Shown: positions 1 through 64,000 of the stretch, piece by piece
Position numbering within the stretch: position 1 is the stretch's first letter
How the letters are laid out: every line of letters begins with the position of its first letter
Assembly (NCBI GenBank): GCA_947479915.1
Contig: CANKAU010000008.1
Location: forward strand, 1 to 64,000
DNA from: Chloroflexota bacterium
GTDB taxonomy: Bacteria; Chloroflexota; Dehalococcoidia; UBA2979
Direction: 5' to 3'
DNA: 64,000 bases
The notes under the pieces: generated by a model
Seen by the model: only the letters and a program-made list of their open reading frames with translations
The model's database searches: none
Told to the model about the DNA's origin: nothing
Position numbers and translations under genes: made by a program

Positions 1-1
1 C

Positions 2-631
2 CGCTACAAGCTCGGGCTGCGCGATGTCGCCGAACTGCTGCTGCAGCGCGGCTACGACGTTTCGTACGAGACGATCCGCGCCTGGGAGTTCCGCTGCGCG
101 CCGCTGATCAGCGATCAACTCCGCAGACGTAGAACAGGAAGCGCCGGCCGCTCTTGGTATCTAGACGAGACGTACGTGAAGGTCGCTGGTCGTTGGTGTT
201 ACCTCTACCGCGCGATCGATCGCGATGGCCAGCTGCTCGACTCGATGCTCAGCGAGCACCGCGACCGTTCCGCAGCTCGCCGTTTTCTTCGAGGCCTGCT
301 GGAGGTATCGGAGCGGCGTCCGTTACGCGTAACGACCGATCATCATGGCTCGTATCCGAAGGCCATCCGGTGGATCCTCGGTCGAAAGGCGATCCATCGC
401 CGCGATCGATATCTGAACAACCGAACCGAACAGTCGCATCGGCCGTTGAAACAGCGGTACTACCCGATGCTGGGCTTCGGGAACTTCGAGTCGGCGTCCC
501 GATTCTGTACAGCGTTCGACGAGGTCCACAACTACTTCAGGATCGGCAAGACTCCGGCATCGTTGGCAGCGCGGCGGGATGTGTTCATCTCTCGGTGGCG
601 GGAGTTAATCGAGAACGTGAGCGCGGCGTAA
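2..631 (+). CDS. IS6-family DDE transposase, 5' part missing
   Basis: This is a DDE transposase of the IS6 family, which moves the element by replicative cointegrate formation. The reading frame is open from base 2, so the N-terminus, with most of the helix-turn-helix, is cut by the window edge. About 209 residues remain. The catalytic triad is visible: Asp in WYLDETYVKV (codon 55 of the visible frame), Asp in TTDHHGSYPKAI, and Glu in NNRTEQSHRPLKQR. The C-terminus follows the usual IS6 pattern (F.SA...C.AF.E..NYFR). No frameshift or internal stop is visible, so it may be intact. It reads toward the CaiB-type gene at 850 and could affect its expression, but this is inference. Confidence 0.9.
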   Translation, partial: RYKLGLRDVAELLLQRGYDVSYETIRAWEFRCAPLISDQLRRRRTGSAGRSWYLDETYVKVAGRWCYLYRAIDRDGQLLDSMLSEHRDRSAARRFLRGLLEVSERRPLRVTTDHHGSYPKAIRWILGRKAIHRRDRYLNNRTEQSHRPLKQRYYPMLGFGNFESASRFCTAFDEVHNYFRIGKTPASLAARRDVFISRWRELIENVSAA

Positions 632-673
632 CGGACGAGAGGCACTGAGGGTGAATCGGTCGGCGATGAGCCC

Positions 674-690
674 TGAGTTCTGACAGAACC
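674..690. repeat. Probable right terminal inverted repeat of the IS6 element
   Basis: Read from the outer end inward the sequence is GGTTCTGTCAGAACTCA. Its outer part, GGTTCTGT, resembles the GGTTCTGTTGCA-type ends of IS6 elements. It also contains a short internal dyad (TTCTG/CAGAA). It is inferred from position and similarity only, because the left repeat is not in the window. Confidence 0.5.
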
Positions 691-849
691 GGATTCATTC
701 AGTGGCCGCCGGGTAACACACGTTCGCTGAGCCGAGGCGCACCAGGCGCTTCGCGCCAATGCCCCCTGCCTTGCGAGCGCGCGCTGACCTGTGGAAGACT
801 CCATACATCTACATCACGAGTGACATATGACTAACACCCGGAGACGAAG

Positions 850-3354
850 ATGGTGCTCAAGGGATTGAAGGTTGTCGAGCTGGCAGACGGGTTCTCCGTC
901 CCGTTCTGTGGGATGCAGTTTGCGGACGCCGGCGCCGAGGTGATCAAGGTCGAGTCGCCGGAGGGCGACCGGACTCGAGGCATCGGCCCCTACACCAACG
1001 AGGTCAGCCACCTCTTCATGGCGCTGAACCGGGGCAAGAAGAGCGTGGTGCTCGATCTCGGAACGGACGAGGGGCGAGCCGCCGCGAAGGCCCTCGTAAA
1101 CTCCGCGGACGTCGTCCTGACGCACTTCCCGCCCGGCGTCGCCGAGGCGTACGGCCTGGACTACGAAAGCCTGCGGCCGACCAACCCTCGCCTGATCTAC
1201 GCCTCGATGTCCGACTTCGGCACGCACGGTCCGCTCGCGAACCGAACCGGCTCCGAACTCACAGCACAGGCGTCTTCGGGCATCTGGCGTTACCTCGGCG
1301 ACATGACGTCGCGTGAGGCGCGGGCTGGGCTCACTGAGCCCACCCGATCCGGCAGCTATGTGAGCAGCGCGTGGGCGGGGAGCTTCCTGTTCCACGGCGC
1401 CCTCGCCGCGCTCCTGTGCAGGCTAAAGCTCGGCGTCGGACAGAAGGTCGAGTCGTCGCTGACGGGCGCGACTATCGCGATGCAGAGCAACACGTGGCCG
1501 GTCATGAGCAATCCCGACAAGTGGATCGGATTCGAGATCCTCGGGCCGATGGAGGAACCGGACACCGGCTTCGCCGCGAAGGACGGCCGCATCAACGGCA
1601 TGGTTCGGCCCAACCGTCAGGGCAGTAACACGGAGCAGATCGAGAAGTTCTATCGCTTCCTCGGCCTGGATCCCCAGGACGCTCGACTCAAGCCGCAGGC
1701 CGGCGTCCGCTTCGCTCGGGGCGAGGCAGGGTATGAGCTGATCGGCAGCGCGTACCAGAAGTTCACCCGGGCCGAGCTCTTCAAGATGATCAACGAGGAG
1801 GTCGGCACCCAGGCCGCTCCGGTGCACACCTACTCAGAGTTCCTGGAGCACCCTCAGACGCAGCACATGAAGGTCGTGGTCGAGGTCGAACACCCGAAGG
1901 GTGGGACGTTTGAGACGCTCCGGCCGCCCTGGGTGCTGATGGACACGCCGGTCACCCCCGCGGGACGGCCCCCGCTCCTCGGGGAGCACACCGCGGAGGT
2001 GCTCGCCACGATCGGCCTGACCGCAGCCGTGGCAACGGGCACGCGGAGCGCCGCACCGGATCTCGGCAAGCTCGAGCCGTTCAGCGCGAAGAACACGGCG
2101 CCCGTCGGTTCAGCGTACGACGGTCGGGGCCCGCTTCAGGGCGTCAAGATCGTGGACTTCTCCATGTTCCAGGTCGGCCCCTACTCCGGTTCGGTGCTGG
2201 GCATGCTGGGCGCGCACGTCATCAAGATCGAGGCGCCAAGCGGCGACGGGATCCTCATGCGCGAACCGACCCAGAACGGTGTGCCGACGCCGTACCTCGG
2301 CTTCAACCAGGGCAAGAGTCAGACCGTCTGCCTCGATCTGAAGAACCCCGCGGACCACGAGATCGCCGTCGCCATCATCAAGGAGGCGGACGTCCTCATC
2401 GAGAACTTCCGGCCCGGCGTCGTGGAGCGCCTCGGCATCGGTTACCCCGCCATGTCGAAGGTCAACCCGAAGCTGATCTACTGCTCCTCGTCCGGTTACG
2501 GGCAGGACGGGCCGATCGGGTTCTACGGTTGCGCCGACGGCTTCGCGGCGGCGTTCACCGGCTACTACTCAGTCAGCGGGCCGAAGGGTGGGCTCGGCGA
2601 GCGCCTCCGGGTCTCGACGCAGGACGCCACCACGTCGCTCTCGATCGTCTCGGGGGCCCTGCTGGGGCTGCACGCCCGTGAAGCGACGGGCAAGGGCCAG
2701 TGGATGCAGACCTCCATGCTCGAGGCGATCTCGTTCATCCAGACCCACCGCTACGCGGAGTACTTTTCGACCAAGGCCGACCCTGAACGGTGGGGCAGCG
2801 CGCTGCCGAACGTCGTGCCTGACCAGGCCTTCAGGACGAACGACAACTACCTCGCGGTGAGCGCCACCAGCCAGCAGGAATGGCGGAACCTGTGCGACGC
2901 GCTCGACCTGCCGTCGCTGGCGTCCGATCCGAAGTTCGCGACGAACGACGACCGGGTCGCAAATCGCGATGAGCTCGTGAAGCTCCTCGCGGACAAGTTC
3001 GAGCAGTTCCCCTCCTGGTGGTGGACGCTGAAGTTGCACAAGCACGGAGTGCCGTGCGGCAAGTACCTCCCGCTGGAGGAGGTCTACTACAACGAGCAGG
3101 CGCGCGAGAACAACTTCATCGTCGACGTGGATCTGCCGGTGGCAGGGAGGCTGCGGCTCGCCGGGCCTCCGTTCCACTTCAGCGAGACGCCCGCAAGGAT
3201 CGTCCGGCCCTCGATCGGCGTGATCCCGCACCCGACGATCAACCCGGTCCACGGCCCGCTCGACCCGCAGGAGTACCCGAATGGCTACCCCGGCGAGCAC
3301 ACCGCGCTCTTGAAGGAGCGGTACGCGAAGAAGATGCCCTTGTTCGCGATGTGA
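850..3354 (+). CDS. Double-domain CaiB/BaiF (family III) CoA-transferase
   Basis: Family III CoA-transferases move CoA between acyl-CoA and free acids. This protein of 834 residues holds two complete CaiB/BaiF domains, about 1-400 and 427-834, where a normal enzyme has one of about 400. Each begins with the typical nucleotide-binding start (LKGLKVVELADGF; LQGVKIVDFSMFQ). The N-half resembles the product of 6429-7625 (type A) and the C-half resembles that of 7622-8809 (type B), so the order is A-B. By hand alignment the catalytic Asp is present in the C-half (D592, STQDATTS), but the N-half has Tyr170 there. ATG 850 follows a GGAGA-type ribosome site. A thiolase-like gene follows after 39 bp, probably cotranscribed. 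The substrate is unknown. Confidence 0.88.
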   Translation: MVLKGLKVVELADGFSVPFCGMQFADAGAEVIKVESPEGDRTRGIGPYTNEVSHLFMALNRGKKSVVLDLGTDEGRAAAKALVNSADVVLTHFPPGVAEAYGLDYESLRPTNPRLIYASMSDFGTHGPLANRTGSELTAQASSGIWRYLGDMTSREARAGLTEPTRSGSYVSSAWAGSFLFHGALAALLCRLKLGVGQKVESSLTGATIAMQSNTWPVMSNPDKWIGFEILGPMEEPDTGFAAKDGRINGMVRPNRQGSNTEQIEKFYRFLGLDPQDARLKPQAGVRFARGEAGYELIGSAYQKFTRAELFKMINEEVGTQAAPVHTYSEFLEHPQTQHMKVVVEVEHPKGGTFETLRPPWVLMDTPVTPAGRPPLLGEHTAEVLATIGLTAAVATGTRSAAPDLGKLEPFSAKNTAPVGSAYDGRGPLQGVKIVDFSMFQVGPYSGSVLGMLGAHVIKIEAPSGDGILMREPTQNGVPTPYLGFNQGKSQTVCLDLKNPADHEIAVAIIKEADVLIENFRPGVVERLGIGYPAMSKVNPKLIYCSSSGYGQDGPIGFYGCADGFAAAFTGYYSVSGPKGGLGERLRVSTQDATTSLSIVSGALLGLHAREATGKGQWMQTSMLEAISFIQTHRYAEYFSTKADPERWGSALPNVVPDQAFRTNDNYLAVSATSQQEWRNLCDALDLPSLASDPKFATNDDRVANRDELVKLLADKFEQFPSWWWTLKLHKHGVPCGKYLPLEEVYYNEQARENNFIVDVDLPVAGRLRLAGPPFHFSETPARIVRPSIGVIPHPTINPVHGPLDPQEYPNGYPGEHTALLKERYAKKMPLFAM

Positions 3355-3393
3355 CGCTCGCGGGCGGATCTTCGAGGAACGACAGGTGAGGAG

Positions 3394-4635
3394 ATGGCGT
3401 CGAGTGCGCCGGGAGAGAAGGCAGTCATGGTCGCGACGGACAACCTCGGTCGGCTGCGCGCACTGAAGGACACCGTCGCGATCGTCGGCGTCGGCGAGAC
3501 GGATTACCTGCAGGACTACCGCGCGGGTGCGCGTGGGAACGCCACGGAGCGCGGCTCTGGCGCACTGAGCCACTACGGACTCGCTGCGGTGGCCGTCCGC
3601 CGTGCCCTCGACGACGCCGGTATCGCGAAGGACGAGATTGACGGGCTCTCCGTCGGCGGCCAGCTGGACGAATCGCGCACTGCCGAGGTGCTCGGTCTGA
3701 ACCCGCGCTGGTGCCACAGCGCGGACGCGCCTCGTTCAATCATCGCCGCGGTCCAGGCGATCAACGCTGGGCTCTGCAACACGGTGCTGTGCGTGTACGG
3801 CAACGCCCAGCGTTCGGTGAACACGCAGTACGGAGGCCCGCAGGCCGGCGGGCAGCTCTCGTATCTGATGTACGCCCCGTGGGGCATGACCTCGCAGGGC
3901 GGTCTCTACGCCATGTCGTTCCGTCGTCATCAACTGACGTACGGCACGACCGAGGAGCAGCTGGGCGCCGTGGCCGTGGCCTTCCGCAAGCACGCCTCCA
4001 TGAACCCGAACGCGGTGATGTACGGCAAGCCGATCACCATCAACGACTACCTCGAATCGCGATACGTCGCGGAGCCACTGCACCTGCTCGACTACTGCCT
4101 GGTGAACGACGGTGGTGTCGCGTTCATCATCGAGCGCGCCGACATCGCGAGAACCCGCAAGCAGCGTCCCGTGCTCGTCAGCGGCTTCGGATGGGCTGAG
4201 GCGGATGCGGAAAACACGCAGTTGAGGCCGCGCCTGACGGACTTCTATCACGGTGCCCACCACGCAGTGCGCGATCAGCTGTACCCGATGGCCGGCGTCA
4301 CGCCTCGCGACGTGGACGTCTACGCCACATACGACTCGTTCAGCACGCACCTGCTGTTCTCGTTCGAGGGCTTTGGGTTCTGCGGCGAAGGCGAGGGCGG
4401 GGCCTTCATCCAGGACGGGCGCATCGAGATCGGGGGAGAGATCCCCTCGAACACGAGCGGCGGGATGCTGTCCGAGTCCTACATGCAGAGCTGGAATCAC
4501 CAACCCGAGCTAGTCCGTCAGTTGCGCCACGCGTACGACGGAACCGAGCGCCAGGTACGAGACGCCGAGATCGCTCAGTACGTTGGCGACGCGAGCGGCC
4601 GCTGCGTGAGCGTCATCTATACCCGCGGCGGGTGA
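3394..4635 (+). CDS. Thiolase-superfamily protein (SCP2/Ltp2-like)
   Basis: This 413-residue protein has the thiolase fold of the sterol-carrier/lipid-transfer type, used for C-C bond cleavage of acyl-CoA esters. Visible motifs are IVGVGETDYL near the N-terminus, GFGFCGEGEGG, and NTSGGMLSES near the C-terminus. In ordinary thiolases a Cys follows strand 3 of the first half. Here my hand alignment puts Ser there (WCHSADAP), with a Cys two residues earlier. This is reminiscent of Ltp2-type retro-aldolases, which work with a DUF35 partner; a DUF35 gene lies at 5988-6404. ATG 3394 is directly preceded by GGTGAGGAG. The gene sits 39 bp after the double CoA-transferase and ends at a strong convergent terminator. 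It is a paralog of 4770-5957. Confidence 0.85.
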   Translation: MASSAPGEKAVMVATDNLGRLRALKDTVAIVGVGETDYLQDYRAGARGNATERGSGALSHYGLAAVAVRRALDDAGIAKDEIDGLSVGGQLDESRTAEVLGLNPRWCHSADAPRSIIAAVQAINAGLCNTVLCVYGNAQRSVNTQYGGPQAGGQLSYLMYAPWGMTSQGGLYAMSFRRHQLTYGTTEEQLGAVAVAFRKHASMNPNAVMYGKPITINDYLESRYVAEPLHLLDYCLVNDGGVAFIIERADIARTRKQRPVLVSGFGWAEADAENTQLRPRLTDFYHGAHHAVRDQLYPMAGVTPRDVDVYATYDSFSTHLLFSFEGFGFCGEGEGGAFIQDGRIEIGGEIPSNTSGGMLSESYMQSWNHQPELVRQLRHAYDGTERQVRDAEIAQYVGDASGRCVSVIYTRGG

Positions 4636-4697
4636 TCGACAGGGCTTTGCCTCGATCCCCATCGCCTTGCGATCCCTGGTTCGCGGAGCAGACAACG

Positions 4698-4741
4698 GCA
4701 TCCCCCGCACGCGTCGAGGCATCGATGCGTGCGGGGGATGC
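4698..4741. terminator. Strong hairpin between convergent thiolase genes
   Basis: A perfect 15-bp stem, 4698-4712 paired with 4727-4741 (GCATCCCCCGCACGC), closes a 14-base loop. It lies between two genes that converge (stops at 4635 and 4770), so it can serve as a bidirectional terminator. No long T-run follows. Confidence 0.7.
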
Positions 4742-4769
4742 GAGGTCTCACGACCGCAGCGACCGGGGG

Positions 4770-5957
4770 CTACGGCTCGCTGGTGAAGAGGATGCCCGCG
4801 TTGCGGAGCATCGGTGAGCCGTCGAGGGCGATCGAGGCGTCGCAGCCCTCGATCTGGCGCTGCCCGGCGCGGCCGGTCACCTGACGTACCGCTTCGGCGA
4901 GGTGGCCCATGCCGTGGAGGCGCCCCTCGGACAGACTGCCACCGAAGGTGTTCACGGGCAGCTCACCGGTGAGCGCCACGCGACCGTCCTGCACGAACTG
5001 CCACGCTTCGCCTTCGCCACAGAACCCGGCAGCCTCCAGCCAGTAGTACGTCGACGGGCTGAACCCGTCGTATAGCTGAGCCGCGCCGATGTCCTTCGGG
5101 CCGAGCCCGGACATTGACCAGATCTTGTCGACCGTCGAGCCGCCGCAGGCCATGTAGTCGTCCACGGTGTAGGTCGTCAGGCTTGGACGCTTCAGCGCCT
5201 GCTGCCCGTAGCCGGCGATGTAGGCAGGCGGGTGCTTCAGGTCGCGCGCGCGATCCGCCGTGGTGAGGATCAGCGCGGTGCAGCCCTCCACCGGGATGTC
5301 GCAGTCGAACAGCGAGAGCGGGTCGGAGACCATGCGCGCGTTCATGTAGTCCTCGAACCCCATGGGCTGCGAGTAGAAGTACGCCTGTTCGTTCAGGTTC
5401 GCGTTGCGGCGGCTGTTGGTGACCAGCGCCGCCATGTGCTCACGCTTCGCGCCGTAGCGGTGCATGTATCGCTGGTAGGCCAGCGCGTGCCACTGGAAGG
5501 GGTTGGCCGCGCCGAACGGCGCGGTGAACTGCGTGTCTCCGCCCGCTCGGTTGCTGCGCCACGCGCCGTATGTCCCCGCCGGCAGGTGCATCGCGCGCCA
5601 CACGAGGACGTAGTTGCACGTGCCGGCCACCAGCGCGTTCACGCCTTCGATGAAGGCGCTCGGGATCATCCCGGAGGAGATCTGGGAGTACCACTTGAGG
5701 TCCTTCGCCAGTCCGCCGTGGTCGATCAGGAAGTTCACCGTCACGAGATCCTCGCCGTCGCGGTTGCCCGCGCCGAGGAACGGCTGATCGGGGTATGTGA
5801 CGATCCCGTCCACCTCGCCGGGCGCGATGCCGGCGTCCTCCATCGCGGCGCGGGCGGCGTCCAGGGCGAGCAGGCCCAGCGGCTTGTCCGCCTTGCGGCT
5901 CAACTTCGACGTACCGATCCCGACGACGGCGGTCTTGCCGCGGCTGTCCCAGGTCAT
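4770..5957 (-). CDS. Thiolase-superfamily protein (SCP2/Ltp2-like)
   Basis: A 395-residue thiolase-fold protein and last gene of the minus-strand operon that starts with the cyclase at 12219. Visible motifs are VVGIGTSKLS at the N-terminus, GFCGEGEAWQF, and VNTFGGSLSEGRLHGMGH near the C-terminus. As in its paralog at 3394, the position of the usual nucleophilic Cys is Ser by hand alignment (SQISSGM). It therefore may not be a classical acyltransferase and could act as a retro-aldolase with the adjacent DUF35 protein. It lies 30 bp downstream of that DUF35 gene, the usual arrangement for such pairs (ChsH2/Ltp2 in steroid catabolism, BbsA/BbsB in benzylsuccinate degradation). The substrate cannot be read from the sequence. 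Confidence 0.85.
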   Translation of the reverse strand: MTWDSRGKTAVVGIGTSKLSRKADKPLGLLALDAARAAMEDAGIAPGEVDGIVTYPDQPFLGAGNRDGEDLVTVNFLIDHGGLAKDLKWYSQISSGMIPSAFIEGVNALVAGTCNYVLVWRAMHLPAGTYGAWRSNRAGGDTQFTAPFGAANPFQWHALAYQRYMHRYGAKREHMAALVTNSRRNANLNEQAYFYSQPMGFEDYMNARMVSDPLSLFDCDIPVEGCTALILTTADRARDLKHPPAYIAGYGQQALKRPSLTTYTVDDYMACGGSTVDKIWSMSGLGPKDIGAAQLYDGFSPSTYYWLEAAGFCGEGEAWQFVQDGRVALTGELPVNTFGGSLSEGRLHGMGHLAEAVRQVTGRAGQRQIEGCDASIALDGSPMLRNAGILFTSEP

Positions 5958-5987
5958 GACTGCATCCTTACTGCTGAACGGACGGGG

Positions 5988-6404
5988 TTAGGCGATCGGG
6001 CGGAACTGCGGAAGGACGAATCCTTCTTCGATCGGCTCCCACCACAGCTCGGTGGACTGACCGATCGCAATCCCCGCGCCATCGCCGGGTACCGTGGACA
6101 CCAACAGCAGCTGCGGCTGCTCCTCGAGTTCAACGAGGAGCGTGGTGTACGGAACCTTGTCCTCGAACCCCGCGATCGAGGTCTGCCGCATGACGGTGTA
6201 GGAGTACACCTGGCCGCGCCCGCTGACCGGCACGAAACCGAGATCCGGCGAAGTGCATTGATCGCAGAGACGCTTGGGCGGGTGGTTGTAGTAACCGCAC
6301 GCCGTGCAGCGCTGGATCTCCAGGCGATGCGCGGCAGTCGCGTCCCAGAACGGCTGGGTCAGCTCATCCGGTGCGGGCACCGGGCGTGGTGACAGGTCGG
6401 CCAT
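5988..6404 (-). CDS. DUF35 Zn-ribbon/OB-fold acyl-CoA-binding protein
   Basis: A 138-residue protein with the two parts of the DUF35 family: an N-terminal helical/rubredoxin-like Zn ribbon (RCTACGYYNHPPKRLCDQC, two CxxC pairs) and a C-terminal OB fold (GRGQVYSYTVMRQTSIAGF). Proteins of this type bind acyl-CoA and form tight complexes with adjacent thiolase-like subunits. The thiolase-like gene follows 30 bp downstream, and a CoA-transferase gene lies 24 bp upstream. The length is normal for a stand-alone DUF35 protein. Role by context: partner of the 4770-5957 product. Confidence 0.88.
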   Translation of the reverse strand: MADLSPRPVPAPDELTQPFWDATAAHRLEIQRCTACGYYNHPPKRLCDQCTSPDLGFVPVSGRGQVYSYTVMRQTSIAGFEDKVPYTTLLVELEEQPQLLLVSTVPGDGAGIAIGQSTELWWEPIEEGFVLPQFRPIA

Positions 6405-6428
6405 CAGGCGGTCCTCCTTGTGGCGCGG

Positions 6429-7625
6429 CTAGGATGCCGCGACGGCATTCGCTGCGATCAGCGTGTCGATGTCCGCGTCCGCGTACCCCGCCTCGCGGAG
6501 CACCTCGCGCGTGTGCTGTCCGAGAGTCGGGGACGGGCGGCGGAGGGCGGCGAGTTCGTCCTGGAAGCCCCACGGGACGTTGATCGTCCGCACATCGCCC
6601 GCCGTCGGATGCCCGGGGATCGTCTGGATCATGCCGAGCGCTGCGACCTGGGGGTCATGCACGAGTTGCTCAAGGTTGTTCATGCGGACGATCGTGCCCT
6701 GCAGCTTGTCCTGCACGAGGTGTCGGAGATCCTCGAACTGCCAGTCTTTCAGCGTGTTGTTGATCACGCCTGGGAGCTGCACCACGTTGTCCATGATCCC
6801 CTGCGGCGTGCTGAAGCGCGGGTCCAGGAGCACCTCGGGCCGGTCGATCGCGATCAGGAGCTCGTTCCACGCGGCCTCGTTGCCGCGCATGTTGATCAAC
6901 GCCGGGCCGTCGGCCGTACTGAAGCCGTGGTCCGGTGGCTCCGTCAGGCCGAGGAGCGGGCGGCCCTCGTACTCGTCGTGGGTGTGCTCAGCGCTGAACG
7001 TCCACTGGTTCACCGCGGTGAACGCGGAGAGCAGTGACATGTCGACGTGCTGGCCGACGCCGGTGCGCTCGCGCCAGAGCAGCGCCACCATCACCGCCTG
7101 GAACGCACCCATGCCAGCCGCGGTCGTCGCGAGGTCGAACCCGAAACGCACCGGCGGCTGGCCGATGACGCCGAGGTGGCGGTTCGCGCCGACGGTCGCC
7201 TGGATGTCCAGTTCCGTGCCGGGTGCGTCCCGGAGTGGCCCGCTCTGGCCGTACGCGGACACGGAGCAGTAGATCAGGCCGGGGTGCCGGGCCGACAGCG
7301 CCTCGTAGCCGAAGCCCAGCGCTGCGAACTTGCCGGGGCGATAGCCTTCGATCAGGACGTCTGCGCCCTCGACGAGGCGATCGAGGACGGCGCGTCCCTC
7401 ATCTGTCTTCAGGTCGACGGCGATGCCGCGCTTGTTGCGGTTCACCTGCAGGAAGACCGCACTCTCCCCACCCTGGTACGGCCCGATCGTGCGCAACCAG
7501 TCGCCGCTCACCGGCTCTAGTTTCACCACGTCCGCGCCCAGATCGCCCAGCTGCATCGCACAGAACGCCCCGGCGACACCCTGCGAGCAGTCGAGGACGC
7601 GCAGTCCCTCGAGGGCGAGCGTCAT
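6429..7625 (-). CDS. CaiB/BaiF (family III) CoA-transferase, type A
   Basis: A normal-length (398 residues) family III CoA-transferase. It has the N-terminal LEGLRVLDCSQGVAG, GADVVKLEPVSGDW, the NRNKRGIAVDLKTDEG segment, and a probable catalytic Asp at D164 (FGFDLATT) ahead of RERTGVGQ. Its start overlaps the stop of 7622-8809 by ATGA, so the two are probably translated together. It is closely similar in motifs to the C-half of the 8806-11229 protein and the N-half of the 850-3354 protein. Because types A and B always occur together here, a hetero-oligomer like BbsE/BbsF is likely. This is inference. Confidence 0.9.
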   Translation of the reverse strand: MTLALEGLRVLDCSQGVAGAFCAMQLGDLGADVVKLEPVSGDWLRTIGPYQGGESAVFLQVNRNKRGIAVDLKTDEGRAVLDRLVEGADVLIEGYRPGKFAALGFGYEALSARHPGLIYCSVSAYGQSGPLRDAPGTELDIQATVGANRHLGVIGQPPVRFGFDLATTAAGMGAFQAVMVALLWRERTGVGQHVDMSLLSAFTAVNQWTFSAEHTHDEYEGRPLLGLTEPPDHGFSTADGPALINMRGNEAAWNELLIAIDRPEVLLDPRFSTPQGIMDNVVQLPGVINNTLKDWQFEDLRHLVQDKLQGTIVRMNNLEQLVHDPQVAALGMIQTIPGHPTAGDVRTINVPWGFQDELAALRRPSPTLGQHTREVLREAGYADADIDTLIAANAVAAS

Positions 7626-8809
7626 GAGCGGCCGCCGATCTCGACGCCAAGTTCCCGCATGACCTCCTGCGTGTGCTCACCGTGTGCCGGGGCCGGGCGG
7701 GTGATGCGGGCCTGTGTCTTGTCGAACTTCCAATGCGGCTCCGCGGTCGCCATCGCCCCCCACGGCGTATCGAACACGGACAGGAGGCGCTCCGCCTGCA
7801 CCTGCGGGTGTTCGAGCAGCGAGGCGCTCAGATTCGCACCGTGCTGGAACTCGCCGACCGGGACGTCCGCGGCACGCATCCGCGCGATCCACTCGGCAGC
7901 GGTCGCCGTCGCGAACACGGCGTCGAGCGCGGGCTCCAGTGTCGCGCGGTTGGCGACACGCGCGTCGTTGGTCGCGTACCGCGGATCATCGACGAGCTCG
8001 GGACGCTCGATGGCGCGGCAGAAGCGTGTCCAGAAGCCGTTGTGGGGCACCGTCACGGTGACAAAGCCGTCGCTGGTGGCGAAGGCCTGATCCGGCACGA
8101 CGTTGGGACGCCCGCTGCCGAGGCGTTCGGGCACCTCGCCGGTGACGAAGTACTCCGCCAGGCGGGTCGTGCTGGCGATCAGCGCGGACTGGAACTGGGA
8201 CGTGTAGATCATCATCCCCTTGCCGGTGCGCTCGCGGACGTAGAGCGCGACGAGGATCGCCTCGAGGTTCACGAAGGCGCCGTTCCAGTCCATGCTGGCC
8301 GTGCCCCGCGAGAACTCCCCGGCCTGGCCGCGCGCACCGGTCACGCTGGTCAGTCCCGCCGAGGCCTGCGCGAACCACTCGTTGCTGGTCATGCCCTCCA
8401 TCGGCCCGCGCGGGCCGTACGCGGAGGACTGGACGTAGATGAGACGCGGGTTGATCTCCGACATGCGGTCGTAGCCCAGCCCGAGGCGCTTGAGCACAGC
8501 CGGCGAGCGGAAGTTCTCAATCAGCACATCCGCGGTCGCGATCAGGCGCTCCGCCGCGGCGTGATCCTCGGGGTTCTTGAGGTCGAGCATCACGCCGCGC
8601 TTGGTGAGGTTGTTACCGAGGAAGGTGTGTCCCATGCCGTTCAGACGGGGGCGACCGCGCCGGACGGAGTCACCCTCGGGCGACTCGACCTTGATCACGT
8701 CAGCGCCGAGCTCCCCGAGGTACTCAGCGGCGATCGGCCCGACCGCTGCCTGACCGAGGTCGAGGACGCGAATGCCAGACAGCGGCATTGGGCGGGTGTC
8801 GTTCGTCAT
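7622..8809 (-). CDS. CaiB/BaiF (family III) CoA-transferase, type B
   Basis: A 395-residue family III CoA-transferase starting at ATG 8809. An open frame continues upstream, but 8809 is chosen because it gives normal family length and an ATGA overlap with the stop of 8806-11229. It shows LSGIRVLDLGQAAVGP, GADVIKVESPEGD, LDLKNPEDH, a probable catalytic Asp at D174 (ASMDWNGA) and RERTGKG. It resembles the N-half of the 8806-11229 protein and the C-half of the 850-3354 protein. It also overlaps the downstream type A gene by ATGA. Confidence 0.9.
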   Translation of the reverse strand: MTNDTRPMPLSGIRVLDLGQAAVGPIAAEYLGELGADVIKVESPEGDSVRRGRPRLNGMGHTFLGNNLTKRGVMLDLKNPEDHAAAERLIATADVLIENFRSPAVLKRLGLGYDRMSEINPRLIYVQSSAYGPRGPMEGMTSNEWFAQASAGLTSVTGARGQAGEFSRGTASMDWNGAFVNLEAILVALYVRERTGKGMMIYTSQFQSALIASTTRLAEYFVTGEVPERLGSGRPNVVPDQAFATSDGFVTVTVPHNGFWTRFCRAIERPELVDDPRYATNDARVANRATLEPALDAVFATATAAEWIARMRAADVPVGEFQHGANLSASLLEHPQVQAERLLSVFDTPWGAMATAEPHWKFDKTQARITRPAPAHGEHTQEVMRELGVEIGGRS

Positions 8810-11229
8810 GCGGTGCGCCCTCCCACGGCAGTCTCGAGCAGGACGGCGACGCCCGCGGCGGCCATCGCGCGCACGCGCTCCTCGTCGTAGCCGACCTCGC
8901 GAAGCACAGCGGCAGTGTGCTGACCGAGGAGCGGAGCGGGCTCGCGGATCGAGGCGAGCTCCCGGTCGAAGATCCACGCGGGAGCCACCGTGCGCGCGGG
9001 CCCAGCCGTTGGGTGTCCATCGAGCACCGGCATCATCCGCAGCGCCGCCGTCTGTCCGTGCGCTGCGAGCTGCTCGAAGTCCAGCATCGGCGCGAACGTC
9101 GCCCCCACCTCGTCCTCGACGATGTGCCGCACCTGCTCCCAGTTCATCGTGGCCGTGCGCTGCTCGATGAGCTCGTGCAAGTCGTCGAGGTAGGCGGTGA
9201 GGCCCTCCTGCGTGGAGAAGCGCGGATCTTCCAGCAGGTCTCCGAGCCCGAGCGCCTTCAGGAACGGCACCCAGCCGGACTCGTACTCGCGGATGTTGAT
9301 CAGGACCGGACCGTCCGTGGTCTTCCACCCGTGGTCCGGCTCAGCAGCGAGTCCGAGGTACGCGTTCGACGTGCGGTCGAACTCGTGTCGCTCCGCAGTG
9401 AAGGTCCACTGGTGGACGGCAACCGCGGAGGCAAGCATCGACACCTGGACGTGCTGGCCGAGGCCCGTGCGGTCGCGCCAGAGCAGCGCGGCGAGGATGC
9501 CCTGGGCCCCGGCGAGCCCCGCAGACGTGCTCGACTGGTCGTAGCCGTGTCGCACCGGCGGCAGCGAGGCGCGACTGATCGAGCGGTTCGCGCCGACCGC
9601 CGCCTGCACGTCCAGTTCGGTCGCCGGCTGATCGGCCAGCGGGCCGCCCGTGCCGTGCCCGGAGATCGAGCAGTAAATGAGGCGCGGATTGGCCTCAGAC
9701 AGCGTCGCGTAGTCGAGCCCCAGCCGCTGCATGACGCCCGGCCGGTAGCCCTCCACGACGATGTCAGCGTCCGCGACCAGGCGCTTCGCAAGCTCGCGCC
9801 CGGCGTCCGTCTTCAGATCGACGGCGATGCCGCGCTTGTTGCGGTTGATCTGCAGGAAGACGGCACTCTCGCCCGCCGTGAACGGGGGAACCTGGCGCAT
9901 CCAGTCCCCGGTCGGCGGCTCGATCTTGATCACCTCGGCACCGAGGTCGCCGAGCTGCATGCCGCAGATCGGCCCGGAGATCCCCTGCGAGAAGTCGACC
10001 ACCTTCAGCCCCGCGAGCGCGAGGCCGGTGGCGTCGCCCGGCACCAGCGCGACCGACGCGGGCTGCCACTGCTTCAGCTCCGCGAGTACCTCGTCCTGGT
10101 GCTCGCCGTGGCGCGGCGCGGGGCGGGTGATGCGCGCGGCGGTCTTGTCGAAGTGCCAGTGGGGCTCGGCAGTCAGGATGTCGCCGCCGCCGGTCTGCTC
10201 CAGCAGCGAGACCATGTGCTCGGCCATCACCTGTTCATCTTCGAGCAGGCCGGCGGCAGTGGTCGGTGCGGTCTGGTACACGCCTACCGGCACGTGCGCG
10301 GCACGGAGCCGCTCGACCCACTCCGCACTCGGCGCGGCGGCGAGCGTCCGCTGCAGTTCCGGCACCAGCACATCACGGTGCTCGACGCGCGACGCCACGG
10401 TCGCGAAGCGAGAGTCCGCCGCGAGGTCGTCGCGACCGATGGCGGCGCAGAGCTGCTGCCACATGCGGTCGTGCAACGCCGTGATGGTGATCGGCCGATC
10501 GGCGGTCTCGAACGCCTCGTCAGGAACGAGGTTCGGTCGCATGCTGCCCATCGGCCGCGGTGCCACACCAGTCGCGAAGTACTCCGCGAGGCGCGTCGTC
10601 CCCGCGACCAGCGTCGACTGGAACTGCGAGGTGTTGATGCGGATACCGCGCCCCGTGCGGTTCCGCACGTAGAGCGCGACGAGCAGCGCCTCGAGGTTGA
10701 TCATCGCGCCGTTCCAGTCGAAACCGGCGATCGCGCGCGAGAACTCGGGGCGGCCTCCCGGCTGACCGGTGACGCTGGTGTAGCCGCCGAACGCCTGTGT
10801 GACCCACTCGAAGCTGGGCTTGCCGACCATCGGACCGACCGGCCCCCATGCGGAGCTCTGGAGATAGATGAGCCGCGGGTTGATCTCGGTCAGGCGATCC
10901 CAGCCGAGCCCGAGCCGCTCGAGGATCTCGGGCGAGCGGAAGTTCTCCAGCAGGATGTCCGCAGTCTTCGCCAGCTCGATCGCGGTGGCGCGATCCTCGT
11001 CCTGCTTGAGATCGAGGATGATGCCGCGCTTGCCGATGTTGTTGCCGTTGAAGGTGTGCCCGGCCCACCCGGGCTTCCCGCCGTGTCCGCCGCGACGAAC
11101 GATGTCGCCGCTCGGCGACTCGATCTTGATCACGTCAGCACCGAGCCATGCCATCCACTCGGCGGACACCGGCCCCACCGCCGCCATGCCGAAGTCGAGC
11201 ACGCGAATGCCGTTCAGCGGTGCTTCCAT
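8806..11229 (-). CDS. Double-domain CaiB/BaiF CoA-transferase, order B-A
   Basis: An 807-residue protein made of two complete family III CoA-transferase domains, roughly 1-390 and 402-807. The first half (LNGIRVLDFGMAAVGP, Asp171 in GFDWNGA) matches type B (7622-8809). The second (LAGLKVVDFSQGISGP, Asp564 in GYDQSSTS) matches type A (6429-7625). Both catalytic Asp positions are kept. The fused pair is followed, with ATGA overlaps, by separate B and A genes in the same order, which looks like duplication of a two-gene unit with fusion of one copy. The plus-strand fusion at 850 has the opposite order. A cyclase gene lies 36 bp upstream. Confidence 0.9.
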   Translation of the reverse strand: MEAPLNGIRVLDFGMAAVGPVSAEWMAWLGADVIKIESPSGDIVRRGGHGGKPGWAGHTFNGNNIGKRGIILDLKQDEDRATAIELAKTADILLENFRSPEILERLGLGWDRLTEINPRLIYLQSSAWGPVGPMVGKPSFEWVTQAFGGYTSVTGQPGGRPEFSRAIAGFDWNGAMINLEALLVALYVRNRTGRGIRINTSQFQSTLVAGTTRLAEYFATGVAPRPMGSMRPNLVPDEAFETADRPITITALHDRMWQQLCAAIGRDDLAADSRFATVASRVEHRDVLVPELQRTLAAAPSAEWVERLRAAHVPVGVYQTAPTTAAGLLEDEQVMAEHMVSLLEQTGGGDILTAEPHWHFDKTAARITRPAPRHGEHQDEVLAELKQWQPASVALVPGDATGLALAGLKVVDFSQGISGPICGMQLGDLGAEVIKIEPPTGDWMRQVPPFTAGESAVFLQINRNKRGIAVDLKTDAGRELAKRLVADADIVVEGYRPGVMQRLGLDYATLSEANPRLIYCSISGHGTGGPLADQPATELDVQAAVGANRSISRASLPPVRHGYDQSSTSAGLAGAQGILAALLWRDRTGLGQHVQVSMLASAVAVHQWTFTAERHEFDRTSNAYLGLAAEPDHGWKTTDGPVLINIREYESGWVPFLKALGLGDLLEDPRFSTQEGLTAYLDDLHELIEQRTATMNWEQVRHIVEDEVGATFAPMLDFEQLAAHGQTAALRMMPVLDGHPTAGPARTVAPAWIFDRELASIREPAPLLGQHTAAVLREVGYDEERVRAMAAAGVAVLLETAVGGRTA

Positions 11230-11265
11230 GGAATCCTCCGGCGGCGGCCAGCGGCCTCGATCTGG

Positions 11266-12219
11266 CTACTTGAAAGCGATGGCGTTGGGCGGTGAGCCGA
11301 CGCCACGGCGCAGGTTGAGCGGCTTCGAGACGAGGAAGAACTCGTACACGCCGTCCTTCGCGCAGTCCTCCGCGAGGTCTTCGAGGTACCAGATCTCACC
11401 GATCGGCATGCCGAACATCGCCAGGATGCGGCGGTGCTGGAACGACGGGTCGATGACCGGGGTCACCTCCATCGCGATGTTGTCGGCGGCCACGGCCGCG
11501 AAGTGGTGGTTCCACACCCACTCCGCCGTCTCCTGCTTCCCGTCCAGGCCCGGCGAGGGGGCACGCGCGTCCATCGCCTCGGGCTTCGCGCGGTCGGCAT
11601 CGCTCAGGGCGAGGTACTGCTGCATCCAGCCGGTGCGCAGGATCAGGATGTCAGCGGGCTTGAGCTCCACGCCCTGCTTCTTCGCGATCTCCTCGATCAA
11701 TGGGCCGGTCATCTCGATGCGATCCATCTTGAACGACGAGCCCATGTAGCGCGGCAGGTCGATCAGGACGCCACGGCCGGAGATGCCGTGCTCGCTCCAG
11801 TAGTTGATGCCGAGACGCTCCGTCGCGTCGAGGTCCTCGTCCTGGATGCCCTGGTAGTAGCCGTACTCGCGGAAACGGATGTGGCGCAGGCTGTCCCACT
11901 GGCTGGAGCCCTGCAGGTAGAAGTTGTCCAGGCTGTCGTCGCCACCGCCGCGGTGTCGCGTGGGCTTGTGGACGTAGGGGCCGCGGCCGCTGCCACCCTC
12001 CGGCACCGGCTCGCGCAGCGGCAGATCCAGCGGCAGGTCGAGGCCGAAGCTCGCACCGCGCTTCACCAGCTTCGCCGCCTCGCGCACGCGCTCCTCAGTC
12101 AGCAGATTCACGGTGCCGAGGTTGTCGTTCGGGCCGAAGACCTCCCATGCGTGACGCTCGTCGCGCCCCTCGAAGAGCGGGAGGTCGCGGTAGCTCGGCA
12201 GGTTGTTCAGGTCAGTCAT
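11266..12219 (-). CDS. Cyclase-family (PF04199-like) metal-dependent hydrolase
   Basis: A 317-residue protein of the cyclase/kynurenine-formamidase-like family, metal-dependent hydrolases or dehydratases acting on cyclic or amide substrates. Visible features are the DNLGTVNLLTEERV segment near the N-terminus and the QWDSLRH motif with a probable metal-binding His. GVLIDL and LRTGWMQQYL are also present, both typical of the group. ATG 12219 is chosen because AAGGAGT lies just upstream; an ATG nine codons earlier lacks this. It is the first gene of the CoA-transferase/thiolase operon, 36 bp before the double CaiB gene, so a ring-cleavage or hydrolysis step ahead of CoA activation is plausible. 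The substrate is unknown. Confidence 0.82.
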   Translation of the reverse strand: MTDLNNLPSYRDLPLFEGRDERHAWEVFGPNDNLGTVNLLTEERVREAAKLVKRGASFGLDLPLDLPLREPVPEGGSGRGPYVHKPTRHRGGGDDSLDNFYLQGSSQWDSLRHIRFREYGYYQGIQDEDLDATERLGINYWSEHGISGRGVLIDLPRYMGSSFKMDRIEMTGPLIEEIAKKQGVELKPADILILRTGWMQQYLALSDADRAKPEAMDARAPSPGLDGKQETAEWVWNHHFAAVAADNIAMEVTPVIDPSFQHRRILAMFGMPIGEIWYLEDLAEDCAKDGVYEFFLVSKPLNLRRGVGSPPNAIAFK

Positions 12220-12363
12220 GCAGGACTCCTTCACGAGGCGGGACATCTCGCGCCGGGGCAGAGGGAACAGGAATCGCGGCCCGCGAGCGCAGTAGTTACT
12301 TACTCTGCTGCCCTGCGAATGACAACCCGAGTGCCCTCGCGCGCTTGCAGACGCGTGGCACGC

Positions 12364-13191
12364 CTAGTCCCGCGCTACGGCCTCGCGCAGGAACGCCAGC
12401 ACCGCCTCGTTGAACGCCTCCGGCTGCTCCAGGTGCGCGGTGTGCCCGGCCCCCTCGAGGATCGTGAGCGTCGCGTTGGGCAGGGAGGCGGACATGCCGC
12501 GGGCCGCCTCGCAGGCGGCGGTGTCGAGGCTTCCGGCGAGCAGCAGCGCGGGGATTGTCACCTGAGGGAGCCGGTCGCCCACCCATTCCTGCGCGCCCAG
12601 CCCCATGCCGCGGACCACGTTCGCCAGACCCTTCGCGCGCTGCGACAGGCGCTCGATGTGCAACGCTTCCAACTGCTGGGGCGAAAGCACGCGGCGCTGG
12701 CTCTCCCAGATCGGCAGCGCCTCCCACTCGTCGACGAACGCCGACAGGCCGTTGGTCTCCAGCCGCGCCGCCAGCGCCTCGTCCTCCGCGCGCTGGCGTG
12801 CGCGCGCCTCGGCGTCCTGGATGCCCGGGCTCGTGGCCTCGAGGGCAATCGCCCACGCCGCCTCCGGGTGTCGCACCGCGACCTGCAGGGCGATGTTCCC
12901 GCCCAGCCCGTGCCCGACCCACGCGGCGCGTTCGAAGCCCAGCGTGTGAATCAGCGCGACGAGGTCATCGACCACCCTCGGCATCTCGTAGCGCGTCAGC
13001 GCGATCGGCGAGCCGGAGGTGTTGTGGCCCACGAGGTCGAGCGAGATCGTGGCGAACTCGCGATCGAGCGTCCACACCAGCGGGCGGAAGGTGCGGCCCT
13101 CGCTCGCGAAGCCGTGGAGCAGCACCACGGCCGGCCCCTTGCCGATCTTGTCGACCATCAGCGGCAGACCGTCGACCTCGATGTAGGGCAT
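12364..13191 (-). CDS. Alpha/beta-hydrolase-fold protein lacking the nucleophile Ser
   Basis: A 275-residue alpha/beta-hydrolase-fold protein with the oxyanion segment VVLLHGFASEG and a C-terminal GHTAHLEQPEAF holding the expected His. At the nucleophile elbow, where G-x-S-x-G is expected, the sequence is WVGHGLGGN: Gly replaces Ser. The two other alpha/beta hydrolases in this window (14222 and 48461) keep the Ser (AHSMG, AHSLG). The protein may therefore not be a normal esterase. A TACAAT box at 13229-13234 (minus strand) could be its -10 element, giving a leader of about 30 bases. It lies 144 bp upstream of the cyclase operon. Confidence 0.85.
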   Translation of the reverse strand: MPYIEVDGLPLMVDKIGKGPAVVLLHGFASEGRTFRPLVWTLDREFATISLDLVGHNTSGSPIALTRYEMPRVVDDLVALIHTLGFERAAWVGHGLGGNIALQVAVRHPEAAWAIALEATSPGIQDAEARARQRAEDEALAARLETNGLSAFVDEWEALPIWESQRRVLSPQQLEALHIERLSQRAKGLANVVRGMGLGAQEWVGDRLPQVTIPALLLAGSLDTAACEAARGMSASLPNATLTILEGAGHTAHLEQPEAFNEAVLAFLREAVARD

Positions 13192-13301
13192 GGCGCTCGC
13201 CTCGGATCACGCTCAATGGAGAGGCGTCATTGTATTTGAGGGCGTCGGTTGAGCGGCGCTGGGGCCGCGTGGCGCCGACGGGCGCCGGAGGTCGAGGTTC
13301 G

Positions 13302-13377
13302 TGGTACGCCGGGAGGGATTCGAACCCCCGACCCTTAGTTCCGAAGACTAATGCTCTATCCACTGAGCTACCGGCGC
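13302..13377 (-). tRNA. tRNA-Arg (anticodon TCG)
   Basis: Read on the minus strand, the acceptor stem GCGCCGG pairs with CCGGCGT (one G-U), followed by discriminator A and an encoded CCA. The D-arm has TAGCTCAGT, the anticodon arm is TTAGT-CTTCGGA-ACTAA with TCG at positions 34-36, and the T-loop is TTCGAAT. All cloverleaf parts are present. The gene is 76 bases including CCA. Confidence 0.96.
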
Positions 13378-13463
13378 ACGTACCTCCGCCGAGGCGCATC
13401 GAGGTATCGATGATGCGCGCGGGCGGCTGCGTCCCAGCATAAACGAGGGAGCGGCGAGGCGCT

Positions 13464-13667
13464 TCAGCGCGCTGGCGGGGCGGCAGTTGGTGGCGGATCC
13501 TCGGGTGCGGCCGTCGCAGCGCTGGCGGGCGACGTGCCCGGCGCGGCGGGGGGCTCTTCGATCTCGCGGATGCCGCACACGAACGGGTCGAGCAGTGGCT
13601 CGCGCGGGGGCACGGCCGTGGCGACGGTTGCCGGTTCCGGGACGTCGAGGGGGCTCGTGGCGGCCAT
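13464..13667 (-). CDS. Small Ala/Pro-rich hypothetical protein
   Basis: A 67-residue open frame starting MAATSPLDVPEP, rich in Ala and Pro, with a single Cys (FVCGIREIEEP). No family recognised. The main support is upstream: a TACAAT box ends 6 bases before the ATG, the same leaderless layout seen at many genes here. It shares a 58-bp divergent promoter region with the TPR gene at 13726. It could still be spurious because low-complexity frames are common at this GC content. Confidence 0.45.
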   Translation of the reverse strand: MAATSPLDVPEPATVATAVPPREPLLDPFVCGIREIEEPPAAPGTSPASAATAAPEDPPPTAAPPAR

Positions 13668-13725
13668 GGCGGGATTGTAGCGTGGCGCAGCGGCTCGACC
13701 GGGGCCCGCGCGTATCATCGACGTC
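13668..13725. promoter_or_regulatory. Divergent leaderless-type promoters
   Basis: On the minus strand TACAAT (13674-13679) lies 6 bases before ATG 13667. On the plus strand TATCAT (13713-13718) lies 7 bases before ATG 13726. Transcription starting at the usual distance would begin at or next to each ATG. No clear -35 elements are visible. Confidence 0.55.
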
Positions 13726-14244
13726 ATGACCGGAGACCTACCGAACGAGGACACGCGCGCGCCGTCGCCGGAGGCGCAGCAGGCGCTCCGTCACGCGATG
13801 GATCTGCACGCGCGGGGACAGATCGACGCCGCGCTGGCACAGGCCGCCGAGGTCATCGAGCGCTGGCCGGGATTCGCGCAGGCGCTCTCGTACTACGGGC
13901 AGACGCTGGTGACGCGGAAGCGCCGGTTCGCCGACGGCCTCGTCGTCCTCGACCGTGCGGTCGAGGCGGGGGGCGACGACCCGTACATCCTGTACTCGGC
14001 AGCGTGGTGCCGCGAGTTCGCTGCGAACGCGATCGAGCGGCCCAAGGGTGCCCATCAGCCGGTCGCCGAATCGCCTCGTGCGCTGTACGCGAAGGCGAAG
14101 GACGAGCTGCTGCGTGCGCTCGTCCTCGAACCGGACGACAAATTGCGCGGCGACGTCGAAGACATCCTGGACGTCATCGCGAAGGCCACGGGCGAACCGT
14201 GGGACGAAGGACTCTACGAACGTGCCGCACCTCGACCTCGGTGA
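13726..14244 (+). CDS. TPR-like repeat protein
   Basis: A 172-residue protein built of helical repeats resembling tetratricopeptide repeats: ALRHAMDLHARGQIDAAL, then a second helix pair with FAQALSYYGQTLV, then AKDELLRALVLEPDD. Such repeats act as protein-protein scaffolds. No signal peptide or membrane segment. It probably has a leaderless mRNA (TATCAT 7 bases before the ATG). Its 3' end overlaps the next gene, an alpha/beta hydrolase starting at GTG 14222, by 23 bases, so the two are likely cotranscribed. Function unknown. Confidence 0.75.
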   Translation: MTGDLPNEDTRAPSPEAQQALRHAMDLHARGQIDAALAQAAEVIERWPGFAQALSYYGQTLVTRKRRFADGLVVLDRAVEAGGDDPYILYSAAWCREFAANAIERPKGAHQPVAESPRALYAKAKDELLRALVLEPDDKLRGDVEDILDVIAKATGEPWDEGLYERAAPRPR

Positions 14245-15058
14245 TGGCTTCCGGCTCTACTACGAGGTCCACGGCCCCGCGCTGGACGCGCCGGGCGTGG
14301 CGACCCCGGTGCTGCTGGCGCATGGCGCGGGCGGCAATGCGATGTCGTGGTGGAACCAGGTACCGGCACTCGCCGATCGCTTCCCCGTCATCACCTTCGA
14401 TCATCGAGGCTTCGGCCGGTCGCACGACATCCCCGACGGTCCGGGCCGCATCGCCTTCGGCCCGGACGTCCTCGCACTGCTCGATCACCTCGGCGTGCCG
14501 CGTGTCCACTTCGTCGCGCACTCCATGGGCGGGCGCACGGCGTTCGCCGTCTACAACCGCGAGCCCGATCGCATCGCCTCGTTCACCTACTCCGGCACCA
14601 ACGGCGGCGCCGTGGATGACCGCTACCGCGCGCTGCGCACGCAGCTCGAGGACGACGGGACGCTTGCGGGCACGCTGCTGAGCCGGGCGCTGGCGCCCTC
14701 GTTCATCGCGGAGCAGCCCGCGCTGCACTTCCTGTACCGGCGGATCCGCAGCCTGAACCCGCCCCGCCCGCCGGAGTTCCTCCGACCGGGCACGCGGCTG
14801 GTGAACTTCCGAGGCACCGCTGCCACGCGCCTCGCACAGAGCGGCCGGCCGATCCTGTGGGTGGTAGGGGATCTCGACCGGGTGGTGCACCCGGATCTCA
14901 TCGCGATCTCGCACGACCTCACGCCGGGGTCGCGGTTCCACGTCATCCCCGGCTCGGGGCACTCCGGCTACATCGAGCGCCCCGCCGAGTGGAACGCCAC
15001 CGTCCGCGGCTTCCTCGACGAGGTCGAGGACGGCCGCTTCGTCGCGAGCCCGGACTAG
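14222..15058 (+). CDS. Alpha/beta-hydrolase
   Basis: A 278-residue alpha/beta hydrolase with the oxyanion segment VLLAHGAGGNAMSWW, nucleophile elbow FVAHSMGGRTA (Ser present), an acidic residue in VVGDLDRVVHP, and His in PGSGHSGYIERP. The set supports a working Ser-Asp-His triad. The frame is open further upstream, but GTG 14222 is chosen: the alignable domain starts there (PHLDLGDGFRLYYEVHG), and a GAAGGA site lies about 11 bases before it. It overlaps the TPR gene by 23 bases. Substrate unknown. Confidence 0.85.
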   Translation: MPHLDLGDGFRLYYEVHGPALDAPGVATPVLLAHGAGGNAMSWWNQVPALADRFPVITFDHRGFGRSHDIPDGPGRIAFGPDVLALLDHLGVPRVHFVAHSMGGRTAFAVYNREPDRIASFTYSGTNGGAVDDRYRALRTQLEDDGTLAGTLLSRALAPSFIAEQPALHFLYRRIRSLNPPRPPEFLRPGTRLVNFRGTAATRLAQSGRPILWVVGDLDRVVHPDLIAISHDLTPGSRFHVIPGSGHSGYIERPAEWNATVRGFLDEVEDGRFVASPD

Positions 15059-15071
15059 CGCGAGGGGCGCC

Positions 15072-15380
15072 CTACGGCGTGGGCTGCGAGCGGAGCCAGG
15101 GGACGCGGGCGCTGATCGCCTCGGCGAGGTGGAGGTCCTTCGTCGTCAGGCCGCCCGCGTCGTGCGTCGACAGGGCGATGCGTACGTGGCCGTAGGTGTT
15201 CACGATCTCGGGGTGGTGCTGCGCGCGCTCCGCGAGGGCGCCGACCTCCACGATGAAGCCCAGCGCCGCGACGAAGTCCGCGAACTGGAACTCGCGGACG
15301 ATCCGGTCGCCCTGGCGCTCCCACTGCGGGATGCGCGCCATGCCCTCCGCGATCTGCGTCTCAGTCAGTCGGTCGGTCAT
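15072..15380 (-). CDS. phhB: Pterin-4a-carbinolamine dehydratase
   Basis: A 102-residue protein, the usual length for this enzyme, which dehydrates 4a-hydroxytetrahydrobiopterin during pterin recycling. The signature with catalytic histidines is visible as AERAQHHPEIVNTYGHV, matching the family pattern of two His, Pro and a downstream aromatic. The N-terminus (LTETQIAEGMARIPQWERQGD) is also typical. ATG 15380 gives the standard length. No phenylalanine hydroxylase is adjacent. Stand-alone homologs are common, and some may have other roles. Confidence 0.92.
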   Translation of the reverse strand: MTDRLTETQIAEGMARIPQWERQGDRIVREFQFADFVAALGFIVEVGALAERAQHHPEIVNTYGHVRIALSTHDAGGLTTKDLHLAEAISARVPWLRSQPTP

Positions 15381-15518
15381 GGTTGCCTCCCCGTGTGCGC
15401 GCTGATCGTAGCGCGCCCCGGACGGTCGAGGCCGATCCGCTCGCCCGGTGTTGTTGCGAACGGGTAGCGCCCGCCAGACACTGAAGCCCACGCCTCGTCC
15501 AGCTGCCGGGAGCCGCCC

Positions 15519-16862
15519 ATGTCCATCCTCGAGACGTACGAAGCACTGCACCGCGGCTCGCGCGCGCTGGCCGCCCGCGCCTCCACCGTCTTCCCCTCCG
15601 GCGTCACGCACGACGCCCGCGCGTTCCAGCCGTTCCCGATCTACGTGGAACGCGCCGCCGGGCCCCGCAAGTGGGACGTGGACGGCAACGAGTACGTCGA
15701 CTTCATCGGCGGGCACGGGGCGCTGCTGCTGGGCCACAACCGCCGCGAGGTGATGGACGCCGTGAAGAGCGCGCTGGAGCGCGGCACCCACTTCGGCGCG
15801 AGCCACGAGCTAGAGATCGAGTGGGGCCAGCAGGTGATCGACATGGTCCCGTGCGCCGAGCGCGTCCGGTTCACCTCGTCCGGCACCGAGGCGACGATGA
15901 TGGCGCTGCGCCTCGCGCGTGCCTACACCGGCCGCGAGCGCGTGGTGAAGCTCGAGGAGCACTTCCACGGCTGGCATGACCTGGTGGTGGGCCGCCTCGG
16001 CCCGGATGACGCGCGTCCGCACTCGGTGGGCGTGCCCAACGGCTTCTACGACGCGCTCACCATCGTGCCTTCCGGAGACGTCGTGGCGCTGGAGCAGGCG
16101 CTCGCGGGGCGCGACGTCGCCGCCGTGATCCTCGAGCCGACCGGGGCGCACTGGGGGACGCACGTCCTGCAGGCCTCGTACCTGCATGAGCTACGCCGCC
16201 TCACGAAGGAGACCGGCACCCTGATGATCATGGACGAGGTGATCACCGGCTTCCGCATGGCCCCCGGTGGGGCCTCGCAGCGCTACGGGGTGACGCCCGA
16301 CCTGTCGTCGTTCGCGAAGATCGTCGCGGGCGGCATGCCCGGCGGCTGCGTCGCGGGGCGCGAGGAGATCATCAACTACCTCGAGATGCGCGAGAACGAC
16401 GCGGACTGGAACTCGGAGCAGCGTGTCAGCCACCAGGGCACGTTCAACGCGAACCCCGTCTCCGCGGCCGCCGGCATCGCCGCGCTGAAGATCATCGCCG
16501 AGCAGGACGACTGCGCCCGCGCCGACGCTGCGTCCGCCGCGATCGTCCGCGGCGTGAACGACCTCTTCGCCCGCGAGTCTGTCCCCGGCTCCGCATGGGC
16601 CGTGTCCTCCATGTGGCACATGAACCTGGGCTACGACGCCCCCCGCCCCAAGGACGTGGAGTGGGATGTCGAGGCCCAGCCGGAGGGCATCGCGCCGGCG
16701 CTCATGCGCTCGTTCCGGCAGGCGCTCTACAACCACGGCGTCGATCTGATGGGCAACGGCGGCATGGTCTCCAGCAGCCACGGCGAGCGCGAGGTCGCGC
16801 ACACGATCCTCGCCGTTGGCGCCTCGGTGGCCGATCTCCGCGCTGAGGGGCTGCTCGGGTAG
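15519..16862 (+). CDS. Class III aminotransferase, glutamate-1-semialdehyde aminomutase-like
   Basis: A 447-residue PLP enzyme of aminotransferase class III. It shows FPSGVTHDAR near the N-terminus, RFTSSGTEATMMALRLARA (cofactor phosphate binding), IMDEVITGFRMAPGG with the PLP-nitrogen Asp, and SSFAKIVAGGMPGG with Schiff-base Lys267. Overall it is nearest to the HemL-like group. However, heme genes are not adjacent and it carries extra sequence in the C-terminal third, so a different amino substrate is possible. The ATG lies 138 bp from the divergent pterin dehydratase start. Confidence 0.85.
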   Translation: MSILETYEALHRGSRALAARASTVFPSGVTHDARAFQPFPIYVERAAGPRKWDVDGNEYVDFIGGHGALLLGHNRREVMDAVKSALERGTHFGASHELEIEWGQQVIDMVPCAERVRFTSSGTEATMMALRLARAYTGRERVVKLEEHFHGWHDLVVGRLGPDDARPHSVGVPNGFYDALTIVPSGDVVALEQALAGRDVAAVILEPTGAHWGTHVLQASYLHELRRLTKETGTLMIMDEVITGFRMAPGGASQRYGVTPDLSSFAKIVAGGMPGGCVAGREEIINYLEMRENDADWNSEQRVSHQGTFNANPVSAAAGIAALKIIAEQDDCARADAASAAIVRGVNDLFARESVPGSAWAVSSMWHMNLGYDAPRPKDVEWDVEAQPEGIAPALMRSFRQALYNHGVDLMGNGGMVSSSHGEREVAHTILAVGASVADLRAEGLLG

Positions 16863-16942
16863 CCCTCCTCGGCGGATTTTTCGGAGATTCTTCTCAGGTT
16901 CGGCGTAGGTTCGGGCCGCACGGTCGTTTGAACACATTTGCA

Positions 16943-17698
16943 ATGATTGTGGGCGCTGAGGGGTGGTCGAGGCTCCTCCGCGCTGACATACTCCCGAGCG
17001 TGCGGGGAAAACTGTTGAGGGTGCTGACGCGTTCCGCGCGTCGAGCCGTCCTCCTGACGACTCTGAGTCTGGTGATGGCTCTCGCGGTTGGCGTGGGGGG
17101 CTACCTCACGTCGAGTGATGCGCAGCACGCGCTCGCAGCCGTCCTGCCGACCGCCGTCACCGGCGCTCCGAACGCTCCCGTTTCCTTCGCGATGACCGTC
17201 CCCGCGTCCGACAGCGGCACCGAGGCACCTCGGTCCGCCGTCCCCCTGTCCGAGCAGCCCTTCGAGAACTCCCGTCCCGGGGCACTTTCGGCCGAGACGC
17301 CCGTGGTGTCCGCCTCTGAGGACGTGGTACGCGCCAACCGCCTGCTCGCTCCCGTGGGCACGCCCACGCTTCGTGTGGGCGACCGCATCAAGGTCAGCGT
17401 GTCGTTCTACTACTGCGAGCTCGGTGGCTCGTCGCCGGCTCGCGGCGACGGCGGCGGGTTCTGCGGGGCGATGCGGGATGGCAGCGTCGTCTACAACGGC
17501 GCGGCAGCCTGTGACGTCGTCTACCTCGGTCAGCGCTTCCGCATCGAGGGCGACCCGCTGGGGCGCATCTACCGCTGCGCGGACACCGGCAGCGCGGTCC
17601 ACGGCCTGCACCGGGACATCTGGTTCGGCTCCAGCGATGAGGGCTGGAAGTGGCAGCGCTCCGTCGGCCAGGCGGCCACGATCGAGATCCTGCCCTAG
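16943..17698 (+). CDS. Secreted or membrane-anchored 3D-domain protein
   Basis: A protein of about 251 residues. A hydrophobic segment (VLLTTLSLVMALAVGVGGYL) near the N-terminus should act as a signal or anchor, followed by about 90 Ser/Pro/Ala-rich residues. The C-terminal 110 residues hold a 3D-like domain: YLGQRFRIEGDPLGRIYRC, ADTGSAVHGLHRDIWF. This domain occurs in cell-wall lytic and resuscitation-type proteins and has three conserved Asp; the GDPLG, ADTG and RDIWF Asp are all visible. Start uncertain: TTG 16928, ATG 16943 and GTG 17000 are all possible and none has a clear ribosome site. Four Cys in the domain could form disulfides. Confidence 0.75.
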   Translation: MIVGAEGWSRLLRADILPSVRGKLLRVLTRSARRAVLLTTLSLVMALAVGVGGYLTSSDAQHALAAVLPTAVTGAPNAPVSFAMTVPASDSGTEAPRSAVPLSEQPFENSRPGALSAETPVVSASEDVVRANRLLAPVGTPTLRVGDRIKVSVSFYYCELGGSSPARGDGGGFCGAMRDGSVVYNGAAACDVVYLGQRFRIEGDPLGRIYRCADTGSAVHGLHRDIWFGSSDEGWKWQRSVGQAATIEILP

Positions 17699-17800
17699 CG
17701 CGTCCCCGGGTGGCCTCGCGCTATCCAGATTCAACAGCCGCGCTGTCACATCTAGACCGACGTTTTACCCATTGTTCACAGTCGTGGCTTGTTCGTGTCC

Positions 17801-17867
17801 GTTACAAGCATGATGATGATCTTGTGACCAAACGCACAAACGAGGCATGACGCGGCGTCACGCCTCG
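17801..17867. promoter_or_regulatory. Two dyads upstream of the XRE regulator
   Basis: The first dyad, GTTACAAG-N12-CTTGTGAC (17801-17828), has one mismatch. It sits where a weak promoter could lie (TTGTTC 17789-17794, 17-base spacer, GATGAT 17812-17817). The second, 17841-17867, is a 27-bp near-perfect palindrome (CGAGGCATGACGC, centre G, GCGTCACGCCTCG) with one mismatched pair, ending 26 bases before ATG 17894. The stretch is visibly AT-richer than its surroundings. Likely operators, perhaps for autoregulation. Confidence 0.5.
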
Positions 17868-17893
17868 GGACGGTCGGAAGCGAGTTCCATTCG

Positions 17894-18214
17894 ATGAGCA
17901 TCGTGCGAGACAGTTCGACCCGGACCGATGTTGGACAGCGAATCCGCGAGTGGCGCCTGCGCCGCGAGCTGTCCCAGGCCGAGGTCGCCCGCCTGTCCGG
18001 GATCACCCAGGCGTCGCTCTCCAACTACGAGAACGGCAAGCGGGATCTCCCCCTCACCACCCTGCTGGGTGTCTCGAAGGCCCTGAACGTCTCCGTCGGC
18101 GATCTGTTGGATCTGCCGGACGTGATCATCGTCCGCGACTCGGTTCTCGGCCGCGCGGTGGAGCAGCTCCAGACGCGCGTTCCCGCGGGCGTCGGCGCGT
18201 ACGCCGCGTCATAA
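17894..18214 (+). CDS. XRE-family helix-turn-helix regulator
   Basis: A 106-residue DNA-binding protein. Residues about 13-67 form a Cro/C1-type HTH: VGQRIREWRLRRELSQAEVA, then ITQASLSNYENGKRDLPLTT. The remaining roughly 35 residues are probably a dimerisation tail. There is no ligand-binding or peptidase domain. Two dyads lie just upstream, so autoregulation is plausible. A GC hairpin with a T-rich tail at 18265 follows, ending the transcript before the MoxR gene. Confidence 0.9.
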   Translation: MSIVRDSSTRTDVGQRIREWRLRRELSQAEVARLSGITQASLSNYENGKRDLPLTTLLGVSKALNVSVGDLLDLPDVIIVRDSVLGRAVEQLQTRVPAGVGAYAAS

Positions 18215-18264
18215 CAGGCGCCGGTATCCCCAGCGGCTCGTTCGCAACGTGATTGAGACGCCCT

Positions 18265-18288
18265 GCCCCGGCGGGGCCTTCTCTTTGC
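18265..18288 (+). terminator. Hairpin terminator after the XRE gene
   Basis: GCCCC (18265-18269), loop GGC, GGGGC (18273-18277), followed by CTTCTCTTT. A short GC stem with a pyrimidine/T-rich tail, 50 bases after the stop codon. Confidence 0.6.
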
Positions 18289-18357
18289 CCTCCACGGGCG
18301 CGGTTCGGTGCTGCGTATACTGAGGTTCGGCCCGGGCGGCGAACGGGGGTACCTCAG

Positions 18358-19761
18358 TTGGACAACGATCGACCTGCAACGCTTGGCGCGCTCCGCGCCG
18401 CGAATATCGCGGTGCTGCCGGTGCGCCAGGAGCTCCGCAAGAACCTGATCGCGAAGATCCGCTCCGGCGAGCGCCTTTTCCCCGGCGTCGTCGGCTACGA
18501 CGACACGGTGATCCCGCAACTGGAGAACGCCATCCTCTCCGGGCAGGACATCATCCTGCTGGGCGAACGAGGCCAGGCGAAGTCGCGCATCATCCGCTCG
18601 CTCACCTCGCTGCTGGATGAGTACACGCCCGTCCTCGCGGGGTGTGAGATCCCCGAGAACCCCTACGAGCCGATCACGCCGCTGGGCCGGCAGATCGTCG
18701 AGGAGCAGGGCGACAACGCGCCGATCGCGTGGATGCACCGCGACGAGCGCTACGGCGAGAAGCTGGCGACCCCCGATATCACGATCGCCGACCTCATCGG
18801 CGAGGTGGACCCGATCAAGGTCGCCGAGGGCCGCTACCTCAGCGACGCCTTCACCATCCACTACGGTCTGATCCCCCACACCAACCGCGGCATCTTCGCG
18901 CTGAACGAGCTTCCCGACCTGTCGGAGCGCATCCAGGTCGGTCTGCTGAACGTCATGGAAGAGCGTGACGTGCAGATCCGCGGCCACAAGGTGCGCCTGC
19001 CGCTGGACGTCCTCGTCGTCGCGACCGCGAACCCCGAGGATTACACCAACCGCGGTCGCATCATCACGCCGCTGAAGGACCGCTACGGCGCCCAGATCCG
19101 CACCCACTACCCGACCACCGTCGAGGCTGAGGTCGCGATCATGGAGTCGGAGGCCGCCCACCTGATGGACGACGCCGACATTGAGGTGATCGTCCCCGAT
19201 TACATGAAGCAGGTCATTGCGGAGATCACGCGCCTCGCGCGGCGGTCGCCGGACGTGAACCAGCGCTCGGGCGTCTCTGTCCGCGCCTCGATCGCCGACT
19301 ACGAGGCGATGATCGCCAACGCCACTCGCCGGGCGATCCGCCTCGGCGACAGCGTCGCCGTGCCGCGCGTCTCCGACCTCGGCTTCATCATCCCCTCGCT
19401 GCAGGGGAAGGTGGAGCTGGAGACGGTCGAGGAGGGCAAGGACGAGCAGATCCTCGACCGCCTCGTGCAGGGCGCCGTGGTGGCGACGTTCAACCGGCTC
19501 GTCGGCGATCAGGACATGGACGTGGTGGTCGATGCGTTCCGCAGCGGCCGCAACGTGGAGACCGGCGAGGCGAAGCCTGCGACCGAGTACCAGCGCCTGC
19601 TCAATGACATCGACGGCCTGGCCGAGGTGGTCGGCGAGATCACGCGCGACGAGCGGCCGCAGGTGCAGGCGAGCGCGATCGAGTTCGTGCTGGAGGGTCT
19701 GCACCTCAACAAGCGACTGAACAAGGATCGCGTTTCGGGACGGGCGCTCTACCGGGGCTAG
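18358..19761 (+). CDS. MoxR-type AAA+ ATPase
   Basis: A 467-residue AAA+ ATPase of the MoxR/magnesium-chelatase group, which acts as a chaperone together with VWA-domain proteins. Visible: Walker A variant LLGERGQAKSRII, Walker B region FALNELPDLSERIQVGLLN, and sensor 1 VVATANPEDYTNRGRIITPLKDR. The C-terminal lid follows. Start: TTG 18358 with GGGGGT about 9 bases upstream gives a natural N-terminus. A TATACT box at 18316-18321 is a likely -10. The frame is open further upstream but looks noncoding there. The VWA partner gene follows after 57 bp. Confidence 0.88.
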   Translation: MDNDRPATLGALRAANIAVLPVRQELRKNLIAKIRSGERLFPGVVGYDDTVIPQLENAILSGQDIILLGERGQAKSRIIRSLTSLLDEYTPVLAGCEIPENPYEPITPLGRQIVEEQGDNAPIAWMHRDERYGEKLATPDITIADLIGEVDPIKVAEGRYLSDAFTIHYGLIPHTNRGIFALNELPDLSERIQVGLLNVMEERDVQIRGHKVRLPLDVLVVATANPEDYTNRGRIITPLKDRYGAQIRTHYPTTVEAEVAIMESEAAHLMDDADIEVIVPDYMKQVIAEITRLARRSPDVNQRSGVSVRASIADYEAMIANATRRAIRLGDSVAVPRVSDLGFIIPSLQGKVELETVEEGKDEQILDRLVQGAVVATFNRLVGDQDMDVVVDAFRSGRNVETGEAKPATEYQRLLNDIDGLAEVVGEITRDERPQVQASAIEFVLEGLHLNKRLNKDRVSGRALYRG

Positions 19762-19818
19762 CCCCGGGCGGACGCTCGCCTCGACGCGCGGGGCTCCCAC
19801 CTCGAATCGAGGCTCTCC

Positions 19819-22113
19819 GTGGCCATGATCTACCGCTACAGCGAGTGGGATGGCACGCAGTCGATCCCGGGCCTGGATCCCAACCAGGTGCTGGATGCGC
19901 TGGCCGATGACCTGATGAACTTCGGGGACCTGCAGCACGCGTTGCGGAACCTGATGCAGCGCGGGATGCGTCCTCAGCAGGGCGACCGCACGCAGGGGCT
20001 GCGCGACCTGCTGCAGCAGCTCCGCCAGCAGCGCCGGCAGCGCCTCGACCAGTTCGACCTCGGCGGTGTGATGGAGGACCTGAAGCGCCAGCTGCAGGAG
20101 ATCCTCGACCTCGAGCGGCAAACGCTCGAGGAGCGCCTCGCCCAGCAGGAGCGCGACCAGCGCGACGCCGAGAACGGCGAGGGCCAGCCGGACGCCAGCG
20201 GCGCTCAGCAGCAGCCCGGAGACGACGCCTCGCAGGACGGTGACGGCAGCGACGCGGATGGGGCCGAGGGCCAGCCCGGCGAGCGCGGCCAGCAGGGACC
20301 TCGCGGACAGCGTGGGCAGCAGCAGCCCGGCCAGCGTGGGCAACAGGGGCAGCGCGGTCAGCAGGGCCAGCCGCAGTCCGGCGGCGAGTCGGCCGAGGGA
20401 GGCGAGCCCGGCGCGCAGAACGGCCAGCAGGGTGGCGCGCGCTCCGAGCAGGAGCAGTTCGAGGAGATGCTGCGCCGCATCGCGGAGCGCAAGCAGCAGT
20501 TCCTCGATCATCTGCCGCAGGACACCGCGGGCCAGATGAAGGACCTGCAGAACTACGAGTTCCTCAACCCCGACGCGCAGTCTCGCTTCCAGGAGCTGGT
20601 CGACCAGCTCAAGCAGGCGATGACGAACTCCTTCTTCAAAGACGTCCAGAAGATGGTCGAGGAGATGTCGGACGGCGACAAGCAGCGCATGAAGGACATG
20701 GTCAAGGCGCTGAACGACATGCTGGCGCAGAAGATGCGCGGCGAGACGCCCGACTTCGATGGCTTCATGGACCAGTTCGGCGACATGTTCGGGGACAACC
20801 CGCCGCAGTCGCTGGACGAGCTGATCTCGCAGATGCAGTCGCAGATGTCGGCGATGCAGTCGCTGATGGACTCGCTGCCGGGCGACCAGCGCCAGCAGCT
20901 CCAGTCGCTCATGGCCGACAAGCTCGGCGACGCGGAGCTCGAAGCCGAGATGTCCGAGCTGGCGCAGAACCTCGATTTCCTGAACCCCTCGCGTGACCAG
21001 TCGAACTCGTACCCGTTCCGGGGCGACGAGGAAGTCGACCTCCAGGCCGCGATGAACCTGATGAGCGAGATGCAGGACATCGACGCGCTGGAGCGCGGGC
21101 TGGAGCGCGCGCAGTACACCGGCGAGCTGGACCAGGTGGACACCGAGGCGCTCCGCGAGCTGCTCGGCGACGAGGCGGTCGATTCCTTCGATGAGCTGAA
21201 GCAGCTCCTCGAGGTCCTCGAGGAGGCGGGCTACATCCGCCGCGAGGGTGACGAGTGGCAGCTCACGCCGCGCGGCACGCGGATGATCGGCCAGAACGCG
21301 CTGACGGAGATCTACCGCCAACTGAAGAAGCAGGGCATCGGCAACCACCCGCTGCCGGAGAGCGGGCGCCACGGCGAGCGGCTGGACGAATCCAAGCCGT
21401 ACGAGTTCGGCGACCCGTTCCACCTGGACATGCGCAAGACGATCATGAACGCCGTGGAGCGCGAGGGCTCCGGCTCGCCGGTGCACCTGTCGCCAGACGA
21501 CTTCGAGATCTACCGCAGCGAGCTGATGACGACGACGACGACCGTGCTGATGGTCGACCTCTCGTGGTCGATGGCGCTGCGTGGTTCGTTCCAGGCGGCG
21601 AAGAAGGTCGCGCTGGCGCTGCAGAACCTGATCAAGGCGCAGTACCCGAAAGACAGCCTCTATATCATCGGCTTCTCCGCGTACGCGCGGGAGCTGAAGC
21701 CGCAGGAACTGCCGTACGTGCGGTGGGACGAGAGCGTTCTCGGCACCAACATGCACCACGCGCTGCTGCTGGCCGAGCGCCTGCTGGCGAAGCATCGCGT
21801 GGGGTCGAGGCAGATCCTGATGATCTCCGACGGTGAGCCGACGGCGCACTTGGAGCGCGGCCGCTCGCAGTTCTCCTACCCGCCGAGCCCGGTGACGATT
21901 CGCGAGACGCTGAAGGCCGTGAAGCGCGTGACCCAGCAAGACATCACGATCAACACCTTCATGCTCGATCGGAATTACTACCTCAAGGAGTTCGTGAACC
22001 AGCTCGCCAAGATCAACGGCGGGAGGGTGTTCTACACGACACCAGACCGGTTGGGCGAGTACATTCTGGTCGACTACGTACAGCACAAGCGGAAGCGCAT
22101 CGCCCAGCGCTAG
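19819..22113 (+). CDS. VWA-domain protein with collagen-like Gly/Gln segment
   Basis: A 764-residue protein. Residues about 570-760 form a von Willebrand A domain with the MIDAS motif DLSWSM (Asp near residue 580) and a later SDGEPTAHLE. The middle is Gln-rich and helical. Residues about 150-195 are an unusual run of Gly-x-y-like triplets (GERGQQGPRGQRG and similar). It has no signal peptide or membrane span, so it is probably cytoplasmic. It follows the MoxR ATPase by 57 bp, the usual MoxR/VWA pairing, in which the ATPase loads or remodels targets held by the metal-binding VWA domain. The K+ channel gene follows after 39 bp. The client is unknown. Confidence 0.85.
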   Translation: MAMIYRYSEWDGTQSIPGLDPNQVLDALADDLMNFGDLQHALRNLMQRGMRPQQGDRTQGLRDLLQQLRQQRRQRLDQFDLGGVMEDLKRQLQEILDLERQTLEERLAQQERDQRDAENGEGQPDASGAQQQPGDDASQDGDGSDADGAEGQPGERGQQGPRGQRGQQQPGQRGQQGQRGQQGQPQSGGESAEGGEPGAQNGQQGGARSEQEQFEEMLRRIAERKQQFLDHLPQDTAGQMKDLQNYEFLNPDAQSRFQELVDQLKQAMTNSFFKDVQKMVEEMSDGDKQRMKDMVKALNDMLAQKMRGETPDFDGFMDQFGDMFGDNPPQSLDELISQMQSQMSAMQSLMDSLPGDQRQQLQSLMADKLGDAELEAEMSELAQNLDFLNPSRDQSNSYPFRGDEEVDLQAAMNLMSEMQDIDALERGLERAQYTGELDQVDTEALRELLGDEAVDSFDELKQLLEVLEEAGYIRREGDEWQLTPRGTRMIGQNALTEIYRQLKKQGIGNHPLPESGRHGERLDESKPYEFGDPFHLDMRKTIMNAVEREGSGSPVHLSPDDFEIYRSELMTTTTTVLMVDLSWSMALRGSFQAAKKVALALQNLIKAQYPKDSLYIIGFSAYARELKPQELPYVRWDESVLGTNMHHALLLAERLLAKHRVGSRQILMISDGEPTAHLERGRSQFSYPPSPVTIRETLKAVKRVTQQDITINTFMLDRNYYLKEFVNQLAKINGGRVFYTTPDRLGEYILVDYVQHKRKRIAQR

Positions 22114-22152
22114 CGGCCACCTCGGCCGCCCCGGGCGGGCGGCGGAGGATTC

Positions 22153-23178
22153 GTGCGACGGCTCCTGCTTCTCACGGGCCTCCTCGCGGGCATCCTCGCG
22201 ATCGGCACGCTCTGGTACGCCTACGTTGAGGACTACGGGTTCGTCGACGGGCTGTACCAGGCGGTGACCACGCTCACCACCGTCGGGTTCCGCGAGGTCC
22301 ACGAGTTCGGGACGCGCGCCAAGCTGTTCACGGTGTTCTACAGCCTCGCCGGCGTCGGCTTCCTCTTCTACACGGCGACGTCCGTGGTCGAGACCGTGGT
22401 CGTGGGCGAGTTGGCGGAGGAGCTCGGGCTGCGCCGGAGCAGCCGGAAGGTACGTCGCATGGAACAGCACTTCATCATCTGTGGCTATGGCCGCGTGGGG
22501 CGCGAGGTCGCACACGAGCTCACCGCGCGCGGCGAGACGTTCGTCATCATCGACCGCAACGAGCACACCCTCGCGACCGCGGAGCACCCGCTCGCGGTCG
22601 TGGTGCGCGGCGACGCGACCGAGGAAGAGACCCAGAACGATGCCGGCGTGTCGCGTGCGCGGGCGCTGATCGCTGCGGCGGACTCGGACGTTGAGAACAC
22701 TTACATCGTGCTCACCGCGCGCGCGCTCAACCCCCGGCTCTTCATCGTCGCGCGCGCGGGCTCGGAGCCGGCGGAGCGTCGGCTCTCCTCGGCGGGCGCG
22801 GACCGCGTGGTGTCGCCGTACCGCATCGGCGGGCGGCGCATGGCGCTCAGCGCGGTGCAGCCGATGCTGATGGACTTCATAGACACGCTCGCCGCGCGCG
22901 GCAGCAACACCGCGGGCAGCAACGTCCTCGCGGAGATCGTGGTCGAGGACGAGGCGGCGGGCCTCGCGGGGCGCACGTTGCAGGACGTGTTCCCGCCCAA
23001 CGCGGGACTGCAGGTCATGGGGCTGGAGCGCGCTTCGCAGCCGCTGCAGGTCGGCCCGCGCGGCGACACGCTGATCGAGCGCGGCGACCGGCTGATGGTC
23101 TACGGCGAGAGCTCCGCGATGGCGCACCTGTCCTCGACCGCCTCGCAGGGCGTGCGCTCAGTGGTGCACCCCAACTAG
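22153..23178 (+). CDS. Two-TM potassium channel with RCK (TrkA-N/C) domains
   Basis: A 341-residue K+ channel subunit. TM1 (LLLLTGLLAGILAIGTLWYA), a pore helix and selectivity filter TTLTTVGF (TVGF in place of TVGYG), and TM2 (FTVFYSLAGVGFLFYTA) occupy residues 1-80. Then comes an RCK-N domain with the Rossmann motif FIICGYGRVGREVA and a basic/acidic IIDRNE nucleotide site. The RCK-C domain occupies about 250-340. It resembles MthK-type ligand-gated channels. The start is GTG 22153 with GGCGGAGGA just upstream. It is last of the MoxR-VWA-channel run, probably cotranscribed, and converges on the VOC gene. Confidence 0.92.
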   Translation: MRRLLLLTGLLAGILAIGTLWYAYVEDYGFVDGLYQAVTTLTTVGFREVHEFGTRAKLFTVFYSLAGVGFLFYTATSVVETVVVGELAEELGLRRSSRKVRRMEQHFIICGYGRVGREVAHELTARGETFVIIDRNEHTLATAEHPLAVVVRGDATEEETQNDAGVSRARALIAAADSDVENTYIVLTARALNPRLFIVARAGSEPAERRLSSAGADRVVSPYRIGGRRMALSAVQPMLMDFIDTLAARGSNTAGSNVLAEIVVEDEAAGLAGRTLQDVFPPNAGLQVMGLERASQPLQVGPRGDTLIERGDRLMVYGESSAMAHLSSTASQGVRSVVHPN

Positions 23179-23198
23179 CGAGGCGAGCGAGCGGCCCG

Positions 23199-24098
23199 CT
23201 AGATCCAGGCGCCCTCTTCGGCCTGCCAGAAGAACTGCACCAGCACGCCGCCCGTGTGGCGCGGGTGGATGAACGCCTCGCGCCAGGGCACGCCGTCCGT
23301 CTCGTCCGAGCGCTCGCCGAAGATCGGGATGTTGTGGCGGGCGCACGCGTTCACCGCGCGCAGCCAGTCGTGCACCTCGAACGTCGCGTGGTGCATGCCC
23401 GGCCCGCGCCGCTCGAGGAAGCGCTGGATGAACGAGGCGCCGCTGGCCGGCTCGATGTTCTCGATGCGCAGCTGGCGGGTGCGGTGCTCCAGCACGCGCG
23501 TCCGGAAGCCGGTGTCGGAGCCGTCGCCGACCGATCGGTGGATCGTCTCCATGCCGAAGAGACGCTCGTACCAGTCACCCAACTCGTCGCACGAGGAGTA
23601 CGCGTGCGAGATGTGGTTCAGTGCCTTGATGCCCAGGGTGTTGGGGTCGTCGTCCGGGACGGGCGGCATGGTGTGCCACGGCTCGCCCTCGTACAGCTGG
23701 AAGAGGAAGCCATGCCCGCCGCTGCGCGGGTGGATGTAGATCACGTCGGGCTCTTCGCCCTCCAGCACCGGGCCGCCGGCCCATGGCTGCGCGCCCTCGG
23801 CACGGAGCGCCGCGGCCGCTTGCCGCGTGTCGCGCACGCGGATCGTCAGGTGGTGCAGCCCCGGGCCCGTGGGGCCCTCGAGAAACTTGTGCAGCGTCGA
23901 GGTCGGGCTGCTGGGTGCCAGCACCTCCCAGCCGAGGTCGGATACGCCCGGCATCGCGAGGTGGACGCCGAGGTAGCCGTCCTCGCTCTCGAAGCGCTCG
24001 CCCGCCTGGAAGCCGAAGAGGCTTTGCAGGATGTCGATCTGCGGGCCGAGTTCGGCCACCGCCTGGCTCACGTGGTCAAAGCGAACGATCTCGATCAA
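23199..24098 (-). CDS. Two-domain VOC (glyoxalase-fold) protein
   Basis: A 299-residue protein of two vicinal-oxygen-chelate modules (about 1-140 and 150-297). The first resembles methylmalonyl-CoA epimerase (IVRFDHVSQAVAEL, GPGLHHLTIRV, FLFQLYEG). The second has LNHISHAYSS and GPGMHHATFEV. His and Glu residues suited for metal binding are visible in each. TTG 24098 is chosen because AGGAG lies about 9 bases upstream and the domain begins at once. Such proteins include dioxygenases, epimerases and resistance proteins, so the reaction is open. Confidence 0.82.
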   Translation of the reverse strand: MIEIVRFDHVSQAVAELGPQIDILQSLFGFQAGERFESEDGYLGVHLAMPGVSDLGWEVLAPSSPTSTLHKFLEGPTGPGLHHLTIRVRDTRQAAAALRAEGAQPWAGGPVLEGEEPDVIYIHPRSGGHGFLFQLYEGEPWHTMPPVPDDDPNTLGIKALNHISHAYSSCDELGDWYERLFGMETIHRSVGDGSDTGFRTRVLEHRTRQLRIENIEPASGASFIQRFLERRGPGMHHATFEVHDWLRAVNACARHNIPIFGERSDETDGVPWREAFIHPRHTGGVLVQFFWQAEEGAWI

Positions 24099-24176
24099 CG
24101 TGCGACTCCTGCCGGGTCTGGTACCACCCAAGCCATCTTAGCCGAGGCTCCCGCTGCGCCCACTGTCGCACCTCGG

Positions 24177-24188
24177 TAGCATCGAGGC
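24177..24188 (+). promoter_or_regulatory. Leaderless-type -10 box of the lipid kinase gene
   Basis: TAGCAT at 24177-24182 is followed by 6 bases and then ATG 24189. No ribosome-binding sequence can fit between, so the mRNA probably starts at the ATG. Confidence 0.5.
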
Positions 24189-25133
24189 ATGTCCGCCCCC
24201 CGCCAGACCGCCGTCGTCATCGCGAACCCCGCCGCACGTGGCGCCGTGGAGCTCCCCGTGCTGCTGGCGGCCGCTCGCGCGCTGGAGCCGCGTGGCTGGG
24301 ACGTGACCATCGAGGTCGCGAGCAGCCGTGCGGACACGGTCGCGCGCGCGGAGCGACATGCGCGCGCGGGGATCGACGCCGTGCTCGCGTGTGGTGGCGA
24401 CGGGACGCTGCTCACCGTGGTGAACGGCGTGCGCGCCGCTGGTGAAGGCGTGACGACCGCCGTGGGAGTGATCCCGGCCGGCACGGCGAACGTCTGGGCC
24501 GCCGAGGCAGTCATCCCCCGCGACCCGACGCGCGCCCTCGCGCTGCTCGTCCACGGCGAGCGGCGGCGCGTGGACCTCGGCGTCGCGTGGGTGGGCGACG
24601 AGGCGCGCGTGCGCTTCCTGCTGGTGTGTGGCGCCGGGTTGGATGCCGCGGCCGTCGAAGCGGTGGAGGCGCGGCCCGGCTGGAAGCGCCTGCTCGGCCG
24701 CACCGCGTACGGCCTCTTCGGCCTCGCGACCCTGGCGAGCGTGCCCGCCGTCGAGACGGTCGTGATCCTCGACGGTGACGAGGTGCGGCTGCCACGGCTG
24801 TTCTTCGCGTGCGCAGCGAACACACATCGATACGGCGGGGTGGTCGCCCTGACGCGACGGCAGGCGCTCGACGACGGTCTCGTCGAGGTCACGATGTTCG
24901 AGGGCGACGGACTGTGGGCGCGACTCGGCCTCGGGCTGCAGGCGGTGCGTGGACGGCTCGATGAGCGCGCGGTGCGCGGCATCGTGCAGCGGCAGGCGTC
25001 CCGCATCACGATCACCCCCGCGCGATCACTGCCCGTCGAGGTAGACGGGGACGCGGTGGGCCACTGCGGGCCGGACGCCCCCCTGCACGTCGAGGTGGAG
25101 CCGCGCGCGGTGACGATGATCGTTGGGAGCTAG
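24189..25133 (+). CDS. Diacylglycerol/lipid kinase family protein
   Basis: A 314-residue kinase of the DAGK catalytic family, which phosphorylates lipids such as diacylglycerol. Features: VIANPAARGAVEL, the GGDGT motif (ACGGDGTLLTVVNGV), and GVIPAGTANVWA, followed by the beta-sandwich domain with LPRLFFACAANTHRYGG. Length fits the YegS/DgkB-like group. The stop overlaps the convergent recF stop by 4 bases (CTAG shared). A TAGCAT box 6 bases before the ATG suggests a leaderless transcript. Confidence 0.88.
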   Translation: MSAPRQTAVVIANPAARGAVELPVLLAAARALEPRGWDVTIEVASSRADTVARAERHARAGIDAVLACGGDGTLLTVVNGVRAAGEGVTTAVGVIPAGTANVWAAEAVIPRDPTRALALLVHGERRRVDLGVAWVGDEARVRFLLVCGAGLDAAAVEAVEARPGWKRLLGRTAYGLFGLATLASVPAVETVVILDGDEVRLPRLFFACAANTHRYGGVVALTRRQALDDGLVEVTMFEGDGLWARLGLGLQAVRGRLDERAVRGIVQRQASRITITPARSLPVEVDGDAVGHCGPDAPLHVEVEPRAVTMIVGS

Positions 25134-26320
25134 CCCGCCTCGAACGGGGCGATCGGCGTGAGCGCGCCCTCGAACAGGCGCATCCGCAGCGCGCCGGGCA
25201 GTTCCTCGCGGCTCGGGCGATCCTCGTCGGGCGTCGTGATCAGCACCTGGTCCACGCCGTAGGCGACGTGCAGGATGCGCTCGCGGCGGCGCGGGTCCAA
25301 CTCCGACAGGATGTCGTCCAGCAGCAGCACCGGCGGGTCACCGGTGCGTCGCGTGGACAGCGCGACCTCCGCGAGGCGCAACGCCAGCGCCGCGCTGCGC
25401 TGCTGGCCGCGCGAGGAGGTCATCCCAGCGGGGTGCCCCGAGATGAGGAACGAGAGGTCGTCCCGGTGCGGGCCGATGCGCGACATGCCGCGGCGCACGT
25501 CCTCGACGCGCCCGGCCTCCAGCGCGGCTCGCAGGTGCGCCTGCAGGTCGTGCTCGCGCAGGGCCTCCTGCACGCTGGCGGGGACGCCCGGGAGATAGCG
25601 GATCTCCAGCGTCTCCTCGGTCGTCGCGGCCAGCTCGGCGTAGCGGTCGGCGGCGTCGCGGGCGAGGGCACGCACCGACTCCGCGCGCCGCGCGAGGATC
25701 AGCGCCCCCGCTGCGGCGAGCTCATCGTCCCAGAAGTCGAGTTGATCGAGGCCGCGTCCGCCGCGCTCCTGCAGTCGGCGAAGCAGGCTGTTGCGCTGCT
25801 CCAGCACGCGCGCGTAGCGCTGCAGTGCGCGCAGGTACGCGGGGTCGAGCTGCGAGATCGTGAGGTCGAGGTAGCGACGCCGGTTCACGGGCGGGCCGTC
25901 GATGATCGCGAGGTCATCGGCGGCGAACATCACCACGCGCAGTTGCCCGATGAGGTCGGTGGCGCGCCTCGCGACGCCGTTTACGCGGAAGCGCTTGCCC
26001 GCACGCGTTGGCGGGACGCCCGCGACGGCCACCTGCGCGATCACAGCGACCTCCAACGAGCGCTTGCCCGCCGCCGTCTCCACGTCGGCCTCAAGGCGCG
26101 CCGCCGGCAGGGGATCCTCGACGACGGCCTGCCACGAGATGAGATCGAGGTCGGGGCCGCTGCGCACGCCCTTCGTCGTGGCGAGCATCGCCACGGATTC
26201 GAGCAGGTTCGTCTTGCCCGCCGCGTTCTCGCCGGCGATCACGTAGATGCCCGGCGCGAGGTCGATGGCGAGATGGCGAAAGGATCGGACGTCAGTGAGG
26301 GCGAGGTGCGCCAGGTGCAT
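25130..26320 (-). CDS. recF: DNA replication/repair protein RecF
   Basis: A 396-residue SMC-like ATPase that binds gapped DNA and helps load RecA with RecO and RecR. Walker A is AGENAAGKTNLL (residues about 29-40). The ABC-type signature is SRGQQRSAALALRLAEV, and Walker B is PVLLLDDILSELDPRRRERI. The N-terminal HLALTDVRSFRHLAIDLAPG is typical. dnaA, dnaN and gyrB are not adjacent, so the common recF context is broken here. A GATAAT box ends 8 bases before the ATG. Confidence 0.95.
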   Translation of the reverse strand: MHLAHLALTDVRSFRHLAIDLAPGIYVIAGENAAGKTNLLESVAMLATTKGVRSGPDLDLISWQAVVEDPLPAARLEADVETAAGKRSLEVAVIAQVAVAGVPPTRAGKRFRVNGVARRATDLIGQLRVVMFAADDLAIIDGPPVNRRRYLDLTISQLDPAYLRALQRYARVLEQRNSLLRRLQERGGRGLDQLDFWDDELAAAGALILARRAESVRALARDAADRYAELAATTEETLEIRYLPGVPASVQEALREHDLQAHLRAALEAGRVEDVRRGMSRIGPHRDDLSFLISGHPAGMTSSRGQQRSAALALRLAEVALSTRRTGDPPVLLLDDILSELDPRRRERILHVAYGVDQVLITTPDEDRPSREELPGALRMRLFEGALTPIAPFEAG

Positions 26321-26334
26321 TGCGGTGGATTATC
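26321..26334 (-). promoter_or_regulatory. Leaderless-type -10 box of recF
   Basis: On the minus strand GATAAT (26329-26334) lies 8 bases before ATG 26320, placing the probable transcription start at or next to the start codon. Confidence 0.5.
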
Positions 26335-26376
26335 GCACGCGCGCGGGGACAGCCCGCGCGGCGGCCGTGGGGGGCG

Positions 26377-27789
26377 CTACGTGCGGTCCGGTGCGGCGCG
26401 CAGCTCGATGCAGAAGCGCGCGCCGGGGCCGTCCTCTGGCGCGTCCACCCACACGCGGCCGCCCTGTGCCTCGATCAGTCGTCGCGCCACAGCGAGGCCG
26501 AGGCCGGACCCGGGCACGGACTCGCCGCCCGGCCCGCGCACGCGGTAGTACGCCTCGAAGATCCGCTCGCGATCCTCGCGCGCGATGCCGTCGCCGTAGT
26601 CGCGGATTTCGAGGCGGACACGCCCTTCCGGCGTGCGCACGGCGCGCAGCACGATGTCGCTCGCGGGCGGTGCGTGGCGGTTGGCGTTCGATAGGATCGC
26701 GAGGATCACCTGCTCCAGCCGGTGAGGGTCGGCGACCACGTAGAGCGGCGCCTCCGGCACGTCGCCGATCACGGTCTGCTCGCGCAGCATGAGGGCGGGG
26801 CGCATTAAGGCCTCCGCGTTGCGCAGCGCCTCCACCGCGTCGACCTCGCCGAGGCGCACCTCGAACTCCTGGCCGCCGGAGCGACCGAGGTCGATCAGGT
26901 CGGTCACGAGGCGGTTCAGGCGCTCCACACTGAAGGTCAGCGACGCGACCAGTTCATCGGCGCCGCTGTCCATCGACTCGTTGTCGATGCGCAGCAGATC
27001 GGCGAAAGCCTGGATCGACATCAGCGGCGTGCGGATCTCGTGCGATAGCGCACCCATGAACTCGCGGCGGCGCTGGTCCTGACCCTCCAGGTCACGCTCG
27101 CGCTGGTACGAAGCCTCGTACAGCGCGCCGTGATCCAGCGCCGCGCCCACCTGCGCCGCGATCGTGGAGAGGACCACCGGATCGCGCACCACGCCGGCCT
27201 TCTTCGACACGAGGAGCAGCAGCCCGATCAGGTCACCGTTGCTGGTGATCGGGATGCGCGCGACCCATGGGCGCTTGCCCAGCGCGGTGCCCAGCGGTGC
27301 GACCCACGGGTGCACCTCGCCGCGATCGCGGCGCGCGTTCGGCTCCGGACCGTTGTTGTAGCGCACCAGCGGGGCGGTCTTCGCCCAGCCCTCGGGGTAG
27401 CCGATCGCGGCGAGGATGCGCTGCGCATCGCTCTGCTCGTCGGCCAGGGCGATCACGCCGGCCTGCGCGATCTCGTGCCGCACGAGCGCCGCGAGCGCAC
27501 CTCGCGCGGCGTCGCCGATGTTGTGCGGCTCCGCGACCACGTCGAGGAGGACGATCTGCGCGGCGTGACGCTGGCGCTCGTCCGTGACGGAACTGATGTA
27601 CCAGGCGGCCGGAGCGAGCACGAGGAGCAGGATGCCGGCGTCCGCGGCGAGTAGAAGCGGCTCGAACCGATCGAGTACGACGTACGTGACGGCGAGGTGG
27701 ACGCCGGCGACGACGATGCCGCCGACCAGCGCGAGGATCCACAGCAGCACGCCGCTGCGGCGCGCGCGAGCCACGGAAGTCGTGGTCAT
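26377..27789 (-). CDS. Membrane sensor histidine kinase with GAF domain
   Basis: A 470-residue histidine kinase. Two membrane helices (about 13-37 and 43-66) are followed by a GAF-like sensor (about 80-225), HisKA with the phospho-acceptor H250 (FMGALSHEIRTPLMS), and HATPase_c with N (ILSNANRHAP), G1 (IRDYGDGIA) and G2 (GSGLGLAVARRL) boxes. There is almost no outside loop, so the signal is probably sensed in the membrane or cytoplasm. It is the third gene after the response regulator (29069-29812) and the coiled-coil protein (27918-29072), with a 128-bp gap, and is the likely partner of that regulator. Confidence 0.92.
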   Translation of the reverse strand: MTTTSVARARRSGVLLWILALVGGIVVAGVHLAVTYVVLDRFEPLLLAADAGILLLVLAPAAWYISSVTDERQRHAAQIVLLDVVAEPHNIGDAARGALAALVRHEIAQAGVIALADEQSDAQRILAAIGYPEGWAKTAPLVRYNNGPEPNARRDRGEVHPWVAPLGTALGKRPWVARIPITSNGDLIGLLLLVSKKAGVVRDPVVLSTIAAQVGAALDHGALYEASYQRERDLEGQDQRRREFMGALSHEIRTPLMSIQAFADLLRIDNESMDSGADELVASLTFSVERLNRLVTDLIDLGRSGGQEFEVRLGEVDAVEALRNAEALMRPALMLREQTVIGDVPEAPLYVVADPHRLEQVILAILSNANRHAPPASDIVLRAVRTPEGRVRLEIRDYGDGIAREDRERIFEAYYRVRGPGGESVPGSGLGLAVARRLIEAQGGRVWVDAPEDGPGARFCIELRAAPDRT

Positions 27790-27917
27790 GAACGGCGGAC
27801 GATCGGGCGCGACTCGCCAGGCGAGGTCGCGCGCTCGGCCGGAGTGGGATCGGTCAACTCAAACGCCTCCCGCAGGCCCCCGCCGCGGGTACGAACGAAC
27901 TGACTGTAGCGTCAGGA

Positions 27918-29072
27918 CTAGCCGAACGCGATCGTGATCGATCGCTCGCCTTCGGATGCTTCCTGGACCACGGCGCTCTGGCCGAGGCCGGCGCTCAGTC
28001 CCTCGGCGATCTCGTCGGAGTCGACGTCGGCCGAGAGCTCGAGGCGGAGACGGGCTTCACCCTGCGAGTACGCCTCGACGGTCGCCTGCCGGACGGCGGC
28101 GATGCGCTGGAGCGCGTCCTGCAGACGCATCAGGCCCTGGAAGCCGGAGACGGGAGCGGCGCGCAGCTGTACTGCGCCATCCGCGGGCGTGAACGTGGCG
28201 AGGGTGCCAACGGCCTCGCCGTCATCGCGCTGCCATGCGGCGGGCGCTTCTTCGACCTCGGGCTCGGGTTCGGGCTGGCGCTGCGGAGCGTGCGCGGCGG
28301 CCGACTGGCCGCTTCCACGCATCGGCGGGACGGCGGACGGGGGAATGGCGGCGGGGGGCGGAGGCGGCGGCGCCGCGGGGCGCGACGGCTGAGGCGCAAC
28401 GACGCTCAGGCCACCGGGGCGGCGCTCTTCCTCCGGCGGGGGCGGTGGCGCGAACGCCGGGCGCGGGGGCGCGGGCGGCGGTGCGACCGACGCAGGCGGC
28501 GCAACCGGCGCAGGCGGAGCGATTGGCGTGGCAGCCGTGGGCGGCGGCGCGATCGGGGTTGCGGCTGCCGGCGGAGCGATCGGCGCGCGACCGTTGCCGA
28601 GGATCGACTCGATGCGACCGACGCGCGACTGGACGTCGCGGAGTCCCTGCAGCAGTTCGTCCATGGACCGGCGGAGCGAGTCCACTTCGGTGCGCGTGGC
28701 CATGTTCGCGTTCTGGCGGTCGCGCGCGAGCAGGTCGTTCGCTCGCTCCATCGACTCCTGCAGGATGCTCTCCGCGCGGCGTCGCGCGTCGCTGAGCAGC
28801 ATCTCGACCTCGGTCGAGGTGGCGGGGCTGGGGACGAACGCGCCGGGTGCCGGAGCGGGGCGGGCTGCCTCGAAGCGCTGGGGCTGCGGGCGAGGGGGCG
28901 TGCCCGTGCCACGCGAACCATCGCGCTGCGATTCGTACACGGGCGGAGTCGTGGGCTGTGCGCCGTCGTCCACGCCGCGGTTATCGCCGCCGAGCGCGGC
29001 CATCAGCCCGCCGAGGGCGCGGAGAATCGCGCCGGTGCCGGTGTTCGGATTGTTCGGATCGTTCGAGGTCAC
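27918..29072 (-). CDS. Proline-rich coiled-coil protein of a two-component operon
   Basis: A 384-residue protein with no recognised family over its length. N-terminal 80 residues are polar. About 85-165 is a charged helical segment with coiled-coil character (LLSDARRRAESILQESMERA, TEVDSLRRSMDELLQGL). About 165-285 is a Pro/Ala linker. The last 95 residues look like a compact alpha/beta domain (GFQGLMRLQDALQRIAAVRQ, ARLRLELSADVDSDEIAEGL) with an HMA/ferredoxin-like pattern. The coiled coil recalls DivIVA-type proteins. The start overlaps the response regulator stop by ATGA, so it is tied to that system, perhaps as scaffold or output. Function unknown. Confidence 0.75.
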   Translation of the reverse strand: MTSNDPNNPNTGTGAILRALGGLMAALGGDNRGVDDGAQPTTPPVYESQRDGSRGTGTPPRPQPQRFEAARPAPAPGAFVPSPATSTEVEMLLSDARRRAESILQESMERANDLLARDRQNANMATRTEVDSLRRSMDELLQGLRDVQSRVGRIESILGNGRAPIAPPAAATPIAPPPTAATPIAPPAPVAPPASVAPPPAPPRPAFAPPPPPEEERRPGGLSVVAPQPSRPAAPPPPPPAAIPPSAVPPMRGSGQSAAAHAPQRQPEPEPEVEEAPAAWQRDDGEAVGTLATFTPADGAVQLRAAPVSGFQGLMRLQDALQRIAAVRQATVEAYSQGEARLRLELSADVDSDEIAEGLSAGLGQSAVVQEASEGERSITIAFG

Positions 29073-29812
29073 CGCACTGCTTTCCGGCCGACGTCTGCGC
29101 GTGCTCGGCGGATGAACTTGTAGCCGACGCCTCGCTCGTTCGCGATCATCGGTTCGTTCTGGGGGTCGTCACCGAGCTTCCTGTGCAGGTGCTGGATGTG
29201 CACCTTCAGGTAGTCGGTTTCGTCCATATACTCTCGCCCCCAGACCTTCGCCAAAAGGGTACGGAAGGTTAAGACGCGGTTCTCGTTCCGGGTCAGGTGA
29301 TACAGCAGGCCGTACTCGATGGGCGTGAGCTTGACCTCTTCGCCCTGCACGCGGACCTCGCGGCTCGAGTAGTCGATGAACAGGGGGGGCGCGTCGAATG
29401 GGGGGCCTTCGCGCGTGGGCTCCTGCGACTCGGAGCGCCGGAGCACCGCCCGCACGCGGGCGAGCAGTTCGATGTGGGAGAAGGGTTTGGTGACATAATC
29501 GTCAGCGCCGAGCTCGAGGCCGCGGACCTTGTCCACTTCCTCGTGCCGAGCGGACAGCATGACGATCGGCACGTCGGAGAAGTGGCGGATGCGCTCGCAC
29601 ACCTCGAACCCGTCGATGTCGGGGAGACCGATGTCGAGCAGCACCAGGTCGGGCGCCTCGCGCTCGACAGCGTCCACGCCTTGCTCGCCGGTCGGGGTGG
29701 TGATCACCTCGGCCTCCGGCCAGCGCAGGCCGAAGGTCAGCCGGACGATCTCGGCGATGTCAACTTCGTCGTCAATGACCAGCACTCGCGTGGCACAAAG
29801 TGTACCTGTCAC
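29069..29812 (-). CDS. OmpR/PhoB-family response regulator
   Basis: A 247-residue response regulator. The receiver has the acidic pocket VLVIDDEVD, phospho-acceptor D60 (LVLLDIGLPDIDGFE), Ser/Thr in IVMLSARHE and Lys in YVTKPFSH. A C-terminal winged helix follows (LTPIEYGLLYHLTRNENRVL, WGREYMDETDYLKVHIQHL). The N-terminal helix arrangement is KdpE-like, but the cognate kinase lacks KdpD features. Start GTG 29812. An inverted repeat overlaps the likely -10 box upstream, which suits autoregulation. Confidence 0.93.
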   Translation of the reverse strand: MTGTLCATRVLVIDDEVDIAEIVRLTFGLRWPEAEVITTPTGEQGVDAVEREAPDLVLLDIGLPDIDGFEVCERIRHFSDVPIVMLSARHEEVDKVRGLELGADDYVTKPFSHIELLARVRAVLRRSESQEPTREGPPFDAPPLFIDYSSREVRVQGEEVKLTPIEYGLLYHLTRNENRVLTFRTLLAKVWGREYMDETDYLKVHIQHLHRKLGDDPQNEPMIANERGVGYKFIRRARADVGRKAVR

Positions 29813-29827
29813 GCTCGCTTGCTGGTG

Positions 29828-29848
29828 CGATTATGGCAAGTAATCGCC
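29828..29848. promoter_or_regulatory. Inverted repeat over the response-regulator promoter
   Basis: GCGATTA (29828-29834), 7-base spacer, TAATCGC (29842-29848) is a perfect dyad. On the minus strand CATAAT (29830-29835), a near-consensus -10 box, sits inside it, and no good -35 is visible 17 bases further upstream. Probable operator site, possibly for the regulator itself. Confidence 0.5.
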
Positions 29849-29965
29849 CCTCTCGCCGTTACAAACCCCCTCGAATTCCTGGATCGCGGGCAGAGGGTGG
29901 TCTGCGGTATCGTCCCGACGCGACGAAGGTGCCCCCCACGGGCGGCTTGGCAAGGGAGACCTCGG

Positions 29966-31009
29966 ATGGCGGACACGTTGCGGATTGGACTGATCGGCGC
30001 GGGCGCGAACACGCGCACGAGGCACATCCCCGGCTTCCAGGCGATCGACGGGGTGGAGCTGGTGGCCGTCTGCAACCGCTCGCCGGAGAGCGGTCACCGC
30101 GTCGCCGACGCGTTTGGCATCGGCCGGGTGGAGACGGACCCCGAGGCGCTGTTCCGGGACCCGAACATCGATGCGATCTGCATCGGCACCTGGCCGTACC
30201 GGCACCGCGAGTACGTGGTGCGGGCGCTGGAGGCAGGCAAGCACGTCCTGACCGAGGCGCGTATGGCGATGAACGCCGCCGAGGCACGCGAGATGCTGGC
30301 CGCCTCGAAGGCGCACCCCAACCTCGTCGCGCAGATCGTCCCCGGCCCCCCGGACCTGAAGTCGTGGCGCACGATCCAGCGCCTCGTGCGTGACGGCTCG
30401 CTCGGCGAGATCCGCGAGGTGCACGTCTCCGTGCTCACCGGCGCGAACATCGACCCCTCCGCGCCGCTGCACTGGCGCGAGCGGACCGACCTGTCGGGCG
30501 TGAACGTCATGTCCTACGGCATCTACACCGAGGTCGTCTCGCGCTGGCTCGGCCCGACGAAGCGCATCCTCGCGGACGGCGCGACGTTCATGACCTCGCG
30601 CGTGGACGCCGAGACCGGCGAGACGCGCCAGATCGACGTCCCCGACAGCCTCGGCGTGTTCGCCACGCTGGAGAGCGGCGCGCGCGTGATCTACCGCTTC
30701 AGCACGGTCACGCCGAACCCAGGCCCGGGCACCAGCGGCATCTCGGTGTACGGCAGCAACGGCACGCTGCACTGGGAGATCGGCGATCGCATGCAGTTCA
30801 CGTCCGTCGGCGGCACGCTCGCCCCGCTCGCGCCGGACGCCGGCACCGACATCGACTGGCGCGTCGAGGCCGACTTCGTCGACTCGATCCGCACCGGCGC
30901 CCCGGTCACGCTGACGAACTTCGAGGACGGCCTGAACTACATGCGGATGCTGGAGGCTACGCACCGCTCGCGCCTCGAAGGCCGCGCGGTCGATCTGTCC
31001 GAGGTGTAA
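29966..31009 (+). CDS. Gfo/Idh/MocA-family oxidoreductase
   Basis: A 347-residue NAD(P)-dependent oxidoreductase. The N-terminal Rossmann fold has IGLIGAGANTRTRHIPGF. The family's EKP motif region reads VLTEARMAMNAAEA, so the usual catalytic Lys is Arg here. The C-terminal alpha/beta domain (about 125-347) carries LSGVNVMSYGIYTEVVSRWL and FSTVTPNPGPG. ATG 29966 is preceded by AAGGGAGAC; an upstream open frame is noncoding. It is divergent from the response regulator and is followed by two hairpins. Substrate unknown, probably a sugar or polyol derivative. Confidence 0.88.
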   Translation: MADTLRIGLIGAGANTRTRHIPGFQAIDGVELVAVCNRSPESGHRVADAFGIGRVETDPEALFRDPNIDAICIGTWPYRHREYVVRALEAGKHVLTEARMAMNAAEAREMLAASKAHPNLVAQIVPGPPDLKSWRTIQRLVRDGSLGEIREVHVSVLTGANIDPSAPLHWRERTDLSGVNVMSYGIYTEVVSRWLGPTKRILADGATFMTSRVDAETGETRQIDVPDSLGVFATLESGARVIYRFSTVTPNPGPGTSGISVYGSNGTLHWEIGDRMQFTSVGGTLAPLAPDAGTDIDWRVEADFVDSIRTGAPVTLTNFEDGLNYMRMLEATHRSRLEGRAVDLSEV

Positions 31010-31034
31010 CGACGAGGGGGAAGCCCTTACCCTG

Positions 31035-31126
31035 CCCTCTCCCCGAACGGGGAGAGGGTTCTGCATCGAATCCCGGCTCCCGCCGCGATTCCGGCTCCCT
31101 CTCCCTCTCCCGGTTTCGGGAGAGGG
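31035..31126. repeat. Pair of REP-like hairpins / terminator region
   Basis: Two similar hairpins: CCCTCTCCCC-GAAC-GGGGAGAGGG (31035-31058) and CCCTCTCCCG-GTTT-CGGGAGAGGG (31103-31126), each a perfect 10-bp stem. Between them are imperfect direct copies of CGATTCCGGCTCCC. This CCCTCTCCC/GGGAGAGGG pattern is typical of scattered intergenic repeats in high-GC bacteria. They lie between two convergent genes and can also act as terminators. Confidence 0.65.
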
Positions 31127-31151
31127 GTGGGGTGAAGGTCTCGGGCGCCCG

Positions 31152-31961
31152 CTACCGTCCGACCCACTTTGGTTCGCGCTTCTCCGAGAAGGCACGAGGA
31201 CCCTCGACGCGGTCGGCGCTGAGTTCGTGGCGGCGCAGCCACGCGTAGTCGCCGCGCTTCTCGCCGCGGAAGGCGTCCTGCAGCGTGCGGTCGAGGCCGC
31301 GTAGCGCGCCCTCTTTCGTGCCGCGCACGGCCAGCGGCGCGCCTACGAGGACCTCGCGCGCCCAGCGCTCCGCCGCGGCCATCAGATCCTCGTGCGGCAC
31401 GACCTCGTTCACGAGACCGACGCGGTACGCCTCCTGCGCGTCGATCGGCTTGCCGGTGAGCATCATGCCCATCGCGATCTTCTGGGGGATCTGGCGCGGC
31501 AGGCGGTGGATGCCGCCCGCGCTGGCGTACAGCCCCACGCGCACCTCGGGCAGCCCGAACTTTGCGCGGTCGGACGCGATGACGATGTCCGAGGCGAGTG
31601 CGAGCTCGAAGCCGCCACCCATCGCCCAGCCGTTGACCGCGGCGATCACCGGCTTGAACAGGTCGTAGCGATCCGTCAGCCCGCCGAAGCCTCGATCGAA
31701 CTCGCTGATGTGGCGGTTCGTGCCGGCGGCCGTGGCCTTCAGGTCGTTGCCCGCGCAGAACGCGCGGTCGCCCGCGCCGGTGAGCACGGCGACCCACGCC
31801 GAGTCATCCGCGGCGAAGTCATCCCACACCCGTGCGAGTTCGCCGGAGGCGTCGTAGTGCAGGGAGTTCATCACCTCGGGTCGGTTGAGGGTGACGAACC
31901 AGATGTGATCGCGCTGCTCGACGGTGACGAACTCGTGGGTGGGCTGACCGGGAACGGGCAT
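31152..31961 (-). CDS. Enoyl-CoA hydratase/isomerase family protein
   Basis: A 269-residue crotonase-fold protein. It shows HIWFVTLNRPEVMNSL, the oxyanion loop AFCAGNDLKATAAG, and AVNGWAMGGGFELALASDIV with FGLPEVRVGLYASAGG. The usual first catalytic Glu position in GGGFELALA is present, and FGLPEV supplies the second. ATG 31961 is chosen for its strong AGGAGGT site. An upstream ATG at 31988 would add nine residues. It could act in beta-oxidation of the CoA thioesters made by the CoA-transferases at 850-11229, but it is 20 kb away. Confidence 0.9.
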   Translation of the reverse strand: MPVPGQPTHEFVTVEQRDHIWFVTLNRPEVMNSLHYDASGELARVWDDFAADDSAWVAVLTGAGDRAFCAGNDLKATAAGTNRHISEFDRGFGGLTDRYDLFKPVIAAVNGWAMGGGFELALASDIVIASDRAKFGLPEVRVGLYASAGGIHRLPRQIPQKIAMGMMLTGKPIDAQEAYRVGLVNEVVPHEDLMAAAERWAREVLVGAPLAVRGTKEGALRGLDRTLQDAFRGEKRGDYAWLRRHELSADRVEGPRAFSEKREPKWVGR

Positions 31962-32017
31962 GGGGAACCTCCTGTGGGATGGGGGCATTCTATGGGCAGG
32001 GGCCGCTCACCCGCTGG

Positions 32018-32029
32018 TACGATGCGCCC
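32018..32029 (+). promoter_or_regulatory. Leaderless-type -10 box
   Basis: TACGAT (32018-32023) lies 6 bases before ATG 32030. This supports ATG 32030 over the in-frame ATG at 31979. Confidence 0.5.
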
Positions 32030-32452
32030 ATGAGCAGCAACGGCGTCCTGGTGCGGTTCGATCAGCGCGGCGATCCCTGGGCGCCGCGCACGCTGATTCT
32101 GCGGTTCATCGTGAACCTCGCGGGGCTGTTTCTCGCGGATGCGCTGGTGCCGGGCATCCACATCGCGGACTGGCAGTCGCTGCTGGCAGGCACGGCGATC
32201 TTCGCGATCGTGAACCTGCTGCTGCGCCCCCTTGCTACGTTCGTCTCGTGCTGCCTGATCGTCTTCACGTTCGGGCTGTTCGTGCTGGTCATCAACGGCG
32301 TGCTGCTGTTGGTGACGGCGTGGGCATCGAGTCAGCTCGGTCTCGGCTTTGTGATCGATGGCTTCTGGTCCGCCTTCTTCGGCGCCCTCGTCATCTCGTT
32401 CGTCTCGTTCATCGCGACGGTGGTCGTGCGCACGGAGACGCGCCGCTACTAG
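32030..32452 (+). CDS. Phage-holin-IV-like (PF04020) small membrane protein
   Basis: A 140-residue integral membrane protein with four hydrophobic segments: ILRFIVNLAGLFLADALVPG, LLAGTAIFAIVNLLLRPLA, LIVFTFGLFVLVINGVLLLV and FFGALVISFVSFIATVVV. The INLLLRP-type motif after TM2 (IVNLLLRPLATFV) and the arrangement fit the YvlD/holin-IV family of unknown function in bacterial envelopes. It is not evidence of a prophage. The start at 32030 is backed by a -10 box 6 bases upstream. Confidence 0.82.
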   Translation: MSSNGVLVRFDQRGDPWAPRTLILRFIVNLAGLFLADALVPGIHIADWQSLLAGTAIFAIVNLLLRPLATFVSCCLIVFTFGLFVLVINGVLLLVTAWASSQLGLGFVIDGFWSAFFGALVISFVSFIATVVVRTETRRY

Positions 32453-32524
32453 CGGGCTCGCGTCGAGGAGACTGCGCGGGACAGGCCGGGTCTCCTCCGC
32501 CGACGCAACGCACGTGACCCCGCG

Positions 32525-35425
32525 CTAGCGCTCGTCGCCGGGGCGGAGGCCGGACGCGCCGATCGGGGCGCGGCCTTTGCGTTGGCGCCGCGGGCCGGCA
32601 CCGGCGCGCGAGGGCGTCCCGGGGCGCTCGACGCGGACGGCGCAGGCCTTGAACTCCGGGATGCCGGAGGGCAGGTCGAGCGCGTCGTTCGTGAGGAAGT
32701 TCGCCGCCATGCCCTGCAACTGCACGAACGGCACGAAGAGCTCGCCGCGCTGCATCCGTGCGTCGACGTGCAACTCCGCGACGATCTCCCCACGCCTCGA
32801 TGCCAGTTGCACCTCGTCGCCGTCCGCGAAGCCGAGGCTCGCGGCGTCCGCGGGGTGCATGTCGACGGCGAGCACAGGGACGGTGTCGAGGAGTCCCGGC
32901 ACGCGCCGCGTGATCACGCCGGTGTGCCAGTGGTACAGCGAGCGCCCGGTGACCAGCGTGTACGGGAAGCGCTTGCTGGGCAGCTCAGCGGCGGCAGGGC
33001 CCTGCTCCACCGCGACGAACTTGCCCAGGCCACGCGCGAACTCCGTCTCGAACAGCCTCGACGTGCCGGGATGAGTCGCGTCCGGGACGGGCCACTGCAG
33101 GCCGCCCTCGCGTTCGAGGCGGTCGTGCGACAGGCCGGCGATGATCGGCATCAGCGACGCCATCTCCTCGAACACCGCGCTGCTGTCGGGGTAGTCGAAG
33201 CCGCGCACAGGACGCTCGAGGATGCGCAGCACACGGCGTGCGATCTCGGCGGTGATCGCCCAGTCCTCGCGCGCCTCGCCGGGCATCGGCAGCAGCGGGC
33301 GCACGAGTTGCACGCGTCGCTCGGAGTTGGTGAACGTGCCGTACTTCTCCGCGAACGACGCGGCGGGTAGGACCACGTCCGCCATCTCCGCTGTCTCGTG
33401 CATGAAGATGTCCTGCACCACGAGGAAGTCGAGGTTCGCGAAGGCGTCCCGCGTGTGCGCGAGGTACGGATCGCTGATCAACGGGTTCTCGCCCACGACG
33501 TACAGGGCGCGCAGCCGGCCTTCGATCATTTCCTCGATCATGTGCGTCGACTGGAGTCCGGGCGTCTGCACGAGGTCGACGCCCCACGCGGCCTCGTACT
33601 TCGCGTGCGCGGGGCCGGTGTAGGGCTCGTAGGCCGGGAACGAGTTCGGCAGGCAGCCCGAGTCCGAACAGCCCTGCACGTTGTTCTGGCCGCGCAGCGG
33701 TGAGATGCCGTTGCCCGGGCCGCCCACCTGCCCGGTGACCAGCGCGAGGTTGATCAGCGAGCGCGCGTTGTCAGAGCCATTGGTGTGCTGCGTGATCCCC
33801 ATGCCCCAGATCAGGCACGAGCCACGCTCCTCGCCGTCCCGGCCGGGGCGAGGGCGCGCGTACAGGCGCGCGGCGCGGCGGATGTCATTAGCCGGCACGC
33901 CGCAGATGCGCTCGGCGTCCTCGGGCGTGACCTGGTCGACCACGCGGCGCCACACCTCGAAGCCCTCCGTGCGCGCCTCGACGAACTCGGGTGCCCACAG
34001 GCCCTCGTCGAGGATCACGTGCGCCATCGCGTTGAAGAGCGCGACGTCGGTGCCGGGGTGCGGCTGCAAGTGGATCTCCGCGAGGTCGCAGAGGTCGATG
34101 CGGATCGGGTTCACGACGATCAACGTCGCATCGCGATCCTCGACGGCGCGCCGCAGCCTCGATGCGATCACGGGATGGTTCTGCGCCGTGTCGCTGCCGA
34201 CGACGAGCAGCGTGCCGGCGATGTCGTAGTCGGCGTAGGAGTTGCTGGTCGCGCCGGAACCGACCATCTCCTGCAGCGCGACCACGGACGGGGCGTGGCA
34301 CATGCGGGAGCAGTGATCGATGTTGTTTGTGCCCATCACGGCGCGCACGAACTTCTGCATCACGTAGCCGTCTTCGTTCGTCGCCTTCGCCGAGGCGATG
34401 CCCGCGAACGCGCCGACCGAGGCCGCAAAGCGCTGCGCTACCAGGTCGAGTGCCTCGTCCCACGTGGCGCGCTCCAGCGGTGCGCCCTTGCCGCCTCGAC
34501 GGACCAGCGGTTGCGTGAGGCGCTCTTCCGACTGCGCGAACTCGAGGCCGAAGCGGCCCTTCACGCAGGTCATGCCCTGCGATGAGCCGTTGCCCGGCAT
34601 GCCGTCCACCCACGCGATGCGGCCGTCCTCCACGCGTACCGACAGGCCGCACCCGACGCCGCAGTACGGGCACGTCGTCTCGGTGACGGCGACCGTCGAG
34701 GGCGCCACGACGACGGGGAGCGCGATCATTGCGGGGCGGTCGACCTCGACGCGATGGGATGCGGTGGCCGGCGCGATTTTCGGCATGAGCGCGCCGGTGG
34801 GGCACTGCGACACGCACTGGCCGCACGATGTGCAGATCGAGTCCTCCCACTCGGCGTCGAACGCGACGCCGATGTGCGCCGTGGCGCCGCGGCCGTTGAT
34901 GCCGATCGCGCCGATGTGCTGCGTGCGCTGGCACGCAGCCACGCAGCGGCCGCAGAGGATGCAGTCCGTCATGTCGAGGTTGAAGAACAGGTTGCTCGCG
35001 TCGACCGGTGCGCCGATGCCCGTGGCGCGTGGCCTCGGTGCATACGACGAAGCCTCCAGACCATGGGCGCGCGCGTGCTGCGCGGCGGCGCCGTGGCCGA
35101 TGCCGTCGTCCGACATGCCGATCGTGAGGTCGAGCACGCCGCGGCGGACGCGCTGCGCCTTCTCGCCGTCAGTGCGGATCGCGGCGCCTTCGGCGATCGG
35201 CGTGTGGCATGCGGCGACGAGGCGTGCGCTGCCCTCGACTTCGACGAGGCAGGTGCGACAGGCCCCGAGCGGGCCGCGCGCATCCGGTGTGCAGAGGTGC
35301 GGGAGGTCGGCGCGTGCCGCCTCGATCGCCTCGAGGATCATCGCGCCCCGCGGGACGGTGACAGTGCGGCCGTCGACGGTCACCTCGATCGGCGCGGTCG
35401 CGATCGGTAGCGCGATCTCAGGCAT
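32525..35425 (-). CDS. fdsA: NAD-dependent formate dehydrogenase alpha subunit
   Basis: A 966-residue molybdo/tungsto-bis-pterin enzyme that oxidises formate to CO2. N-terminal part: a plant-type [2Fe-2S] site (LGACRTCLVEVEG), a NuoG-like cluster, then two [4Fe-4S] motifs (CILCGRCVAAC, CTSCGQCVSQC). Then comes the catalytic part with its own [4Fe-4S] (CPYCGVGCGL) and the Mo-ligand Cys376 in SRMCHAPSV, a Cys and not selenocysteine. The C-terminal molybdopterin-binding domain contains LVTGRSLYHWHTG. There is no Tat signal, so it is cytoplasmic. It is the last gene of an operon with FdsG- and FdsB-like subunits and overlaps the preceding small gene by 8 bases. PurU (40941) could supply formate. 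Confidence 0.93.
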   Translation of the reverse strand: MPEIALPIATAPIEVTVDGRTVTVPRGAMILEAIEAARADLPHLCTPDARGPLGACRTCLVEVEGSARLVAACHTPIAEGAAIRTDGEKAQRVRRGVLDLTIGMSDDGIGHGAAAQHARAHGLEASSYAPRPRATGIGAPVDASNLFFNLDMTDCILCGRCVAACQRTQHIGAIGINGRGATAHIGVAFDAEWEDSICTSCGQCVSQCPTGALMPKIAPATASHRVEVDRPAMIALPVVVAPSTVAVTETTCPYCGVGCGLSVRVEDGRIAWVDGMPGNGSSQGMTCVKGRFGLEFAQSEERLTQPLVRRGGKGAPLERATWDEALDLVAQRFAASVGAFAGIASAKATNEDGYVMQKFVRAVMGTNNIDHCSRMCHAPSVVALQEMVGSGATSNSYADYDIAGTLLVVGSDTAQNHPVIASRLRRAVEDRDATLIVVNPIRIDLCDLAEIHLQPHPGTDVALFNAMAHVILDEGLWAPEFVEARTEGFEVWRRVVDQVTPEDAERICGVPANDIRRAARLYARPRPGRDGEERGSCLIWGMGITQHTNGSDNARSLINLALVTGQVGGPGNGISPLRGQNNVQGCSDSGCLPNSFPAYEPYTGPAHAKYEAAWGVDLVQTPGLQSTHMIEEMIEGRLRALYVVGENPLISDPYLAHTRDAFANLDFLVVQDIFMHETAEMADVVLPAASFAEKYGTFTNSERRVQLVRPLLPMPGEAREDWAITAEIARRVLRILERPVRGFDYPDSSAVFEEMASLMPIIAGLSHDRLEREGGLQWPVPDATHPGTSRLFETEFARGLGKFVAVEQGPAAAELPSKRFPYTLVTGRSLYHWHTGVITRRVPGLLDTVPVLAVDMHPADAASLGFADGDEVQLASRRGEIVAELHVDARMQRGELFVPFVQLQGMAANFLTNDALDLPSGIPEFKACAVRVERPGTPSRAGAGPRRQRKGRAPIGASGLRPGDER

Positions 35426-35597
35426 CGACGTGTCTCACTGCCTCGAGCGCGGCGACGAGGCGCGCGTGCCGCTCCGTCACGCCGCTGCGGCGCGTGAAGT
35501 TCGAGGAGATGTAGACCTCCTCGGCGGCATCGGTCGCGGCGGCGATCAGTTCGCGCCACGCTTCGAGGGGCACCGTGACAGTCGACTCGCCGGTCAT
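35418..35597 (-). CDS. Small protein inside the formate dehydrogenase operon
   Basis: A 59-residue frame starting MTGESTVTVPLEAW, largely helical (ELIAAATDAAEEVYISS, TERHARLVAALEAVRHV). It overlaps the upstream fdsB-like gene by ATGA and the downstream fdsA-like gene by 8 bases, so it is almost certainly translated. It occupies the place of FdsD, the small delta subunit, but I see no clear similarity to FdsD. It may be an assembly factor or accessory subunit. Confidence 0.65.
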   Translation of the reverse strand: MTGESTVTVPLEAWRELIAAATDAAEEVYISSNFTRRSGVTERHARLVAALEAVRHVDA

Positions 35598-37078
35598 CGC
35601 GACGCCTCGGTCGGGTCGGTCACTTCGAACGCATCCGGGAACGCGGCGAGCGCGGAAGTCACGTGACGTCCCGCCATGCCGCCAAGGGCGCAGAGCGATG
35701 CCTCGGTCATCACCTCGATCAGCGCGTCGATGCGGTCGCGGTTCGTGGCGGGGTCGGCGAGCAACTGCACGAGGCGCTGCGTGCCCTCGCGACACGGCGT
35801 GCATTCGCCGCACGACTCGCGCGCGTTGTACGCGGCGAGGCTGCGTGTGATCGCAGCGATGTCCGCGCGAGGGCCGAGGACGACCGTACCGCCGGCGCCG
35901 AGCGTGCGCATCTCCAGCGGTGTGTCGAACTCCTCGGGCAGCACGAAGCGGCCGCTCGGCCCGCCGAGGAGCAGCGCCTGCACGCGCGCGGGCGCCACGC
36001 CCGCCATCGCCAGGACGCTGGCCCACGTCATGTTGCCGTCCACCGGCACCTCGTACAGGCCGGGGCGGGGCACGTCGCCGGATAGCGGAAGCAACTTCGT
36101 CGGGGGCGGCGGGCTGTCGAAGATCGTGGTGACGGCGCAGAGCGTCTCGGCGTTGTTGATCAGCGTGGGGCGCCCCCACAGCCCTGAGTCGGTGGCGAAC
36201 GGTGGTTTGAAGCGCGGGACGGGTCGTTCGCCCTCGATCGAGTTGAGGATCACCGACTCCTCCCCGCAAACGTAGCCGCCTGCGCCGGATCGCACTTCAA
36301 TCGTCACGGGGTCGCCGCCGAACGCTGTGCCGTCCAGGATGCCCGCGGCGGCTGCGTCCGCGAGCGCGCGCTCGAACGCGTCGCGCCCGTTCCGCGCCTG
36401 CCCGTTGATGTAGACATATGCCTCGTGAATGCCCGTGGCACGGCAGGCGATCAGCATGCCCTCGACGAGTCGGTGCGGGTCCCCTTCCAGCAGATGACGG
36501 TCCTTGAAGACGCCCGGCTCGCCCTCCTCGGCGTTCACGACCAGCACCTTCTCCGGGTGCTCGTGCGCCGCGAGGAGGCCCCACTTCGTCGCGACGGGGA
36601 AGTGCGCGCCGCCTCGGCCGGTCAGTCCGACGCCGCGCAGGACCTCGAGGATCCGCGCGGGCTGCAACATCGCGGCGACGGCGTACGCGCCGTAGCCGCC
36701 GCGCGTGAGGACGTCCGTCAGGGAGCCGTCGTTGCGACCGAGGCGGACGGTCAGCCCGGCCTCGCCGCTGCCCGCTTGCGGTTCATCGCATTCGCCGCGC
36801 ACGCATGCCGCCAGTTCGTCGGGGACGCCTCGATCGAGGCGCGCGAAGCGGTGGCGATGCCCGGGACGCACGACCGTCGCCGCGGGCGCGGCCCAGCACG
36901 CGCCGTCACACGCGGCGTCCGCCACCGGTGCGCCGACGTCCAGGGTGATCGCGGCGGCATCGACGGCGTCGCCGCACGTGCCGCGATGCCGCAGGACGTG
37001 CACCTCGACCTCGCCGGGGGGCGCGCCGAGCGCGTCGTGCAGACGCCGGAGCGCTTGGGTCGGTGTAGGCCCGATCAC
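35594..37078 (-). CDS. fdsB: Formate dehydrogenase beta subunit (NuoF-like)
   Basis: A 494-residue NADH-binding flavoprotein subunit. The N-terminal 120 residues look like a thioredoxin-fold [2Fe-2S] domain (Cys in HRGTCGDA, CDGACWAAP). Then comes the NuoF core: FMN site GLTGRGGAHFPVATKW and EEGEPGVFKDRHLLEGDPH, NADH site GGYVCGEESVILNSIEGERP, and the C-terminal [4Fe-4S] motif SCGECTPCREGTQRL. It passes electrons from the alpha subunit to NAD+. The GTG start at 37078 overlaps the upstream fdsG-like stop (GTGA); an open frame extends further upstream but belongs to no conserved domain. Confidence 0.92.
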   Translation of the reverse strand: MIGPTPTQALRRLHDALGAPPGEVEVHVLRHRGTCGDAVDAAAITLDVGAPVADAACDGACWAAPAATVVRPGHRHRFARLDRGVPDELAACVRGECDEPQAGSGEAGLTVRLGRNDGSLTDVLTRGGYGAYAVAAMLQPARILEVLRGVGLTGRGGAHFPVATKWGLLAAHEHPEKVLVVNAEEGEPGVFKDRHLLEGDPHRLVEGMLIACRATGIHEAYVYINGQARNGRDAFERALADAAAAGILDGTAFGGDPVTIEVRSGAGGYVCGEESVILNSIEGERPVPRFKPPFATDSGLWGRPTLINNAETLCAVTTIFDSPPPPTKLLPLSGDVPRPGLYEVPVDGNMTWASVLAMAGVAPARVQALLLGGPSGRFVLPEEFDTPLEMRTLGAGGTVVLGPRADIAAITRSLAAYNARESCGECTPCREGTQRLVQLLADPATNRDRIDALIEVMTEASLCALGGMAGRHVTSALAAFPDAFEVTDPTEASR

Positions 37079-37554
37079 GTTGAGGCTCTCTCGGTCGCGG
37101 CGTCGAGGATGCGGGACGGGGTGACGCGCCCGTGCAGGCGCTCGGCGTCGTCCACGGCGACGGGGGCGAGGGCGCACAGGAACTGGCAGTCGATCTCCAG
37201 CGCGTGGCCCGGGAGCGCCTCGCTCACCGCGTCGAGCAGGGCACGCCCACCCGCGAGGTCGCAGGAGACGCCGGTGCACACGTGCCACGTCCCGGGTGTC
37301 GGCCGCTCCAGCAGTAACTCCGAGTAGCCGGTCGCCGTGGCGTAGACCTCGGACACCGGCACGCGGATATGAGCGGCGGCGTGCTCGATCGCGGCGCGCG
37401 GCAGCCAGCCGAGCGCGTGCTGCGCGACGAGGAGCGCGGGCAGCAGCTGGTCGCGGCGGCGCGGCAGCGCATCGACGGATCGGAGCGCCCACTGGAGGCG
37501 CTCGGCGTCCGCGGGCGCGGCGGAGTCGTACGGGGCTGATTGCGAAGCCGGCAT
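37075..37554 (-). CDS. fdsG: Formate dehydrogenase gamma subunit (NuoE-like)
   Basis: A 159-residue thioredoxin-fold [2Fe-2S] protein. The four ligands are visible as VCTGVSC and CQFLC, the NuoE pattern. The helical N-terminus (LLPALLVAQHALGWLPRAAI) is typical. It is the first subunit of the formate dehydrogenase operon and overlaps fdsB by GTGA. A TACAAT box lies 6 bases before the ATG. The MOSC gene ends 38 bp upstream on the same strand. Confidence 0.92.
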   Translation of the reverse strand: MPASQSAPYDSAAPADAERLQWALRSVDALPRRRDQLLPALLVAQHALGWLPRAAIEHAAAHIRVPVSEVYATATGYSELLLERPTPGTWHVCTGVSCDLAGGRALLDAVSEALPGHALEIDCQFLCALAPVAVDDAERLHGRVTPSRILDAATERAST

Positions 37555-37566
37555 CTCCGGATTGTA
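37555..37566 (-). promoter_or_regulatory. Leaderless-type -10 box of the formate dehydrogenase operon
   Basis: TACAAT on the minus strand (37561-37566) lies 6 bases before ATG 37554, giving the operon its own promoter separate from the MOSC gene. Confidence 0.55.
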
Positions 37567-37592
37567 GGCCTGCGCGGTTGCCTCGATGCGGT

Positions 37593-38411
37593 CTAGCCGA
37601 GGATCTCGACGCCGTCGCCGAGGCGCACCTCGCCGCCGTTACGCGGGAACATGTGCACGGCAAACGAGGGGCGCTCGTGGCCGAAGGCGTTCACCAGCGT
37701 GGTCATGACCTCGCGGTCGCGGACGCCCTCGCTGGGGCTGGCGTGGGTGGCAAGGCAGCGCACGGCCGGGCGGAGCACGTCGAACGTCACCTCGCCGATG
37801 CGAACGGCGCGATCCACCCACCCGAACTCATCCCACGCGTCCAGCCCGTCCAGCACGATGTTCGAGCGGAACCGGCGCTCATCGAGCGTCTCGTCGCCCA
37901 GCGCGCCCGCGAGCGCTGCGAGGCTGCCCCGGCCGTGCAGCGTGACGTTGCCCGTGAAGTTGTCCTGGTAGCGCGCGGTCACCCCGTCCCCGATGAGCTG
38001 GAGCGGCAGTCGCCCGGGCCGCTCGAGGTCAGGGTGCTCCTCCTGCGAGCGCGCGAAGTCCGCGACTGCCGCCGCAAGCCGCACGCGGCCGCCCTCGTCG
38101 AGCGCGTCCTCGACCAGCAGCGCGCCGTCGAGCTGGATGGAGATGCGACGGGCTGCCTCGTCGTACTGCAGGTCGAGGCGGGCGAGCGCGGGTGTGTTCA
38201 CCAGCGCCAGCATGTTGACCTTCGGCCACCAGTCGGCACCCGCGGCCTGCTGGGGCGCCTCGGCGGGCGCGTCGCCCAGGCGGAACGCGAGCACGCGGTC
38301 GCCCTCCACCCGGCCGTCCGCGCGCACCACAAGCGACTCGCGCGACTCGGGGGTGAACCCCTTCACGGGATGGCGATAAAGGGCGACGACGCGAGGGGCG
38401 TGGTTGGTCAT
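37593..38411 (-). CDS. MOSC-domain protein (YcbX/mARC-like)
   Basis: A 272-residue protein with an N-terminal MOSC_N beta-barrel (VVALYRHPVKGFTPESRES) and a C-terminal MOSC domain (FRSNIVLDGLDAWDEFGW, then RPAVRCLATHASP with the conserved Cys). MOSC proteins bind molybdenum cofactor or carry sulfur for it. It sits directly upstream of a Mo-dependent formate dehydrogenase operon on the same strand, which suggests a role in cofactor handling, but a separate mARC-type reductase is equally possible. TAGACT 7 bases before the ATG suggests a leaderless transcript. Confidence 0.87.
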   Translation of the reverse strand: MTNHAPRVVALYRHPVKGFTPESRESLVVRADGRVEGDRVLAFRLGDAPAEAPQQAAGADWWPKVNMLALVNTPALARLDLQYDEAARRISIQLDGALLVEDALDEGGRVRLAAAVADFARSQEEHPDLERPGRLPLQLIGDGVTARYQDNFTGNVTLHGRGSLAALAGALGDETLDERRFRSNIVLDGLDAWDEFGWVDRAVRIGEVTFDVLRPAVRCLATHASPSEGVRDREVMTTLVNAFGHERPSFAVHMFPRNGGEVRLGDGVEILG

Positions 38412-38472
38412 GCGCGGGAGTCTACGCCCGGCGGCGCACGCGTATACCCCTGCGCTCGCGTACCCTCGTGGC
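38412..38472. promoter_or_regulatory. Divergent leaderless-type promoters
   Basis: Minus strand: TAGACT (38419-38424), 7 bases before ATG 38411. Plus strand: TACCCT (38461-38466), 6 bases before ATG 38473. The gap is 61 bp. Confidence 0.5.
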
Positions 38473-39237
38473 ATGACGAACGAGCGACAGGATGCACCGG
38501 AGCGCATGTTCGAGGCGGGCGCGGACCGCGCCGGCTACGTGCGCGAGATGTTCGGCGAGATCTCCGGGCGCTACGACCTGATGAACCGCGTGATGACCGT
38601 CGGCCAGGATCTCCGTTGGCGGCGCCGGCTGGCGAAGGCCGTGGTGCGCGCGGGCGACACCGTCGCCGACCTCGGTAGCGGGACCGGCGACCTCGCCTTC
38701 GCGTGCCTCGAGGCGGGCGCCGCCCGCGTCGTCGGCCTCGACGTCGCGGGACCGATGCTTCTGCGCGCACGCCGCAAGGGACGCGACATCTCGCCGCACG
38801 CCGGTTTCGGCCTCGGCGACGCGACGTGCCTGCCGCTGCCCGACGCCTCGGTGGACGTGTGGTGCTCGGCGTTCATGGTGCGCAACGTGCCGGACCTGGA
38901 CGTCGCGCTGCGCGAGGCGTTCCGGGTGCTGCGCCCGGGCGGTCGCCTCGCCGTCCTCGAGATCCCGAAGATGGACGAGGGGCTGCTGCGACCGTTCGCG
39001 CGCTTCCACTTCAACCGTGTGGTGCCGCTGCTCGGGCGGCTCATCTCCGGCCACCGCAGCGCGTACACGTACCTGCCGCTGTCGGTCGATCACTTCCTGA
39101 CGCCGCGTGAGCTGACCGCCCACCTCGTCGGCCTCGGGTTCGAGGTGACAGAGGTACGGATGCTCATGTTCGGCACGGTGGCGATGCACGTCGCGCGGAA
39201 GCCGCTCGTCGGCGAGACCCGACCGAGGATGCGCTAG
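38473..39237 (+). CDS. UbiE/MenG-type SAM methyltransferase
   Basis: A 254-residue class I methyltransferase. The UbiE signature start is clear (MFGEISGRYDLMNRVMTVGQ), followed by SAM motif I (VADLGSGTGDLAF), VVGLDVAGPML, the CSAFMVRNVPDLDVALREAF segment and LRPGGRLAVLEIPK. This family C-methylates demethylmenaquinone or ubiquinone precursors. No other quinone genes are adjacent, so menaquinone methylation is likely but unproven. ATG 38473 follows TACCCT by 6 bases. Confidence 0.88.
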   Translation: MTNERQDAPERMFEAGADRAGYVREMFGEISGRYDLMNRVMTVGQDLRWRRRLAKAVVRAGDTVADLGSGTGDLAFACLEAGAARVVGLDVAGPMLLRARRKGRDISPHAGFGLGDATCLPLPDASVDVWCSAFMVRNVPDLDVALREAFRVLRPGGRLAVLEIPKMDEGLLRPFARFHFNRVVPLLGRLISGHRSAYTYLPLSVDHFLTPRELTAHLVGLGFEVTEVRMLMFGTVAMHVARKPLVGETRPRMR

Positions 39238-39293
39238 CGCCTCGCGGTGCCGTTCGGACGCCGCTCGCTGCGGCTGCGGGCTCCTCGACCGAA

Positions 39294-39761
39294 CTACGTG
39301 AGGCGGACGTCGCCGAGCGGGGTGCGAGGCACGTCCTGGTGGGCGTTGACCATGTGCCGCGCGAGCGGGCCGAGGTCGGCGAAGACCTCCGCCATCTCCT
39401 GCTCGCCCACGCCGACGGCGCGGAACGCCTCGCCCATGTGTCGAAGCCAGAGGCCCGCCATTCGCTCGTCGATGACGAACGGGAAGTGGCGCATCCGCAG
39501 GCGCGGGTGCCCGTACTGCTCGCTGTAGCGTGGCTCGCCACCCAGCCACTGCTCCATGAACAGCGCCTGCTTTTCGCGACCCGCGCGCAGATCCTCGGGG
39601 AACAGCGCGCGCAGTTCCGCGTCCGCCTCGACGAGGTCGTAGAACGCCTCGACGATGCGCTCGATCACTTCGCGGCCACCGATGCGGTCGAGGAGCGCGG
39701 GCTGACGCTGCGCGGGCGCGCGGCCGGCGGGCGGGGAGCCGGGGATGGGCTGTTCGTTCAC
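39294..39761 (-). CDS. Truncated hemoglobin, group II
   Basis: A 155-residue globin of the short 2-on-2 type. Visible: LLDRIGGREVIERIVEAFYD, the LRALFPEDL turn, QWLGGEPRYSEQYGHPRLR and the proximal His region MRHFPFVIDERMAGLWLRHM with the group II Trp. Such proteins bind O2, NO or peroxide. A Pro-rich N-terminal extension of about 20 residues is extra. The start is GTG 39761, 6 bases after TACACT on the minus strand. It is divergent from the redoxin/selenoprotein gene, a possible redox-stress pairing. Confidence 0.92.
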   Translation of the reverse strand: MNEQPIPGSPPAGRAPAQRQPALLDRIGGREVIERIVEAFYDLVEADAELRALFPEDLRAGREKQALFMEQWLGGEPRYSEQYGHPRLRMRHFPFVIDERMAGLWLRHMGEAFRAVGVGEQEMAEVFADLGPLARHMVNAHQDVPRTPLGDVRLT

Positions 39762-39832
39762 GGTTCCAGTGTATCGAGGCTGCTAGGATGATGCCCGATG
39801 CCAGTGCACCACCCGCGCCCCGAGGGCCCTCG
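39762..39832. promoter_or_regulatory. Divergent promoter region: hemoglobin and putative selenoprotein
   Basis: Minus strand: TACACT (39768-39773), 6 bases before GTG 39761. Plus strand: TAGGAT (39784-39789), 8 bases before an ATG at 39798 that opens a 12-codon upstream ORF. The two -10 boxes are only 10 bases apart, so the two promoters could compete. Confidence 0.5.
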
Positions 39833-39836
39833 ATGA
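39798..39836 (+). CDS. Possible 12-residue leader peptide (uORF)
   Basis: ATG 39798 opens [12 protein letters not shown] and its TGA (39834-39836) overlaps the ATG at 39833 as ATGA. TAGGAT lies 8 bases upstream of 39798, so the mRNA would start near this ATG. The layout suggests translational coupling to the selenoprotein gene. It is too short for composition to prove coding. Confidence 0.3.
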   Translation: MPVHHPRPEGPR

Positions 39837-40903
39837 CCAACGACGCACCGAAGGAGCTCGCGCCGAACTTCCGGTACCCGGAGAGCGGTGACTTCCCCAC
39901 GGGGCCAGAGGTCGGCGAGATGCTGCCGGACTTCACGCTGATGGATCAGCACGGCCGGCCGGTGAACTTCACCGCCGAGCGCGCAGGCCAGCGCGCGCTG
40001 GTGGTGTTCCACCGCTCCGCTCGCTGGTGACCGTTCTGCCGCACGCAGCTCGTGCAGCTGCAACAGAACCTGCCCACCTTCACCGCCGCGGGGATCAAGG
40101 TCTTCGCGATCTCGTATGACCCGGTGGAGGTGCTCGCGAAGTTCGCGGGCGAGTTCGGTATCACCTACCCGCTGCTGTACGATCAGGGCTCCGTGGTGAT
40201 GAAGCGCTACGGCATCCTCAACACGATGATCCGTCCCGAGGAGACCGAGTACTACGGCCTCCCGTACCCCGGCACGTACGCCGTGGGCGAGGACGGACGC
40301 GTCACGGAGAAGTCGTTCTTCCGCTACTACCGCGTTCGCCCCTCTGCGCAGTCGATGCTGAAAGACATGTTCGACGTGGACTTCGACGCCGGCGGTGACC
40401 CGCACGTCGAGGCGGCGGGCGAGGGTGTGCAGGTGTCCGCCGTCCTGGCCTCGGACGCGCTCCTGTTCATGCAGCGCGACCCGCTCTACGTGCGCCTCGC
40501 GCTCGACCCCGGGCTGCACATCTACCGCGGGCCCGTGCCGGAGGGCTTCGTCGCGACCGAGGTGACCGTCACCGGCCCCGACGGGCTGGTGGTCGACGCG
40601 CCGGTCACCCCGGAGGGCCACCCGTTCCGCGTGCAGGGCATCCCGCACGACTTCGAGGTGTTGGACGGCAACGTGGAGATCGAGGTGCCCATTTCGTGGA
40701 CGCAGCCGGACAACGCGCCGGATGCCGCTACCCACGTGCCGCTGGAGATCACCGTGCGCTACCAGGCCTGCGACGAGCAGCAGTGCTTCATCCCTCGCAC
40801 CGTGGCGATGCACCTCGACGTGCCGGTGGGCCGCCTGTTCCGTGCGATGCCTGCCGGGGCGCCGCCGCCCCCGCCGCCATCCGGCGACCCGCCGAAGGGA
40901 TAA
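39833..40903 (+). CDS. Putative selenoprotein: redoxin (U-P-F-C) fused to a DsbD-alpha-like domain
   Basis: The frame contains one TGA at 40028-40030 and is otherwise open for 356 residues. The text around it is VVFHRSARW-(TGA)-PFCRTQL; in related peroxiredoxin-like proteins this place is W-C-P-F-C. The TGA therefore stands at the first redox Cys (position 66 here), with the second Cys at 69. The thioredoxin fold continues after it ([42 protein letters not shown]), so the protein is not simply truncated. A hairpin at 40033-40069 fits a bacterial SECIS. Residues about 190-330 resemble the N-terminal domain of DsbD, with a Cys pair C313/C318 ([10 protein letters not shown]). A Pro-rich tail ends it. 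Alternative start: 39788. Alternatives to Sec are a nonsense mutation or sequencing error. Confidence 0.8.
40033..40069 (+). promoter_or_regulatory. SECIS-like hairpin downstream of the in-frame TGA
   Basis: Outer stem GTTCTG (40033-40038) pairs with CAGAAC (40064-40069). Inner stem GCACG (40041-40045) pairs with CGTGC (40051-40055) around the loop CAGCT. The inner stem begins 10 bases after the TGA, close to the roughly 11-base spacing known for the E. coli fdhF SECIS, and the loop contains a G. The asymmetric internal loop (2 and 8 bases) is acceptable for such elements. Confidence 0.65.
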
Positions 40904-40926
40904 CAGCCCCCTAGCACGGCACCCGG

Positions 40927-40940
40927 TACCATGCGGAACC
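40927..40940 (+). promoter_or_regulatory. Leaderless-type -10 box of purU
   Basis: TACCAT (40927-40932) lies 8 bases before ATG 40941. It gives purU its own start although it follows the selenoprotein gene by only 37 bases. Confidence 0.45.
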
Positions 40941-41810
40941 ATGAGCGCGAACGCTGCCCCCTCCGCCCGCCTGATCGTCCAGTGCCCCGATCGCCCCGGC
41001 ATCGTTGCCGCGGTGTCGCAGTTCCTGTTCCAGCACGGCGCCAACATCATGTCCGCCGACCAGTACTCGACCGCGGGTGGCGCCGGGCGCTTCTTCCTGC
41101 GCGTGGAGTTCCAGACCGACGGCCTCGACTGCACCGTCGAGGCGTTGCGCGAGACGTTCCGCACTGAGATCACGTCGCGCTTCGACATGGACTGGAAGCT
41201 GGACGCGGTGCACCGCCCGCGCGTCGCGATCCTCGCGTCGAGGACTGACCATTGCCTCCTCGAGCTGCTGTGGCGCTGGCGCGGGGGCGAGCTGCCGATC
41301 GACATCCCGGTCGTGATCTCGAACCACGAGGCGCTCCGCAAGGACGTCGAGGTATTCGGCATCCCGTTCCACGTCTTCCCGGTGACGCCGGAGACGCGGC
41401 AGCAGCAGGAGCAGGCGATCCGCGCGCTGCTGCGCGAGCAGGACATCCAGCTGGTGGTCCTCGCGCGCTACATGCAGATCTTGAGCGGCGACTTCATCGC
41501 GGAGTACCCGGCGCGGATCATCAACATCCACCACTCGTTCCTCCCCGCCTTCGCCGGCGCAGACCCCTACGGGCGCGCCTTCGAGCGCGGCGTGAAGATC
41601 ATCGGCGCGACCGCGCACTATGCGACCGAGGACCTGGACGAGGGCCCGATCATCGAGCAGGACGTGGTGCGCGTCTCGCACGGCGACACGCGCGAGAGCC
41701 TGATGCGACTCGGGCGCGAGGTGGAGCGATCCGTGCTCGCGCGCGCGGTGCAGTGGCACATCGAGGATCGCGTCTTCGTGCACGGGAACCGCACGGTCGT
41801 CTTCCACTAG
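40941..41810 (+). CDS. purU: Formyltetrahydrofolate deformylase
   Basis: A 289-residue enzyme that hydrolyses 10-formyl-THF to THF and formate. An N-terminal ACT domain ([20 protein letters not shown]) is followed by a formyltransferase-type domain with LEILSGD-like [10 protein letters not shown], the catalytic [16 protein letters not shown] and [19 protein letters not shown] with the conserved Asp. Length and motif order match PurU. The formate produced could feed the formate dehydrogenase encoded 3.4 kb away, linking C1-folate balance with NADH production. ATG 40941 is supported by the -10 box. Confidence 0.95.
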
Positions 41811-41852
41811 CGGCACCCACGCCTCCAACTGGAGCGAGGCCGAGGGGGGCCA

Positions 41853-43118
41853 GTGCTCACACGACCCTTCGTCGTCCTGTGGATCTCGATGCTCGTCGCC
41901 ATGGCGGGCATCTCCATGGTGTCTCCGCTGCTGCCGGTGCACGTGCAGGACGACCTCGGCGGCCCGCCGCTCGCGGTCGCGCTGTCGTTCTCCGGGCTGT
42001 CGATCGCGCAAATCATCGGCGCGCCGTTCGTCGGCCGCCTCGGTGACCTGTTCGGGCCCAAGCGGTTCATCGTCATCGGCTTCGCGATCTACGCGGCCGG
42101 TGCGCTTGGCTACCTGTTCGCGCCGACGTGGGAACTCGTGGTCTTCTTCCGCATTCTGTCGGGCGTGGGTGCCGCCGCCGTGTTCCCGATGTCGCTCGCG
42201 TACATCGGCCGGATGTCTCCGCCGGGTGGCGAGGGGCGCTACATGGGCTGGTTTGCGGTCGCCCAGACGGGCGGCTTCGGCATCGGGCCGCTGTTCGGCG
42301 GCGGTCTCCGCGACGCCTTCGGCTCCGGCGCGGCCTTCGCGACGATGGCGCTGCTGCTCGCCGGTGCCGCCCTCCTGACGCTGATCGGCCTGCCGTCCGA
42401 GCGTGCGTTCCGCCGCGAGCAGACGACCGAGGCGACCCCGCAGCCCGTGGCGGACGGCCCCGTCCCCTACCGCGTGCTGCTCCGCCGCCCCTCGGTCGTT
42501 GGCGCGACGCTACTGGTCGCGCTCCTCGGCGCGTCGTGGGGGTCGGCCTCGGCGTGGCTCGCCGTGTTCGTCATCGACAAGCAGGGGCTGGGGACGAACA
42601 GCGCGTTGTTCGCCGGGCTGCTGCTCTCCAGCCGCGGGCTGGTCAGCGCGGCGCTTCAGCCGTTCACCGGCCCGCTGGCCGACCGCCAGAGCCGCGTGAT
42701 GCTGGTGGCGACGGGCCTGCTCATTTCCGGCCTGTCGGTCCTCGCGATCCCGCTCGTGCCGAGGACGCTCGTCGACACCTCGATCCTCGGCCCGGCGATG
42801 ACGATGGCGCCGTGGGTGCTGGGGATGCTGGTGCTCGCGGGCGTCGCGGAGTCGCTGGCGACCCCGGCGCAGCAGGCGATCTTCGTGCAGATCGGGCGTC
42901 GAGGCGGCATGGGCTCGCTGATGGGCCTGAACGCGATGGGGAACGCCACGGGCTTCCTTGCCGGGTCGTTGGTAGGGGCGCTGGTGAAGGCGATGCTGGG
43001 CATCGAGGCAGTGTTCACGTTCGCCGGGGTGGTCACGATCCTCGGCATGCTCGCGTTCGTGTTCCTGATGACGCGGGAACGCGAGGGGATCGGGGCGGTT
43101 CCGGCCCCCTCGCATTGA
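41853..43118 (+). CDS. MFS transporter
   Basis: A 421-residue major facilitator permease with about 12 membrane helices. The loop 2-3 signature is visible (GRLGDLFGPKRFIVIGF), as is the central cytoplasmic loop (LPSERAFRREQTTEATPQ) before the second six-helix bundle and its own repeat (GPLADRQSRVMLV). It resembles drug/metabolite exporters, but the substrate is unknown. The start is GTG 41853 with GAGGGGGG just upstream. It lies 42 bp after purU and may be cotranscribed. Confidence 0.9.
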   Translation: MLTRPFVVLWISMLVAMAGISMVSPLLPVHVQDDLGGPPLAVALSFSGLSIAQIIGAPFVGRLGDLFGPKRFIVIGFAIYAAGALGYLFAPTWELVVFFRILSGVGAAAVFPMSLAYIGRMSPPGGEGRYMGWFAVAQTGGFGIGPLFGGGLRDAFGSGAAFATMALLLAGAALLTLIGLPSERAFRREQTTEATPQPVADGPVPYRVLLRRPSVVGATLLVALLGASWGSASAWLAVFVIDKQGLGTNSALFAGLLLSSRGLVSAALQPFTGPLADRQSRVMLVATGLLISGLSVLAIPLVPRTLVDTSILGPAMTMAPWVLGMLVLAGVAESLATPAQQAIFVQIGRRGGMGSLMGLNAMGNATGFLAGSLVGALVKAMLGIEAVFTFAGVVTILGMLAFVFLMTREREGIGAVPAPSH

Positions 43119-43132
43119 CCTGCCGAAATTGC

Positions 43133-43145
43133 TAAGATGGGTGCA
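43133..43145 (+). promoter_or_regulatory. Leaderless-type -10 box before the helicase leader ORF
   Basis: TAAGAT (43133-43138) lies 7 bases before ATG 43146. No clear -35. Confidence 0.45.
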
Positions 43146-43241
43146 ATGATTCCCATCGCCGCGACGTCTGCGCGCGGATCCATCGACCTACCACGTACGG
43201 AACAACACATGACCTCCTCCCACACCGGGGCTGCCCGGTGA
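43146..43241 (+). CDS. Possible 31-residue leader peptide coupled to the DEAD-box helicase
   Basis: ATG 43146 opens a 31-codon frame (MIPIAATSARGSIDLP...) whose TGA overlaps the helicase GTG start as GTGA. The helicase start itself has no ribosome-binding sequence, so coupling through this leader would explain how it is translated. Coding character is not provable at this length. Confidence 0.35.
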   Translation: MIPIAATSARGSIDLPRTEQHMTSSHTGAAR

Positions 43242-45676
43242 CGCCCCTTGCCGGCTTCTTCAAGCGAATCCTGGGCGCCGGCGCCCCCACCCCAGCCGCC
43301 GCCGAACCCCCCGCCCCACGCGGTCGCTCCCGCGCCACGGCCCCCGATGACAGCGCCCCTCCTCCCGATGACGGCGAGCGCTCTGGGCGCAGGCGGGGTA
43401 CACGAGGCGGCCGGGGCCGCGGAGGCTCCTCGGATGCCGCGCAGGCAGCGCCCCCCGCTGCCGAGGCCCGCGAGTCCACATCCACCTCGACGCGTGGCGG
43501 ACGCGGCAGAGGCCGTGGCAGCGCGAGTAACAGCCCCGAGGGCACGGGCGCCTCGTCCGAACCCCGCTCCTACTCCTGGACGGCCCGCAGCGCCGGCACC
43601 GACCGCAACGAGACGGAAGAGCAGGCGCGCCAGCGCCGCGAGCAGGCCAGTCGGCAGCGCCGAGGTGGTGGCCGTTCCTCCTTCCGCCCCTACCGGGAGA
43701 ACCTGGATCCGCCCCTCCCCGAGGACATCGCGTTCCGCTCCGCCGCCGAGGGTGGCGACCGCACCATCCTCCCCGCCCGCCGTCGCCGTGGCACGGGCCT
43801 CCGTGACACCGAGCGCGTGCTGGTGGGCGGCGCGCGCAGCCTGAGCGGCTGGTCGCGCACGGTTGGCGAGCCGGTGTCTCCGGTCACCTCGCGCGAGGCA
43901 GGCGACGACTCCGGTCCGCGCACGCCGCGCCGTGGCCGACCGCCCCGCGGAACCGACGCAGTGCCGGTGCTCGACGGCGAGACGGAGATCGAGGCGCTCG
44001 TCGCCGACGAGGACGCCGAGGACGGGGACGTCGACGCGACTGACACGACCGAGGATGGCGCGCCGCGCCGCCGCCGTCGTGGGCGCCGCGGGGGTCGTGG
44101 CCGTCGCCGCCCGGGCACCGTGGACGGCGCGACGGACGAGCAAGACGGCGATGCTCCCCACGCCGAGGACTCCGACGACGAGCCCGACGCCATCAGCGCC
44201 GCGATCGACCTCGACGAGGACGATGACGACGCCGAGGACACGCTCGACGAGCACGACGACGAGACCGACGAGGATGAAGCGGTGCTCCCGCGCTCCGTTG
44301 CCATTGCGGCGGTGCTGTCCGGCGAGGCCGACGACGAGCTCGCGGAGCCCGATGACGACGTGGACGATGACGACCTCGATGGCGAGGAAGAGTCGGGCTA
44401 CGCCGCGTACGACCCGAGCGACGCCGACGACATCGACGAGGACGAAGACCTCGAGGATGCCGAGATCGAAGAGGCCGCGCCGGTCGCGAGCGCACCGGTG
44501 CGCCGCGCGCCGCGAACGCCCCGCGTCACCGCAGACGTCGATCCGTCGCTGTTGCCGCAGGCCTTCGCCGACCTCGGCGTCGGCGAGCGCACGCTGCAGG
44601 CCATCGCGCGCTGGGGCTTCACGAAGCCCTCGCCGATCCAGGAGCGCGCCATCCCGGCACTGCTCGCGGGCAAGGATGTCGTCGGCGTCGCGCAGACCGG
44701 CAGCGGTAAGACCGTCGCCTTCGGCGTGCCGATGGTCGAGGCGCTCGACCCCGAGCTCGCCGAGGTGCAGGGCCTGGTTCTGGTGCCGACGCGCGAGCTG
44801 GCCTCGCAGGTGCTGGACGTCCTGAAGGATCTCGCCGCCGGCTTCGGGCTGGAGGCGGTCGGGATCCTCGGCGGGCACTCGCTGGCCGGGGACTTCAAGG
44901 CGCTGGAGCGTCGCCCCGCGATCGTCGTGGGGACGCCCGGTCGTGTGATCGACCACCTGCAGCGCGGGACGCTCTCGTTGCGCTACGTGCGCTACGCGGT
45001 GCTGGACGAGGCCGACCAGATGCTGGACATCGGGTTCCTGCCCGACATCCGCCGCATCCTGAGCCGCACGCCGAAGCGCCGCCAGACCGCGCTGTTCTCG
45101 GCGACCATGCCGAGCACGATCCGTCGGCTGGTGTGGCAGTTCATGGAGAACCCGGAGACGGTCACCGTCGACCCGGAGCTCAGCACCGTCGACACCATCG
45201 ATCAGGTCTACTTCGAGGTCGCGACGCGCGACAAGGCGAAGGGCCTGCGCGAGCTGGTGGAGCGCGAGTTGAAGGGCCGCACACTCGTCTTCTGCAAGAT
45301 GAAGCGCGGCGTCGACCGCCTCGAGGCTGACCTGGCGCGGCAGGGTGTCCGCGTGGGCGCGCTGCATGGCGACATGGATCAGCGCCGACGTGAGCGCGTG
45401 GTGCAGGAGTTCCGTGCCGGCGAGCTGGATGTACTGATCGCCACCAACGTGGCGGCGCGTGGCCTCGACATCCCGGAGATCACCCACGTCGTGAACTACG
45501 ACGTGCCGCAGAACCCCGAGGAGTACGTGCACCGCATCGGCCGCACGGGCCGCGCGGGCCGCGATGGCAAGGCGATCACGTTCGTCTCCGAGTGGGACAT
45601 GCGCGAGTGGGACGCGATCGCCGAGGCCTTCGGCGATCACCTCCGCCGCGAGGAACTGTCGATCTACTCACGGTAA
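43238..45676 (+). CDS. DEAD-box RNA helicase with long charged N-terminal region
   Basis: An 812-residue protein. Residues about 1-435 are low-complexity: first basic Arg/Gly-rich, then strongly acidic Asp/Glu-rich, probably disordered. The helicase core (about 440-812) is complete: Q motif (GFTKPSPIQERAIP), I (AQTGSGKT), Ia (PTRELASQ), II (DEAD in VLDEADQML), III (SATMPSTI), IV-VI (ATNVAARGLDIPE, HRIGRTGRAGR). It unwinds RNA duplexes, for example in cold adaptation, RNA decay or ribosome assembly. The core ends at once after motif VI with no C-terminal extension. GTG 43238 is weakly supported; see the leader ORF. Confidence 0.92.
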   Translation: MTPLAGFFKRILGAGAPTPAAAEPPAPRGRSRATAPDDSAPPPDDGERSGRRRGTRGGRGRGGSSDAAQAAPPAAEARESTSTSTRGGRGRGRGSASNSPEGTGASSEPRSYSWTARSAGTDRNETEEQARQRREQASRQRRGGGRSSFRPYRENLDPPLPEDIAFRSAAEGGDRTILPARRRRGTGLRDTERVLVGGARSLSGWSRTVGEPVSPVTSREAGDDSGPRTPRRGRPPRGTDAVPVLDGETEIEALVADEDAEDGDVDATDTTEDGAPRRRRRGRRGGRGRRRPGTVDGATDEQDGDAPHAEDSDDEPDAISAAIDLDEDDDDAEDTLDEHDDETDEDEAVLPRSVAIAAVLSGEADDELAEPDDDVDDDDLDGEEESGYAAYDPSDADDIDEDEDLEDAEIEEAAPVASAPVRRAPRTPRVTADVDPSLLPQAFADLGVGERTLQAIARWGFTKPSPIQERAIPALLAGKDVVGVAQTGSGKTVAFGVPMVEALDPELAEVQGLVLVPTRELASQVLDVLKDLAAGFGLEAVGILGGHSLAGDFKALERRPAIVVGTPGRVIDHLQRGTLSLRYVRYAVLDEADQMLDIGFLPDIRRILSRTPKRRQTALFSATMPSTIRRLVWQFMENPETVTVDPELSTVDTIDQVYFEVATRDKAKGLRELVERELKGRTLVFCKMKRGVDRLEADLARQGVRVGALHGDMDQRRRERVVQEFRAGELDVLIATNVAARGLDIPEITHVVNYDVPQNPEEYVHRIGRTGRAGRDGKAITFVSEWDMREWDAIAEAFGDHLRREELSIYSR

Positions 45677-45755
45677 GTAGACCCGCGCTCGTGCATACTC
45701 ATAGTGTCCCGCACGGCGACCCCGCCGAGGCGCGACGCTCAGTGAGCGCAGGCCG

Positions 45756-46613
45756 ATGAGCATCGAACACGTCCGCTCCGCGTTCGAACGCTGGCACGAT
45801 GCCGCGCTCGAGGGCGAGGATCTGCTCAGCGCCGTCCACGGCGTGTGCGCCCCCGGCGTGGTCATCCACATGCAGAACGGCGAGCACGGCGACCGCGCCG
45901 CCACCGAATCCCAGACCTCGCAGGCCCGGGCGCTCTATCCCGACCTGGCCGTCGAGATCGAGCAGGTCGGCTACACCGACGACCGGATGCTGGTGCAGGT
46001 GCGACTCAGCGGGACGCCCTCGCTGGTGTTCCGCGTCGCCCGCGGACGTCGCGTGTTCGGCGCGATCGGGGCGGCCGTGGCCCGCGTCAACGAGCAGGCC
46101 GAGATCATCGAGCTGTGGTCGTACCTCAACTCGGGCGCGATGTTGACGTTCCCGCCCCAATCGAGGCCCGTGCCGCCGTCCGAGCCGGATCACGCCCCCG
46201 GAACCGAGGAGGACGCCTCCGCCGTCATGGCGCAGTGGCACCGCGCGCGGACGGGCGCCGAGTTCCTGGACGCCATCCTCGCCTCCGCGACGCGCGACTG
46301 CCTGGTGCATGCCACGAACACGGACGATGGCACCACAGCCCTCGTCGAGTCGCAGTTCCACACGGTGCAGGCCGCGTTCCCGGACCTCACGGTCGCGTTC
46401 GAGTTTGGCTACGTGACGGGCGACCGGCTGGTCGCGCAGTTCACCTTCGACGGGACGCAGCGCGGCTGGCTGGGCATCGCTCCGCCGAGTGGCTCCCACG
46501 TGCAGTCCACGGGGGCGATCGTCGCGCGAGTGACCTCGGATCGCCGGGTGCAGGAGATGTGGGTCTACCTCGCGCCGGGGATCGGGCTGTTCTTCCCCCG
46601 CAAGGACCGCTAG
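45756..46613 (+). CDS. Tandem SnoaL-like (NTF2-fold) protein
   Basis: A 285-residue protein of two similar halves, each resembling the SnoaL/ester-cyclase NTF2 fold. Half 1 has VHMQNGEHGDRAATESQT, then PDLAVEIEQVGYTDDRMLVQ. Half 2 has VHATNTDDGTTALVESQF, PDLTVAFEFGYVTGDRLVAQ. The shared PDL.V..E pattern points to internal duplication. No signal peptide. Members are polyketide cyclases, hydrolases or binding proteins, so function is open. It ends 12 bp from the convergent AccD-AccA gene. Confidence 0.75.
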   Translation: MSIEHVRSAFERWHDAALEGEDLLSAVHGVCAPGVVIHMQNGEHGDRAATESQTSQARALYPDLAVEIEQVGYTDDRMLVQVRLSGTPSLVFRVARGRRVFGAIGAAVARVNEQAEIIELWSYLNSGAMLTFPPQSRPVPPSEPDHAPGTEEDASAVMAQWHRARTGAEFLDAILASATRDCLVHATNTDDGTTALVESQFHTVQAAFPDLTVAFEFGYVTGDRLVAQFTFDGTQRGWLGIAPPSGSHVQSTGAIVARVTSDRRVQEMWVYLAPGIGLFFPRKDR

Positions 46614-46625
46614 TCGCGGAACGCG

Positions 46626-48368
46626 CTACGGTCGCACGCTCTCGCCGCTCGGCTCCGGCAGCGCGCCCTGCGGCAGTGCTGGCGGTGCGGGCTCTGCGTC
46701 CGATCGGCGCAGCAACCGGCTGCTGAGGGCGCCCGCTCGGTCACGCATCTCACCCACTGCGACCTCCCACGCTTCGGCGATGCCATGCAGCACCACCTGG
46801 TGGCTCGGTGCCCCGGGCGGCAGCCCGATCGAGCGGATGCGCGCCTCGCGGCGCGCGCGTCGAGCATTCCCGCGACCTCGCATCGCCTCGGTCAGCGCCC
46901 GGCGCAGGGCCGGACGCAGCAAGCGGATCGCGCCCTCTGGGTCGGCGTGCGCGCCTCCGGCAGGCTCCGCGACCACGGTGTCGATCGCGCCGAGCGAGAG
47001 CAGGTCAGCCGCCGCGACGCCGAGCGCTTCGGCGACCTCGGGGGCGCGTGCGCGGTCGCGGAAGAGGATCGCCGCGGCGCCCTCCGGCGAGGTCACGGAG
47101 TACATGGAGTTCTGCTGCATGAGGATGCGGTCGGCCACGGTCAGCGCCAGCGCGCCCCCCGATCCGCCCTCGCCGATGACGACGGAGACCGATGGCGTCG
47201 TGAGTGACGCCATCGTCGCGAGGCAGTCCGAGATCGATACGGCGAGGCCGGCCGATTCGTCCGCGATCCCGTCGTGCGCGCCGGGTGTGTCCACGAAGGT
47301 CACCAGCGGCAGCTTCAGCCGCTCGGCGAGCAGCATCAGCCGCCTCGCCTTGCGGTAGCCCGCGGGCGCCACGCGACCGTCGTGGCGGGTGCCTTCCAGC
47401 GTCAGGTCACCGCGCTCCTGGCCGATGACGACGACGTTGGTGTCCCCGAGACGCGCGAGGCCGCCGATCAGTGCGGGGTCATCGACGCCCGTGCGGTCAC
47501 CGTGGAGCGGGAAGTAGTCGGACGTCAGTCCTCGGATGTACGCCAGCGCGCGCGGGCGCTCCGGGTGCCGGGCGCGTTGCACCACCACCCAGCCGCGCTC
47601 GAGGCCGCGCGGCTGCACGGCGGGCGGGAGCAGGTCGAGGTCGGCGGCGGGCGTGGGGTGCACCAGCGAGACGAGCGTGATCAGCGAGTCACGGATCGAC
47701 TCGCGCGCGCAGACGGCGTCGACGTGCCCCGCGGCGAGCAAGTCCTCGGCGTAGAGCGATTCGCGCTCCTCGTTCACATCGTGCACGGCGCGGACACGCG
47801 GGCCCGCGAAGCCGATGAGCGCGCCGCGCTCGGCGAGGATGACGTCTGCCTGCGTGGCGTACGAGGCGAACACGCCGCCAGTCGTCGGGTGCGCGAGCAC
47901 GGAGATCATCGGGATGCCGGCCTCGTGCAGGCGGGCCGAAGAAGCCGCGACCTTCGACATCTGCAGCAGGGCGACCATGCCCTCCTGCATGCGCGCGCCG
48001 CCCGAGCAGGTCAGGGCGACGAACGGCACCTTCGCGCTGGCTGCGCGGTCCATCGCTCCGGCGATGCGCTCACCGACCGCGAAGCCCATCGACCCACCGA
48101 TGAAGCGGAAGTCGCTGACCGCCGCCACCACCTGCATGCCGCCGATCGAGGCGATCCCGGTGACGACTGCTTCCTGTCCGCCGCTCGCACGACGCGCCTC
48201 TTCGAGGCGCTCGGGGTACGTCCTCGAGTCCTCGAAGTGCAGCGGGTCGGGCGTGGGGACGCCGGTGAACGCCTCATCGAACGAGGCTTCGTCGAAGAGC
48301 AGATCGATCCATTCGCGTGCGGAGAGCGCGGGGGGCGGTTCGTTCGTGGCGGGCGTGACGTTCGTCAT
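46626..48368 (-). CDS. Fused acetyl-CoA carboxylase carboxyltransferase (AccD-AccA)
   Basis: A 580-residue protein joining both carboxyltransferase subunits. Residues about 20-275 match AccD (RLEEARRASGGQEAVVTGIA, ALTCSGGARMQEGMVALLQM, HPTTGGVFASYATQADVILA). About 290-545 match AccA (YFPLHGDRTGVDDPALIGG, GYRKARRLMLLAERLKLPLV, GEGGSGGALALTVADRI). The N-terminal four-Cys zinc ribbon of normal AccD is absent; the protein starts with a short Pro-rich leader and REWIDLLFDEASFDEAF. It should transfer CO2 from carboxybiotin to acetyl- or another acyl-CoA. AccB and AccC are not in the window. TACAAT is 6 bases before ATG 48368. Confidence 0.9.
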   Translation of the reverse strand: MTNVTPATNEPPPALSAREWIDLLFDEASFDEAFTGVPTPDPLHFEDSRTYPERLEEARRASGGQEAVVTGIASIGGMQVVAAVSDFRFIGGSMGFAVGERIAGAMDRAASAKVPFVALTCSGGARMQEGMVALLQMSKVAASSARLHEAGIPMISVLAHPTTGGVFASYATQADVILAERGALIGFAGPRVRAVHDVNEERESLYAEDLLAAGHVDAVCARESIRDSLITLVSLVHPTPAADLDLLPPAVQPRGLERGWVVVQRARHPERPRALAYIRGLTSDYFPLHGDRTGVDDPALIGGLARLGDTNVVVIGQERGDLTLEGTRHDGRVAPAGYRKARRLMLLAERLKLPLVTFVDTPGAHDGIADESAGLAVSISDCLATMASLTTPSVSVVIGEGGSGGALALTVADRILMQQNSMYSVTSPEGAAAILFRDRARAPEVAEALGVAAADLLSLGAIDTVVAEPAGGAHADPEGAIRLLRPALRRALTEAMRGRGNARRARREARIRSIGLPPGAPSHQVVLHGIAEAWEVAVGEMRDRAGALSSRLLRRSDAEPAPPALPQGALPEPSGESVRP

Positions 48369-48380
48369 GCGGCCATTGTA
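48369..48380 (-). promoter_or_regulatory. Leaderless-type -10 box of the AccD-AccA gene
   Basis: TACAAT on the minus strand (48375-48380), 6 bases before ATG 48368. Confidence 0.55.
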
Positions 48381-48460
48381 GACACCGCGCACGGACGGCC
48401 TGTTACGGAGTTGTACCGATTTCGTGAGAGCGTGCGGGACGGTCCGGCGCTCGCGGCTGA

Positions 48461-49351
48461 CTATTCCTCGTTGCGAGACAGGGCGGGCGCGGGCAGCAGG
48501 AAGTCCCGCATCAACGCAAGCGTACGGTCGTACTGGTCGTGGTGCACCCAGTGGTTCGCGTCCGCCAGCGTCTCCGTGCGCGCGTCCTTGAAGAACGAGG
48601 CGACCGGCTCGCCGTGGAACAGGCCGCGGCCGAGCGCGGACTCCGCGCCGATGAGGTGCAGCACGGGGCATTCGATGCGACCCCACACGTCGGCGATCTC
48701 GCTGTGGCGGATCTCGGTGGCGGGGCGGTTGAGCGCCATCGGGTCGTACTTCCACACATAGCCGCCATCGATAGGACGGGCGGCCCACCGCGCGAGGTGC
48801 TCGGCGAGCGGCCGGCTGAGGCGCTTGTTCGCCTCCATGACACGCTCCACGCACTTCTCGAACGTGGGGTATACGCGCTGCTCGCGACGCTCGTTGCCGC
48901 GCGCGCGCTCGCCCCACTTGTGCAGCCACTCGCCATCGATGGCCTTCGCGGAGGGCTCATGCATCATCGCCCCGGCGCCCTCGATCACCACGAGACGCTC
49001 GAAACGGTCGGGGTACGCGCCTGCCGCAACGAGCGTGGCCGCGCCACCGAGCGAATGCGCGACCACGCTGGCACGTCCGCCGACGAGGTCGATCAGCGAG
49101 ACGATGTCGGGCATGAAGTCGATCAGGCCGTAGGACGCGCCCTTCGCCCACTCGGAGTCACCGTGGCCACGCAGATCCGGGGTGATGACGCGGTAGTCGT
49201 CCAGGAACGCCTCGGCGTAGCGATCCCACGATCGCGAGTGGTCACGGAAGCCGTGGATGAAGATCAGCGGCGGCTTCTCGGCGCTGCCCCACACCCAGTA
49301 GGACAGGCGCAGCCGCTGCGACTGGTAGAAGTGCTGCCACGGCTCGGTCAC
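48461..49351 (-). CDS. Alpha/beta-hydrolase
   Basis: A 296-residue alpha/beta hydrolase with oxyanion segment LIFIHGFRDHSRSW, VITPDLRGHGDSEW, nucleophile elbow VVAHSLGGAATL, and His in ADANHWVHHDQ. The cap region (about 130-215) is charged and large. GTG 49351 is chosen because GAGGGAG lies about 6 bases upstream. An open frame continues 5' but is noncoding in style. The triad is intact, in contrast to 12364-13191. Substrate unknown. Confidence 0.87.
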   Translation of the reverse strand: MTEPWQHFYQSQRLRLSYWVWGSAEKPPLIFIHGFRDHSRSWDRYAEAFLDDYRVITPDLRGHGDSEWAKGASYGLIDFMPDIVSLIDLVGGRASVVAHSLGGAATLVAAGAYPDRFERLVVIEGAGAMMHEPSAKAIDGEWLHKWGERARGNERREQRVYPTFEKCVERVMEANKRLSRPLAEHLARWAARPIDGGYVWKYDPMALNRPATEIRHSEIADVWGRIECPVLHLIGAESALGRGLFHGEPVASFFKDARTETLADANHWVHHDQYDRTLALMRDFLLPAPALSRNEE

Positions 49352-49440
49352 GGTGCGCTCCCTCGGTCTCCTCGAACGCGCCGAGGGTAACGCGCCGCGG
49401 CCCCTCGCCCTATGAGCGTGCTGATGGGCCCCGAGACCCG

Positions 49441-50331
49441 CTAGCGCACGTCCGGCAGGACGCCCGCGATGCACTCCATCGCCTTCGTGAGCAGCCCGAT
49501 GTCGCCGGTCTGCAGTGCAACGACCGCGTGGTCCACGCCAGCGCCGCGGTAGCCCTGCAGCAGCGTGCGCATCACGTCCGCGTCATCGGCCCAGATCGTG
49601 GTGGTGTGCGCGGAGTCGCCGCCCGACTCGCCGCGGACGCCCGCCTGGATCAGCACGTTCATCGAGAGCGCCGCGGGATCGCGGCCCGCTTCGGCGGCGG
49701 TCGCGCGAACCTCGGCTGCGAGCGCGGCGTAGGTCTCGGGGTTCATGCCGTTCGGGAGCCAGCCGTCGCCGTGCAGCGCGGCCCGCTTCCGCGCGCCCTC
49801 GGACGCGCCGCCCACCCAGATCGGCAGCGGCGACTGCTTCGTCGAGGGGTAGAAGCCGACGTCCTTGATGTCGAAGCGCGCGCTCTTGAAGGTCGGCGTG
49901 CCCGTCCACAGCTCGCGCATCAGGCGGATGGCCTCGGTCGTGCGCGCGCCGCGCTCCTTCATCGGGATGCCGAGCGCCTCGAACTCCGGCGCGAGCGCGC
50001 CGACGCCGACACCGGCGATCACGCGCCCGCCGGACATGTGGTCCAGCGTCGCGAAGTACTTCGCCATCTCGATCGGGTCGTGGTACGGCAGCACGAGCAC
50101 GCCCGTGCCGAGGGCCACCTTCGAGGTCGTCGCGGACAGGTGCGACAGCACCGCGAGCGGATGCCAGTAGGGCCGGGTGCCCAGCCGCTCGGTGACGAAG
50201 CCGGTGTGGAACAGGTGGTCCATCACCCACACGGAATCGAAGCCCAGGCGCTCCGCCAGCGGGCCCATCGCCAGCATCTCCCGGGCATCCTCGACGCCCC
50301 ACATGTTCGGAACCGTCACGCCGACCTTCAT
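49441..50331 (-). CDS. LLM-class (luciferase-like) flavin/F420 oxidoreductase
   Basis: A 296-residue TIM-barrel protein of the bacterial luciferase-like monooxygenase superfamily. It shows MKVGVTVPNMWG, LGFDSVWVMDHLFHTG, LGTGVLVLPYHDPIEMAKYF, DHMSGGRVIAGVGVG and PLPIWVGGASEGARKRAALH. The sequence resembles F420-dependent oxidoreductases more than FMN luciferases, but cofactor choice cannot be settled by eye. No F420 biosynthesis gene is in the window. It is divergent from the gene at 50443. Confidence 0.88.
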   Translation of the reverse strand: MKVGVTVPNMWGVEDAREMLAMGPLAERLGFDSVWVMDHLFHTGFVTERLGTRPYWHPLAVLSHLSATTSKVALGTGVLVLPYHDPIEMAKYFATLDHMSGGRVIAGVGVGALAPEFEALGIPMKERGARTTEAIRLMRELWTGTPTFKSARFDIKDVGFYPSTKQSPLPIWVGGASEGARKRAALHGDGWLPNGMNPETYAALAAEVRATAAEAGRDPAALSMNVLIQAGVRGESGGDSAHTTTIWADDADVMRTLLQGYRGAGVDHAVVALQTGDIGLLTKAMECIAGVLPDVR

Positions 50332-50429
50332 CGCAACCCCTCGCTCCGCGGCACCCGCGCCGTTGTCATCACAGGACGCATCGTAACGAGGCGCGGGGCG
50401 CCGCGCTTGCCCTCGCGCGCGCCCGTCCG

Positions 50430-50442
50430 TACCGTCCGAGCC
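50430..50442 (+). promoter_or_regulatory. Leaderless-type -10 box
   Basis: TACCGT (50430-50435) lies 7 bases before ATG 50443. Confidence 0.45.
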
Positions 50443-52059
50443 ATGAGTGACGACGCCGCCGAGAACGCCCTGCCTGCCTACGTCCGTGGACTGCTGCAGC
50501 CCACCGCCTACCCCACGCCGCCCGCTGAGGTGCGCCTGGTCCAGACCCACATCTCCTACGTGTTCCTTGCCGGGGACGTGGTCTACAAGACGAAGAAGCC
50601 GGTGGACTTCGGGTTCATCGAACAGCTCACCGTGGAGCGCCGTCACCTGTTCTGCGACGCCGAGGTGCGGCTGAATCGCCGTCTCGCACCGGATGTCTAC
50701 CTGGGCGTGGTGCCGGTGCTGCAGCGCGCGGACGGCACGTTCTGCGTGGAGCCCGCGGACGGGCAGGGCGAGGTCGTGGAGTGGGCGGTGAAGATGCGCC
50801 GCCTCCCTGACGACGTGACCCTCGACCGGCTGATCGCTGAACACCGCGAGCCGACCGACATCCTCGAACGGCTGGTCGGCGCGATCGTGCCGTTCCACGA
50901 GCAGGCCGAGGTGGTCGCGAACGACCCCGCCTTCGCCGGCGCCGTCGCCGAAGAGGCGTGGTGGGCGCGCGAGTACAGCGAGGCCGCGGGCTTCATCGGC
51001 TCCACGTGGACGCCCGAGGACGCCGCCGCCACGAAGGACTTCGCCGACGCGACGATCGCGCGCGAGGGGGCGCTCTTCGACGAGCGTCTCGCCGAGGGGC
51101 GGATCATCGACGGTCACGGCGACATGCAGGCGAAGCACGTCTACGTTCTCGGCTCCGAGCCGAAGGACCTGGTGGTCGTCGACTGCGTGGAGTTCACCGA
51201 CTGGTTCCAGCTCCGCTACGCGGACGTGAACAACGACGTCGCGTTCCTCGCGATGGACCTCGAAGCGCGCGGTCGCCCGGAGATGGGCGACGAGTTCGCC
51301 GGTCGCTACCTCGCGGCCACTGCGGACGAGACGCTGGCTGTGCTGCAGCCGCTGCACCGTACGTTCCGCGCCTTCGTGCGAGGCAAGGTGGAGTCGATCG
51401 GCGCGCACGCCATGGAGATCCCGGCCGAGGTGCGTGCAGGACTGGCCGCCTCGGCGGCGGCATACTTCCGGCTCGCCGCGGACTACCGCACGCGCGTCGC
51501 CGCGCCGTCACTGGTGGTGATGTGCGGCGCGTCCGGGACCGGCAAGTCGCTGGTCGGCGCGACGCTCGCGACGCGCATCGGCGCGGTGTACATCTCGTCG
51601 GACGCCGTCCGCAAGCAGCTCGCCGGGATCCCGCTGCACGCCAGCGGCGCCGAGGCGTTCCGCGAGGGCATGTACGCGCCGGAGATGACCGCCCGCGTCT
51701 ACGAGGAGATGGCGCAGCGCGCCGCGCGGCACATCGCGCTCGGCCGTCCCGTCGTCCTCGACGCCACGCACGCGCAGGCCGCGCACCGGCGCGCCGCCGT
51801 CGAAGTGGCCCGCGCCGCCGGCGTCCCGGCGCTCATCGTGGAGCTGCGGCTCACGGACGATGCCGCGCTCGCGCGCATCGTGAACCGGGAACGCGACCCG
51901 CTGCGCACCTCGGACGCCACGGTGGACGTGTACCGCAAGCAGGTCGAGGCGTTCGAGCCGGTGTCGCCGAGCGAAGGGACGCGCCTCGCCCTCGATGCCT
52001 CGCAGCCGGTCGCGGCGCTGGCGTGGGAGATCGCGGACTCGCTGCCGAAGCGCGGGTAG
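50443..52059 (+). CDS. Aminoglycoside-phosphotransferase-like / P-loop kinase fusion
   Basis: A 538-residue two-domain protein. About 1-335 is an APH/protein-kinase-like fold: YVFLAGDVVYKTKKPVDFGF, then IIDGHGDMQAKHVYVLG with the catalytic loop and VVVDCVEFTDWFQLRYADVN with the metal-binding Asp. About 350-538 is a P-loop kinase: MCGASGTGKSLVGATL, VLDATHAQAAHRRAA. This fusion is a known conserved bacterial family whose substrate is unsettled; it is not an antibiotic-resistance gene on this evidence. A strong hairpin follows the stop. Confidence 0.85.
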   Translation: MSDDAAENALPAYVRGLLQPTAYPTPPAEVRLVQTHISYVFLAGDVVYKTKKPVDFGFIEQLTVERRHLFCDAEVRLNRRLAPDVYLGVVPVLQRADGTFCVEPADGQGEVVEWAVKMRRLPDDVTLDRLIAEHREPTDILERLVGAIVPFHEQAEVVANDPAFAGAVAEEAWWAREYSEAAGFIGSTWTPEDAAATKDFADATIAREGALFDERLAEGRIIDGHGDMQAKHVYVLGSEPKDLVVVDCVEFTDWFQLRYADVNNDVAFLAMDLEARGRPEMGDEFAGRYLAATADETLAVLQPLHRTFRAFVRGKVESIGAHAMEIPAEVRAGLAASAAAYFRLAADYRTRVAAPSLVVMCGASGTGKSLVGATLATRIGAVYISSDAVRKQLAGIPLHASGAEAFREGMYAPEMTARVYEEMAQRAARHIALGRPVVLDATHAQAAHRRAAVEVARAAGVPALIVELRLTDDAALARIVNRERDPLRTSDATVDVYRKQVEAFEPVSPSEGTRLALDASQPVAALAWEIADSLPKRG

Positions 52060-52068
52060 CGCCGCGCG

Positions 52069-52097
52069 GAGATTGAGGGGCGAAGCCCCTCAATCTC
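52069..52097 (+). terminator. Hairpin after the phosphotransferase/kinase gene
   Basis: A perfect 13-bp stem GAGATTGAGGGGC (52069-52081), loop GAA, and its complement (52085-52097), starting 9 bases after the stop codon. There is no T-run, so it may act as an RNA 3'-end stabiliser or a factor-dependent terminator. Confidence 0.65.
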
Positions 52098-52398
52098 AAC
52101 CGCCCGCGCGACCGTTCCTTGTCAGGCTCGGTGCCGGCGCGCGCACCGCTGCAGCGCGTGTATGCGGGGGACGTGGACGCCCCGTCGCGTGCTAGGAATG
52201 CTCGGCCCGCGCTGCCGGGACGCCGCATGCCCCGGCGGCCTGCCCACGTTCGCTGAAGTTCGTCCGGCACACGGATCAGGTCCGGAGCGAACGCGGCGGA
52301 AGGCTCCGGTGTGCCTGCGTGACGCTCCGGTAACGGTATTCATCGTCCGATGTGGTTCGCGGGCCGCACCCACGCGGCCGCGGGAGGCGAGCGAGACG
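52098..52398. other. Gap with no convincing gene
   Basis: About 300 bases between the hairpin and the membrane protein gene. The only structure I see is a possible 18-codon ORF (ATG 52350, stop 52404-52406) overlapping the next gene's ATG by 8 bases. Upstream of it is the AT-richer GTATTCAT, a weak -10 candidate. No RNA gene or repeat recognised. Confidence 0.4.
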
Positions 52399-52932
52399 AT
52401 GTCTGATCGCCGCTGGGCCGTGCTGGGCTTTGTCTGGACGATCGTGCTGGGCAGCGCACTTCACTTCACCTATGCGTGGAGCAACGAGAATCTGCTGGTC
52501 GGGCTCTTCTCCGCCGTGAACGAGAGCACGTGGGAACACCTCAAACTGCTGGTTGTCCCGGCGACCATCTGGGCGGTTCTCCGCTACCGATCGCAATCTC
52601 GCGAATGGATCGAGGTGAACAGCGCCAACGGGATCGCGCTGGTCATCGGCCTGTTATCGATCGTTGGCGGCTTCAACCTCTACCGCAGTTTCCTGCCGGA
52701 CCAGTTCGTACTGGACATCTTGCTGTTCGTCGTCGCGGCCGCATGCACGCACTTCGGCCCATTGCTCGCGCGGCGGTTGCTGCCAACCGATCGGGCGTGG
52801 CGGGGTGGCGTGGCACTGCTCATGGGGGCGGTCTTCCTGACCTTCGCGGTCTCCACGGTGTTGCCGCCGCATCTTCCGGTCTTCAAAGACCCCAACACCG
52901 GCGCATACGGTTTAGGCGCCGGTCAGGATTGA
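52399..52932 (+). CDS. DUF6512-like membrane protein
   Basis: A 177-residue integral membrane protein with five or six hydrophobic segments (VLGFVWTIVLGSALHFTYAW, LLVVPATIWAVL, IALVIGLLSIVGGF, LDILLFVVAAACTHFGPLLA, GVALLMGAVFLTFAVSTVL). The motif AVNESTWEHLKLLVVP near residue 40 is typical of DUF6512, a family of unknown function. ATG 52399 with GGGAGG about 12 bases upstream. No neighbour on the same strand is close. Confidence 0.75.
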   Translation: MSDRRWAVLGFVWTIVLGSALHFTYAWSNENLLVGLFSAVNESTWEHLKLLVVPATIWAVLRYRSQSREWIEVNSANGIALVIGLLSIVGGFNLYRSFLPDQFVLDILLFVVAAACTHFGPLLARRLLPTDRAWRGGVALLMGAVFLTFAVSTVLPPHLPVFKDPNTGAYGLGAGQD

Positions 52933-53252
52933 GCCAACTCGGCCCCATGCAGCCGCGCGGGTCGCGGTGCTGCGCGCCGTGGTCGTGCTGATGCCGAAGA
53001 TCGGGGCGTTGCCGAGGCCTCCCGGATGCATCGCCCGGGATCGCGAGTGGGGCAGACTCTCGCCGCCCACCGGCAGACCTTGAAATGGTCTTGTTGTCGT
53101 CGCAGACCTCACCAAACCGCGCGATTGACACGAATGTCACCCGGATCGGGTGACCTGCGGCCGCTGTCGAGGCGGTCTCGGACGCGCATGCTCAACGTGG
53201 ACGATGATCCGGCGCGCCCTCCGGGCAGACTGGCATCGGACGGAGGTGTGCG
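52933..53252. other. Intergenic region with a perfect dyad
   Basis: About 320 bases without a convincing gene. It contains TTGACA (53125-53130), a perfect -35 hexamer, followed 5 bases later by the palindrome GTCACCCG-GAT-CGGGTGAC (53136-53154). No good -10 is visible at 16-18 bases, so this may be an operator-covered or activator-dependent promoter for the small gene and the ABC importer downstream, or a terminator. Undecided. Confidence 0.4.
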
Positions 53253-53486
53253 ATGGAGATGCTCAAGTGGATGTGGCGAGGCCTCATCACCCGACTCGGC
53301 CTGATGGCCGGCGAGATTCCGCCGCCGCCGCACCGGCGCAACCCCGAGGTGTCGGCGCATTTCCAGGTCGAGCCGATCGAGGAGCACGACCTTCCGCCGA
53401 CCGCTTCGGGCGAAGGCGACGAGGCCAGGCACAACCCGCAGGCGCACCCGCATCCCTCGGAGCGCCGAGGATCGATGCAGAACTGA
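53253..53486 (+). CDS. Small hypothetical protein before the ABC importer
   Basis: A 77-residue frame, MEMLKWMWRGLITRLGLMAG followed by a Pro/His/Glu-rich polar tail. The N-terminus could form an amphipathic helix. A good ribosome site (GGAGGTG) lies 5 bases before the ATG, which is the main support. It precedes the ABC permease gene by 58 bp. No family recognised. Confidence 0.5.
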   Translation: MEMLKWMWRGLITRLGLMAGEIPPPPHRRNPEVSAHFQVEPIEEHDLPPTASGEGDEARHNPQAHPHPSERRGSMQN

Positions 53487-53544
53487 CCGCTTTCCGTTGC
53501 CGCGGGGAGTGGACGGCGTTGTGGCTGGGTAGCACCATCGCGAG

Positions 53545-55176
53545 GTGAGCTACCCACCCACGCCGCCGCATCGTGCCGCCTCGGCCTGGCGATGGGGTGT
53601 CATCCCCGTTGCGCTGGTCGTTGTGCTGCTGCTGTGGCCGCTCATCCTCCTCGCTTCTGCAACGTTCGGCACGAAGGCGCTTGAGGCGATCCTCGACCCG
53701 GCGACGTGGCAGCGCGCCGGGTTCACTGCGGCGCAGGCGCTGCTCTCCACACTGCTCTCGCTCGTCGCAGGGCTGCCCGTGGCCTATGCGCTGTCGCATG
53801 TCCGCTTCCCCGGTCGCACGCTCCTCCGCGGCCTTGCGACGATGCCGGTCGTGCTGCCGACGGTGGTCGTCGCGCTCGGCGTGCAGCAGGCGTTCGGCCC
53901 GACGGGCTGGGTGAACGCCGCGCTCGACAACCTCGGGCGCGAGCGCATTGAGGTGGTCGGCACGCTCACCGGCATCCTGCTGGCGCACGTGTGCTTCGGT
54001 TCCGCGATCGTTGTGCGGCTGACCACACGCCCGTGGGCGGCGGTCGATCTGCGCCAGGCCGAGGCGGCGCGGCTGCTGGGCGCTTCGACATGGGGGACGT
54101 TCCGCCACGCGACGCTGCCCGCGCTCTTGCCGCCCGCGCTGACCGCGGCGGTGCTGGTGTTCATGTTCGCCTTCACCTCGTTCGGTGTCGTGCTGCTGCT
54201 CGGCACGCCGAACCTCGACACCATCGAGGTCGCCGTGTTCCGTCTGGCGTCTCAGCCGGCGCGCTGGCCGGCCGCCGCCGCGCTGACCCTCGTCCAATTG
54301 GTGATGACGGCTACCGCGGCGGCGACGTACTTCTCGCTGCAGCCCACTCGGAGCACGCACCGCGTCGTGGCTGATCACTCGCGATCGCTGCGCGCGGCCT
54401 CGTGGGGCACGCGCGCGATGCTCCTCGTGGCGGTGCTCCTCGTGCTGGCGGTGGTGCTGCTGCCGCTCGCATCGCTCGTCGCAGGCGCGGTCTCGATCGC
54501 CGCATTCGCCACGCTGACGGCCGCCGGTACGCGTACCTCGATCGGGCCGATCGAGGCGCTCGCGTGGAGCATCGCGTTTGCGCTGAGTGCCGCGCTGATC
54601 GCGACGATCGTGGGAGGTGCGGCGGCGGTCGCCATTGCGCGTGCACGGGGCCGCGCGGGCATCATCCTCGTGGCCGTGCTGCTGGCGCCGGTTGCCGTAT
54701 CCGCCATCACCGTTGGGTTCGCGTATGCGGTGGGAGCGAACAACGACATCGCGGATCTGCGCGGCATGCCGCTGCTCGTGCTGCTCGCGCAGGGGGTGGT
54801 GGCTTACCCGTTCGTGCTGCGCGCCGTCCTCCCGGTCGCGCGCGCGCTTCCGCCGGGACTCGCGGAGGCAGCCGCGAACCTGGGCGCCGCGCCGCCGCGC
54901 GCGTGGCTGCGCGTGTCGCTCCCGTTGCTGTCCCGGGCGCTTGCGTCCGGTGCCGTCTTCGCGTTCGTCATCGCGCTGGGCGAGGTCGGCGCCGCGCTCT
55001 TGCTGCGCCGCCGCGAGTTCACCACGGCCCCCGTCGCGCTGGTGGACGGGCTTGCCCGGCCCGGCACCGACGGTCTCGCGTCCGCGCTTGTGCTGGCGAC
55101 GGTGCTGATGGGGGTGAGCGTGGTAGCGTTCGTGGTCATGGAGCGGTTCCGGCCACGGAACGCGGGTGAGTACTAG
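53545..55176 (+). CDS. ABC importer permease, double membrane domain (ThiP/FbpB-like)
   Basis: A 543-residue permease with two BPD_transp_1 domains and about 12 helices. Both halves have the EAA loop that contacts the ATPase: EAARLLGASTWGTFRHATLP and EAAANLGAAPPRAWLRVSLP. This fused layout is typical of thiamine (ThiP) and ferric iron (FbpB) importers. The ATPase gene follows after 8 bp. No substrate-binding protein gene is in the window, so the substrate cannot be named. The start is GTG 53545. Confidence 0.88.
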   Translation: MSYPPTPPHRAASAWRWGVIPVALVVVLLLWPLILLASATFGTKALEAILDPATWQRAGFTAAQALLSTLLSLVAGLPVAYALSHVRFPGRTLLRGLATMPVVLPTVVVALGVQQAFGPTGWVNAALDNLGRERIEVVGTLTGILLAHVCFGSAIVVRLTTRPWAAVDLRQAEAARLLGASTWGTFRHATLPALLPPALTAAVLVFMFAFTSFGVVLLLGTPNLDTIEVAVFRLASQPARWPAAAALTLVQLVMTATAAATYFSLQPTRSTHRVVADHSRSLRAASWGTRAMLLVAVLLVLAVVLLPLASLVAGAVSIAAFATLTAAGTRTSIGPIEALAWSIAFALSAALIATIVGGAAAVAIARARGRAGIILVAVLLAPVAVSAITVGFAYAVGANNDIADLRGMPLLVLLAQGVVAYPFVLRAVLPVARALPPGLAEAAANLGAAPPRAWLRVSLPLLSRALASGAVFAFVIALGEVGAALLLRRREFTTAPVALVDGLARPGTDGLASALVLATVLMGVSVVAFVVMERFRPRNAGEY

Positions 55177-55184
55177 GGGGCGGC

Positions 55185-56798
55185 GTGGCGACGCTGGAAG
55201 TCCGCTCCATCACGCGTGCCGCCTCGGACGAGGCGCCCGGTCTCGCGTCGGTCTCCTTCACGGTGGCCGAGGGACGCGTCTCCGCGCTGCTCGGCCCGCC
55301 CGGGAGCGGTAAGACCGCGCTCCTCCGCGTGATCGCCGGCCTCGATCGCCCCACCGCCGGGGACGTGCTGCTCGCTGACGCATCGATCCTCGGGCGCCCC
55401 CCGCACCGTCGAGGCGTGGGGCTGATGTTCCAGGACCTCGCGCTGTTCCCGCACCTCAACGTCCGCGAGAACATCGCGTTCGGCCTGCGTGCCGTCGGCT
55501 GGCCGGTCGCTGCCCGCGAGCAGCGCGTGGATGACCTGCTCGAGGTCGTCGGTCTGCGCGGGCTCGCCGCAAGGATGGTGGACGACCTCACCCCCGGCGA
55601 ACGCCAGCGGGTTGCCTTGGCGCGCACGCTGGCGCCCCAGCCCGCCGTGCTGCTGCTCGACGAACCCGTCGGGGCGATGGCCGAGGCCGACCGGCCGATG
55701 TTCCGCCAGGAGCTGCGCTCGATCCTCACCGCGCTCGACGCGACCGCGGTCATTGTGACGCGCGACCTGGAGGATGCCGCCGCTGTCGCCGACGACCTCG
55801 TGGTGATCGAGGGCGGTGCGGTGCTGCAGGCCGGGCCCCTGGGCGTCGTCCTCGGCGAGCCGATGACCACGCGCGTCGCGGAGATCGCGGGCTACCTCAC
55901 GCTGGCGCACGGCGTCGTGCGACGGGGGCGGGTGGAGGAGCAGGGTGTGGGCGCGATGGCCGTCCCCGGACTCCCGGATACCGAGGCTGCGCGAGTCATG
56001 GCGCATCCGGCATCGCTGCTCGCCGTCCCCGCGGAGTCGGGGTTGGGATCAGGCGTCGCGGGCCTCGTCGTTCGGTCGCGCGCGTTCGGCCCCACGTGGA
56101 CCGTCGACCTATCGGTCGGTGGCCGCCTGATCGAGGCGCGCTGGGAGTGGGACCTGGTCGCCCCGCGCGTGGGAGCGCGCCTCGCGATCGCCGCCCGCCC
56201 CGGCACCCTGCGCGTCTTCCCGAGCACCCTGGACGAGGTCACGCACGAGGCGGCGTCGGTCGCTCCGTCGATGGCCGCGCCCGCCCCGCGTCCTGCATCC
56301 GTTCCGTCCGCCGCTGCCGTCCCGGTCACTGCCCCGCGCGCGCCAGAGCGGGCTGCGGCCGAAGCGCCGGTTCCGCCTGCGGTGGCGGCGCCGCCTCCCG
56401 TGCGCCCGCCCGCCCCCGAGCGCGCGGCGGTCGAAGTGCCCGCGCCGACGCTCACGCCACCTCCGGTCGCGCCGCCCGCTCCGGCGCCCCCGCCGTTCTC
56501 GCGTCCAGTGACACCGGATGCGTCGCCGCCGGTCGATGTGCCGCCGAGCGCGCTCCCACCCACGCCTGCCCGCCCGGCACCGGCACCGGCGCCTGCGCCG
56601 CCCGCAGCAGCTCCGCCGCCTGAGCCCCCGCCGCCGCCAGCCGCGCCGCGCCCCTCGACGCCGCCCGTGTTGCGACCGCGCCCCACGCCGGAGTACGCGC
56701 CGCCCCCCTCCGCGGTACCGCCGCCCCGAGGTGGTACGCGCACGGCTTTGCCCCCCACCGTGCGTGAACCGCGCCATCCCCAGATGCCGCTGCACTAG
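55185..56798 (+). CDS. ABC importer ATPase with a long Pro/Ala-rich tail
   Basis: A 537-residue protein. Residues 1-240 are an ABC ATPase: Walker A LLGPPGSGKTALLR, Q-loop GLMFQDLALFPHL, signature LTPGERQRVALART (LTPGE in place of LSGGQ), Walker B LLLDEPVGA. About 250-350 may be a TOBE-like beta domain (WTVDLSVGGRLIEARWEWD). The last roughly 180 residues are a Pro/Ala/Val-rich low-complexity tail, far beyond the normal length of about 350. It pairs with the permease 8 bp upstream. The tail could tether the ATPase to something or be a poorly conserved linker. Confidence 0.88.
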   Translation: MATLEVRSITRAASDEAPGLASVSFTVAEGRVSALLGPPGSGKTALLRVIAGLDRPTAGDVLLADASILGRPPHRRGVGLMFQDLALFPHLNVRENIAFGLRAVGWPVAAREQRVDDLLEVVGLRGLAARMVDDLTPGERQRVALARTLAPQPAVLLLDEPVGAMAEADRPMFRQELRSILTALDATAVIVTRDLEDAAAVADDLVVIEGGAVLQAGPLGVVLGEPMTTRVAEIAGYLTLAHGVVRRGRVEEQGVGAMAVPGLPDTEAARVMAHPASLLAVPAESGLGSGVAGLVVRSRAFGPTWTVDLSVGGRLIEARWEWDLVAPRVGARLAIAARPGTLRVFPSTLDEVTHEAASVAPSMAAPAPRPASVPSAAAVPVTAPRAPERAAAEAPVPPAVAAPPPVRPPAPERAAVEVPAPTLTPPPVAPPAPAPPPFSRPVTPDASPPVDVPPSALPPTPARPAPAPAPAPPAAAPPPEPPPPPAAPRPSTPPVLRPRPTPEYAPPPSAVPPPRGGTRTALPPTVREPRHPQMPLH

Positions 56799-56879
56799 CG
56801 CGGGATGCGAGGACTCCGCACGGCGGTGCGTCGCGACGCCTCGACGAGGCTGAAGCGCCGCGAGTAGTCTGAAGGCGCG

Positions 56880-57410
56880 ATGAGCATTCCGTCTCTCGAC
56901 CACCTGATCCACCGCGATCCCGAGCGCCTCGCGCTGCGCGCGCTGGCGCGCCGCCTCGCGAAGCTCCCGCCACGCCGCACGCCGGACATGGCGTTGCAGG
57001 TGGTGACCGACCTGTCGAAGGAACTGACCCGCGCGCGCTATGCCGCCCTCGCCGTCACGGACCGGCAGGACCGGACGGAGGGGTTCTACACCGCGGGTGT
57101 GGAGCAGGCGGCGATGGAGCGGCTGCGCACGCCGCCGCAGGGGCACGGCCCCCTCGGCTCATTGCGGTACGACGGCAAGCCCGTGCGGTTCGATGACGTG
57201 CGCCAGCATGCGAAGGCGTTCGGCTTCCCGCCCGCGCACCCGGAGATGCAGCACCTGTGCGGCGTGGCGATCTGGGCGCGTGGTGAGGTGCGTGGCGCGC
57301 TGTACATCGCCGATCGCACCGACGGGAAGCCGTTCACCGAGGCCGACGAGGAGATCCTGACGACGCTGGCCGCGCACGCGTCGCACGTCGTCGAGACGGA
57401 GTGGTACTAG
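56880..57410 (+). CDS. GAF-domain protein
   Basis: A 176-residue stand-alone GAF-domain protein. An N-terminal helix (about 1-40) precedes a GAF fold: LQVVTDLSKELTRARYAALA, FYTAGVEQAAMERL, MQHLCGVAIWARGEVRGALY, FTEADEEILTTLAAHASHVV. No output domain is attached, so it may sense a ligand or redox state and act on a partner. TAGTCT lies 9 bases before the ATG. Neighbours give no clue. Confidence 0.8.
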   Translation: MSIPSLDHLIHRDPERLALRALARRLAKLPPRRTPDMALQVVTDLSKELTRARYAALAVTDRQDRTEGFYTAGVEQAAMERLRTPPQGHGPLGSLRYDGKPVRFDDVRQHAKAFGFPPAHPEMQHLCGVAIWARGEVRGALYIADRTDGKPFTEADEEILTTLAAHASHVVETEWY

Positions 57411-57426
57411 GCCAACGCAGCCCGCG

Positions 57427-57756
57427 CTAGAACTCGCGCGGGACGCCCTCGGCGCTGCGCGTGGTGCGGCGGACGGGGACCAGCTCGGCCTCCTCCAGCA
57501 CCTGCTCGATCTGCGCGCGGAGGCTGGGGCCGAGGCCCGCGGCCTGGCACTGCGGGCAGTCGGGGGAGTCGGGCGCGCCGGTGTCCACCAGCGTCACCAC
57601 GACTCCACCCTCGTCCAGATGGATGCCGCAGATCGTGTCGACGAGGCGCGTGTAGTAGCGCCGCTCGCCGCGCGGCTCCGCGTCATGCAGGATCACCCAG
57701 TGCCAGTCGTCACCGAAGTCGTCCAGCGCCTTCCCGACGATGCGCACATCAGTCAT
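57427..57756 (-). CDS. Hypothetical protein
   Basis: A 109-residue protein, no family recognised. It has an N-terminal beta-rich half (MTDVRIVGKALDDFGDDWHW, RRYYTRLVDTICGIHLDE), a single CPQC motif near residue 72 that may bind metal, and a charged C-terminal helix (LRAQIEQVLEEAELVPV). It sits 35 bp downstream of the dienelactone hydrolase gene on the same strand, so cotranscription is likely. Confidence 0.6.
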   Translation of the reverse strand: MTDVRIVGKALDDFGDDWHWVILHDAEPRGERRYYTRLVDTICGIHLDEGGVVVTLVDTGAPDSPDCPQCQAAGLGPSLRAQIEQVLEEAELVPVRRTTRSAEGVPREF

Positions 57757-57791
57757 CCCGCGCCCCCTCGATCAGCCCGCGATGCGCGGGA

Positions 57792-58472
57792 CTAGGCCAG
57801 GTACTTGGCGAACCAGGCCGTGGACTTGAGCCACGAGTCCATCGCCTGCTCCTCGCGGTACGCCGGGCGACCCTCATTGAAGAACGCGTGCGGCGCACCC
57901 TCGTACAGCGTGATGTCGCTCGGGACGCCGGCCGCGGCTAGCGTGTCGCGCAGGCGATCCACGTCTTCCTTCGGGATGCCGGCGTCGTCCGCGCCGTAGG
58001 AGCCCAGCACGGGCACCTTGATCGTCGCGATCTGCTCGTTCGTGGGCATGCCGCCGCCGTAGTACACGTGCACCGCGTCCACGTTCGAGGTCGGGCGGAT
58101 CGCCGTCGCCAGCGTCAGGCCACCGCCGAGGCAGTAGCCCACGCAGCCGACCTTGCCCGCGCTCTTGGTGTCCTTCAGCCACGCGATCGCCGTGTCGATC
58201 TCCTTCGCGGCAAGGTCGCGCTCAAGCGCCATCGTCAGCTTGCGCGCCTCGTCCGGCTCCGTGGCGGCGACGCCGTGGTAGAGGTCGGGGGCGAAGGAGA
58301 CGTAGCCCTCGGTCGCGTAGCGGTCCGCGATCTCCTTGATATCGGGCGTCAGGCCCCACCACTCCTGGATGACGATCATCCCGCCCTTCGGCGTCGGGAA
58401 CAGGTCGGTGTCCGGCTCGGACAGGTAGCCCATGACCTGCTGGCCCTTGTAGTCGATGGTGATGTCAGGCAT
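57792..58472 (-). CDS. Dienelactone-hydrolase-family protein
   Basis: A 226-residue alpha/beta hydrolase of the dienelactone hydrolase family. The catalytic Cys is in VGCVGYCLGGGLTLA, the Asp in GSYGADDAGIP and the His in GAPHAFFN, the C-D-H triad of the family. Length is normal. ATG 58472 is preceded by GGAGGAGA. In other bacteria it hydrolyses dienelactone in chloroaromatic breakdown, but many members have unknown substrates, and no aromatic ring-cleavage gene is adjacent. Confidence 0.9.
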   Translation of the reverse strand: MPDITIDYKGQQVMGYLSEPDTDLFPTPKGGMIVIQEWWGLTPDIKEIADRYATEGYVSFAPDLYHGVAATEPDEARKLTMALERDLAAKEIDTAIAWLKDTKSAGKVGCVGYCLGGGLTLATAIRPTSNVDAVHVYYGGGMPTNEQIATIKVPVLGSYGADDAGIPKEDVDRLRDTLAAAGVPSDITLYEGAPHAFFNEGRPAYREEQAMDSWLKSTAWFAKYLA

Positions 58473-58532
58473 GTCGTGATCTCCTCCGTGTTGTGAGCGC
58501 GGCCAGTATAGACGGGCGACGTCGAGGCCCTG

Positions 58533-59177
58533 CTAGCGGCCCGTGGCGGCCTTCAGGTCCACGCTCAACGTGACCTGCGCGCCCAGCCCGATGCCGCTCG
58601 CTGCGTACCAGCCCGCGGGGGCCTCGATCGCCGCGACGTAGGTGGCGGGCGGCTGGTGAATGTCCAGCGTGTCCGCCTTCATCGTGGTCAGGTAGATCAC
58701 CTTCATCGACGCGTCGACGAACGCGATGTCGAGGTCGATGTGCGTGCCCTTCATCCAGAAGCCGACCTTCGCGCCCTCCGGGAAGGCGAAGAGCATCCCG
58801 CGCCCCTCGAGGTTACGGCGGCCCGACAGCCCGATGCCGTACTCCTTCTCGGTCGGCACCTCGATCGGGAGGTCAATGCGCGTCTGACCGGAGACGAAGG
58901 TCGCGCGCGGGAGCTGCCCCGTCGGGGTCGCGGACGTTGAGGCGACAGGCTCCGGCGTAGCGGCCGCGCCCGTCGCGCCGCTCGCCCCCGCCGCTGACGT
59001 GCCACCAGTGGGGGAGGTCCCGGATGCCGTCGATGCGCCCGAAGCGCCGCTGGTGCCAGTCGTACTCGTGGCGGCGGGTGTTCCGCCGCCAGTGCACGCG
59101 CCGAGGAGTAGGAGGGAGGCCGCGCTCAGCGCGGTGACGACGTGGAGCGGACGGCGGAGCAGGCGGTGAACTGTCAT
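58533..59177 (-). CDS. DUF192-domain lipoprotein
   Basis: A 214-residue secreted lipoprotein. A signal peptide with lipobox ends LLLLGAC (modified Cys near residue 27). A Ser/Thr/Gly/Ala linker follows to about residue 90, and the rest is a DUF192 domain: LPIEVPTEKEYGIGLSGRRN, MLFAFPEGAKVGFWMKGTHI, LDIAFVDASMKVIYL and YVAAIEAPAGWYAASGIGLG. DUF192 is a conserved beta-fold of unknown function found outside the cytoplasmic membrane. Confidence 0.88.
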   Translation of the reverse strand: MTVHRLLRRPLHVVTALSAASLLLLGACTGGGTPAATSTTGTSGASGASTASGTSPTGGTSAAGASGATGAAATPEPVASTSATPTGQLPRATFVSGQTRIDLPIEVPTEKEYGIGLSGRRNLEGRGMLFAFPEGAKVGFWMKGTHIDLDIAFVDASMKVIYLTTMKADTLDIHQPPATYVAAIEAPAGWYAASGIGLGAQVTLSVDLKAATGR

Positions 59178-59285
59178 GCAGTCATGGTCGCAGCGTGTGG
59201 AAGCGCTGGCAACGCGGGTCAGGGCGCGCCGCCGCGTTGCAGAAACATCGTTGACAACGGGCGCGTCCCGGGCGAGCCTCGCAGC

Positions 59286-60041
59286 ATGTCTACCTCACCG
59301 ATCCTCGACCTCGCGATCCGGCTGTGGCCGCAGGTGCGCGACCGGGGCGCCGTCGACGACCCGAATGACCTCGATACGCTGCTTGCGGCGCAGGGGCAGC
59401 CGGGCGCGCCGGGCTACGACGGCGGCGTGCGCAGCACCTTCGGGTGCTTTCCGCCGGAGGAAGACGCGGCCTTCGTCCTCCCCTCCGGCGAGCGCCCCCG
59501 CGAAGACGCCGACGCGCGGCTCATCGCGCACATCGTCGTCACCCGCACGCTGCTCGGGGCGGGCCTCGGCATCGATCGGCGGGTGATGGCGGCGGTGGGC
59601 GACGCCCACGCGATGACGTGGGCCGTGGGCGGAGCGTACGACGCCTCTCCGCTGGCGCTGGGCGCCTCGATCTGGCTCGCCGCGCTCGACCCGCAGCAGT
59701 CGTCCGACCGCCCGCTGCCGATCGACTGGGCGCCCGCGTTCTACCAGGACGCTGAGCGCTGGGACCTGGACTACCGGCTGTTCTCTCACTACGACATCCG
59801 CGAGCGCATCCTCGACTGGATCTCGTTCGCGAGCGTCGCGCCGTCGAGGCACCCCGGTGTTTCGGTGTGGACGCTCGCCGAGCCGCTGATGCGCATCCCG
59901 GACGGCCGTTCGCAGACCGCGCTCGCTGTCTTCGCGGAGGCCTCGGACGAGACGGAGACGCCGATCCCCGCCGCCGCGATGCTGGACCGCGCGCGCGTCG
60001 CCGGGCTGCTCCGCGCCTACGTCGCCTCGCCCGGCCGGTAG
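59286..60041 (+). CDS. Hypothetical protein
   Basis: A 251-residue soluble protein, no family recognised. Segments: SPILDLAIRLWPQVRDRGAV, DARLIAHIVVTRTLLGAGLG, DAHAMTWAVGGAYDASPLAL, RLFSHYDIRERILDWISFAS. No signal peptide, membrane span or obvious catalytic motif. ATG 59286 is chosen as the first good methionine after the noncoding-looking 5' part; the frame is open back to 59142. It ends at a strong convergent terminator. Confidence 0.65.
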   Translation: MSTSPILDLAIRLWPQVRDRGAVDDPNDLDTLLAAQGQPGAPGYDGGVRSTFGCFPPEEDAAFVLPSGERPREDADARLIAHIVVTRTLLGAGLGIDRRVMAAVGDAHAMTWAVGGAYDASPLALGASIWLAALDPQQSSDRPLPIDWAPAFYQDAERWDLDYRLFSHYDIRERILDWISFASVAPSRHPGVSVWTLAEPLMRIPDGRSQTALAVFAEASDETETPIPAAAMLDRARVAGLLRAYVASPGR

Positions 60042-60067
60042 CCCCGTCGTCGATCCGGAGACAACAA

Positions 60068-60094
60068 CGAGGCCCGGCGATCCGCCGGGCCTCG
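60068..60094. terminator. Bidirectional terminator hairpin
   Basis: CGAGGCCCGGC (60068-60078), loop GATCC, GCCGGGCCTCG (60084-60094): a perfect 11-bp GC stem between the convergent genes ending at 60041 and 60120. Confidence 0.75.
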
Positions 60095-60119
60095 TGCGTG
60101 TCGTGCGCGCGATCGAGGG

Positions 60120-60587
60120 CTACTCGATCGCGATGTTGCCGCCGGGGGCGGTGTCCTCCTCGCGCGGGTCACGCGCGAAGGCGTTGATCATGTCGAGCAC
60201 GTCCAGCAGCTCGCGGTCGTCCGGGCCGGCCTCGTCCGAGATGTGGTAGCCGCCGAACGCGTCGACCACGGACTTGTGGTCGTCGATCACGAAGTCCGGC
60301 ACCATCGGCACGCCGAGGGACTCGAGCTTCTCGTGGTGCTTCTCCAGCGGCTTGATGTAGTAGTCGGTCACGAACTCATCGAGGTCGTGGCGCTTCATGT
60401 CCCACTGGCGGATACCGACACCGGACCACACGTAGATGGTGTGACCGGCCTCCTTGAGGGCGGTGAACACGTCTCGCGTGTGGGGCCGGAGCTTGCCGTT
60501 CCACATGATCAGGGTGTTGTCGACGTCGAAGAAGACGTTCAACTTTCGCTGCGCGTCGCTCACGAATGTTCCTGCTTCCGACATCAT
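60120..60587 (-). CDS. HAD-like hydrolase
   Basis: A 155-residue protein with HAD motif I (NVFFDVDNTLIMWNG), a motif II-like Ser after a strand (IYVWSGVG), a Lys region (YYIKPLEK) and the acidic motif IV (DFVIDDHKS). It lacks a large cap domain. HAD enzymes are mostly phosphatases; the substrate is unknown. ATG 60587 follows GGAGG by 4 bases; the adjacent ATG 60584 would give 7-base spacing. It lies downstream of the M1 aminopeptidase gene on the same strand, 215 bp from its stop. Confidence 0.78.
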   Translation of the reverse strand: MMSEAGTFVSDAQRKLNVFFDVDNTLIMWNGKLRPHTRDVFTALKEAGHTIYVWSGVGIRQWDMKRHDLDEFVTDYYIKPLEKHHEKLESLGVPMVPDFVIDDHKSVVDAFGGYHISDEAGPDDRELLDVLDMINAFARDPREEDTAPGGNIAIE

Positions 60588-60802
60588 GCCTCCGCGCGCG
60601 AACGTGCCGGGCGAGGAAGGCGCCGAGCAACCGGTGTTGGATGGCTCGTGGAGCCCGCTCAGCGGTGCCCCCGACTCCAGTGGCCTCATGGTACTCGTTT
60701 CGCGCATTCCGTTCGTGCGCGCCCCGCAGCGCCTCTCGCGCGCCGCTCCGGCCCCGCTCCCCGTCCGGCGGTGCGGGCGTTCCGCGCTGGCGCGTGCCGC
60801 GC

Positions 60803-63448
60803 CTACCCCCGGCGTCGAGGCGCAGGCGCGGGCAGGCGCGCTTCGAGCGCCGACATGCGGTCGGCGAGCTTCTGGTTCGTCTGCTGGAGCTTCTCCACCT
60901 CGTCCTTCAGGCCGCGCACCTCTGCGCTGCGGTCTTGCGCCTCGCCGATGCGGCGCGTGGCGACGCGGACGGAGCGCTTCACCCGACCCTCGAGGCTGCG
61001 GTCGCCCGCAGCGCGGAGCGCGGCGATCGACTTCGTGTCGCCGACCGCCTCCACGGCGGCGATCGCCGCGATCTGCACACGGAGCCACCGGTCGTCCAGC
61101 AGTTCCTCCAGCCGCTCGCGGAGCCGCGTGCGGGCCGTGTCGTCGAGGTACGGCGCCAGTGCGCCGAGCGCCGAGGTGGCCGCGCGCCGCGAGTTCTGGT
61201 GCACGCCCCACTTCGTGTGGTCGAGCAGCAGCGGCAGCGCGCGCGGGTCACGCAGTGACCCCAGGCCCGCCAGCGCGGCGGCGGTGATCGCGTCGTTGTG
61301 GGCGGGGCGGCCGAGCACCTTGCGCAGCACTTCGAACGCGGTGCCGTCCAACGTCTTGCCGAGGGCGGCGGCCGCGTTCGCCTGCACGTAGTAGGAGGCG
61401 TCGCCGGGATTGCGCCCGGAGCCCTCCAGGTAGCCGCGCAACGCGGCGGCAGCGGCGGCGTCGCGGAAGTTCCCGAGCGCGCTCGCCACGGCGCGGCGCA
61501 CGCGCGCGGAGCTGTCCCCGGCCGCCTCGATCAGCGCGTCGCGCGCGGGGTCGCTCTTCGCGGTGCCGAGGGCGCTGGCGATCTCGGCGCGGACGATCTC
61601 CAGCTCGCGGCGGTTGCGGAGCGCGGCGCGCAGCGCCTCGATTGCGCCGGGGGAGCCGACCTTCGCAAGGCCCTTCGCGGCCTCGATGCGGCCGATCGCC
61701 TCGGGATCGCCGGTCAGGCGCGCCTTCAGCGGGCCCTCGCCGGGCGTGTAGTCCAGCGTCTTCAGCACGCGCCCCGCGACGTCGATCGATACGAACGAGG
61801 GCTCAGCCGCGAGCTTGAACAGGAACGCGTGCGCCGCATCGACCACCCGCACGATGTGCCGCTCGAACACCCCGTTCACCATGAAGCCGAGCTCCATGGG
61901 CACGCGGTAGATCGAGGTCAGGCCCTCCGCCTTCTGGGTCTGGTTCAGCGTGACGGTGAGGATCTTCGACGCGCCGTCCCAGGACGTGCTGGCCTTGAAC
62001 TCCGGGTGCCCGCCCTTCCACACCCACTGCTGGAAGAACGCGTCCATGTTGCGGCCAGTCGCCTGCTCGATGGCGCGCTGCAGGTCGTGCGTCAGCACAT
62101 CGCTCGCGCGGTGCTGCGTCACGTAGTGGTTGATCGCCTTCCACCACAGCTCATCGCCCAGCTCAGTGCGCAGCATGTCGAGGACGACCGAGCCGCGCTC
62201 GTACAGGTGGCGGTCGAAGATGTCGATCGGCTCGCGGTAGATGTTCTCCACGATCGATCGGCGGTAGTCCCGCGCGTCCTCCGCGAAGTAGTTCGCGGCC
62301 TTCTGCGAGACGTCGTAACGGAACGCGTCGTGCCCGCGGTGGTGCTCGACGAACAGGGCGTCGAAGTACGTGGCAAACGACTCGTTGAGCCAGCCGTGCG
62401 ACCACTCCCGGCAGGTCAGCAGATCGCCGAACCACTGGTGGGCCAGCTCATGCGCCGTGATCGAGTCGCACTGTTCGAGGACGTCCTCGTGCGCGCGGGC
62501 GTCGTGCAGCAGCGTGTCGGTCATGGTGGTGGCGGAGGTGTTCTCCATGCCGCCGAAAATGAAGTCGGCGACGGCGACCGTGGCGTACTTCGCCCACGGG
62601 TAATCCACGCCGATCTTGTCCGAGAAGAAGCGGATCATCTCCGGCGTCCGCCCGAAGGCGCGCTCGAGGTCTGCCGCGGTGCCGGTCGCGCCGTAGTACT
62701 GCACCGGCACGTCGCCGCCGCCCGCGATCTGCGCGTGCGTGACCACCTCGTCGAACTCGCCCGCCGCGAGCGTCACCAGGTAGGCGGGATGCGCGATCTC
62801 CTGCGCCCAGTGGTACGTCTTCGTCTTGCGGCGCTTGTTCTCCGTGACCTCGACGAGCCGCCCGTTGGAGAGCGCGAACCACGAGGCGGGGACGGTGGCC
62901 AGCATCTCGGTGGTGAACTTCTCGCCCGGGAAGTCGAAGCACGGGAAGTAGCAGGCGCTGTCTTCTGCCTGGCCCTGGGTCCACACCTGCACCGGGCGCT
63001 TCGGGTAGCCCTTGTCCGGGGCGTTGAAGTACAGGCCTCGGCGCGGGGTCGCGCTGTAGGTGACGATGGTCGTGATCGAACGCGTCGAGGGGCGCGCGCG
63101 CCCGAGGTCGATGGTCAGCGAGCGGTCGCCGGTGCGGAACGCGAAGGGCTTGCCCGCCTCATCGGTGACGGATTCCACGCGCAGCTCGATCGCGTCGAAG
63201 ACCGCCTCGCGCAGGCCGTCGTTGCGGGGGCGGAACGTCGTGGTCGCCACGCCGCGGACGCTGCGATGCGCGAGGTCGGGCTCCAGCTCGATGCGCAGGT
63301 GCTCCACGATGAACGGGCGGTCGCGGCCCCAGACCGCCTCGTCGCCGGGGAGGGCGAAGGCCCGGTCGCCCGGTGCGGCAGCCATCTGCGTCAGGCCGTG
63401 GCAGGCCTCGAAGGCCTCGTTCAACGCGTCAGTGGCGAAGTCGCTCAT
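60803..63448 (-). CDS. M1-family zinc aminopeptidase with HEAT-like repeats
   Basis: An 881-residue metallopeptidase. The N-terminal beta domain (about 40-230) has VWTQGQAEDSACYFPCFDFP. The catalytic domain has the exopeptidase motif GGMEN (299-303), zinc site HELAHQW (333-339) and the third ligand Glu in WLNESFATYFD. From about 575 onward the protein is made of repeated helical hairpins with HEAT/PBS-lyase character (GSPGAIEALRAALRNRRELE, SDPARDALIEAAGDSSARVR), unlike the compact ERAP-type C-domain. A short coiled coil (GLKDEVEKLQQTNQKLADRM) ends it. No signal peptide is seen. ATG 63448 is preceded by AGGGGGT. It is probably cotranscribed after the CinA-like gene. Confidence 0.92.
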   Translation of the reverse strand: MSDFATDALNEAFEACHGLTQMAAAPGDRAFALPGDEAVWGRDRPFIVEHLRIELEPDLAHRSVRGVATTTFRPRNDGLREAVFDAIELRVESVTDEAGKPFAFRTGDRSLTIDLGRARPSTRSITTIVTYSATPRRGLYFNAPDKGYPKRPVQVWTQGQAEDSACYFPCFDFPGEKFTTEMLATVPASWFALSNGRLVEVTENKRRKTKTYHWAQEIAHPAYLVTLAAGEFDEVVTHAQIAGGGDVPVQYYGATGTAADLERAFGRTPEMIRFFSDKIGVDYPWAKYATVAVADFIFGGMENTSATTMTDTLLHDARAHEDVLEQCDSITAHELAHQWFGDLLTCREWSHGWLNESFATYFDALFVEHHRGHDAFRYDVSQKAANYFAEDARDYRRSIVENIYREPIDIFDRHLYERGSVVLDMLRTELGDELWWKAINHYVTQHRASDVLTHDLQRAIEQATGRNMDAFFQQWVWKGGHPEFKASTSWDGASKILTVTLNQTQKAEGLTSIYRVPMELGFMVNGVFERHIVRVVDAAHAFLFKLAAEPSFVSIDVAGRVLKTLDYTPGEGPLKARLTGDPEAIGRIEAAKGLAKVGSPGAIEALRAALRNRRELEIVRAEIASALGTAKSDPARDALIEAAGDSSARVRRAVASALGNFRDAAAAAALRGYLEGSGRNPGDASYYVQANAAAALGKTLDGTAFEVLRKVLGRPAHNDAITAAALAGLGSLRDPRALPLLLDHTKWGVHQNSRRAATSALGALAPYLDDTARTRLRERLEELLDDRWLRVQIAAIAAVEAVGDTKSIAALRAAGDRSLEGRVKRSVRVATRRIGEAQDRSAEVRGLKDEVEKLQQTNQKLADRMSALEARLPAPAPRRRG

Positions 63449-63493
63449 CGAAGACCCCCTGTGGCCGAGCGGGGCGGCCCATCCCCCTGCCCC

Positions 63494-63539
63494 CTTCCCG
63501 GCGCGGGAAGAGGGATGACGTGCGGGGGGCTTGGCCCCC
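63494..63539 (-). repeat. Hairpin pair between cinA-like and aminopeptidase genes
   Basis: CTTCCCG-GCG-CGGGAAG (63494-63510) and GGGGGC-TTG-GCCCCC (63525-63539). The first, flanked by CCC and GGG, resembles the CCCTCTCCCG hairpins at 31035-31126 and may belong to the same repeat type. They could also end the upstream transcript. Confidence 0.45.
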
Positions 63540-63652
63540 GACTGCACCAGAGTCCGGCGGGCTCCGCTGTTCTGTTGTGTCGCAGATCGCGCGGACGCCA
63601 GAACGGCAGATTACCGCGTCCGTCACCGGGCCATCGCACCCATGACCGAACG

Positions 63653-64000
63653 CTACGCCGTCTGCGCAGTCGTCTCATCGAGGTAGTCGAGGATCAGCCG
63701 CAGCGCCGCCTCGCTCGCCTGCCGCTTGTTCTCCTCGCGCGTGCCGGCGAATTGGCAGCGCATGGTGCGCTCGAAGTCCGGCGCGACGATCGCGACGAAG
63801 TACATGCCGGCAGGGCGCAACGGGTTGCCGGTGTCGCTCGCCACGCCCGTCTCGGCAACGGCCACGTCCGCGTGCATCAGGTCTCGCGCACCCCGCGCCA
63901 TGGCGAGGGCGGCGGCGGCGCTGACCGAGCCTTCGGTGTTGAGCATGCCGTCATCGACGCGGAGCAGGTCCGTCTTGGGCGCGCGCGCGTAGGGCGCGAT
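63653..64000 (-). CDS. CinA C-terminal-domain (nicotinamide-nucleotide amidase-like) protein, 5' part missing
   Basis: The C-terminal 115 codons of a CinA/PncC-type protein; the frame is open to the window end, so the start lies beyond 64000. Recognisable family blocks: KTDLLRV, then NTEGSVSAAAALAMARGARD, DVAVAETGVAS and GMYFVAIVAPD. PncC deamidates nicotinamide mononucleotide to recycle NAD precursors. The usual GIAGPGG motif is altered to GVASDTGN, so activity is uncertain. Whether the COG1058 domain of full-length CinA is present cannot be seen. Confidence 0.8.
   Translation of the reverse strand: MAPYARAPKTDLLRVDDGMLNTEGSVSAAAALAMARGARDLMHADVAVAETGVASDTGNPLRPAGMYFVAIVAPDFERTMRCQFAGTREENKRQASEAALRLILDYLDETTAQTA

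Follow-up and report, generated by a model that had tools for sequence, protein, structure and literature searches.

A probable selenocysteine-containing redoxin joined to a DsbD-alpha-like domain in Chloroflexota

Introduction

In the genome of a Chloroflexota bacterium, an otherwise continuous reading frame contains a single TGA at the place where a thioredoxin-like redox motif would carry its first cysteine. Does this codon end the gene or is it read as selenocysteine (Sec), and which chemistry would the resulting protein perform? We addressed these questions in a window, that is, the whole stretch of 64,000 nucleotides that was analysed, and in related genomes. The host genome of the window is a 2.32-Mb draft that is 93.6% complete. 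Homologs were collected from 98 related genomes, from larger sets covering the phylum (400 genomes) and the class (393 genomes), and from a GTDB-wide contig set that was scanned once; 43 Chloroflexota homologs were read codon by codon.

Results

The reading frame and its internal TGA

The gene occupies positions 39833-40903 of the forward strand. It is a 356-codon frame (356 aa, TAA stop) whose sole internal stop is the TGA at 40028-40030, which corresponds to residue 66 and to position one of U-P-F-C, in the context FHRSARW-U-PFCRTQL (WUPFC motif). The putative resolving cysteine of this motif, Cys69 (40037-40039), is invariant across all homologs. The two nearest homologs (L072 and L030) start at the aligned position, which supports 39833 as the start. 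An earlier sequence-only reading of this DNA had placed a TGA at the first active-site position of an otherwise continuous frame and had predicted that an automatic gene caller would split the gene in two. Both statements hold: the list of open reading frames of the window gives two entries, 39788/39833-40030 and 40052-40903. The open frame alone is little proof of a gene, because 4.5% of the stop-to-stop runs in this GC-rich window (79 of 1746, at 70% G+C) are equally long, i.e. at least 290 codons. Open-frame length was thus rejected as statistical evidence, and the case rests on comparative data.

Codon 66 is TGA in 40 of the 43 homologs and TGC, encoding Cys, in the remaining three (L068, L069 and L070). 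The TGA form is held by 22 of the 98 related genomes, with further cases among the 400 phylum and 393 class genomes, and in all full-length homologs found, whether the genome is of the same family, the same class or the same phylum, the frame runs on through this codon. Full-length homologs with a WUPxC site all carry TGA, and none of the 43 homologs read combines the full-length architecture with Cys at this codon. In three same-genus comparisons, dN/dS amounts to 0.09-0.15 upstream of the TGA and 0.14-0.33 downstream. Together with the continuing frame, these values bear out the earlier claim that the downstream part is conserved coding sequence. Homologs ending at the TGA would have spoken against a Sec reading; those found either continue past it or carry TGC, the latter in two separate paralog lineages.

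Viewed in isolation, a lone TGA in a normal frame looks like a nonsense mutation in a decaying gene, or like an assembly or read error. The recurrence of TGA at this codon in 40 homologs, which span several classes and many genera, the purifying selection on both sides of it and the co-varying hairpin described below argue against this explanation and leave it a negligible probability. The comparative data refute a pseudogene, and a read error is ruled out by the recurrence of the TGA in about 30 other assemblies.

No full-length relative outside Chloroflexota was found in the one scan of the GTDB-wide contig set, and a plasmid scan gave no match covering 80%. In three homologs (L071, L106 and L111), the C-terminal domain and the redoxin domain, the latter behind its GILN motif, are enlarged by insertions of about 15-40 residues. 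Redoxins that stand alone and have TGA at the Sec position of WU-x-[Y/F]-C were observed in another genome of the Dehalococcoidia class (L061, at about 1615) and in an Acidobacteria MAG (L032, at about 5130); the former bears the same GCAGCTCGTGGAGCTGC hairpin as the gene studied here. At about 1219 in L065, a WUPFC redoxin frame seems to run into alpha/beta-hydrolase-like sequence (GYSMGG), which is either an assembly chimera or one more selenoprotein with a fused domain.

A SECIS hairpin after the TGA

Bacterial SECIS elements are modelled with a loop of 3-9 nt, a stem of 4-16 bp, a UGA-to-loop distance of 16-37 nt and a minimum free energy of at most -7.5 kcal/mol, with a G within the first two loop positions that is often followed by G or U (PMC13188914, Fig 2A). 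In the window, a hairpin GCAGCTC-GTG-CAGCTGC with the apical loop C-GUG-C is found at 40045-40061 on the forward strand, where six core pairs join 40045-40050 with 40056-40061. It starts 14 nt after the TGA and covers positions 18-34 counted from it, with GCAGCTC-GTG-[G/C]AGCTGC as its general form. Its 6-bp stem, its loop CGUGC with G in second place and its 20 nt between UGA and loop all fall within the rules of the model, and its folding energy is -7.5 kcal/mol for the 17-mer alone and -15.5 for 48 nt.

Over the six core pairs and the 40 Sec genes, the two bases pair in 98.8% of cells. All six are present in 37 of the 40 genes; 2000 synonymous recodings gave 6.3 such genes on average and at most 16. 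For the window hairpin alone, 17.6% of synonymous recodings keep all 6 pairs, and the strength of the test lies in the 40-gene set. The C19-G33 and A20-U32 pairs are present in 40/40 rows, while compensatory changes, affecting both sides each time, turn G18-C34 into C-G in two genes and G21-C31 into A-U in three. Leu73 is encoded by CTC in 33 of 34 genes; in conserved Leu columns outside the hairpin, the commonest codon accounts for 47-59%. In the three Cys-type homologs, the stem is broken: 4 of 6 core pairs are left and the folding energy is -3.9 to 0 kcal/mol. This loss of the SECIS wherever Cys replaced Sec provides a clean example of an RNA structure maintained for recoding only.

Variation within the hairpin is so low that a shuffle test of structure pairs, run on 25 rows, was weak, and synonymous recoding of 40 rows was used in its place. 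A covariance model built without the genus of the window recovered the site in the whole genome at an E-value of 1.4e-17, with the next match at 0.013; this model also reflects coding conservation and counts as supporting, not independent, evidence. No Rfam SECIS family matches at the hairpin site, which is unsurprising because bacterial SECIS elements are diverse.

Selenocysteine machinery of the host

The host genome encodes selA (541 bits), selB (310 bits) and selD (353 bits), all above curated cut-offs, and a tRNA-Sec (selC) with anticodon TCA that scores 72 bits with the Rfam model and is also called by ARAGORN. The sequence-only reading had named these four genes as a check, and their joint absence would have told against it; all of them are present. 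Over 99 genomes, selA was detected in 20 of the 23 that have the TGA form and in 41 of the 76 that do not. The three TGA-form genomes without selA reach a completeness of only 75-81%, and selB and tRNA-Sec are present in two (G003 and G065).

The same tRNA-Sec lies at the end of one contig (G000:C29:26872-26964, L001) and at the start of another (G000:C65:53-145, L002), which reflects either an assembly overlap or two copies. Elsewhere in the window, a formate dehydrogenase-like protein (32525-35425, reverse strand) has Cys (CSRMCHAPS) where Sec-type formate dehydrogenases carry Sec, and so is not on its own a reason for the genome to retain a Sec system. Neither a full-gene homolog nor selA was found in three genomes of the same genus (G002, G004 and G005), which are 72-88% complete; G005 has selB and tRNA-Sec, and a fragment of the gene encoding 37 N-terminal residues lies at the end of one of its contigs (L062).

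Suppression of TGA is known from bacteria, and the codon might be read as another amino acid, through a code change or near-cognate read-through, or act as a regulated stop that gives a short redoxin fragment. None of our analyses favours such readings. TGA is the normal terminator of neighbouring genes, for example the MFS and nuoE-like genes of the window, and several homologs of the gene itself terminate with TGA after the C-terminal domain. In addition, the full sel machinery and the SECIS are present, the replacement at codon 66 in relatives is Cys, and a protein ending at a regulated stop would lack the remainder of the thioredoxin fold. A code change and a stop-regulated truncation were rejected on these grounds, and we consider them very improbable. 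UGA 66 is, as judged from the sequence data, almost certainly decoded as Sec: the hairpin would recruit SelB with Sec-tRNA(Sec) to the codon 14 nt ahead of it.

Two domains and their fold

With the TGA read through, Pfam identifies AhpC-TSA (PF00578) at residues 27-159, with 94.2 bits for a cut-off of 26 and with U66-P-F-C69 inside the match, and DsbD_N (PF11412) at residues 213-323, with 36.6 bits for a cut-off of 25; the homologs score 40-57 bits with the latter model. Combined with an AlphaFold2 model, these matches delineate a redoxin domain of peroxiredoxin/thioredoxin fold at residues 27-160 (39911-40312) and a DsbD-alpha-like beta domain at about residues 188-340 (40394-40852). The model of the full protein, computed from a shallow alignment, has a pLDDT of 79.6 and a pTM of 0.74, with values below 50 for the first 20 and last 18 residues, and the predicted relative placement of the two domains is moderately certain. 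Modelled alone, the C-terminal half reaches a pLDDT of 85.3. Its top eight PDB matches in Foldseek are Neisseria nDsbD (6dnv, 6dps), E. coli DsbD-alpha (1vrs) and ScsB, while the best matches of the redoxin half are Bcp/PrxQ, AhpE and ResA. Profile and fold thus both confirm the DsbD-alpha-like assignment of the sequence-only reading. The Cys pair that it had located there, Cys313 and Cys318 (YQAC-x4-C), is indeed encoded at 40769-40771 and 40784-40786, and a profile search aligns it with the DsbD pair, weakly (E 0.08).

There is no membrane domain within the 356 aa, for which Pfam gives redoxin-type domains and DsbD_N only, and no signal sequence or membrane segment is evident by reading. From this lack, the protein is probably cytoplasmic. 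In known systems, DsbD-alpha is periplasmic.

The gene is flanked by a divergent truncated globin gene (Bac_globin; PF01152, 98 bits) at 39294-39761 on the reverse strand, 71 bp upstream, and by purU, encoding formyltetrahydrofolate deformylase (TIGR00655, 399 bits), at 40941-41810, 37 nt downstream on the same strand. Co-transcription of purU with the selenoprotein gene is possible, and purU is also the neighbour in L030/L073, L074, L076, L077, L080, L083 and L085. The globin is a conserved neighbour in loci of several genera: it lies near the redoxin gene on the opposite strand in L030/L073, L075, L076, L077, L078, L080 and L085, and farther away in L074. Through guilt by association, it hints at oxygen, NO or peroxide chemistry.

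Such chemistry would fit the main rival to a redox relay, namely a Sec peroxidase in which Sec66 reduces peroxides and the C-terminal pair only recycles Sec66, making the protein a peroxiredoxin with a built-in reductase domain. The PRX fold, with AhpE and Bcp as best PDB matches, points in the same direction, as does the best NCBIfam similarity, which is to thiol peroxidase Bcp, though below its cut-off. However, no NCBIfam peroxiredoxin model reaches its cut-off, nor does any NCBIfam selenoprotein model. The peroxiredoxin motif PxxxTxxC/U is also absent: the segment reads F59-HRS-A63-RW-U66, no such P or T is found among the invariant columns, and the site is the Trx-like WUPFC. For lack of this motif, the protein is filed with the Prx-like UxxC oxidoreductases and not with true peroxiredoxins, and we hold the peroxidase version to be unlikely.

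The UPxC site and the C-terminal Cys pair

All 36 homologs with U-P-x-C carry the C313/C318 pair, which is missing from all 7 with U/C-[A/G]-F-C. These pair-less paralogs (L067, L068, L069, L070, L083, L084 and L096) have a degenerate C-terminal domain. Four of them (L067, L083, L084 and L096, with U-[A/G]-FC) retain Sec, whose chemistry is there independent of the pair. Two copies occur in each of four genomes, one full-length and one pair-less in G019, G033 and G039, and two pair-less in G006. On a maximum-likelihood tree, the Pro and pair traits change three times each, 2 of these changes lying on well-supported branches; Sec was replaced by Cys twice, within lines already devoid of the pair, and the SECIS hairpin was lost there. 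The association between Pro and pair is perfect but corresponds to about 2-3 evolutionary events, a number at which a sign test cannot reach significance. The joint retention and loss of UPxC and pair across these sequences is compatible with a functional coupling of selenothiol and pair. It lends indirect support to the internal electron transfer that the sequence-only reading had suggested, which is plausible.

Alternatively, the two domains could work separately, an ordinary UxxC selenoprotein being attached to a client-binding or structural DsbD-like module whose Cys pair is redox-inactive or metal-binding. The paralogs that keep Sec next to a degenerate C-terminal domain are in line with this possibility, as is the moderate certainty of the inter-domain geometry. 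Yet the pair is invariant in all UPxC homologs though the proteins diverge to about 35-40% identity, and the fold matches that of the redox-active nDsbD, with the Cys pair at the aligned place. Independent domains are, on this evidence, decidedly improbable.

Discussion

The joint best explanation for the gene is a selenoprotein in which Sec decoding is combined with a two-domain redox relay, to which we assign a probability of roughly 0.7. The protein would be a thiol/selenol-disulfide oxidoreductase. As suggested by fold and motif, Sec66 would attack and Cys69 resolve in the PRX-like/ResA-like domain, and electrons would be exchanged between this centre and Cys313/Cys318 of the attached DsbD-alpha-like domain; we infer this route through C313/C318 by analogy. 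The redoxin would thus take the role of DsbD-gamma and the C-terminal domain that of DsbD-alpha, in one soluble chain devoid of a membrane part. The C-terminal pair may deliver electrons to the disulfide of a client, or re-reduce the selenothiol once an oxidant has oxidized it.

Beyond this single protein, we lean towards the view that a soluble two-domain selenoprotein family of Chloroflexota, undescribed so far, couples a Sec redoxin to a DsbD-alpha-type domain as an intramolecular selenothiol-to-disulfide relay that is complete in itself. The Cys pair would go only with UPxC, and divergent paralog lines would have lost the pair and, twice, Sec. Annotated as two fragments, the enzyme is invisible to routine annotation, though it recurs across Chloroflexota. 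It would extend the range of Sec to a protein with a DsbD-alpha-type domain, which elsewhere acts as the terminal electron carrier in a periplasmic pathway. With two redox centres in one chain, the exchange between them is directly measurable, and the paralogs offer three naturally occurring states (Sec with the pair, Sec without it, Cys without it) in which the contribution of Sec can be probed.

Prx-like UxxC selenoproteins were already present in the Sargasso Sea survey (PMC1088965), and Prx and Prx-like selenoproteins fused to other Cys-bearing domains in the GOS data (PMC2398784). The sequence-only reading considered the present fusion unusual, and as far as the searched literature goes this is correct, since no report of the architecture was found. 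No Prx-like/DsbD_N fusion stands among the entries as printed in a 2026 catalogue of 119 families (PMC13188914), and DsbD is unmentioned in the GOS selenoprotein paper (PMC2398784). The architecture thus appears to be new, with a remaining doubt as to whether an entry catalogued under a single name, such as the 'Redoxin family protein' UxxC (record HEU0032618.1; PMC13188914), may be this very protein. Since selenoproteins of the Prx-like UxxC type and fusions of Prx-like domains with other partners have been described before, the novelty of this unreported architecture is that of a variant within a known group.

The closest known proteins are compared here in turn. With the Prx-like thiol:disulfide oxidoreductase UxxC selenoproteins (PF00578/PF08534; 'Prx-like 1/3' of GOS; PMC1088965, PMC2398784, PMC13188914), the protein shares the AhpC-TSA/redoxin domain, the UxxC that replaces the TxxC/U of PRX, a bacterial SECIS after the UGA and the existence of Cys homologs. 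Those selenoproteins are listed by the redoxin domain alone, whereas a DsbD-alpha-like domain with an invariant pair is added here. The SelL-related redox protein (NF040769) has the PRX-like fold in common, with a partial match at residues 31-131 (37.4 bits for a cut-off of 120), but its model has no C-terminal DsbD-like domain. The GOS fusions Prx-PP2C, Prx-like 2/Secretin_N-like and Prx-like 3/Unknown_3 also join a Prx or Prx-like selenoprotein to a Cys-bearing second domain; their partner domains differ by description (PMC2398784), though 'Unknown_2' or 'Unknown_3' (three Cys, a CxxC) may resemble the domain studied here. A DsbD-like part enters the description of just one catalogued selenoprotein family, TsoB (NF045694), which the 2026 catalogue lists as rhodanese/DsbD fusion-like (PMC13188914). 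It differs by its rhodanese partner and its two Sec in UxxxxU, and the 39833-40903 protein has no NF045694 match. Finally, DsbD and ScsB share with our protein the nDsbD fold, the YQ-x-C...C element and the combination of an alpha-type domain with a Trx-fold active site in a single protein. In contrast to both, the chain described here has no membrane beta domain and no evident export signal, and its redoxin comes first and its alpha-like domain last; compared with DsbD, it carries a PRX-like redoxin in place of DsbD-gamma, Sec in place of Cys, and C-x4-C in place of C-x5-C.
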